This document shows, piece after piece, positions 1-35,028 of a stretch of DNA of 35,028 nucleotides. The position numbers and the translations under genes are program-made. The notes beneath the pieces were generated by a model. The model made no database searches. It was not told the DNA's origin and saw only the letters and a program-made list of their open reading frames with translations. The stretch is from positions 1 through 35,028 of the forward strand of contig JAFUFH010000044.1 of assembly GCA_017470005.1 (NCBI GenBank), read 5' to 3'. How positions within the stretch are numbered: the first letter of the stretch is position 1; every line of letters begins with the position of its first letter. The stretch comes from Bacilli bacterium (GTDB lineage Bacteria; Bacillota_I; Bacilli_A; RFN20; CAG-288).

Positions 1-2
1 AT

Positions 3-125
3 CTTGATGACTATCTCAGCTGGTATGAGATCATGCATAATGAGAATCCGTCGCTTGAGATGTTTGAATCCAAGATTATGGGAAGTCTACTGCAAAAGAG
101 GGAAAACGCGAATATCAACACTTAA
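3..125 (+). CDS. 3' end of an unidentified gene (partial)
   Basis: The frame is open from the left edge to a TAA at 123-125, giving 40 residues (LDDYLSWYEIMHNE... ending KRENANINT). The tail is hydrophilic and mildly acidic, and I do not recognise the family from this fragment. Its stop lies about 24 bases before a strong bidirectional hairpin terminator (149-177), which supports it being a real gene end that converges on the lipoprotein pair. The fragment is too short for any functional statement. Confidence 0.45.
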   Translation, partial: LDDYLSWYEIMHNENPSLEMFESKIMGSLLQKRENANINT

Positions 126-148
126 TTGGTATTATCCTTTTGATTAAA

Positions 149-177
149 AATAGAGAAGGCGTTACACCTTCTCTATT
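149..177. terminator. Bidirectional rho-independent terminator
   Basis: An 11-bp perfect stem (AATAGAGAAGG / CCTTCTCTATT) closes a 7-base loop. On the minus strand it is followed by a T-rich stretch (from the A-run at 145-150). On the plus side a TTTTTT run comes slightly later (187-192). It sits between two converging genes. Confidence 0.8.
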
Positions 178-191
178 ATTATAACTCTTTT

Positions 192-1865
192 TTAAGCTTC
201 AAAGACTTCTTTTCCGAATTTAGGATATTTTGCGGTGTCAGAATAAGGATTTTCTGTCTTGAAGACATCCTGGTAGTTGGCTTTCATGTATTCTAAGAAA
301 GCTTCATCGGAGTAGGAGAAGTCCACTCTAGAGAGCCAGTAGGCACCAGATTTGGACTTGTAAGAGCCAGTGGTAGACATGACATAGGCGACTTCTCTAG
401 CCAATTCCGCCTTAGCTTCTTCGCTGTAGATAGAAGTAGTAGAACCAATGGTCATAGCGTTGGTGTCTACGACATCTAAGATACGAGTGATGTAGTAAGT
501 CTTAGAAGAGGTATCGTAGTAGACGATGTTGTCAGTGTCTTCACCAGTCAAGGTGTCAGCGACAGTGAGATAACGATAACCATCGTTTTGATAGACGGTT
601 AAGTCACCCTTAGTGCCAACATTTTCTTTCATGGTGGTTAAGGTAGTCTTATCCGAAGTGACCTTAGCGGAGAAGATACGTTCTGTCAAGGCAGAAGGAA
701 GAGCGGAGATACCAGCAGATTTGAGATAGAGGCCAGAAGTGATTTGATTCTTAGTGGCAATATCATCAACGGCTTTCTTGTATCCGGTCTTGGTGTCATA
801 GGTGTAGTTACCGGTGTAGGAAGATTCTAAGGAAGAATCCAACTTATCTAAGTAAGTTTGACCATCCGCGATCTTCTTCATATCATCGTGAACTTTACCA
901 TATAAGGTGTGAGATTCATAATCTTCATTGCCGAAGGTGCCTTCGATGATGTTGTGATCTCTCATCCATTGTTCTTCGTCAGCGGTTAAGACGATCTCTT
1001 GACCATAACGAGTGGAATCGATAGCGTCAGCGACATCGCTAGTGATACCTTTCCAGAGACGTTGAAGAGTGTAGAAGTTCTCATCCTTTTTGGTGCCTCT
1101 GATGTAATCCTCGACATAAGCGTCAAGCAATTGTTTGGCATCGCCAGGTTCATCGCTTCTATCGGTGAGAGCGACGACTTGGACTTTTCTAGCATTGGTG
1201 TTACCGATGGAGGCATAAGATTCATTGATGATGTATTCCGAAGTCAAATAGTTGATCTTCATATCATCATAGAGTTCTTTCTCCATGTAAGTCTTGTAGG
1301 TGTCAGCTTTCTTGTAGATATCTTCAAATTCCGCTTCGGGAGTGAGAAGCTTACCTTCCGTGTTGACATCTCCTTCTTGGTAATCGAAGTAATAGTAAGT
1401 CTCTTTTAAGTACTTAGCATATTCTTCTTCCATGAAGAGATTGTCTTTTTCATAGGTGCCGTTCTTAGCAGAAGAAGCTAAGGAATCAGCAGCTCTGTAG
1501 AAAAGGTTATCGAAGGTGGCAGGGATCGCTTGAGAATTGTCGGCGACAGAGTATTTGATGCAAGAGTCGTTAGCGACAGTCCAAACGCTGGATTGCTTGT
1601 CACCTTGGTAATCGTGAGCGACAGCGGCGATCTTGAGAAGAATGTCTTTGACCGTCTTTTCATAGATTTCGTTGTTGTTGGTTAAAGAATCGTAGTATTG
1701 TCTCCATTCGTTTTGAGCTAAGTCGACATTATCGCCTAAGCCATCTTTGGAGAAAAGAGCGTCAGCATAGTTTTTGGGATACTTCATCTCATCGGTGGAG
1801 CAGCCAGTGAGAACAAAGATGGAAGCGATAGCGAATAAGCTAGCAAGTTTCTTATTTCTTGACAT
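192..1865 (-). CDS. Lipoprotein, degenerate PrsA/parvulin-like
   Basis: This is a 557-residue predicted lipoprotein. A basic N-terminus and hydrophobic segment lead to a lipobox LTGC (Cys22), so it should be anchored outside the cytoplasmic membrane. I chose the ATG at 1865 because an AGGAGG lies just upstream and the signal peptide starts there; an in-frame extension to 1952 would bury the signal. The start overlaps the stop of the upstream lipoprotein by 14 bases, so the two are translationally coupled. The mature part begins much like its neighbour (Cys, then a YP pair a few residues on) and shows a similar order of segments. However, the stretch corresponding to the neighbour's HILVK parvulin strand reads VQVVALTDR. 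It is probably a paralogue that has lost the isomerase motif. A role as an extracellular chaperone or holdase is inference. Confidence 0.7.
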   Translation of the reverse strand: MSRNKKLASLFAIASIFVLTGCSTDEMKYPKNYADALFSKDGLGDNVDLAQNEWRQYYDSLTNNNEIYEKTVKDILLKIAAVAHDYQGDKQSSVWTVANDSCIKYSVADNSQAIPATFDNLFYRAADSLASSAKNGTYEKDNLFMEEEYAKYLKETYYYFDYQEGDVNTEGKLLTPEAEFEDIYKKADTYKTYMEKELYDDMKINYLTSEYIINESYASIGNTNARKVQVVALTDRSDEPGDAKQLLDAYVEDYIRGTKKDENFYTLQRLWKGITSDVADAIDSTRYGQEIVLTADEEQWMRDHNIIEGTFGNEDYESHTLYGKVHDDMKKIADGQTYLDKLDSSLESSYTGNYTYDTKTGYKKAVDDIATKNQITSGLYLKSAGISALPSALTERIFSAKVTSDKTTLTTMKENVGTKGDLTVYQNDGYRYLTVADTLTGEDTDNIVYYDTSSKTYYITRILDVVDTNAMTIGSTTSIYSEEAKAELAREVAYVMSTTGSYKSKSGAYWLSRVDFSYSDEAFLEYMKANYQDVFKTENPYSDTAKYPKFGKEVFEA

Positions 1866-3855
1866 GGCAGATATCCTCCTGTGTAGAGTTAGTGTATTCA
1901 CCGTATTCGAAGTAAGCGACGCAGACCGTAGGAAGCATACGAGCAGTAGCAACTTCTACTTGGACGTTGAGAGAGTTGATATAGGTCTCCCAAGAGCTGT
2001 CTAAGGTCTCGGCTCTATCATCGGTAGAAGAAGCGATGGTAGTGGTGATGTATTTGTTGATCTTTTCGTAGAGTTCCGCACCGACATAATCCTTGAAGGA
2101 CTTGTTGTAGGTCTTAGCGAACTTATCTTCATTGGCTCTGAAACGAGAGAACTCAATGTTGAAGTCGCTAGCCTTGATGGCATCCTGAAGGGTTTCTTTA
2201 CGCTTGTTGTAAGTGGTGTTGGAGTTAGCATCCGCAGTGACGAAGTTGATGAAGGAAGGATTGGTGGCATAGTCTGTGGATTTGGCAGGGTTAGAGGAAT
2301 TTTCCTGAGGGATATTCACTCTATAATATTTATAGGTATTAGCCTTGTCTTCGAAAGGATTCTTGTTGACGATGATGAAGTGAATTCCTTGATATCCGCT
2401 TTCGCCAGCAGTACCACCGCGGACAACGATGATAGGTTGATGTTTAGAAGCGGTTGTGAGGATTTTCTTACCAGTAGCAAGAGGAGTGAGAGTAGTGCTC
2501 ACTTGAGAGCCAGAGATGGTAGAACGATATCCATAGAGATGATCACCGATTTCGCCGACGGTTTGGAAGACGTCATCAGAGAGGTTATCCATTCTGTTCT
2601 TGATGTAGTTGTATTCTTTGAACTTGTTAGGAAGAACGTTCTCTAAATCAGCGATGCTGCTGACGGCGGGATTGATGACTTGGCATTCGGCTAAGAATTC
2701 TGCTTCCCATTCCGCAGTGTCATCATAAATGAAGTTGACACCGTGATAGTTGAAGTAGTTGTTGAAGAGAATGTTACGAGGATACTGAGTGGCAGTAGCA
2801 TAGTCTACTTGCTTACCAGTTTCAGGATTGCTCTCGGTATCGGCTAAATATTGGATTTGGAATGCCTTGGACACAGGAATACCAAATGCTTGACCCTTAC
2901 CGACTAAAGTATCATCGATAGCATCGGCAACAGAAGTATCATCCTTATATTCAGGAAGGAGATCTTTGCCCTCGATCGCTTTGCCAGGAACTCTCAAAGA
3001 GAGTTTGACATCATCATCATTCTTGGTCTCAGGATTTAAGAAGGCGTCATAAGCATAGACACCTAACTTGAATTCGTTGATATAAGAAGTGGTCTTTTCC
3101 ATGGCGACCTGTTGCTTTTCCACATAAAGTTCACCATAGTTAACCTTGGAAGAATCATCATCAGAAGACAATTGAGCGACAGAACCGAAGGACTGTCCGA
3201 CAGAAAGCATTCTGACAACGTTACCGATATGCTTGGCGTTATCGGCGGAGATGTTGCCATTCCAATAACCTTCACCAGAAGAGGAAGCATCTACCTTCAC
3301 TAAGATGTGAGAGACATGGTAGGGAGCATTTCTTGTGACATAGTCTTTGGTGTACTGTTCGGAGATGTAATATTCTTCATCCGGATTGGTGACACCTTTG
3401 TTGACAGTGGTGAAAGCATTAGTGTTCTCATCGACTTGCTGTTGAGCATAGTATTTTTCAATTAACTGCTCTTCGTTTTCAACACCTTCAGAGTCGAAAG
3501 TTTTCTCCTGTTCTTCCTTGTAAGAAGTGCCGTTGGTTCTGGCATTTTCTTTCCAAGTGTCATGGAGCTTATCGACTTTGGAAGAGACGTTGACTTTGAT
3601 AGAGTCTGTTCTAGGGGTGACAAGCTGTGCTAAGACAGACTTGGCAACGCTGTAATAAGACTGGGCGGAATTCTTCGTTCCTTCAAAGGCCTTGTAAATA
3701 TCGTCAAATGTGTATTGGTGGCCTGCGACGGTGACGATCTGACCTTCAGTCCACTTACTGTCCGGGTAAGTGTAATCTTCGCTACAAGCGGACAAAGCAC
3801 CGCAAAGAGCAATCAGAGACATCGCAAGCGATAAGGTACGTTTCCCTTTCATCAT
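1852..3855 (-). CDS. PrsA-like lipoprotein with parvulin (PpiC) domain
   Basis: This is a 667-residue lipoprotein and probable peptidyl-prolyl cis-trans isomerase acting on secreted proteins outside the membrane. A signal peptide ends in lipobox LSAC (Cys24). Residues about 178-245 carry the parvulin pattern: HVSHILVK, then an A-K-I helix, G-QSF-VA, S-D-S and a GEL turn. A second, weaker copy may lie near residues 480-510 (IIVVRGG followed by IHFIIVNK). At 667 residues it is more than twice the length of PrsA of Bacillus (about 290), so the architecture is unusual. The start is the ATG at 3855 (or the adjacent ATG at 3852), six to nine bases after AGGAGG; the upstream in-frame ATG lies within that ribosome site. 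It is first in a two-gene operon with the 557-residue lipoprotein. Confidence 0.75.
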   Translation of the reverse strand: MMKGKRTLSLAMSLIALCGALSACSEDYTYPDSKWTEGQIVTVAGHQYTFDDIYKAFEGTKNSAQSYYSVAKSVLAQLVTPRTDSIKVNVSSKVDKLHDTWKENARTNGTSYKEEQEKTFDSEGVENEEQLIEKYYAQQQVDENTNAFTTVNKGVTNPDEEYYISEQYTKDYVTRNAPYHVSHILVKVDASSSGEGYWNGNISADNAKHIGNVVRMLSVGQSFGSVAQLSSDDDSSKVNYGELYVEKQQVAMEKTTSYINEFKLGVYAYDAFLNPETKNDDDVKLSLRVPGKAIEGKDLLPEYKDDTSVADAIDDTLVGKGQAFGIPVSKAFQIQYLADTESNPETGKQVDYATATQYPRNILFNNYFNYHGVNFIYDDTAEWEAEFLAECQVINPAVSSIADLENVLPNKFKEYNYIKNRMDNLSDDVFQTVGEIGDHLYGYRSTISGSQVSTTLTPLATGKKILTTASKHQPIIVVRGGTAGESGYQGIHFIIVNKNPFEDKANTYKYYRVNIPQENSSNPAKSTDYATNPSFINFVTADANSNTTYNKRKETLQDAIKASDFNIEFSRFRANEDKFAKTYNKSFKDYVGAELYEKINKYITTTIASSTDDRAETLDSSWETYINSLNVQVEVATARMLPTVCVAYFEYGEYTNSTQEDICHVKK

Positions 3856-3903
3856 ATGGGTCCTCCTCATTGAATTTTATCGCACACACAAATAGTCTTT
3901 ACT

Positions 3904-3932
3904 AATATAGTAGTTTGCTTGCCATATTTCAA
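3904..3932 (-). promoter_or_regulatory. Promoter of the lipoprotein operon
   Basis: Reading the minus strand, -35 TTGAAA (3927-3932) and -10 TATATT (3904-3909) are separated by exactly 17 bases. This predicts a leader of about 40 bases before the AGGAGG and start at 3855. Confidence 0.6.
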
Positions 3933-4043
3933 GAAAAACATATTATTTAAATAAATAATATATAGAAATTAGACCCGCAAACCCATAAGGGCGCGCGAAA
4001 TAATATTTTATACGAAACGAAGCGACAAATCTAGACATAATCG

Positions 4044-4052
4044 TGATATGAT
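4044..4052 (+). promoter_or_regulatory. Extended -10 promoter giving a leaderless parA mRNA
   Basis: The sequence TGATATGAT is an extended -10 (TG-A-TATGAT). Its last base is followed by six bases and then the parA ATG at 4059, where transcription should begin. No Shine-Dalgarno lies upstream and there is no convincing -35. The same nonamer at the same distance precedes cysE. Confidence 0.6.
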
Positions 4053-4058
4053 ATTGCC

Positions 4059-4850
4059 ATGCCAAAAATCATCACCATTATGAATCAGAAAGGTGGAGTG
4101 GGAAAAACCTCCACAACCATCAATTTAGCTAGCGCCCTTGCTCGTTATAATAAGAGGGTTCTTTTACTCGATATGGATCCACAAGGGAATTGTTCTCTCG
4201 CTTTAGGAATCGATCCTACCATTTCTAAGAAGACGATGTCCGAACTTCTTCTCTCTTCTCTCACTTTAAAACAAGTCATTAGAAAAAGCGATGTCCCTCT
4301 TCTCTCTCTTGTCCCCTCTAATCTCACGTTAGCGATGGTAGAGAGCTCTTTATATAAACAAGACAAGGATGCCTCTGTCACGCTCTTAAAAGAGAAGCTA
4401 GAGGATAAAGAAATACAGAATTATGATTATGTCTTCATCGATTGTCCTCCCTCTTTAGGATTCCTATCGTTAAACGCTCTAGTGGCCAGTCAATATCTTC
4501 TCATCCCGATGCAGTGTGAATATTTTGCTCTCGATGGTCTCACGCACCTCTTATCCACTATTGCCAAAGTTCAAAGAGAAGATAATCCTACGCTTTCCAT
4601 CATAGGAATCTTGTTGACCATGGTGGATTCGAAGACCAATCTTTGCAGCGAAGTATCCAGTGAAGTTAGAAACAATTTCAAAGACGCTGTCTTCATCACC
4701 GAGATTCCTAGAAATGTCTCTATTCCGGAGGCAATATCCAAAGGAATGCCCGTGAACTTGTACAAACCTCTTAGCGCAGGGTCACTCGCCTACGCCTCTT
4801 TAGCAAGAGAGGTGATTCACAGAATCGAAGAGAAAGAAAAACAGGCTTAG
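4059..4850 (+). CDS. parA: ParA/Soj-type ATPase
   Basis: This is a 263-residue P-loop ATPase of the ParA/MinD superfamily, which drives chromosome or plasmid segregation with ParB on parS. The deviant Walker A (KGGVGKTS, residues 11-18) is complete with its signature lysine. RVLLLDMDPQGN follows at about 33-44 (switch I), then VFIDCPPSLGF (Walker B). Length and the lack of an N-terminal DNA-binding domain match chromosomal Soj rather than long plasmid ParA proteins. No parB and no parS-like palindrome (TGTTTCACGTGAAACA) was seen nearby, so it is an orphan here. It is divergent from the lipoprotein operon and convergent with queH, sharing a terminator. It appears leaderless, with no ribosome site. 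Confidence 0.92.
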   Translation: MPKIITIMNQKGGVGKTSTTINLASALARYNKRVLLLDMDPQGNCSLALGIDPTISKKTMSELLLSSLTLKQVIRKSDVPLLSLVPSNLTLAMVESSLYKQDKDASVTLLKEKLEDKEIQNYDYVFIDCPPSLGFLSLNALVASQYLLIPMQCEYFALDGLTHLLSTIAKVQREDNPTLSIIGILLTMVDSKTNLCSEVSSEVRNNFKDAVFITEIPRNVSIPEAISKGMPVNLYKPLSAGSLAYASLAREVIHRIEEKEKQA

Positions 4851-4872
4851 CCTAATAGCTCTGCCTGTTTTT
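4837..4872. terminator. Bidirectional terminator between parA and queH
   Basis: AAAAACAGGC (4837-4846) pairs with GCCTGTTTTT (4863-4872), and T-runs occur on both strands. It overlaps the last codons of both convergent genes (parA stop at 4848-4850, queH stop at 4847-4849), a very compact arrangement. Confidence 0.85.
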
Positions 4873-5521
4873 TTCTTTTGTATTCTTCTCTCTCTTTCAA
4901 GGAAGGGAGACACCCGCAATAATCTTGTCGATAAAGGGAATATTCTTTGGCGATTTGAATGCCTTTTAATTGCCCGTTCTCTTTCTTGAAGTCGGAATAG
5001 AGATAGTGACAAGAGGGATATTTCTTTTCTAATTGGAAGGCAATTTCATTGAGCTCTCTGCTTGGCTTCTTACAAGAGACGGTCATCACGGTAGTGAAAT
5101 AGTCAAAGGAATGGGAAGCGGCGTATTCATAAGCTAAAGACATACGATAGGCGTGACATGCTAGACACATCTTTCCACCTTCTTTGTCATTCCATCTCTC
5201 TTTAAAGGCGTTCTCATAAGCTAAGAAGTCTTCCTCATTGACCACGAGAGGAATAGGAAGATTTCTTTTCTTAGAATATGCTTCTAAAAATTGTTTTAAG
5301 GTATCTAATCTTTTATCGTATTCTTCTTTTGGCTGAATGTTGGGATTAAAAAATCCAACCGTCACATCAAAGTGATCTAATAAGATAGAAAGAGGATAAG
5401 TGAGACAAGGTCCACAACAAGCGTGAAGGAAAAGAGATGGTCTTTTCTCACCCAAAGAAGAGACCAAATCTAAATATTGTTGATGATAATAATTTTTATT
5501 TTGTTTGTCGATTTCAGTCAT
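4847..5521 (-). CDS. queH: Epoxyqueuosine reductase QueH
   Basis: This 224-residue protein belongs to the QueH (formerly DUF208) family, which performs the last step of queuosine synthesis: reduction of epoxyqueuosine to queuosine in tRNA. It is unrelated to QueG. The family cysteines and context are visible: HACCGPC (C35, C36, C39), CLAC (C119, C122) and DYCGC (C202, C204), consistent with metal/FeS-dependent chemistry. The chosen start is the ATG at 5521. It overlaps the end of queA by 8 bases, and translation from 5575 would only add residues read out of frame from queA. The ribosome site is weak (GGAG about 15 bases upstream), so translation probably relies on coupling to queA. It is last in the tgt-queA-queH operon. 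Confidence 0.93.
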
Positions 5522-6583
5522 GGATAAACATCGAATCTCCAAAAGAGAAGAAGCGGTATTTCTCTTCCACCGCATGACGATAAGCTTTCAACATCAAATC
5601 GCGAGTCGCAAAAGCGGAGACTAGCATCAAAAGCGTGGATTTGGGAAGGTGGAAGTTGGTGATGAGAGCATCCACAGCGTTAAAGTGAAATCCAGGGTAG
5701 ATAAATAACTGAGTATTACCAGAGCATTCTTCAAAGCGGTTAAAGCGTTGATACACGCTTTCAAGAGTTCTTGTGGAAGTGGTTCCGATTGCGATGATTC
5801 TTCTACCCTCACTCTTGGCTTGGTTCAAGATATCGGCGGCTTCTTTGCTCATCTGATAATATTCCGAATGCATGGTGTGAGAGCGGATGTCATCGACCTT
5901 GACGGGACGGAAGGTTCCTAAACCCACATGAAGGGTGATATCCACCACTTGGCAACCTTTCGCTTCAATCTTTTCAAATAATTCGGGAGTGAAGTGGAAG
6001 CCAGCAGTAGGAGCAGCAGCACTTCCTTCCAATTTGGCATAAACGGTTTGATAACGAGAGTTATCTCCTAATTGTTCATGAATATAAGGAGGAAGAGGCA
6101 TCTTACCTAAAGACTCTAACACTTCCATAAAGATACCTTGGTAATCAAAGCGGAAGAGACGTAAGCCTTCTTCTTGCACCTCTAAACAGGTTGCCACAAG
6201 CTCATCGTTAGGACCAAAAGATACCTTGGTTCCTACTTTGACGGCGTGGGCATTACCTACCAAGCACTGCCAAACATCTTTTTGGTCTTTGATGGGGTTG
6301 AGAAGAAGTAGTTGAACATGAGCGTGGGTATCTTTCTTCTCACCTAAAAGACGGGCCGGGATCACTTTGGTATTGTTTCTAACCAAGACATCCCCAGGGC
6401 GAAGATCATCCAAGATATGGAAAAAGTATTCTTCATCTTTGATCTCCCCAGTTTTCTTGTTGATATTGAGCAAGCGAGAGTGATCTCTCTGTTGGGCGGG
6501 GGATTGGGCAATCAACTCTTCGGGGAGATAATAATCATACGAAGAGAGAGAATAAATATCGTAATCAAAACCAGGAGTATTCA

Positions 6584-6584
<1 letters not shown>
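5514..6584 (-). CDS. queA: tRNA ribosyltransferase-isomerase QueA
   Basis: This 356-residue enzyme transfers and isomerises the ribosyl group of S-adenosylmethionine onto preQ1 already in tRNA, making epoxyqueuosine. Family landmarks are present: the [24 protein letters not shown] opening, [14 protein letters not shown] in the middle, the [11 protein letters not shown] segment, and GTTSTRTLE with [16 protein letters not shown] near the C-terminus. Length is normal. The ATG at 6584 shares one base with the tgt stop (TGATG) and has GAGG six bases upstream. In-frame TTG codons at 6587 and 6590 are less likely starts. It lies between tgt and queH, so the three consecutive steps are co-expressed. 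Confidence 0.96.
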
Positions 6585-7729
<1,145 letters not shown>

Positions 7730-7756
7730 TTAATTATTTAAATAAATAAAGAACAA

Positions 7757-8359
7757 CTAGTTCTCTTTTATCGTGATGTGATATTTGTGCAAAATGGTGA
7801 TGGCGAGATACTTCTTGAAATCTTCCATGGAGTATTTGCTTCTATTTTGCAAATAATAAAGGAACAAAGCGGTGAGAGAACCGACAGTGTGTTGAACAAA
7901 GATATCGACAGGGATATCGATGGTGTAATACTTTTTGCATTCTTCTAACATACCAGTGACAGAAGTGTAGAAAAGATTATAAAGAAGATCGGTGAAATCT
8001 TTGGGGTTGTTGTGTTGAAGGATGAGATAAGGGAAGTTGTCGTTACGAGAAAGGCTATCTACGATAGGACCGGTAACAGAAGCGAAGATCTCTTCAAAAG
8101 AGTAGGCTTTCGTGCGAAGATTCTGGATGGCCATCTCTTCGATAGGATGGGCAAATTTTAAGATGTAGTATTCTAAAACTTCCTCAATCTTATTGAAATT
8201 GTTATAGAAGGTAGCTCTAGAAATATCGCAAGCATCACAAAGCTCAGAGATACGTATCTCGTTGATGGGTTTTTGCTTCATTAATTCGATGAGAGCACTG
8301 GATAATTTTTCTTTTGTTTTGATGATACGACGGTCAATTTTTTTCTCATTCTTTTTCAT
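7757..8359 (-). CDS. TetR/AcrR-family transcriptional regulator
   Basis: This 200-residue TetR-type repressor has a basic N-terminus and a helix-turn-helix at residues about 36-57 (ISELCDACDISRATFYNNFNK), followed by a helical ligand or dimerisation domain. The C-terminal part resembles the broad group of TetR proteins with DhaS-like C-terminal domains, so the ligand cannot be predicted. The start at 8359 has AAGGAG ten bases upstream and a very good promoter. It lies 42 bases upstream of tgt on the same strand with no terminator between, so some readthrough into the queuosine operon is possible. Regulation of that operon by this protein is unproven. Confidence 0.88.
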   Translation of the reverse strand: MKKNEKKIDRRIIKTKEKLSSALIELMKQKPINEIRISELCDACDISRATFYNNFNKIEEVLEYYILKFAHPIEEMAIQNLRTKAYSFEEIFASVTGPIVDSLSRNDNFPYLILQHNNPKDFTDLLYNLFYTSVTGMLEECKKYYTIDIPVDIFVQHTVGSLTALFLYYLQNRSKYSMEDFKKYLAITILHKYHITIKEN

Positions 8360-8392
8360 ATAATTGACACTCCTTAGCGCCTTGTTAAGAAA

Positions 8393-8421
8393 ATTATATA
8401 TAAACGTTAAATTATTTTCAA
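8393..8421 (-). promoter_or_regulatory. Promoter of the TetR-type gene
   Basis: On the minus strand -35 TTGAAA (8416-8421) and -10 TATAAT (8393-8398) are separated by 17 bases, close to the sigma-A consensus. Confidence 0.75.
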
Positions 8422-8471
8422 TGAGTTAAATGACATTTTTTGGCTTTTTTCTATTTAAAACGATTATTTCG

Positions 8472-9899
8472 TCAATTTGTTTTAGAAAGTACTTTAAGAA
8501 GAATCGTTTGAATTTTTGAAGGAGACACACTTCCTCTTGTCTTTTTTAAAACTTGTCCGACAAGATAAGAAAAGACTTTTTCTTTTCCTTTGCGATATTC
8601 TTCTATCGCCCTTTGATTCTCTTCTAACATCTCTTGGATGAGAGAAGTTAACTTCTCTTCATCAAAGCTTGGATTCTGTTGAAGCAGAGAAATCTCTTTT
8701 AAGATATCTTTTCCTTCTTCATAGTGTCTTTTTAAGATCTCTTTCACTTGATTGCTTTGCAATTTGTTTTGGCTTTGATGATTGCAAAGAGCGACTAATT
8801 CTTCTTGCTTTAAATTTGGCTTTGAGAAGCTGAGCCCTTTTTTCTTGAGATAGGAAAGAATGTCGGAGATGAGAAGATTACAAAGAAGAGAAGGATTCTC
8901 TAACTGTAAAGAAAGACAAGATTGGAAATATTTTGTTAAATCGATGTCTTTTAATAGCATCTGTTTTTGATAATCGCTTAACGATAGATTTGACCAAAGC
9001 CTGAGATAATCTTCTACCAAAAGAGGGCTCTCTTGTATCGCTTTATGGATGAAGGATTTCGATAACTTCACGGGAGGAAGATTGGCTTCAGGGAAATATT
9101 CGTAATCCATCTCTCCCTTCTTTTCTCTCATCAAAATGGTTTTCTTTTCTTTTTCCGAATAACGTCTGGTCTCTTCCTTGACTCTTCCATGAGAAAGAAG
9201 AATCTGTTCTTGTCTAGCGATCTCATCCTGTAAGGCCAAAGAGATGTTTTCAATGGTGTTTAAATTTTTGATTTCTGTCTTAGTTCCTAAGACACCTTTT
9301 TCATCCATGAGAGAGATATTGATATCACAGCGCAGTGATCCATTCTCCATCTTTCCATCACAGACTTCTAAGAAAGTCACAATCTCTTTGATTTTAGAGA
9401 CATAAAGCATGGCCTCTATGGGAGAGTGCATCACGGGTTTTGAGACGATTTCCAAAAGAGGAATTCCACAGCGATTAAAATCAAGATATGTCTTCTTTCC
9501 TTCATGAATCTGTTTGGCGGTATCTTCTTCTAAATGGGCGTTATCTAATTCAATTTTAAATTCTTTTCCTTCCACTTTGAAACAGACATATCCGCCTTTT
9601 CCAATGGGATGGAATTGTTGAGTGATCTGATATCCTTTGGGAAGGTCGGGGTAATAATAATTCTTACGATCAAAGCGGAAAAGAGGATCAATCTCCATAT
9701 GCAAAGCGTGACAGACTTGAATTCCTTTTCTCACCGCTTCTTTGTTGATTAGGGGAAGCGTGCCAGGGAAAGAGAGGTCAAAAGGTAGAGTGAGAGAGTT
9801 CGCTCTTTTTCCAAAGGCGCAGGGAGCACTAGAAAACATTTTCGTTCTGGTCTTCAATTCCACATGGATTTCAATACCGATGACGGGAGTGTATTTCAT
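8472..9899 (-). CDS. gatB: Asp/Glu-tRNA amidotransferase subunit GatB
   Basis: This 475-residue GatB activates the mischarged Glu-tRNA(Gln)/Asp-tRNA(Asn) and presents it for amidation with ammonia supplied by GatA. The opening VIGIEIHVELKT, FDRKNYYYPDLPKGYQ, LRCDINISL, TKTEIKNLN and DYEYFPEANLPP are family signatures. The C-terminal third is the helical YqeY-like tRNA-binding tail, ending in KTRGSVSPSKIQTILLKVL. The start overlaps the gatA stop by four bases (ATGA), with GGAGG eight bases upstream. It is last in the pcrA-ligA-gatCAB operon, and no clear terminator follows before the TetR-type promoter. A nearby tRNA-Gln(CUG) gene fits the need for this pathway. Confidence 0.95.
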   Translation of the reverse strand: MKYTPVIGIEIHVELKTRTKMFSSAPCAFGKRANSLTLPFDLSFPGTLPLINKEAVRKGIQVCHALHMEIDPLFRFDRKNYYYPDLPKGYQITQQFHPIGKGGYVCFKVEGKEFKIELDNAHLEEDTAKQIHEGKKTYLDFNRCGIPLLEIVSKPVMHSPIEAMLYVSKIKEIVTFLEVCDGKMENGSLRCDINISLMDEKGVLGTKTEIKNLNTIENISLALQDEIARQEQILLSHGRVKEETRRYSEKEKKTILMREKKGEMDYEYFPEANLPPVKLSKSFIHKAIQESPLLVEDYLRLWSNLSLSDYQKQMLLKDIDLTKYFQSCLSLQLENPSLLCNLLISDILSYLKKKGLSFSKPNLKQEELVALCNHQSQNKLQSNQVKEILKRHYEEGKDILKEISLLQQNPSFDEEKLTSLIQEMLEENQRAIEEYRKGKEKVFSYLVGQVLKKTRGSVSPSKIQTILLKVLSKTN

Positions 9900-11353
9900 C
9901 TTGCTACCTCCACGACACAGTCTTTGATTTTAGTGATATCTTCAATCTCTTGTCCTAAAGAGAATACATATCCATCCTGATATAAAGGAGCAGTGATATT
10001 GATTCCTAGTGGCATATTCCCTTCTTTCATGAAAGGAAGAGTGAGAGAAGGATATCCGCCAAGGTTAGCCAGAGTGAGAAGATGATTCATAAAGTTCCTA
10101 TCGGAAGAGATATTTAAATTCAAATCTTCTATCTTTTCTGGTGCGGAAAAAGAAGAAGGCATCAATAAGAAATCGTTCTCTTGATAGAATTCTTCCATTC
10201 GATTCACCAAAAGTCTTCTCACTTTGCTCTCGTAATCAAACAAAGTGGAACGGTAATTCTTGTCTAAGGAAAGAGAACCTAATAAGAATCTCTTCTTGAT
10301 GTGAGAAGAGAATCCTATACTTCGATTCTTTTTCATATATTCGATATAGTTTCTTGCGTCCTTTGCTCTATTAGGACCAAAACGTATGCCATCCAGTGTC
10401 GCATCATTAGAGAGAGCTTCTGCGCTAGAAAGAATCATGTAGCAAGGATAGATATTCTCTAACAATTCTTTTCCAAAGGAGAACGAATGAATCTCATATC
10501 CTCTCTTTTCTAAAACACTTAGAAGAGAAACAAATTGTTCTCTTATGGTATTAGAAGAGATGTTATCTAACATTTCTTTCAAATAACCGATTCTTTTCTT
10601 CTTTCTTCCTTGCAAGATGTAGTCTTGGTATTTTTCTCTTTTATGATGTGAGCAAGTAAAATCTTTCTCATCATAAAAAGCAAGAGTAGAAAGCATATAA
10701 GAAGCATCTAAAACATTTCTAGTTAGATAAGAGACACAATCAAGAGAAGGAGCAAAAGGAAATAGACCATAACGAGAAATTAAGCCATAGGTAGGTTTAA
10801 ACCCTACGGTTTGGGTGTAAGAAGCAGGAAGTCTAATGGAATCACCAGTATCTGAACCTAAGGCAAAAGGAATCATACCTAAAGCAAGAGAAGCCGCACT
10901 TCCAGAAGAGGAACCTCCTACAATTCTTTCTAAATCATATGGATTTCGTGTGATTCCGTTTTTAGATACGCCTTTTCCACCCATGGCAAGTTCATCCATG
11001 GTGGTGTGAGCTAATAATATCATGCCTTCTTTTTTTAGTTTTTGAAGGACAGAAGCATCAAAGAGAGGAACATAATCTTCTAAGATTTTGCTAGAAGCCG
11101 TAGTCTTTACCCCTTTGTGAGAGAAATTATCTTTGCAAACAAAAGGAATACCTTTCAAAAACTCTTCTTTTTTGACTTCTGTTATCTTGCTTGCTTGTTT
11201 TCTCGCCTTTTCAAAACAAGTTACTTCAAAACAAAAGCAAGGATCCTCTTTCATAGAAGAGATTGCATCTTCGACAAGCTGACTTGCGCTGACTTCCTTA
11301 TTTACCAGTAGAGAGTGAAGGGTGGTCAGGGGAAGTTTATTGTATTTACTCAT
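9896..11353 (-). CDS. gatA: Asp/Glu-tRNA amidotransferase subunit GatA (atypical active-site loops)
   Basis: This 485-residue amidase-signature protein hydrolyses glutamine and channels ammonia to GatB. The catalytic Lys (K74 in CKDNF), the Ser pair (S148-S149 in GGSSSGSAA) and the nucleophile Ser (S172 in DTGDSIR) are all present. However, the loops differ from the usual family sequence as I know it (GGSSGGSAA and DTGGSIRQPAS): Gly is replaced by Ser at 150 and by Asp at 171, and Gln by Leu at 175. The glycine at 171 normally sits next to the nucleophile in the oxyanion region. The reading frame is intact and the gene keeps its place between gatC and gatB, so it is probably functional but divergent. 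The start at 11353 overlaps gatC by 8 bases and has a GGAGAGG ribosome site. Confidence 0.92.
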   Translation of the reverse strand: MSKYNKLPLTTLHSLLVNKEVSASQLVEDAISSMKEDPCFCFEVTCFEKARKQASKITEVKKEEFLKGIPFVCKDNFSHKGVKTTASSKILEDYVPLFDASVLQKLKKEGMILLAHTTMDELAMGGKGVSKNGITRNPYDLERIVGGSSSGSAASLALGMIPFALGSDTGDSIRLPASYTQTVGFKPTYGLISRYGLFPFAPSLDCVSYLTRNVLDASYMLSTLAFYDEKDFTCSHHKREKYQDYILQGRKKKRIGYLKEMLDNISSNTIREQFVSLLSVLEKRGYEIHSFSFGKELLENIYPCYMILSSAEALSNDATLDGIRFGPNRAKDARNYIEYMKKNRSIGFSSHIKKRFLLGSLSLDKNYRSTLFDYESKVRRLLVNRMEEFYQENDFLLMPSSFSAPEKIEDLNLNISSDRNFMNHLLTLANLGGYPSLTLPFMKEGNMPLGINITAPLYQDGYVFSLGQEIEDITKIKDCVVEVAR

Positions 11354-11654
11354 CTTCCTCTCCTACCACCCTTGGAAGAAGGATGTAATCTTTTTCTTTG
11401 GTATGAGAATTCTTTAAAGCACGAGAAACAGAGAGAGGCTTCTTCTCTTTGTCCTCTCTCAATTTTCTCTTTTCTTTTTCCACTGGATAGAAAAGAGGTT
11501 CTATCCCTTCTAGATGAGAAGAGATATCATGCTCTTGAATATACGATAGAAAGTCATTCAAGTCAGTGCAAATCTCCTCTATTTGATTCTCATCTATATC
11601 AAATAGAAGTCGAGAAGCCTGTTCTTGCAATACTTTCTGATCGATTTTTTTCAT
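11346..11654 (-). CDS. gatC: Asp/Glu-tRNA amidotransferase subunit GatC
   Basis: This 102-residue small subunit stabilises the GatA-GatB interface. The N-terminal helices (LLFDIDENQIEEICTDLNDFLSYIQEHD) and the linker running through GIEPLFYPV match the family. The C-terminal half is unusually rich in Lys and Glu. It starts only 3 bases after the ligA stop, with GAGGAGG about 18 bases upstream, so translation is probably coupled to ligA. Identification rests on the weak family pattern plus its position directly before gatA and gatB. Confidence 0.9.
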   Translation of the reverse strand: MKKIDQKVLQEQASRLLFDIDENQIEEICTDLNDFLSYIQEHDISSHLEGIEPLFYPVEKEKRKLREDKEKKPLSVSRALKNSHTKEKDYILLPRVVGEEDE

Positions 11655-11657
11655 GGT

Positions 11658-15984
<4,327 letters not shown>

Positions 15985-16010
15985 ATGAATACCTAATTTT
16001 ATTAAATAAA

Positions 16011-16019
16011 ATTATATCA
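16011..16019 (-). promoter_or_regulatory. Extended -10 promoter of the pcrA operon
   Basis: On the minus strand TGATATAAT forms an extended -10 (TG-A-TATAAT), and no good -35 is visible. The predicted leader is about 20 bases. A small inverted repeat (TTACTC...GAGTAA, about 16033-16052) lies just upstream of the element. Confidence 0.6.
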
Positions 16020-16216
16020 CTTTTTCGCCCTTTACTCTATGGAAGAGTAAGGAAAAATCCAAGACGCGTGAAAAAGCGGTCATATCCAAAATAATCACGA
16101 TTTCAAAAAGACATCAAACAAATGAAACTATCATTTAAAACATTTGATTTTATCCATTGCTATCTACATGACAATTTCTTATTATCACAATGAGGTTGGA
16201 ACAAGAAAAAGGCAAA

Positions 16217-16246
16217 GAAAAAAGCTTTGACGAAGAGAGTCAAAGC
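16217..16246 (-). terminator. Terminator after tRNA-Gln
   Basis: On the minus strand an 8-bp stem GCTTTGAC/GTCAAAGC with a 7-base loop is followed by TTTTTTC. It ends the rlmH/tRNA-Gln transcript. The 16021-16216 stretch between it and the pcrA promoter shows nothing further. Confidence 0.88.
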
Positions 16247-16259
16247 AAATGTGTTTCGT

Positions 16260-16334
16260 TGGCTGGGCTACTTGGATTCGAACCAAGGCATCACGGTTTC
16301 AGAGACCGTTGTCTTACCGCTTGACTATAGCCCA
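16260..16334 (-). tRNA. tRNA-Gln (anticodon CUG)
   Basis: The cloverleaf is complete: acceptor TGGGCTA/TAGCCCA, D-arm GTCAAGCGGTAAGAC, anticodon stem ACGGT/ACCGT with loop CTCTGAA (anticodon CTG), T-arm with GGTTCGAATCC, discriminator G and encoded CCA (16260-16262). It has its own promoter and terminator. It reads CAG. The acceptor begins with T-A as in bacterial tRNA-Gln, and charging is expected through GatCAB encoded 5 kb away. Confidence 0.95.
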
Positions 16335-16347
16335 ATGGCAAGATATA

Positions 16348-16376
16348 AGTTTAGTCATGAATTGACCTTTTGTCAA
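16348..16376 (-). promoter_or_regulatory. Promoter of tRNA-Gln
   Basis: On the minus strand -35 TTGACA (16371-16376) and -10 TAAACT (16348-16353) have a 17-base spacer. The element starts about 45 bases after the rlmH stop, so the tRNA can be transcribed separately from the long upstream operon. Confidence 0.7.
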
Positions 16377-16421
16377 CAAAAAGTTCAAGTTTATGAGCAA
16401 ATCATTCTATTTTAGAAAGAC

Positions 16422-16898
16422 TTATTTATCGTAAGTTTCTCCGTGAAGGATTTTTAAGGCGCGATAGACTTGCTCTGTAGTTAAAAGACACGCCATATAA
16501 TGGGTGAAAGTGAAATCCGATAAAGTGAAAGAGACATTCGCTCTCTTTCTCAGTTTATCCGATAATCCAAAAGAGGATCCAAATAAAAACACAAAATTAC
16601 CGCTTCGTTCTTGGTATTGCTGAAATAAGGATGCAAAGCTAGCGCTATCTAGTCTTTTTCCGTGGATATCCACTAAAAAGAGTATCTCATCCTCTTTGAT
16701 CTGCTTTAATGCTCTATCCGCCTCTATATCCAGAGCTTTATCGATCTGCGCTTGGCTTGGGTTAGAAGGAAGAGATTCTTCTGTTAAATAAGTGAGAGAG
16801 ACTTTTCCAAAACGAGAAATACGTTTGATGTATTCATCGATTCCATCTTTGATATAAGTTTCCCTACATTTTCCAGGGATGAGAAAACGAATGTTCAT
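16422..16898 (-). CDS. rlmH: 23S rRNA (pseudouridine-1915 N3) methyltransferase RlmH
   Basis: This 158-residue SPOUT methyltransferase modifies pseudouridine 1915 in helix 69 of 23S rRNA on assembled ribosomes. The N-terminus (MNIRFLIPGK), ILFLVDIHGKRLDSASFA, and the C-terminal knot HYMACLLTTEQVYRALKILHGETYDK match the family end to end. The SAM-binding loop usually reads IGG-x-x-G; here it is LFGSSFGLS (about 108-116), a departure in the first glycine pair. The start at 16898 overlaps the walJ-like stop by four bases (ATGA) and has AAAGGAGG very close. It is last protein gene of the long operon. Confidence 0.95.
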   Translation of the reverse strand: MNIRFLIPGKCRETYIKDGIDEYIKRISRFGKVSLTYLTEESLPSNPSQAQIDKALDIEADRALKQIKEDEILFLVDIHGKRLDSASFASLFQQYQERSGNFVFLFGSSFGLSDKLRKRANVSFTLSDFTFTHYMACLLTTEQVYRALKILHGETYDK

Positions 16899-17656
16899 CT
16901 TCCTCCTTTGACCTCCTCTCCTAAATCAGAGGCACAACGGAGAAGAACCGAAGGTATATAACCTAATTGAACTTGCATCACTTGTTCAAACACATTCATG
17001 GCGATAGAGGGTTTATTGCACTCATCGCTTAAGTGAGCCAGTATGACTTCTTTGGTGTTAGAAGTGATGAAAGTAGAAAGATAATAAGAAGCGTCAGTAT
17101 TAGAAAGATGCCCTTTATCCGAGATGATTCTTCGAATGAGATATTCAGGACGTTTGGATTGATATAACATCTCCGGATCGTGGTTAGATTCAAAGATGTA
17201 ATAATCTTTTCCCATCAAGAATTGTTGACTCTTCTCAGGAATGAATCCTGTGTCTGTAACAATCGCTAATTCTTCCTCGCCATCAGAGACAAGATAGGCC
17301 ATCGTATTCGGGCAATCGTGAGACATAGGAAGAGCTTTTACTTTGAATACAGATATTTCAAATTCTTGAAAAGGAGAAACAAAATGTGAGGGATCTATTG
17401 TTTCTTCTATTCCAGGCAACTTCTTTTGAGGCGCGTAGAGTTTCTCCATCGGTGCTGAAGCGACATTGCTGGCGTGATCGGAGTGGGTATGGGTGATGAA
17501 AATCGCTTCTAAATCATCAAAAGAAAAGCCGTATTCTTTTAACGAAGTAGAAATCCTTCTCTTAGAGATTCCAAAATCGATCAAAAGAACATGGCCATGA
17601 GAAATGATGATGGTCGCATTTCCTTTCGAGCCGGAAGAAATGACGTCAAATTGCAT
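16895..17656 (-). CDS. walJ: Metallo-beta-lactamase-fold hydrolase, WalJ/YycJ family
   Basis: This 253-residue MBL-fold enzyme resembles YycJ/WalJ, a predicted nuclease of Firmicutes associated with coordination of cell division and DNA metabolism. The metal-binding motif is HTHSDH (about 56-61), preceded by the short SSGSKGNATII strand and LIDFGIS, with LPMSHDCPNT and the later ILAHLSDECN providing further ligands. The ATG at 17656 shares a base with the dnaB stop (TGATG) and follows GGAGG by six bases; a TTG one codon upstream is possible. In many Firmicutes this gene sits with the WalRK two-component genes and rlmH. Here WalRK is absent and the gene lies between dnaB and rlmH. Confidence 0.85.
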   Translation of the reverse strand: MQFDVISSGSKGNATIIISHGHVLLIDFGISKRRISTSLKEYGFSFDDLEAIFITHTHSDHASNVASAPMEKLYAPQKKLPGIEETIDPSHFVSPFQEFEISVFKVKALPMSHDCPNTMAYLVSDGEEELAIVTDTGFIPEKSQQFLMGKDYYIFESNHDPEMLYQSKRPEYLIRRIISDKGHLSNTDASYYLSTFITSNTKEVILAHLSDECNKPSIAMNVFEQVMQVQLGYIPSVLLRCASDLGEEVKGGR

Positions 17657-19167
17657 CAATTTCCTCCCTCCCCGTAGTCAGGAATATAGTTTTCATCATA
17701 AGGAACTTCATTGTCATAAGAATTTTCCGCGGAAGAGAAGTGACAGTGCGGTTTATCAAAGATGAAATTGACGACACCCGTTTCTCCGTTTCTGTTCTTC
17801 ATCAAATAGACTTCCAAAGGGGAAATCGGATTATTCTCAGGAGCTTCATTGGTCTCATTGTCCTTCTGAGTGCTGTTATCGGCATAGTCAGGACGGTGAA
17901 GCATCATGATCATATCGGCATCTTGTTCAATAGAACCAGATTCACGAATATCGGACATCTGCGGTTTTCTCTTCTCTTTGACCGAGTCACGAGAAAGCTG
18001 AGACAGAGCGATGACAGGGACATCTAAGGTTCTTGCCATTTGTTTGATCTGACGAGAGATAGCGGCCACTTCGGTTTGTCTATTGTCATTTTTAGAAGTG
18101 GTAGGAGAAGTGATCAAACCGATGTAGTCGATAGCGATCAATCCTAAAGGTTTATGTTGAATCTCTTGGATGGAGTTTTGAAGCTTCTTACACTTGGTGG
18201 TGATATCCGTCATTCTCGTGATGGCGGAATCATCGATGTAGAAAGGAAGGTTGACCAATTCATCTAAACCTCTTTGCAAGTTCTTCGCTCTGGCTTGAAG
18301 GTCAGGGTCAGCGTGAGTTTCTACCAATAATTTATCCTTGGTAGAACCAGGACGATATTCCATGGAGTTGATTTCATCCGTGGATAAGTTAGAAGTGAGA
18401 GAAAGAAGACGCATGGCGATTTGAACCGCTCCCATTTCTAGAGAGAAGAATAAAACTGGTTTTCCTTTTCTTGCCACTTGATATAACAAATTTAAAGCGA
18501 AAGCAGTCTTACCGACAGAAGGTCTTGCACCGATGACAATCATGTCACCTTTATGCCATCCTTTGGTAAGAAAATCCAATTTCTCATAACCGGTATTGGT
18601 GCCCGTGACACCATTTGCTTTGATGCCTTGCTCTTTGAAATCTTTGGTTTGCTTGACTAGTTTTGCCACCAAGTCATCTCCGACTCTTGACATGCTTTTC
18701 GCATCTTGGACATCTCGAGATTGAGCGATAGCGATGATGTCATCACTCGCTTTTCCGATGAATTCGTTGACATCCTTGATGGGTTTGGTTTTGGCATCAT
18801 CTAAGACGGCTTGCATCTTTCCTAAGAAACGATTTAAAACCGCCTTTTCTTTGACGGAGTTGATATAGTTTTCTACAGGAGCGATACGGACGGTCTTTTC
18901 TAAGATGAGGTCTAAATATTCAAGTCCACCGATACCTTCTAAGGTTTTGTTGTTGGTCAGATATGCGGTGACGGTAGCAAGGTCAGGAGTAGTACCTTTG
19001 GAATAAAGTTCAGAACAAGCACGGAAAATCTCACGGTTTCTTGCATCCGTGAAATCTTCAGGGGAAACATGTTGTAATGCGGTGAGGCCGATTTCTCCGC
19101 TCTCATCCATCAACACGTTACCGATAATGGTGATCTCATTTAAATCCAAAGCTAATTCTTCACTCAT
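17656..19167 (-). CDS. dnaB: Replicative DNA helicase DnaB
   Basis: This 503-residue hexameric 5'-3' replication fork helicase (DnaC in Bacillus naming) is full length. The N-terminal primase-interacting domain (about 1-155) is followed by a linker and a RecA-like core with Walker A GARPSVGKT (213-221). LFFSLEMGAVQIAMRLLS, LIAIDYIGLI (Walker B), the DNA-loop QLSRDSVKEKRKPQMSDIRESGSIEQDADMI and LMKNRNGETGVV are classic DnaB motifs. No intein is present. It starts one base after rplI ends, reproducing the conserved gdpP-rplI-dnaB order of Firmicutes. Confidence 0.97.
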   Translation of the reverse strand: MSEELALDLNEITIIGNVLMDESGEIGLTALQHVSPEDFTDARNREIFRACSELYSKGTTPDLATVTAYLTNNKTLEGIGGLEYLDLILEKTVRIAPVENYINSVKEKAVLNRFLGKMQAVLDDAKTKPIKDVNEFIGKASDDIIAIAQSRDVQDAKSMSRVGDDLVAKLVKQTKDFKEQGIKANGVTGTNTGYEKLDFLTKGWHKGDMIVIGARPSVGKTAFALNLLYQVARKGKPVLFFSLEMGAVQIAMRLLSLTSNLSTDEINSMEYRPGSTKDKLLVETHADPDLQARAKNLQRGLDELVNLPFYIDDSAITRMTDITTKCKKLQNSIQEIQHKPLGLIAIDYIGLITSPTTSKNDNRQTEVAAISRQIKQMARTLDVPVIALSQLSRDSVKEKRKPQMSDIRESGSIEQDADMIMMLHRPDYADNSTQKDNETNEAPENNPISPLEVYLMKNRNGETGVVNFIFDKPHCHFSSAENSYDNEVPYDENYIPDYGEGGN

Positions 19168-19168
19168 A

Positions 19169-19627
19169 TCAGTTCTTGTCCTTTAAGTCGACTTGGATAT
19201 GGATAAATCCATACACTTTGTTGAAAAGATCGACTTTTAACGAAGTCTTTCCAAAACCATTGACGATGACATCTTTCTCCACGATTTGAGACTTATCAAT
19301 TTTGATATCGTAATCTTTCTTCAAAGTCTCAATGATCTTTTTGTGAGAGACTGTGCCGATCATCTCGCCTTTTCTACCGGCATTGGCTTCAAAGCGGAGA
19401 GTGATGGTTTCTAATCTTTTGGCTAACTCTTTGGCTTCTTCTGTCTTTTGGGCAGTTTCGATGCGTTGGAGTTCTAATTCTTTGTTGTATTCTTTTTGTG
19501 CTTGAGCTGTATAAAGAACGGCATAACCATTGGGGATGAGATAGTTTGCTCCATAACCGTCAGAAACATCGAGGATTTCCCCCTTCTTTCCGACTTTTCT
19601 CAAATCTTTTTTCATTAAAACTTTCAT
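19169..19627 (-). CDS. rplI: 50S ribosomal protein L9
   Basis: This 152-residue L9 binds 23S rRNA at the base of the L1 stalk. The N-terminal signature MKVLMKKDLRKVGKKGEILDVSDGYGANYLIP is intact. It is followed by the long connecting helix and the C-terminal RNA-binding domain (KIDKSQI to the end). AAGGAG lies nine bases before the ATG, inside the last codons of gdpP. Confidence 0.97.
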   Translation of the reverse strand: MKVLMKKDLRKVGKKGEILDVSDGYGANYLIPNGYAVLYTAQAQKEYNKELELQRIETAQKTEEAKELAKRLETITLRFEANAGRKGEMIGTVSHKKIIETLKKDYDIKIDKSQIVEKDVIVNGFGKTSLKVDLFNKVYGFIHIQVDLKDKN

Positions 19628-19630
19628 AAA

Positions 19631-21739
19631 TTATGCTCCTTGTGTACTCTTGGAAAGACGGACATCTTCTAGATAATCCTTCAATACCAAATTGAGTTTA
19701 CTTTGTGCTTGTTGGACAGAACATTCGGTTCCGTCTTTTTCGTTGAAGGTAGTGGCAGCCATAGATAAGTGACCTCCACCTCCTAATTTTTCCATCAAAG
19801 CAGAGACATTGACGGATTTATCACTTCTTGCCGAAATCTTAACTTCATGTTCACTGATTCTACCGATACAGAAGGCACAATCAATACCAGAAATATTCAA
19901 GGCTTCATTGGCGACAAGAGAGACCATGACGTTAGAGACAATCTCGTTATCAGGAGAGACAGCAACCAAGACTCCGTTGAAAGGAGTGTAGGAATTGTTG
20001 AGAATCGAAATCTTTTGACGATATTCTTGCAAATCTTCTTTTAAGAAGTCACTAGCAAGAGCGCTATCCCCTTTGAATTTGGTCAAGACGGCAGCGGCTT
20101 CATAGGTGTTGTTAGAAGTGTGTTCCTTGAAGGAATGGGTATCCATGAAGATACCAGAGAGAAGGAAGGTAGCGGTACGGGAATCGATCGGGATATAGTT
20201 ATCGTTATAGGTGATATAGAAGGTGACAAGTTCACATGCGGAAGAGGCGGAAGTATCGATACCGTTGAATTCAGGATCTTCATAGACAAAGTCTGCGGGA
20301 CGGTGGTGGTCTAAGATAGCGATAGATTCAAATTTTTTGTAGAGATCTAAGAACATGGCAATCCTTGGGTTGCAGTGGTCACAGACGACAAGAAGAGACT
20401 TGGGAGTGATGAGAGAATCCACGTTTCTTAAAGAGACAAACATTTCGTTCATTTCTTCTGTGGAATAAGTTGCTTTGATTGCAACACGAACTTTTTCTTC
20501 GACCAATTGTTCTTCCCAACAGATCTTGCAAGGAATCTTGGCTTCTTTACAAAGAAGTCTCACGCCCAAACAAGAACCGATAGCATCAAAGTCTGCGTTA
20601 CCATGTCCCATGATGATGACATTGGAGTGAGATTGTAAGATGGTGCGGAAAGAGTTGGATAAGGTTCTCATCTTAACTCTGTTTCTACTAGGTAATAATT
20701 CCGTCTTACCACCCAAATAGATGATCGGTTGAGAGAAGGCTTGAATGATGGTTTGGTCACCGCCACGAGATAAGGCGACATCCAAAGCGTTGTTTGCCAT
20801 TTCGGCTAATTTCGCGTAATCAGGGAAGCCGAAGGAGACACCGATAGAGATGGTTAACATATCGGTAGAGCCTTTTTCTCTCGCGGTTTCTTTGACGGTA
20901 TCGACAATGTCGAATTTGCTTTCGAACATTCTCGTATAATTTTCCATGGTAGTGATGAAAAGATAACGATCCTCTTTGATTCTTCTCATCAAGGCGTTGT
21001 AGTTTTCACCGAAGTTGTTGATGACACGTCTGACATCCGCAATCATATCGGTGAATTTCGCTTCATCACCGAGATTCATTTGAACATCGGCGTAGTTATC
21101 GATAGCGATATAACCTAAGACAGGAGCTTGGTCACGAGAGAATTTCTTGGTAGATTCTTCCGTAGAAATATCTTTGAAGATGAATAATCTTGCTTCTTTT
21201 AAGTATTCGGCGCTGTAGATGTGGTTGTTTTCACCACTGACTTTTTGAACGGTGCCACTCTTCTCTTTTTCCAAAAGAATATAGACACCAGGGAAGACAT
21301 CCAAGATATTTTTATCGACGATGTTTTTATATCTTCCTCCTAAGAAGTCGTTGACCCAGATGATGGTGTTGTTGTGGTCACAAACCGCAAGGCCGATCTG
21401 ACCGAAGTTATATGCTTCGTTGATATCGTTACCGATGATCTCGGCGGCTTTCATCTCGGTTCTACCTTTGGCTCTTCTAAAGGCTTGGGTGTAGAAGAAA
21501 ACAAAGAAGAAATCCACAGTAGCAAAGATAGCGGAGAGAGCGATAGCGGCATAAAGATAGTAGGGATAATCGGGATATAAATAATGCAAAGCAAAGATGA
21601 GACCAGTCAAAACAAGCTGAAGGACAAGAATCACAAAAGCGACATTGCGGTTGATGGTGATCAAGCGATTCAAGGTTCCGCGGCGATGTTTTTTCTTATT
21701 TGCACTTTGCTGGTTTAGGTTATTTTTATTTTGGTTCAT
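19631..21739 (-). CDS. gdpP: Cyclic-di-AMP phosphodiesterase GdpP
   Basis: This 702-residue membrane-bound phosphodiesterase lowers c-di-AMP and so affects turgor, potassium handling and cell-wall stress. Order of parts: two transmembrane segments (about 33-53 and 60-84), a PAS-like domain (about 110-190), a degenerate GGDEF domain (about 207-335), and the catalytic DHH/DHHA1 domains with DFD (383-385), CDH (453-455), DHH (477-479) and GGGGH near the C-terminus. All metal ligands appear intact, so it should be active. I chose the ATG at 21739 because AGGAG lies six bases upstream; an upstream in-frame start at 21826 would run into comFC. It is followed at once by rplI and dnaB. Confidence 0.95.
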   Translation of the reverse strand: MNQNKNNLNQQSANKKKHRRGTLNRLITINRNVAFVILVLQLVLTGLIFALHYLYPDYPYYLYAAIALSAIFATVDFFFVFFYTQAFRRAKGRTEMKAAEIIGNDINEAYNFGQIGLAVCDHNNTIIWVNDFLGGRYKNIVDKNILDVFPGVYILLEKEKSGTVQKVSGENNHIYSAEYLKEARLFIFKDISTEESTKKFSRDQAPVLGYIAIDNYADVQMNLGDEAKFTDMIADVRRVINNFGENYNALMRRIKEDRYLFITTMENYTRMFESKFDIVDTVKETAREKGSTDMLTISIGVSFGFPDYAKLAEMANNALDVALSRGGDQTIIQAFSQPIIYLGGKTELLPSRNRVKMRTLSNSFRTILQSHSNVIIMGHGNADFDAIGSCLGVRLLCKEAKIPCKICWEEQLVEEKVRVAIKATYSTEEMNEMFVSLRNVDSLITPKSLLVVCDHCNPRIAMFLDLYKKFESIAILDHHRPADFVYEDPEFNGIDTSASSACELVTFYITYNDNYIPIDSRTATFLLSGIFMDTHSFKEHTSNNTYEAAAVLTKFKGDSALASDFLKEDLQEYRQKISILNNSYTPFNGVLVAVSPDNEIVSNVMVSLVANEALNISGIDCAFCIGRISEHEVKISARSDKSVNVSALMEKLGGGGHLSMAATTFNEKDGTECSVQQAQSKLNLVLKDYLEDVRLSKSTQGA

Positions 21740-21797
21740 AGTGACTCCTAAAAACAAATTCCTAAATATTATAAATATTTGTGTATTACAAATAAAG

Positions 21798-22463
21798 TTA
21801 TTTAATTTGGAAATCTTGTCCCTCATGATGATCCATCAAGATGAGACCATGAATACTTTTCACCTCTATTTTTTGAATTTGTTTCAGGCTTTCTAAGAAA
21901 GTAGAACCCGTAGTTAAGACATCATCAAAAAGAACCACTCTCTTCCCTTGAAGTTGACTTGCATTCGGAAGCAGTGAGATTCCTTTATCTTTTCGTCTCT
22001 CAATAAAAGATTTATTTTTTTGCTCTCCAGAGCTTCTTTTCTCAAGACAAGAAAGAAAAGGAAGCTTGCTTGCTTGAAGAATCATGGAAAGATGATCAAA
22101 ACCTCTCTTTTCTATTCTCTCTTTGGAAGAGGGGAGAGGAACAAAGGTGTGGAAAGGAAAAAGAAGGCGGATGAAAGGAAGAAAAATAGAGAGAAAACAA
22201 GGGGCTAATTCCACATCTTTGTACTCTTTGAAATTCATGAGCCAAGATTCCATGATACCAGAATAATTAGAAAGAAAAAGAATAGGTATTCCTTCAAACT
22301 TTCTGATAACCAATTTCTTTTCTATTTTAGAAATGCATTTATCACAAAGAAGAGGATTTTTCTCGATAGCTCTTCGGATAGGGGAGAGATGAATCTCTTC
22401 AAAGCAAGACTTACAATAGATTTCTTTGTTTGTTGTATCGTTGTATTTCTTTGATGGCTCCAT
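21798..22463 (-). CDS. comFC: Competence protein ComFC (phosphoribosyltransferase fold)
   Basis: This 221-residue ComFC acts with ComFA in uptake of single-stranded DNA. It has an N-terminal four-Cys zinc ribbon (C17, C20, C40, C43), then VPLPSSKERIEKRGFDHL, the family's counterpart of the usual VP-S-R-RGFNQ box, and a PRPP-loop-like VVLFDDVLTTGST (about 176-188). The start at 22463 follows AAAGGAG by 11 bases and gives a 53-base overlap with comFA; a start at 22490 is possible but has no better ribosome site. It follows comFA and precedes gdpP. Confidence 0.85.
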   Translation of the reverse strand: MEPSKKYNDTTNKEIYCKSCFEEIHLSPIRRAIEKNPLLCDKCISKIEKKLVIRKFEGIPILFLSNYSGIMESWLMNFKEYKDVELAPCFLSIFLPFIRLLFPFHTFVPLPSSKERIEKRGFDHLSMILQASKLPFLSCLEKRSSGEQKNKSFIERRKDKGISLLPNASQLQGKRVVLFDDVLTTGSTFLESLKQIQKIEVKSIHGLILMDHHEGQDFQIK

Positions 22464-23565
22464 CGATAGAAGTGCTCCTTTCTGAGGCAAGAAAAATCAC
22501 ATCTCCTTTGGGAGCTTGTATCTTTCTTCCCGCTCTTCCTGCGATCTGAACTAAAGCGGCTTGAGTGAATAAGATGTGGTCCGCTTTATAGACGATTACT
22601 TGTAAATCTTTGACCGTGACTCCTCTCTCTAAGATAGAGGTAGTCACAAGATAAGTGAGTTCTCCATTCTTGAAACGTTCAATATTGCTTCTTCTCTCTT
22701 CTTCCTGAGAAGAGACAAATTCTCCATCACTATAAAATAAGGATAAGAATCGAAATAATTTTTTTCCTTCCTCGATGGTAGGAGTGAAGATGAAAACGGG
22801 TTTGTTTTCATTCTCATATTTTCTTAATAAGGATAGTACTTTGAAATAATACTGAAAGGAATAACAGTGTATATATTCAGGAAGGGGAAGTGGGTTCTTG
22901 TGATATCGTTCAAAAAGAGTGAGCACCATTCCGTTATCTTTTTTGATTTCTTGAACATCTTCTTTGGATGGGGTAGCGGATAAAAGGATATAATTGCCTC
23001 TCACACTTTTTCGAAAGAAAGATTTCAACACCGGATTATCTTTATAAGGAAAAGCATCAATCTCATCTAAAACGAGAAGATCAAAATAATTTTCATAGCG
23101 ATAGAGCTGATGGGTGGTTAAAGTGATGATGTCTCCTTGTAATATTTCAGAGTGCTCACCAAAGACAGAGATGACTTTTGCTTTGGGAAAGGCTTCTTCA
23201 ATTCTTGGTTTTAAATCGACAACGACATCTTTTCTCGGAGTAGCAAAACCAACATGAAGTCCTAATCCTAAATAATAGGCCATGGAGTCATAGACTAATT
23301 CTGTCTTACCTGCACCAGTCACCGCATGGATGAGAACATTCTTTCCTCTCTTTAATAAGGATAGAGTCTCTTTAGCAACTCTCTCTTGTTTCTCTGAGAG
23401 TGGGTAAGAGAGTTGAAGAGTGATTCCTTGTTGGATAGAATGTGTGATATCGACATTTCTACCTGAAAAAGAAAGGCATCTCCGACAATAGGGGATGCCA
23501 TTATGATAACCGATATAACGCTCTTCTTGATTTCCGCAGCGCGGGCAAACAAATTTTTCTTTCAT
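22411..23565 (-). CDS. comFA: Competence helicase ComFA
   Basis: This 384-residue DEAD-like ATPase is thought to drive single-stranded DNA across the membrane during transformation. A four-Cys zinc site (C7, C10, C27, C30) precedes the helicase core with AVTGAGKTE (Walker A, 81-89), DEID (167-170), LLSATPS (motif III) and the C-terminal QIAGRAGRK (motif VI). It is near the usual family length (about 400-460), a little short at the N-terminus. The ATG at 23565 (a GTG one codon earlier is possible) has no obvious ribosome site. It lies 30 bases after the thioesterase gene and is probably in the same operon. No other late competence genes are in the window. Confidence 0.9.
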   Translation of the reverse strand: MKEKFVCPRCGNQEERYIGYHNGIPYCRRCLSFSGRNVDITHSIQQGITLQLSYPLSEKQERVAKETLSLLKRGKNVLIHAVTGAGKTELVYDSMAYYLGLGLHVGFATPRKDVVVDLKPRIEEAFPKAKVISVFGEHSEILQGDIITLTTHQLYRYENYFDLLVLDEIDAFPYKDNPVLKSFFRKSVRGNYILLSATPSKEDVQEIKKDNGMVLTLFERYHKNPLPLPEYIHCYSFQYYFKVLSLLRKYENENKPVFIFTPTIEEGKKLFRFLSLFYSDGEFVSSQEEERRSNIERFKNGELTYLVTTSILERGVTVKDLQVIVYKADHILFTQAALVQIAGRAGRKIQAPKGDVIFLASERSTSIDGAIKEIQRYNKQRNLL

Positions 23566-23595
23566 CACTATCTATTGTGAGAAAGATAGAGAAAT

Positions 23596-24348
23596 TTACC
23601 AATGTTGGATCAAAGTTTTAAAAGAGAGACTTCCATCTTCTTTGTAACCGCAGATGAGAGAATGTTTTTCATCGAGAGAAGTTTTGACATGTATGTTCTC
23701 GTTTAAGAAACATTCTTTTTCAAAATCGATTTCAAAGATTTGAATGTCATCCTTCATTCCTCTCTCTTGGCTGATCTTCAAATAGACGGAATTGTTCATG
23801 TGACCGTTAGAGTCAATGTCAGAAGAAGTGACTTGATAATCATCTTCTTTTTGGAAGGTGTAATCTTCGATGGGGAAGTTGACTAACTTCTCATCGGTGA
23901 TCGGTTCCATTTCATCTAAGTCTGGTAACACTTTATGAATTTGATCATTCCAAAGTTTTGTGCTGGTGATTCTTCTTGTCTTAGAATTCATCAAGATCCA
24001 AAGAGAGATGTGATAGAAGACCGGTTGATTCTTCTCATCTAATAAATAAGTATAACGATACATCTGAATAGAAGCGGCAGCGACAGGATAAGTGACAAGA
24101 GTAAACTTTTCGCCAGGATGAATCTTTCTTAAGAAATATCCTTTCATTCTCATGACGATATAAAAGAAGGAAGCTTCTTGCTTCATCTTCTCTCCTGCAC
24201 CTAGTCGTTCCACATGGTCAGAGAAAAGATCTTGCATCTGCTCTAACATATATTTCAAATCGATTTGACCATCACTTAAAAATTTAGGGATAAATTCTTT
24301 CTTTTGATAATGAAGATCATTTTCATCCGGATTGATCAGTCTTTGCAT
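23596..24348 (-). CDS. Acyl-ACP thioesterase (FatA-like double hotdog)
   Basis: This 250-residue protein looks like a bacterial acyl-ACP thioesterase, which releases free fatty acids from acyl carrier protein. It has two hotdog-like halves. The second carries SSDIDSNGHMNNSVYLKI (about 175-192), matching the D-N-H-NN-Y active-site pattern. The first contains the long helix LKYMLEQMQD and WILMNSKTRRITSTK. The start at 24348 follows GAGG by eight bases; the in-frame extension to 24447 overlaps the HAD gene too far. It overlaps the HAD gene by 13 bases. No fatty acid synthesis genes are visible nearby, so the physiological substrate is unknown. Confidence 0.75.
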   Translation of the reverse strand: MQRLINPDENDLHYQKKEFIPKFLSDGQIDLKYMLEQMQDLFSDHVERLGAGEKMKQEASFFYIVMRMKGYFLRKIHPGEKFTLVTYPVAAASIQMYRYTYLLDEKNQPVFYHISLWILMNSKTRRITSTKLWNDQIHKVLPDLDEMEPITDEKLVNFPIEDYTFQKEDDYQVTSSDIDSNGHMNNSVYLKISQERGMKDDIQIFEIDFEKECFLNENIHVKTSLDEKHSLICGYKEDGSLSFKTLIQHW

Positions 24349-25094
24349 AAATAAGTCCTCTTCACAAAATCGATGACATCCAAATAAGACTTTGCTTCCA
24401 CATGAGGAGTCTTCAAATAATCTATATCCCCTAAAGAAGCAATCCAAGTCATCTCTTCTAAAACTTTATTCTTATGGTTCAACCAGATAGAAGTACCGTA
24501 CCCTGCTTTTTGCGAACCCATGACATCGAGATTGAAAGAATCTCCGATGTAGATTGAATTCTCTTCTTTGACGTTCAAGTATCTGCAACCTAATTGGAAG
24601 AAAATGGGATTCGGTTTTTTGACAGCAACATCCGCGCTACCAAAAACAAATTGACAGTGATTTGAAGGAATGAGCTTATCGATGAGATCTTTGGTATCTT
24701 TTTCTGTATATATCGTATTGCTTAACACGCCATAAGGAATATGGTTGTCATCTAACAGTTTTAAGAAGTCTTCGATATGAGGAATCGGTTTAGGATCAAG
24801 ATGCGTTAAGACTTCACTGACACAAGTGTCGATATCACAATCTAGTTCTAAATGGAAATAACGAACCACAAGTCTCATCACAGAATCATCTTTGATTTCA
24901 TAAAGGGAATGAGAGAAGTAATACCCTTTCAAAAAGGTTTCTACAAATTCATTTACTTCATCCCAGTTGACACTTTCTGGATGAATGGTATGTTTCCTTA
25001 ATGGCTCAAAGTTCCACGCTTTTGTCTTCATCTCAAACGAGATCAGGGTATCCCAGCAATCAAAGAAGACGGCTTCAAGTTTCTTATCGCTCAT
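24336..25094 (-). CDS. HAD-superfamily hydrolase (putative phosphatase)
   Basis: This 252-residue HAD hydrolase has motif I FFDCWDTL (nucleophile Asp then Asp two after Cys-Trp), motif II LSNT, motif III with KKPNPIFF, and motif IV YIGDSFNLDVMGS. An all-alpha cap lies between motifs I and II. Most relatives are small-molecule phosphatases or epoxide/haloacid-type enzymes; the substrate cannot be told from sequence. The start at 25094 has GGAGG seven bases upstream. It is first in the operon with the thioesterase, comFA and genes onward, and has an extended -10 promoter just upstream. Confidence 0.8.
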   Translation of the reverse strand: MSDKKLEAVFFDCWDTLISFEMKTKAWNFEPLRKHTIHPESVNWDEVNEFVETFLKGYYFSHSLYEIKDDSVMRLVVRYFHLELDCDIDTCVSEVLTHLDPKPIPHIEDFLKLLDDNHIPYGVLSNTIYTEKDTKDLIDKLIPSNHCQFVFGSADVAVKKPNPIFFQLGCRYLNVKEENSIYIGDSFNLDVMGSQKAGYGTSIWLNHKNKVLEEMTWIASLGDIDYLKTPHVEAKSYLDVIDFVKRTYLCKD

Positions 25095-25114
25095 ATCATA
25101 ACCTCCGGCATAAT

Positions 25115-25123
25115 ATTGTATCA
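25115..25123 (-). promoter_or_regulatory. Extended -10 promoter of the HAD/thioesterase operon
   Basis: On the minus strand TGATACAAT (extended -10) lies about 20 bases before the ATG at 25094 and is followed by GGAGG. The same nonamer is seen before relB (34382-34390) and before the DUF6273-like gene (28320-28328). Confidence 0.55.
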
Positions 25124-25279
25124 TCTCGCGTTCTTTTCTTCTATATGAAATCAAGATAGTCTACTAAACAACGATAAAAGATTAGAAAACAATTTATTTA
25201 AATGATTATAGTTGTGAACAATGAATTGCGATAGAAAAGCTAAAATAGAGAAAAATCCAAAAATTCGAGTTTCTTTTGG

Positions 25280-25308
25280 TTGTATCTTCTTCGCAAACTT
25301 GATAAAAT
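25280..25308 (+). promoter_or_regulatory. Promoter of a candidate small RNA
   Basis: -35 TTGTAT (25280-25285) and -10 TAAAAT (25303-25308) have a 17-base spacer and an extended TGA directly before the -10. No protein gene follows it; two stem-loops do. Confidence 0.5.
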
Positions 25309-25314
25309 AATTTT

Positions 25315-25400
25315 GCATAAATGTGCCAATAAAATTCCATTGAATAGCACACAGAAAAGCCCGTCAAATTCTTCATGAACTGACGGGTTTTCCTTTTTTT
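25315..25400 (+). ncRNA. Candidate small non-coding RNA (about 85 nt)
   Basis: A predicted transcript starts about 7 bases after the promoter at 25280-25308. It contains a nested hairpin: TGTGC (25322-25326) pairs with GCACA (25347-25351), with an inner CAAT/ATTG pair. It ends at a strong terminator hairpin (25357-25390) with a T-rich tail. I found no open frame with a ribosome site inside it and do not recognise it as 6S, SRP, tmRNA or RNase P RNA. It lies in the gap between the divergent HAD operon and the repeat membrane-protein gene. This is prediction from promoter and structure only. Confidence 0.45.
25357..25400 (+). terminator. Terminator of the candidate small RNA
   Basis: AAGCCCGTCA (25357-25366) pairs with TGACGGGTTT (25381-25390) in a 10-bp stem with one G-U pair. 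It is followed by TCC and a run of seven T. It has no protein gene upstream on this strand. Confidence 0.8.
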
Positions 25401-25485
25401 ATTCCAATTTCTTAGAAAAAAACATAAGAAATTGTTCACGCCAAGAAAAAAAAGAAACAAGTGTTTTGAAAGAGATTGGGAGAAT

Positions 25486-25523
25486 AAGACAGGATAAGGA
25501 AGAGATAATATCCTGTCTTTTTT
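25486..25523 (+). terminator. Second orphan terminator
   Basis: An 11-bp perfect stem AAGACAGGATA (25486-25496) / TATCCTGTCTT (25509-25519) is followed by six T. Between it and the first terminator lies a further inverted repeat (CAATTTCTTA 25405-25414 with TAAGAAATTG 25425-25434). It is either a back-up terminator or the end of a second short RNA. Confidence 0.75.
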
Positions 25524-25756
25524 GACGTTTATTATGTGTTAATTTTACAGCGGTTTTCATTTTCAAAAAGTGCCTTATTTTGCTTACTTTTTGCTTTTTG
25601 AACGACGGTTTATCTTTGGTATTTGGATGCTAAAAATTGACAAAAAACAATTATCGTATTTTGGGAAACGCTTACATCAACATGCCTAGTTGTTTATGTT
25701 ATAAAATTTGCAAAAAGTTGTTTCTTATATAAATTGATTGTTTTTAATAAAAAAAC

Positions 25757-25786
25757 TTGTAAAAAAATCTTCTATAGTGGTAAACT
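25757..25786 (+). promoter_or_regulatory. Promoter of the repeat membrane-protein gene
   Basis: -35 TTGTAA (25757-25762), an 18-base spacer ending in TGG, and -10 TAAACT (25781-25786) form an extended -10 promoter, with AAGGAGG further down (25825-25831). About 90 bases upstream is a cre-like sequence (25663-25676). The rest of 25524-25756 is AT-rich with no recognisable feature. Confidence 0.55.
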
Positions 25787-25840
25787 AATATCAAACCAGG
25801 TGTTTTTGTGTCCTGTTTTCATTACAAGGAGGCCCCGAAA

Positions 25841-28030
25841 ATGGCTAAATCTAGTAAAAAGAAGAAGAGTATAGCACTGCGAATTTTCAACATACTCTTC
25901 ATCGTTGCTGCTGTGATTGCTGTCGCGGTAGCAATCATGATGTTCACTCCTATCGCTTCCTCTCTTAAAGGTGCTTTGAAAGGCGCCGGCCCATTAGCTG
26001 CAGATATCGCTGCAAAATTAAATGCATGGGTCAAATTCCATATCTGTGATAACTTTGGATTTGGAACCACATTCAGAGGTCACGGTGTCACCTTCACATC
26101 TTGTATGTACATCTACATCATGTGTCTCGGTGCATTGTTAGGCTTCTTCTTAATGTATGTTCCCTTCCTCTTCCGTCATAGAAACAAAGTAGACGGAAAG
26201 AAAGATATTTGGAGAAAGGTCCTTCAATGGGTTGCCTTCGCATGGGTTACCATCATGTTTGCTGGTATCTTCTCCTTATTCTTCACTCAAAGATTAACAA
26301 GAGATTTAGGCGCTGCCTGGACTTGGGTCCGCGTCTTCTTCGATAAAGTCAGCGGTACTTTCATCGCTGGTCATAGACTTGGCGCTCTCAACTTGAAGTT
26401 CATCACTTCTAACCCTGCCGTCAATGGTCTTATCTATGGTATCTTAGTTGTCATCCTTGTCGAAATGATTCTTTGTATCATCTCCATCGTTGGCAAGAAG
26501 GCCAAAGAAGCTGTTGCCGAAGGTGAGAATGAACCCGAAGAACAGAAAGCTGCTGCCGTTGGTGAAGTTAAGGAAACTCAACTTGTTCCTACCGGCCGTG
26601 AATTAGCTGTTCTCAATTCCTTAGAAGCTATCAAGGATACTTCTGTGGATGAACTTCCTGAAGAAGGCAATGTCGCTGCCGAAGATGCTGTTGCTGATCT
26701 TGATAATAAAGATGAACAAGCGGTTGAAGCTAAGGCTCAAGAAGAAGCTGAAGAGATTGCCAAAGAACTCGAACCTCATAAGAACGCTGTTAAGGTCTTA
26801 CCTGGTATTGATGAATTCGACGCTCAACCTTGGGATGAAGTAGAAGAAGAGGCCGAAGAAGAATTGACCGAAGAAGCTGCTCCTGAAGATGAGACTGTCG
26901 CTGTCGAAGAAGCAGTTGAAGAACAAGCGGAAGAAGCTGTCGAAGAGCAACCTGCTGAAGAAGCACAACCTGTTGAAGAAGAACAGCCTGTTGAAGAAGC
27001 AGTTGAAGAACAACCTGCTGAAGAAGCTGTCGAAGAGCAACCTGCTGAAGAAGAACAGCCTGTTGAAGAACAAACTGAAGAGGTTGTCGAAGAAACTGTC
27101 GAAGAACAAACCGAAGAAGTTGTTGAAGAACACCCTGCTGAGGAAGAACAACCTGTCGAAGAAGAACAACCTGCTGAAGAACAAGCAGAAGAGGTTGTCG
27201 AAGAAACTGTCGAAGAACAGACCGAAGAAGTTGTTGAAGAACAACCCACTGAGGAAGAACAACCCGCTGAAGAACAGCCTGCGGAAGAAGAGCAGAGACC
27301 TGTCTCCAACGTCAAGCAAGTCCAGCTTAAGGAAGTCAACAAGAAAGATGACGCCAACAAGCCTAGAGGACCTATCGCCCCTGTCACTCCGATGGCTCAA
27401 GAAGAACAGCCTGTCGAAGAAGAAGTCAAGGAAGAAAAGACTCTCGCTCCTGTCAGTGGACCTCTCCACTCCACAGAGAAGAGTAAGCATGATGAGATTA
27501 GACCTGTCGAAGCTAGAAAGGTCAAATTCGAAAAGAGAAATTACGAATTGAAGACCTATGAAGGCGACCTCACTTCTGAAGAAGCCTTCGAAAAGGGTGT
27601 CACCAAGGTTCAACCTTCTGTCAATCCTGTCTTCGCTAACCAAGGCAATGAACCTGCCTGGAAGCAGAAGAAGAGAGACGAAGAGATCCGTAAGAACGGG
27701 TATGGTGAAGTCACTCAAGTCGAAGATCTCTCTACTGCCACCAAGAGAGCTCCTGTAGCTGCTCCTGTCAAGGGTAACTCCATCCGTGAGATGGCTAAAG
27801 CTAGCAAAGTTCAGGAAGAAGCTCCTGTTGAAGAGAACAAAGAAGAACAGAAGTTAGCTAAACCTGCTGCTCCTGTCGCTGTCAATAAGACAGAAGAAGC
27901 TCCTGCACAAGCTCCTGTGGAAGAAGCCGCTCCTAAACAAGCTCCTGCCTTCCATCCGATTGCTCCTATCGCTAAGAAGGATAGACCTAGACCTGAAATC
28001 AAGCCGGTCGATCCCTTAAAGAAGAAGTAA
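25841..28030 (+). CDS. Four-helix membrane protein with acidic Glu/Gln/Pro repeat and basic tail
   Basis: This is a 729-residue protein of unknown family. A basic start (AKSSKKKK) leads to four predicted transmembrane helices at about 11-35, 88-111, 127-148 and 195-217. Residues about 330-486 are almost entirely Glu, Val, Gln, Pro, Ala and Thr in short units such as EEQPVEE, EEQPAEE and VVEETVEEQTEE. The remaining about 240 residues are hydrophilic, Pro/Lys/Ala-rich, ending KPVDPLKKK. The start is the ATG at 25841: AAGGAGG lies eight bases upstream, and an in-frame start at 25808 has none. The long soluble part is probably cytoplasmic given the even number of helices and basic N-terminus. It has its own promoter and a terminator at 28041. 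A scaffold or spacer role is possible, but I cannot assign function. Confidence 0.8.
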   Translation: MAKSSKKKKSIALRIFNILFIVAAVIAVAVAIMMFTPIASSLKGALKGAGPLAADIAAKLNAWVKFHICDNFGFGTTFRGHGVTFTSCMYIYIMCLGALLGFFLMYVPFLFRHRNKVDGKKDIWRKVLQWVAFAWVTIMFAGIFSLFFTQRLTRDLGAAWTWVRVFFDKVSGTFIAGHRLGALNLKFITSNPAVNGLIYGILVVILVEMILCIISIVGKKAKEAVAEGENEPEEQKAAAVGEVKETQLVPTGRELAVLNSLEAIKDTSVDELPEEGNVAAEDAVADLDNKDEQAVEAKAQEEAEEIAKELEPHKNAVKVLPGIDEFDAQPWDEVEEEAEEELTEEAAPEDETVAVEEAVEEQAEEAVEEQPAEEAQPVEEEQPVEEAVEEQPAEEAVEEQPAEEEQPVEEQTEEVVEETVEEQTEEVVEEHPAEEEQPVEEEQPAEEQAEEVVEETVEEQTEEVVEEQPTEEEQPAEEQPAEEEQRPVSNVKQVQLKEVNKKDDANKPRGPIAPVTPMAQEEQPVEEEVKEEKTLAPVSGPLHSTEKSKHDEIRPVEARKVKFEKRNYELKTYEGDLTSEEAFEKGVTKVQPSVNPVFANQGNEPAWKQKKRDEEIRKNGYGEVTQVEDLSTATKRAPVAAPVKGNSIREMAKASKVQEEAPVEENKEEQKLAKPAAPVAVNKTEEAPAQAPVEEAAPKQAPAFHPIAPIAKKDRPRPEIKPVDPLKKK
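27077..27269 (+). repeat. Internal tandem duplication in the acidic repeat
   Basis: Two copies of about 80 bases, beginning at 27077 and 27188 (111-base, 37-codon offset), differ at only about five positions. Each encodes the segment EEVVEETVEEQTEEVVEE and its continuation. Shorter CCTGCTGAAGAA-like units surround them from about 26830 to 27300. The near identity at DNA level points to recent expansion. Confidence 0.8.
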
Positions 28031-28040
28031 ACTAAGAATT

Positions 28041-28069
28041 AAGGCGATGTCGTTAAGGCATCGCCTTTT
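28041..28069 (+). terminator. Terminator of the repeat membrane-protein gene
   Basis: AAGGCGATG (28041-28049) pairs with CATCGCCTT (28059-28067), with TTTT at the 3' side. It lies 10 bases after the stop codon. Confidence 0.8.
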
Positions 28070-28071
28070 CC

Positions 28072-28100
28072 TTGAAATCCAGTGGCTGCTTTGCTAAAAT
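28072..28100 (+). promoter_or_regulatory. Promoter of tRNA-Pro
   Basis: -35 TTGAAA (28072-28077) and -10 TAAAAT (28095-28100) have a 17-base spacer and TGC before the -10. It begins directly after the preceding terminator. Confidence 0.7.
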
Positions 28101-28113
28101 ATAACGGCTATAT

Positions 28114-28190
28114 TGAGGCGTGGTGCAGCTTGGTAGCACGCTTGGTTCGGGACCAAGAGGTCGTGGGTTCAAATCCCATCGCTTCAACCA
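28114..28190 (+). tRNA. tRNA-Pro (anticodon CGG)
   Basis: The cloverleaf is complete: acceptor TGAGGCG/CGCTTCA (one G-U), D-arm GTGC/GCAC, anticodon stem CTTGG/CCAAG with loop TTCGGGA (anticodon CGG), T-arm GTGGG/CCCAT, discriminator A and encoded CCA. It reads CCG and is flanked by its own promoter and terminator. Confidence 0.95.
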
Positions 28191-28202
28191 CTTTGCTATT
28201 TT

Positions 28203-28224
28203 GCCCTAGAAATAGGGCTTTTTT
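28203..28224 (+). terminator. Terminator after tRNA-Pro
   Basis: GCCCTA/TAGGGC with a GAAA tetraloop is followed by six T. Confidence 0.88.
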
Positions 28225-28319
28225 CTTTGCTAATAATTGTTGTGGGTTAATTTTTATGTGATATTTCAATATATATGTGACAAGATTTGACATATTATTA
28301 AACATTTTGACATTTTCCA

Positions 28320-28328
28320 TGATACAAT
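28320..28328 (+). promoter_or_regulatory. Extended -10 promoter of the DUF6273-like gene
   Basis: TGATACAAT forms an extended -10 about 58 bases before the start codon. Two TTTGACAT copies lie upstream (about 28283 and 28305), but their spacing does not fit a classic -35. Confidence 0.45.
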
Positions 28329-28386
28329 AATGATAGAAGTGTCGGGCTGGTTGTGTAGCAAAAGGAAATCAATGGAGGATCTTTAC

Positions 28387-29943
28387 ATGAAAAAGATTTG
28401 GTTATTCTTTTTAGGACTCTTCTCTTTATCGATTGGATTAGGTTTCTCTTCTAGCGTTGCTGGAGGAAGAAAAGCGTCCAATAAGGGAAAGAATACGGCG
28501 GAAAGCAATATCACCCTCAAAGAAGATGGGACTTGTATTCTAGGTTCTTATCCCCAAAACATTGTGATAAATATCACAGCGGATGAAATTAAAACGAATG
28601 GTGAGTTAATACAAACTCTCGATGGGAATAAATATTACATTTATCAATCGAAAAAATATGCCATTCTAGATGAGGTAAAAATCGATGCTGTAGGCGCCGA
28701 TGGCCGTTACTTATCCAATGGTGACCCAGTTAACTCCTATTATGGAAAAACGAATGTTGTCTTTGAATTTAAAGATATTGAGTGGCAGTATCTAAAAGAT
28801 GGGGATGACAATATCGCTTATTTGATATCAACACGAATCTTAGACCGACATATTTTTCATGTAGGTCAGCAAGAGCATATAAGCTATTATGATTCAATTT
28901 TGTATACTTTTCTTAATGTATCATTTAAGGATATGGCCTTTTCTGATGAGGATTACAATTACCTCGCCTATGGAAGCGAAGGAAAGGATAAAGTTCAAAT
29001 CGACATTCCAACATTAGAGGATATTGATATTGATAAGTATGAAGATAAGAACCTCAAACAAGCTGGTGATTTTGCCATCTTGAATAATCTTACGAGTTGG
29101 AGTGCTTATAATCACGGAGTTGGGGTACCATATCTCAATGCTGCATACTGGTTAAATAATTACGGACAAGATGCAAACAAAATCCGTGTTTGCTGGGCAA
29201 AAGTTGCATATGATCAATATGAAATGGACAACCAAAACGTTGGTGTTCGTCCTGTGATTCAAGTGAATTACAAAAAAGGTTCTGGAGGCGGAGGCGGAGG
29301 CGGAAGCACAACGCCAACACAACCAACTAATGTTGGAGGTGGCAATGTCACCCTCGGTTTAGGTATTACTTTCACCATTCTCGGTGCTGGTGGCTTGATT
29401 GCATTCTTTATCTTGTGGGGAAAGAAAGATCCGAAAGGAAAACCTCCTGTTTGGATTCTTGTTTCCTTAGCAGGTTCTTTGATTGTCTGTGTTGCAGGCT
29501 TCATCACTCTTCCTATTGGAATCCTTGGTGGTGCAGGATCAACGGTTGTGGGATGGTATCAAGGCAATATGTATGACTGTGTAGGCTTTGGCGAAAGACT
29601 TGCTATGAATTTGACCAAAGACGGAAAAGTTTATCGTTACATTGCAGATGCTTGGGAAGGAAGTGCAGTCAATTATACCTTCCATCGTCAAGCTGGTGTT
29701 GGATCTTATACCTTCGATGCAGGTAAACTTACTATTGTTGCTGCACCTGAATGGCACTTGAGTTCTTGGGAACTACCTACGATGGTTTATACCGATGTTC
29801 ACGGTCTTGGTTCCTTCATCAAATATGACGGATATGTAGGAACGAAATACCAATGGTATCATTATTCTAGAGTCGACTCCCAAGGTGTGGAATCCATTAC
29901 GAATGCGAATACGCATGAGGGTGGAGAAATCAATAAATGGTAG
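28387..29943 (+). CDS. Secreted/membrane protein with DUF6273-like domain
   Basis: This is a 518-residue protein with an N-terminal signal peptide (KKIWLFFLGLFSLSIGLGF). The region of about residues 50-295 resembles the DUF6273 domain of Firmicutes surface proteins: ILGSYPQ, then FEFKDIEWQYL, SYYDSILYTFLNVSF, an LNAAYWLNN segment and a closing VGVRPVIQVN. A poly-Gly/Thr/Pro linker (about 298-316) leads to two hydrophobic helices (about 320-344 and 355-382). A C-terminal domain of about 135 residues rich in Tyr, Trp and Gly follows, unrecognised by me. The start at 28387 has GGAGG eight bases upstream; an in-frame start at 28330 has none. It is followed after 11 bases by a zinc-ribbon membrane protein, probably in the same operon. 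Confidence 0.7.
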   Translation: MKKIWLFFLGLFSLSIGLGFSSSVAGGRKASNKGKNTAESNITLKEDGTCILGSYPQNIVINITADEIKTNGELIQTLDGNKYYIYQSKKYAILDEVKIDAVGADGRYLSNGDPVNSYYGKTNVVFEFKDIEWQYLKDGDDNIAYLISTRILDRHIFHVGQQEHISYYDSILYTFLNVSFKDMAFSDEDYNYLAYGSEGKDKVQIDIPTLEDIDIDKYEDKNLKQAGDFAILNNLTSWSAYNHGVGVPYLNAAYWLNNYGQDANKIRVCWAKVAYDQYEMDNQNVGVRPVIQVNYKKGSGGGGGGGSTTPTQPTNVGGGNVTLGLGITFTILGAGGLIAFFILWGKKDPKGKPPVWILVSLAGSLIVCVAGFITLPIGILGGAGSTVVGWYQGNMYDCVGFGERLAMNLTKDGKVYRYIADAWEGSAVNYTFHRQAGVGSYTFDAGKLTIVAAPEWHLSSWELPTMVYTDVHGLGSFIKYDGYVGTKYQWYHYSRVDSQGVESITNANTHEGGEINKW

Positions 29944-29954
29944 GAGAATAGCTT

Positions 29955-30449
29955 ATGAAATATTGTACAAAATGCGGTCAAAAGATGGATGATGAAGCTT
30001 TATTCTGCCCCAAATGCGGAGCCAAAGCAGCTTCTATCACTCAAGAGGATACTCAAGATAACCAAGAAAACGTTGTAGTTGAAAACCAGGAAAGAGTGGA
30101 AGAAAAAGCAGAAGTTAAAGAAGAACCTAAAAAGAATGTTAAGACAGCTAGAAAAGCAACTCCTCTATATGAACAAAAAGTGAAAGAGTTTTTACCCGTT
30201 GCAATCGCGGCGATTGTTTGTTCTATTGCGATGTGGATTTTACAAGCGACCCTCTCTCCTACTGGCATTCCTAAAGTTATGCCTTTGCTTATCTTTGTTA
30301 TGTTAGATACCTTATTTGGTGTTCTCAATTTAGTTCGTGCGATTCAATGTTTGAATCGAAAAAACTTCTTCATCGCCGCTTTATCCTTTGTCTTAGCTAC
30401 ACTCTTATTTATTTGTTCTATCGTGAATCTTATCTTCTTGATGTCATGA
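29955..30449 (+). CDS. Zinc-ribbon membrane protein
   Basis: This 164-residue protein starts with a zinc ribbon (KYCTKCGQKMDDEALFCPKCG; C4, C7, C18, C21) of the small double-Cys type common at the N-terminus of Firmicutes membrane proteins. A Glu/Lys-rich linker (about 30-70) leads to three predicted transmembrane helices at about 76-98, 104-129 and 136-162. AGGAG lies eight bases before the ATG, just past the stop of the DUF6273-like gene, so the two are co-transcribed. Function is unknown, and the zinc ribbon probably faces the cytoplasm. Confidence 0.75.
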   Translation: MKYCTKCGQKMDDEALFCPKCGAKAASITQEDTQDNQENVVVENQERVEEKAEVKEEPKKNVKTARKATPLYEQKVKEFLPVAIAAIVCSIAMWILQATLSPTGIPKVMPLLIFVMLDTLFGVLNLVRAIQCLNRKNFFIAALSFVLATLLFICSIVNLIFLMS

Positions 30450-30452
30450 ACA

Positions 30453-30475
30453 TAAGGAGCTCATAACGCTCCTTA
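30453..30475. terminator. Hairpin between convergent genes
   Basis: TAAGGAGC (30453-30460) pairs with GCTCCTTA (30468-30475) around a 7-base loop, between two convergent operons. Neither strand has a clear T-run, so intrinsic termination is less certain. It overlaps the stop codon of the ABC ATPase gene (30473-30475). Confidence 0.5.
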
Positions 30476-31243
30476 ACTTAATACCGTAGAATCAGAGAAA
30501 TGATGATAGTTTTTAGAAAGAAGAACTTCTCTTGTGAGTTCTTCTTTTTCTTTGCCAGAAACATCAAAGACCACTTTTCCTTCATCCAAGATGATCAATC
30601 GATTTCCGTATTTTAAGGCGACATCGATATTGTGAGTAATCATCAAGGTTTCCATTTTCTTTTCTTGTATGATCTCATTGGTGATATGCATCACTTTTTC
30701 GGCAGTGGTGGGATTTAAAGCGGCAACATGTTCGTCTAATAATAAGACTTTGGGGTCTTTGTTGGTAGCCATAAAGAGAGTCAAGGCTTGTCTCATACCA
30801 CCAGAGAGTTCTTGGATTGGAGTTTTGAAGTTATCCTCTAATTTCAATTCAAATTTTTTGAGGTATTCTTTGCATTCAGAAAGATATTTCTTTTTATCAT
30901 GATAGAAGAAGATGGAACTTTCTTTCTTTGCGAGAAGCAAATTCTCTTCTACCGTAAGATTAGGGGCAGTACCTAAAAGGGGATCTTGATAGACAATACC
31001 GATTTCTTTGGCTCTTTTATAGGTCTTATATTTAGAGATATCTTTTCCATTTAATAGAATCTTACCAGTATAAGGAATCCTTCCAATCAATGCATTAAAG
31101 AGAGTGGTTTTACCAGACCCATTAGTCCCTAAAACACAGATGAAATCTCCATCATGAATGGTGAGAGAGAAAGAAGAGAAAACTACTTTTTCTAAGGAAG
31201 TATTTTTGTTAAATATGACATTTAAATCTTGAATTTCAACCAT
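30473..31243 (-). CDS. ABC transporter ATP-binding protein (TrpZ/LivF-like)
   Basis: This 256-residue ATPase powers the importer encoded with the next two genes. Walker A GTNGSGKTT (about 39-47), the signature LSGGMRQAL, Walker B VLLLDEHVAAL and the H-loop TH are all visible. The Q-loop reads YQDP. The Glu after the Walker B Asp, which activates water, is present (LLLDEH). The start at 31243 overlaps the permease by 8 bases. It belongs to the family that pairs with BPD_transp_2 permeases and ABC_sub_bind lipoproteins. Confidence 0.93.
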   Translation of the reverse strand: MVEIQDLNVIFNKNTSLEKVVFSSFSLTIHDGDFICVLGTNGSGKTTLFNALIGRIPYTGKILLNGKDISKYKTYKRAKEIGIVYQDPLLGTAPNLTVEENLLLAKKESSIFFYHDKKKYLSECKEYLKKFELKLEDNFKTPIQELSGGMRQALTLFMATNKDPKVLLLDEHVAALNPTTAEKVMHITNEIIQEKKMETLMITHNIDVALKYGNRLIILDEGKVVFDVSGKEKEELTREVLLSKNYHHFSDSTVLS

Positions 31244-32120
31244 GTTTTACCTCCCTTCTCTTTCTAAAGTAATCTTGCATCTTATCGATGACTTTCACTC
31301 GAGATAGAATTAAGAAGATGATGATAGCAAGAGCGGAGAATAATTTCATGTATTGAGGTTGACCAGAGACTTGGATGACAAGTAGATAAATGAATCGATA
31401 GATGATACTTCCTAAGACAATACCGATAAGCATCGTGAGCATATAATGTCTTTTACGATTGAAGATTTCTCCGATGATGATGGTAGCAACACCTACCACC
31501 ATCATACCCGTTCCAAAAGTGGAATCATAATAGCGAGAATAAGACATGAATAGTCCACCAGAGAGAGCGATCAATCCATTAGAGAGCATCAAGCCTAATG
31601 TCTTTAAAAGATCGGAAGATACGCCATTACTTTCCATCATCACTTCATTATCTCCACAAGCTCTGATACTCAATCCAATACGAGAACGGAAGAAGAAATA
31701 GATTCCTATGATGAGAAGGGCGATGATTCCTAACATGATATAGAGAGTGATGAAATCATCGTTATTAACAAAGATTGTGGCTTCATCTTTGGCAAGAGTC
31801 AAAGAAGGTTTAAAATTGGTGACAAGAAGATTGATGGTATAGAAAGCAGTGAGGGTCAAAATACCAGAGAGAACTTTATCTATCTTTAATTTGGTGTGTA
31901 AGAACGCTGTGATAAAACCAGCGACAGCCCCTCCTATAAATGACATCAACAAAGCGAGATGTGGAAGTCCTAATTTGATGAATTGTACGGCTAAAGCTGC
32001 TCCTAAAGTGAAGGAAGCTTCCGCGGTTAAATCGGTGAAAGAGAGGACTCGAAAGGATAAGAAGATACCAAAACCTAAAATGGCGAAGATGAGTCCTGTA
32101 TTGACAGCATTCAATATCAT
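31236..32120 (-). CDS. ABC transporter permease (TrpY/LivH-like)
   Basis: This 294-residue membrane protein has about eight or nine hydrophobic helices. It is of the branched-chain amino acid/TrpY permease type (BPD_transp_2). The N-terminal GLIFAILGFGIFLSFRVLSFTDLTAEASFTLGAA matches the usual opening of TrpY-type permeases. It occurs as a single permease gene, so the transporter would be a homodimer. GAGG lies five bases before the ATG at 32120, and the gene ends inside the ATPase gene. Confidence 0.9.
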   Translation of the reverse strand: MILNAVNTGLIFAILGFGIFLSFRVLSFTDLTAEASFTLGAALAVQFIKLGLPHLALLMSFIGGAVAGFITAFLHTKLKIDKVLSGILTLTAFYTINLLVTNFKPSLTLAKDEATIFVNNDDFITLYIMLGIIALLIIGIYFFFRSRIGLSIRACGDNEVMMESNGVSSDLLKTLGLMLSNGLIALSGGLFMSYSRYYDSTFGTGMMVVGVATIIIGEIFNRKRHYMLTMLIGIVLGSIIYRFIYLLVIQVSGQPQYMKLFSALAIIIFLILSRVKVIDKMQDYFRKRREVKHG

Positions 32121-32128
32121 AGAGACCT

Positions 32129-33088
32129 CTACAAATAGATAACTTCTTGATCTTCGGTGACGGATTCAGGAATGGTGATTCCTATCTCATCCACATAATC
32201 TGAATTGATATATAAGTTTAATCCTTGGTCAAACACTTTTACAGGAAGCTCAGAAATTTTCTTTCCTTTGATGACTTCAATGGTCATCTTTCCTGTCTCA
32301 TTTCCTAAGACGGTATAATTGATACCGAGAGTCATCATGCCGCCATCTTTGACCATGGAATCGGCACCGACATAGCAAGGGATCTTATTCTTCTTTGTGA
32401 CATCAGAAAGAGCACTCATCGCACTAGCGACGGTGTTGTCATCACTGACAAAGATTGCATCCACACGAGAAGAGATGGCTTCGGCAATCTCTCTCATCTC
32501 AGCGGCAGCTGAGATGGTGCGCTTTTCTAAAGTGATAGAATTATCCGCACAATACTTTTCAACTTTGGCAAGATTAGAGACAGAGTTAGATTCACTAGGA
32601 TTATAAATGAAACCTAATTGGTCTAATTCTGGGTCAATCTCTTTGGCCATAGAGAGGATCTTATCGACTTGAATGGCATCACTAGTTCCTGTGATATTGC
32701 CCTCTGGAGCATCTAAATTTTCGACTAATCCAGCTTCTACTGGGTCAGAGACAGCAGCAAAAACAATGGGGGTCTCTTCTTTTAAAAATTGAGATGCAGC
32801 TTGAGCGATAGGGGTGGCGATAGGAATGACAAGCTTTGCTCTCTCTTTGATGATGGACATGATTTGATTGGCGGTATCCATCTGGAATTCGGCATTGGAT
32901 TGATGGATCTCATAATTGCCTGTGCTATAACCAGCATCGGTAAGTGTCTTGGTGATAGCAGCATTGATTTCATCGAGAGAAGTGTGTGTTCCTAACTGAA
33001 CAATCTCAATATGGAATTTGTTTACATCACTGCAGGAAGTAAGAGGTAGGAAAAGAGAGAGAGCGGATAACAGAATTGACTTTTTCAT
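32129..33088 (-). CDS. ABC transporter substrate-binding lipoprotein (TrpX family)
   Basis: This 319-residue lipoprotein with lipobox LTSC (about residues 16-19) is of the ABC_sub_bind (PF04392, TrpX-like) family: VQLGTHTSLDEINAAITKTL, then ETPIVFAAVSDPVEAGLV, NITGTSD and IDPELDQLGFIYNPSESNS are characteristic. Members have been tied to tryptophan or tyrosine uptake; the ligand here is not determined, and no tryptophan genes or T-box are nearby. The start is the ATG at 33088 with AAAGGAG nine bases upstream; in-frame extension to 33136 lacks the signal peptide at its start. It is first of the three-gene importer operon. Confidence 0.9.
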   Translation of the reverse strand: MKKSILLSALSLFLPLTSCSDVNKFHIEIVQLGTHTSLDEINAAITKTLTDAGYSTGNYEIHQSNAEFQMDTANQIMSIIKERAKLVIPIATPIAQAASQFLKEETPIVFAAVSDPVEAGLVENLDAPEGNITGTSDAIQVDKILSMAKEIDPELDQLGFIYNPSESNSVSNLAKVEKYCADNSITLEKRTISAAAEMREIAEAISSRVDAIFVSDDNTVASAMSALSDVTKKNKIPCYVGADSMVKDGGMMTLGINYTVLGNETGKMTIEVIKGKKISELPVKVFDQGLNLYINSDYVDEIGITIPESVTEDQEVIYL

Positions 33089-33105
33089 TGATGGAATCTC
33101 CTTTA

Positions 33106-33135
33106 TGCAAAATAAACGTTTTCGATATTTTTGCA
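33106..33135. promoter_or_regulatory. Imperfect 30-bp palindrome upstream of the importer operon
   Basis: The arms TGCAAAATAAACG and CGATATTTTTGCA surround a TTTT centre (10 of 13 positions pair). It sits immediately upstream of the ribosome site of the substrate-binding gene, a position fitting a repressor operator. The regulator is unknown. Confidence 0.4.
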
Positions 33136-33199
33136 CACTTCAAAAATTATGTAAATTAACGAAAGTTAAAAGTGTGTGAAAACGAGAAGGTAACCGCTT

Positions 33200-33231
33200 A
33201 CAAAAAGAAAAAGATGGCAAGAAGCCATCTT
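33200..33231 (-). terminator. Terminator after cysE
   Basis: On the minus strand AAGATGGC/GCCATCTT with a 5-base loop is followed by TTTTCTTTTTG. It separates cysE from the importer operon downstream. Confidence 0.85.
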
Positions 33232-33234
33232 CAT

Positions 33235-34062
33235 TTATTCTTCGGATTTTTTTGCTTTCTTTTGGAAGGTGATTCCATGTTCTCCTAAGTAGACTACCGT
33301 GTTCTCTTCCACCGATTGTGTTAAGTAGACGTTAGCCCCGATTGTGCAGTGGTCTCCAATGAGAGTTTCTCCACCAAAGATAGAGGCGTTAGAGTAGATG
33401 GTGACATGATTTCCTACTGTGGGATGACGCTTAGAATGTTTGAGTTGTCTTCCTTTAGCAAGGGAGAGAGCACCAAGGGTGACACCTTGATAGAGTTTGA
33501 CATCATTTCCGATGACAGCCGTCTCTCCAATGACAATACCTGTGCCGTGATCGATGAAGAAATTCTTTCCGATGGTGGCACCAGGGTTGATGTCGATACC
33601 GGTTTTGGAATGAGCTTCTTCGGCAATGACTCTTGCGATAAATTTCAATCCCATGCGGTATAAGATATTGGCGATGCGATAGCTTGCAATCGCATAGACT
33701 CCAGGATAGCAAAGAGCAATCTCTTGATAGCTTCCCGAAGCAGGATCTCCTTCCGCTAAAGCTTTGACAGTTCCAAAGAGAAGTTTCTTTGCTTTAGGTA
33801 ATTCACTCAAGAAGAAAGAAATCTTTTCTTCGCAATCTTCCATTCGATTCTGTTTGAGAAGAAGATTGAGTTCTTCTTGGATATCGATGAGTAGTTCGTT
33901 CATCTCACTTTCAGGGAAGTTTTCAGTGGTGAAAGAGGAGAGAATCACTTGTCTACAATTACAAAGGAAGGAATAGACCAAATGAATGTCTGTTCCATTG
34001 TAATGAATCTCTTCATTTTCTTTCTCTAATAGCTTTTCGCGGATTTCATCGATATCAATCAT
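33235..34062 (-). CDS. cysE: Serine O-acetyltransferase CysE (EpsC type)
   Basis: This 275-residue enzyme makes O-acetylserine from serine and acetyl-CoA, the first committed step of cysteine synthesis. An N-terminal helical region with EGDPAS (about 103-108) leads to the left-handed beta-helix of hexapeptide repeats: GIDINPGATIG, FFIDHGTGIVIGET (catalytic Asp-His), VKLYQGVTLGA, KRHPTVGNHVTIYSNASIFGG. A short Lys-rich tail ends KKAKKSEE. It is longer than enterobacterial-type minimal cores and matches the EpsC subgroup. The start at 34062 lies six bases after TGATATGAT with no ribosome site, so it is likely leaderless. No cysK or cysteine-regulatory gene is adjacent. Confidence 0.92.
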   Translation of the reverse strand: MIDIDEIREKLLEKENEEIHYNGTDIHLVYSFLCNCRQVILSSFTTENFPESEMNELLIDIQEELNLLLKQNRMEDCEEKISFFLSELPKAKKLLFGTVKALAEGDPASGSYQEIALCYPGVYAIASYRIANILYRMGLKFIARVIAEEAHSKTGIDINPGATIGKNFFIDHGTGIVIGETAVIGNDVKLYQGVTLGALSLAKGRQLKHSKRHPTVGNHVTIYSNASIFGGETLIGDHCTIGANVYLTQSVEENTVVYLGEHGITFQKKAKKSEE

Positions 34063-34068
34063 AGCAAC

Positions 34069-34077
34069 ATCATATCA
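34069..34077 (-). promoter_or_regulatory. Extended -10 promoter giving a leaderless cysE mRNA
   Basis: On the minus strand TGATATGAT is followed by GTTGCT and then the cysE ATG. The element, its six-base distance and the TTGC core of the spacer match the parA promoter (TGATATGAT, ATTGCC, ATG). No Shine-Dalgarno is present. Confidence 0.6.
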
Positions 34078-34189
34078 CAAACGAAGGGAAAATGGGTGAA
34101 ATACACATATGGGAAGAGCAAAAGAAGTAAAAAACATTGAATTTCTTTCTTTTTCCTTTTCTTTAACAAGCAAATAATCAATATTTTTG

Positions 34190-34218
34190 TTGATATCAAA
34201 GAGCTGAAATGATATATT
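34190..34218 (+). promoter_or_regulatory. Promoter of tRNA-Leu
   Basis: -35 TTGATA (34190-34195) and -10 TATATT (34213-34218) have a 17-base spacer and an extended TGA before the -10. The remaining gap back to the cysE promoter (34078-34189) shows no gene. Confidence 0.65.
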
Positions 34219-34227
34219 TTATTTACT

Positions 34228-34314
34228 GCCCAGATGGCGGAATCGGTAGACGCGTCGGACTCAAAATCCGATGGTAGCGATACTGTGAGGGTTCAAGTCC
34301 CTCTCTGGGCACCA
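34228..34314 (+). tRNA. tRNA-Leu (anticodon CAA)
   Basis: This class II tRNA has a long variable arm: acceptor GCCCAGA/TCTGGGC, anticodon stem TCGGA/TCCGA with loop CTCAAAA (anticodon CAA), variable arm TGGTAGCGATACTG, T-arm GAGGG/CCCTC, discriminator A and encoded CCA. It reads TTG and has its own promoter and terminator. Confidence 0.95.
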
Positions 34315-34327
34315 ATGCTAATTAATT

Positions 34328-34351
34328 GCCTGATTAATTTCAGGCTTTTTT
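34328..34351 (+). terminator. Terminator after tRNA-Leu
   Basis: GCCTG (34328-34332) pairs with CAGGC (34341-34345), followed by six T. Confidence 0.78.
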
Positions 34352-34362
34352 GTTGATTGCTA

Positions 34363-34390
34363 TTGTTTTGTATCGCAAACGTGATACAAT
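34363..34390 (+). promoter_or_regulatory. relB promoter with overlapping operator-like palindrome
   Basis: -35 TTGTTT (34363-34368), 16-base spacer and extended -10 TGATACAAT (34382-34390). The inverted repeat GTATCGC-AAAC-GTGATAC (34370-34387, 6 of 7 pairs) lies across the spacer and the -10. That is where an autorepressing ribbon-helix-helix antitoxin would be expected to bind. Confidence 0.55.
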
Positions 34391-34407
34391 ATAGTCGAGG
34401 AAAAAAT

Positions 34408-34725
34408 ATGGCAAAAACTGAAACTGTTCATACAAGAGTTACTGCTGACATAAAAGAAAAAGCTGACAAGATTTTTAATCGTTTAGGATTAACAACAAGC
34501 CAAGCTATTACTCTTTTTTTGACTGCATCAGTAAACAACAATGGGTTACCTTTTGAATTAACTTTACCGGATGATGAGACCGATTTAGCTTTCGCAAAAT
34601 CCATTGCTACTGTTGATGGGGTAGTCCCTTCTCAAGATGCTCAAAGAATTATGAGATTATATTCACGAGGTGAAATTGATTATGAAACTGCAGAATTCGC
34701 TATAGCGAGGTTATATAAACGATGA
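34408..34725 (+). CDS. relB: RelB/DinJ-family antitoxin
   Basis: This 105-residue ribbon-helix-helix antitoxin has an N-terminal half (AKTETVHTRVTADIKEKADKIFNRLGLTTSQAITLFL) that is a textbook RelB/DinJ domain which dimerises and binds its own promoter. The C-terminal half (LPFELTLPDDETDLA and onward) is where the toxin would be held. The start is the ATG at 34408, with GAGG about seven bases upstream; an in-frame start at 34357 would read through the promoter. A recognisable RelE/YafQ toxin does not follow; the next frames are a 31-residue ORF and an unknown ORF running off the window. A palindrome over the promoter suggests autoregulation. Confidence 0.88.
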   Translation: MAKTETVHTRVTADIKEKADKIFNRLGLTTSQAITLFLTASVNNNGLPFELTLPDDETDLAFAKSIATVDGVVPSQDAQRIMRLYSRGEIDYETAEFAIARLYKR

Positions 34726-34817
34726 AGGATCCATATGTCTTGGAAATGGAGATGGGCCACATTCGTTTTTGGATACCAATTATCAAAAAACCATCAACGT
34801 CTTTTGGGAGTTGCTAA
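34722..34817 (+). CDS. Short ORF overlapping the relB stop (31 aa, uncertain)
   Basis: An ATG overlaps the relB stop (ATGA), and GAGG lies 11 bases upstream. The frame gives 31 residues (MKDPYVLEMEMGHIRFWIP... ending FGSC) and stops one base before the ATG of the next ORF. The coupled layout resembles an antitoxin-toxin pair, but the product matches no toxin I know. It may be a remnant, a small protein, or not coding. Confidence 0.3.
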   Translation: MKDPYVLEMEMGHIRFWIPIIKKPSTSFGSC

Positions 34818-35028
34818 ATGTCGAGTATATTTTTTGAAGATTTAATCGATAATTTGGATTTGCAAAAAGAGTATGTAGAACCAATTCATCTTGCCTCATC
34901 TTTTTTCCCTTTATCTTATTCAAAGGCAAAAGACATGGGCTGCATGAATTTTTTTGGCCCTTCTGTTGATTGCAACAACATAATGTATTTAAAAAATGAC
35001 ACTAACTTGCAAAGCACTTTTGATTTAA
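34818..35028 (+). CDS. Unidentified ORF, 5' part (runs off the window)
   Basis: An open frame of 70 codons begins at the ATG at 34818, seven bases after GGGAG, and has no stop before the right edge. It starts MSSIFFEDLIDNLDLQKEYV, contains three Cys in the visible part and has no transmembrane segment. I do not recognise the family. It directly follows the relB region on the same strand and is probably co-transcribed. Confidence 0.5.
   Translation, partial: MSSIFFEDLIDNLDLQKEYVEPIHLASSFFPLSYSKAKDMGCMNFFGPSVDCNNIMYLKNDTNLQSTFDL

Follow-up and report, generated by a model that had tools for sequence, protein, structure and literature searches.

A conserved RNA gene of uncultured Bacilli predicted to pair with leaders of Sec export and envelope proteostasis genes

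In the gap between two divergent operons of the window, by which we mean the whole 35,028-nucleotide stretch of DNA that was analyzed, lies a short segment in which a promoter, two hairpins, and a run of T residues follow one another. Does this segment specify an RNA of its own or does it serve a neighboring gene, and, if the former, on what might the RNA act? Its signals, a promoter and an intrinsic terminator that belong to it alone, mark it as an independent RNA gene. The reading that we prefer, with considerable confidence, is that its product is a small RNA (sRNA) of ~85 nt that acts in trans by base pairing and would repress translation of a Sec and envelope proteostasis regulon without Hfq.

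The RNA gene and its conserved elements

The sRNA gene occupies positions 25316 to 25400 of the forward strand, its start being placed from the -10 box and its end from the terminator. Its promoter, P1, is of the sigma-A type (TTGTAT-17-TAAAAT, 25280 to 25308, forward strand), with boxes at 25280 to 25285 and 25303 to 25308 that stand 17 nt apart; the spacer between P1 and the two-hairpin sequence is short, and a T run marks the end. The original prediction had called this a good promoter. By itself P1 is unremarkable, as promoter matches in a consensus scan were no more frequent than in shuffled sequence, and since any single match could equally be due to chance, it is conservation that carries the argument. 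Twelve of the 14 genomes have the pattern TTGnnn-N17-TAnnnT 20 to 30 nt 5' of the conserved core, compared with a shuffle mean of 0.18 and a maximum of 4, so that the promoter holds up through its conserved position. The gene and its conserved signals are thereby established computationally, and they include the independent promoter and intrinsic terminator by which a trans-encoded sRNA is recognized.

Folding of 25316 to 25400 gave -22.8 kcal/mol (z = -5.3) and recovered both hairpins of the RNA of about 85 nt that had been predicted. The terminator hairpin (25355 to 25400, forward strand; originally described as strong and placed at 25357 to 25400) is present in all 14 homologs, with a conserved bulged A and a UUA/UAA inner stem at its apex. 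Seven pairs of its stem have compensatory changes in which both partners are altered, and the stem scored higher for covariation than all 500 shuffles and every slid control. Compensatory changes alone do not prove an RNA function, however, being expected in any conserved terminator. The nested hairpin predicted at 25322 to 25351 (forward strand) is real in this sequence, but its outer arm (TGTGC/GCACA) is not a conserved structure: it pairs fully in this genome only, relatives retaining two to four of the five pairs, and what persists is (Y)AAU-loop-AUUG, in most genomes, together with the invariant 3' strand. The expectation that the stems would be conserved and covary was therefore borne out for the terminator, whereas the conserved element of the first hairpin is a single-stranded sequence.

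This sequence is the mostly unpaired core AATTCYATTGAATAGCACA (25333 to 25351, forward strand), delimited by alignment of homologs, with the almost invariant 19-nt consensus AAUUCYAUUGAAUAGCACA. Given that the proteins flanking the sRNA are only ~40 to 50% identical between genomes of the genus, such constancy is striking. Overlapping the core is the seed UGAAUAGCACAC (25341 to 25352, forward strand), predicted to pair with leader sites GTGTGCTATTCA, and toward the 5' end of the core lies AUUCY (25334 to 25338, forward strand), the putative partner of the Shine-Dalgarno bases GGAG in many duplexes. A kissing interaction between the core (AUUGAAUA) and the terminator loop (UAUUCAAU) was dropped, having been seen by eye in three genomes only.

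A 341-base query compared with 14 other genomes of the genus matched 12, nearly always within ~25324 to 25398 of the window, and a covariance model built from 13 sequences found one copy each in 14 of the 15 genus genomes, the sole negative being a genome that is 69% complete (G008). Extended with stricter filters to the 264 remaining genomes of the order, the search gave no match; of the family's genomes from sister genera that lack the sRNA, five (G016, G017, G019, G021, and G022) are about 90% complete or more. An 18-nt core pattern, run against the genomes of 84,980 species, returned 18 stretches, of which 13 were from this genus and 5 were isolated and lacked the hairpin. The genome records are MAGs of uncultured Bacilli, from the rumen and elsewhere; the genus, nearly all of whose known species have the sRNA, is mostly of gut origin. 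Wherever the sequence extends far enough, the sRNA lies between a HAD gene (reverse) and the gene of a membrane protein with an acidic tail (forward); G004 has neither the HAD nor the thioesterase gene, and there the sRNA adjoins comFA, with the membrane protein gene still downstream. In another genus of the family (L047, L049, and L051), the HAD gene is divergent from a gene of ~280 to 310 aa that is followed by a membrane protein whose N terminus is similar to that of the window's protein. No sRNA is found at these three loci, which suggests that it may have arisen at the HAD/membrane protein locus in one genus.

A search of Rfam 15 brought no family to its gathering score, in agreement with the original statement that no RNA family was recognized, and a permissive threshold gave no credible match (best, 20 bits against a cut-off of 55). 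No conserved open reading frame was seen inside the sRNA, where none had been judged plausible before. There is no RF00013 (6S RNA) match at the sRNA, and a replacement of 6S RNA was rejected. A repeat or mobile element was rejected because its own genome holds a single copy, and a phage-borne origin of the core because the two IMG/VR matches lack the hairpin. No paper describing the sRNA was found in the literature searches made. The proposal of a novel small RNA is thus upheld by conservation in 14 of 15 genomes, terminator covariation, promoter conservation, and the core's matches to ribosome-binding sites described below, and the sRNA would represent a new family of a known kind, the trans-encoded base-pairing sRNAs, with an unusual target set. 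As separate observations, weak 6S RNA candidates elsewhere in three genomes (L115, L116, and L117; 33 to 40 bits, below the Rfam cut-off of 46.4) are probably a divergent 6S RNA of this lineage, and an inverted repeat, GTGAACAAT (25214 to 25222) and ATTGTTCAC (25431 to 25439), flanks the sRNA region, its conservation not being seen.

The downstream gene and the question of a leader

Because of its position, the element might instead be read as the leader of the downstream membrane protein gene (25841 to 28030, forward strand), that is, as a transcription attenuator whose terminator controls read-through. The sRNA is indeed always 5' of this gene and in the same orientation, even in G004, which lacks the HAD and thioesterase genes. 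The gene has a separate promoter, however: P2 (25757 to 25786, forward strand) recurs in all 14 genomes at 49 to 57 nt upstream of the ATG, compared with a shuffle mean of 0.9 and a maximum of 4. As deduced from sequence, this promoter argues against dependence of the gene on read-through from a shared promoter and, with it, against a leader. Furthermore, the core has no consistent complementarity to the leader of this gene (rank p > 0.1 in 13 of 14), which is a neighbor and not a conserved target, and the terminator lacks a conserved alternative structure. Upstream of the sRNA, the divergent gap contains no forward-strand gene that would need a terminator, which argues for an independent transcript. 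On these grounds, above all P2 and the absence of complementarity, the attenuator was rejected; we consider it quite unlikely.

Several features of this region were recorded in passing. In the downstream protein, several membrane segments are accompanied by a long, acidic tail of E/P-rich repeats, and the GTG start listed for it (25808 to 28030) is probably wrong, with a strong Shine-Dalgarno sequence preceding the ATG at 25841. A conserved DNA element, AAAGTTGTTTCTT(A/G), is present at 25714 to 25727 and at the homologous loci L003 to L014 and L046. It lies 41 to 45 bp upstream of the -35 box of P2, except in three genomes where the distance is 53 to 59 bp, longer by about one helical turn; this placement is like that of an activator site. 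Among the exact copies found elsewhere are those at the same gene in the sister species G010 and G012. In the interval from the sRNA to the downstream gene, there is also a second strong terminator-like hairpin, AAGACAGGATA...TATCCTGTCTTTTTT (25484 to 25522); since the spacing here is ~250 nt longer than in all relatives, this hairpin belongs to a genome-specific insertion.

Complementarity to leaders of export and proteostasis genes

The first target search, with the 13-mer TGTGYTRTTYRRT, found no conserved gene at a start site. A second search of the genus, for GTGCTAT before a ribosome-binding site and ATG, returned many promoter-like TGCTATAAT matches and, among the others, four orthologs of one membrane protein of ~390 aa. 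When its orthologs were collected by protein homology (L150 to L163), a complementary site was present in all 12 with a full leader, directly upstream of or overlapping the Shine-Dalgarno sequence, and the duplexes reached -14.1 to -21.6 kcal/mol compared with about -10 for shuffled leaders. This protein, encoded on the minus strand in its own genome (G000:C44:180-1334), has the best-conserved site for the sRNA; searches of PDB, Pfam, and NCBIfam gave it no credible identity.

Matches to the pattern GTGTGCT, grouped into orthologous sets, added SecA (Pfam SecA_DEAD, 1.5e-121), Lon (Lon_C, 2.2e-71), and SecDF (NCBIfam SecDF_plasm, 5.4e-47, and secD, 1e-27, neither reaching its curated cut-off). 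A PrsA-like lipoprotein has a site in G009 and G004, the latter copy (L137) matching Rotamase_3 (PF13616) at 2.6e-5, and the sixth set is a membrane-anchored thioredoxin-like protein (PF00085, 2.6e-4, below the cut-off). The six predicted target sets are therefore secA, secDF, lon, a PrsA-like foldase lipoprotein, the thioredoxin-like membrane protein, and the ~390-aa membrane protein, with sites lying upstream of or overlapping the Shine-Dalgarno sequence. Several of these families were first found through motif searches, as were all of the lon sites.

Sites were ranked against a background of 1,039 genes with Shine-Dalgarno sequences from four genomes. Fourteen sites located by protein homology alone had rank p values of 0.004 to 0.059, 13 of them below 0.05; their combined Fisher value of 1e-13 is descriptive only, because the leaders of orthologs are related and not fully independent. 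Some sites were weak: p was 0.059 for the ~390-aa membrane protein in G009, 0.053 for the thioredoxin-like protein in G012, and 0.029 for secDF in G001. When 163 ortholog families from the sampled stretches were scanned blind, lon ranked first and the ~390-aa protein second, with secA in fourth place and the thioredoxin-like protein in fifth. The best combined p was 1.7e-4; the reverse complement reached 2.7e-3, and none of eight shuffled RNAs did better than 2.1e-3. Of 30 target leaders, 27 contained the sense motif and none the antisense motif, against backgrounds of 4% and 1%, respectively. Strong duplexes, at -16 kcal/mol, numbered 21 compared with a shuffle mean of 5.75; the reverse complement gave 14, and so the count alone would be weak evidence, and strong duplexes also occurred in unrelated genes, as chance predicts. 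What the computation does demonstrate is a conserved unpaired seed that is complementary, across species, to several mRNAs, with the sites placed at their ribosome-binding regions.

Among the genes of the window itself, the ranking singled out the foldase gene (listed as 1852 to 3870, minus strand) with a rank p of about 0.006. This candidate target, a PrsA-like PPIase lipoprotein gene with its start ATG at 3855 (1852 to 3855, minus strand), encodes a protein that shares 41 to 44% identity with its PrsA-like counterparts in G009 and G004 (L206 and L137) and has a weak Rotamase_3 (PF13616) match (E = 0.004). The predicted binding site in its leader, TGTGTGC-GATAAA-ATTCAAT-G-AGGAG (3863 to 3893, minus strand), offers the seed two complementary blocks of 7 bp, with additional pairs that reach the Shine-Dalgarno sequence. 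The duplex amounts to -20.2 kcal/mol by pairing energies that ignore competing structure; with folding of both partners counted, the gain is a modest -6.3 kcal/mol.

Proposed action of the sRNA and competing readings

From these features, we infer that the sRNA is transcribed, pairs with its targets in the cell, represses them, and answers to an inducing cue. The invariant unpaired stretch 5'-AAUUCYAUUGAAUAGCACAC-3' would pair with the GTGTGCTATTCA site of target leaders, often with a small bulge; AGCACAC and UGAAU would contact the site, while AUUCY would cover the Shine-Dalgarno GGAG in many targets. Ribosome binding would thereby be blocked, with less synthesis of the Sec export and envelope quality control machinery jointly, and the sRNA thus probably turns down export and protein quality control genes together. 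Hfq is a common partner of sRNAs in Proteobacteria and is not required in Bacillota. An Hfq gene (PF17209) was found in none of the 15 genus genomes, whereas 5 of 14 control genomes score; pairing would therefore occur unaided or with another chaperone. We lean toward the broader proposal that one sRNA masks the ribosome-binding sites of SecA, SecDF, the foldase, the thioredoxin-like protein, and Lon and so tunes the whole secretion and envelope proteostasis capacity of an Hfq-less lineage.

Such an RNA would resemble RoxS/RsaE, FsrA, and SR1 of Bacillota in having its own promoter, an intrinsic terminator, a short unpaired seed, and several mRNA targets paired at the Shine-Dalgarno region. 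It differs from these in that it has no Rfam match to any of them, its seed UGAAUAGCACAC is not C rich, it is restricted to one genus in which no Hfq gene was found, and its targets are others. MicA, RybB, and CpxQ of enterobacteria likewise place an envelope or export set under one sRNA, but they are unrelated in sequence, are Hfq dependent, and act mainly on outer membrane proteins or periplasmic factors, whereas SecA, SecDF, and Lon themselves are among the predicted targets here. For secA and secDF, the known control of synthesis is exerted in cis, by arrest peptides. SecM and VemP share with the proposed sRNA the posttranscriptional control of secA or secDF, but they are cis-encoded nascent-peptide sensors with a single target, and the sRNA would act in trans on several. 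If correct, pairing of a trans-acting RNA with the leaders of secA, secDF, lon, and the foldase gene would differ as a solution from arrest peptides in cis, one RNA would set export capacity and quality control jointly, and a multitarget sRNA network would have been deduced from sequence alone in uncultured bacteria. The exact seed and site pairs make this network directly testable in a laboratory host.

The most serious competitor of the sRNA reading, although an unlikely one, is that the shared motif is a DNA operator near start sites, which the sRNA gene carries reversed by chance. An HrcA-related regulator would be an example, as the CIRCE half-site TTAGCACTC resembles ATAGCACAC; the sites lie 6 to 16 nt downstream of a -10 box where one is visible (read by eye), and the lon leaders of G002 and G008 contain the CIRCE-like TAGCACTC-N9-GTGTGCTA. 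Genuine CIRCE in three sampled genomes, however, is the canonical two-armed TTAGCACTC-N9-(G/A)AGTGCTAA, and the two-armed form TTAGCACTC-N9-GAGTGCTAA was found neither in the sRNA gene nor at most target sites. These lack a second arm, the exceptions being lon in G002 and G008, with canonical CIRCE at three other sites. The strand bias of the motif (27 sense and 0 antisense in 30 target leaders) also speaks against an operator, as do sites that are bulged and run into the Shine-Dalgarno sequence as RNA pairing would.

Less likely than an operator, as is the leader considered above, is an RNA that acts mainly by binding and sequestering a protein, with mRNA complementarity being secondary or coincidental. 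The bulged A and UUA/UAA inner stem retained at the terminator apex go beyond the needs of a plain terminator and would suit such a role, yet it is the conserved mRNA complementarity that explains the invariant core, and we regard protein sequestration as very improbable. Base pairing by the sRNA and control by HrcA may nonetheless meet at one gene. Upstream of lon at two loci (L172 and L179), the CIRCE-like TAGCACTC-N9-GTGTGCTA overlaps the predicted sRNA site, which suggests that in some species both HrcA and the sRNA may control lon.
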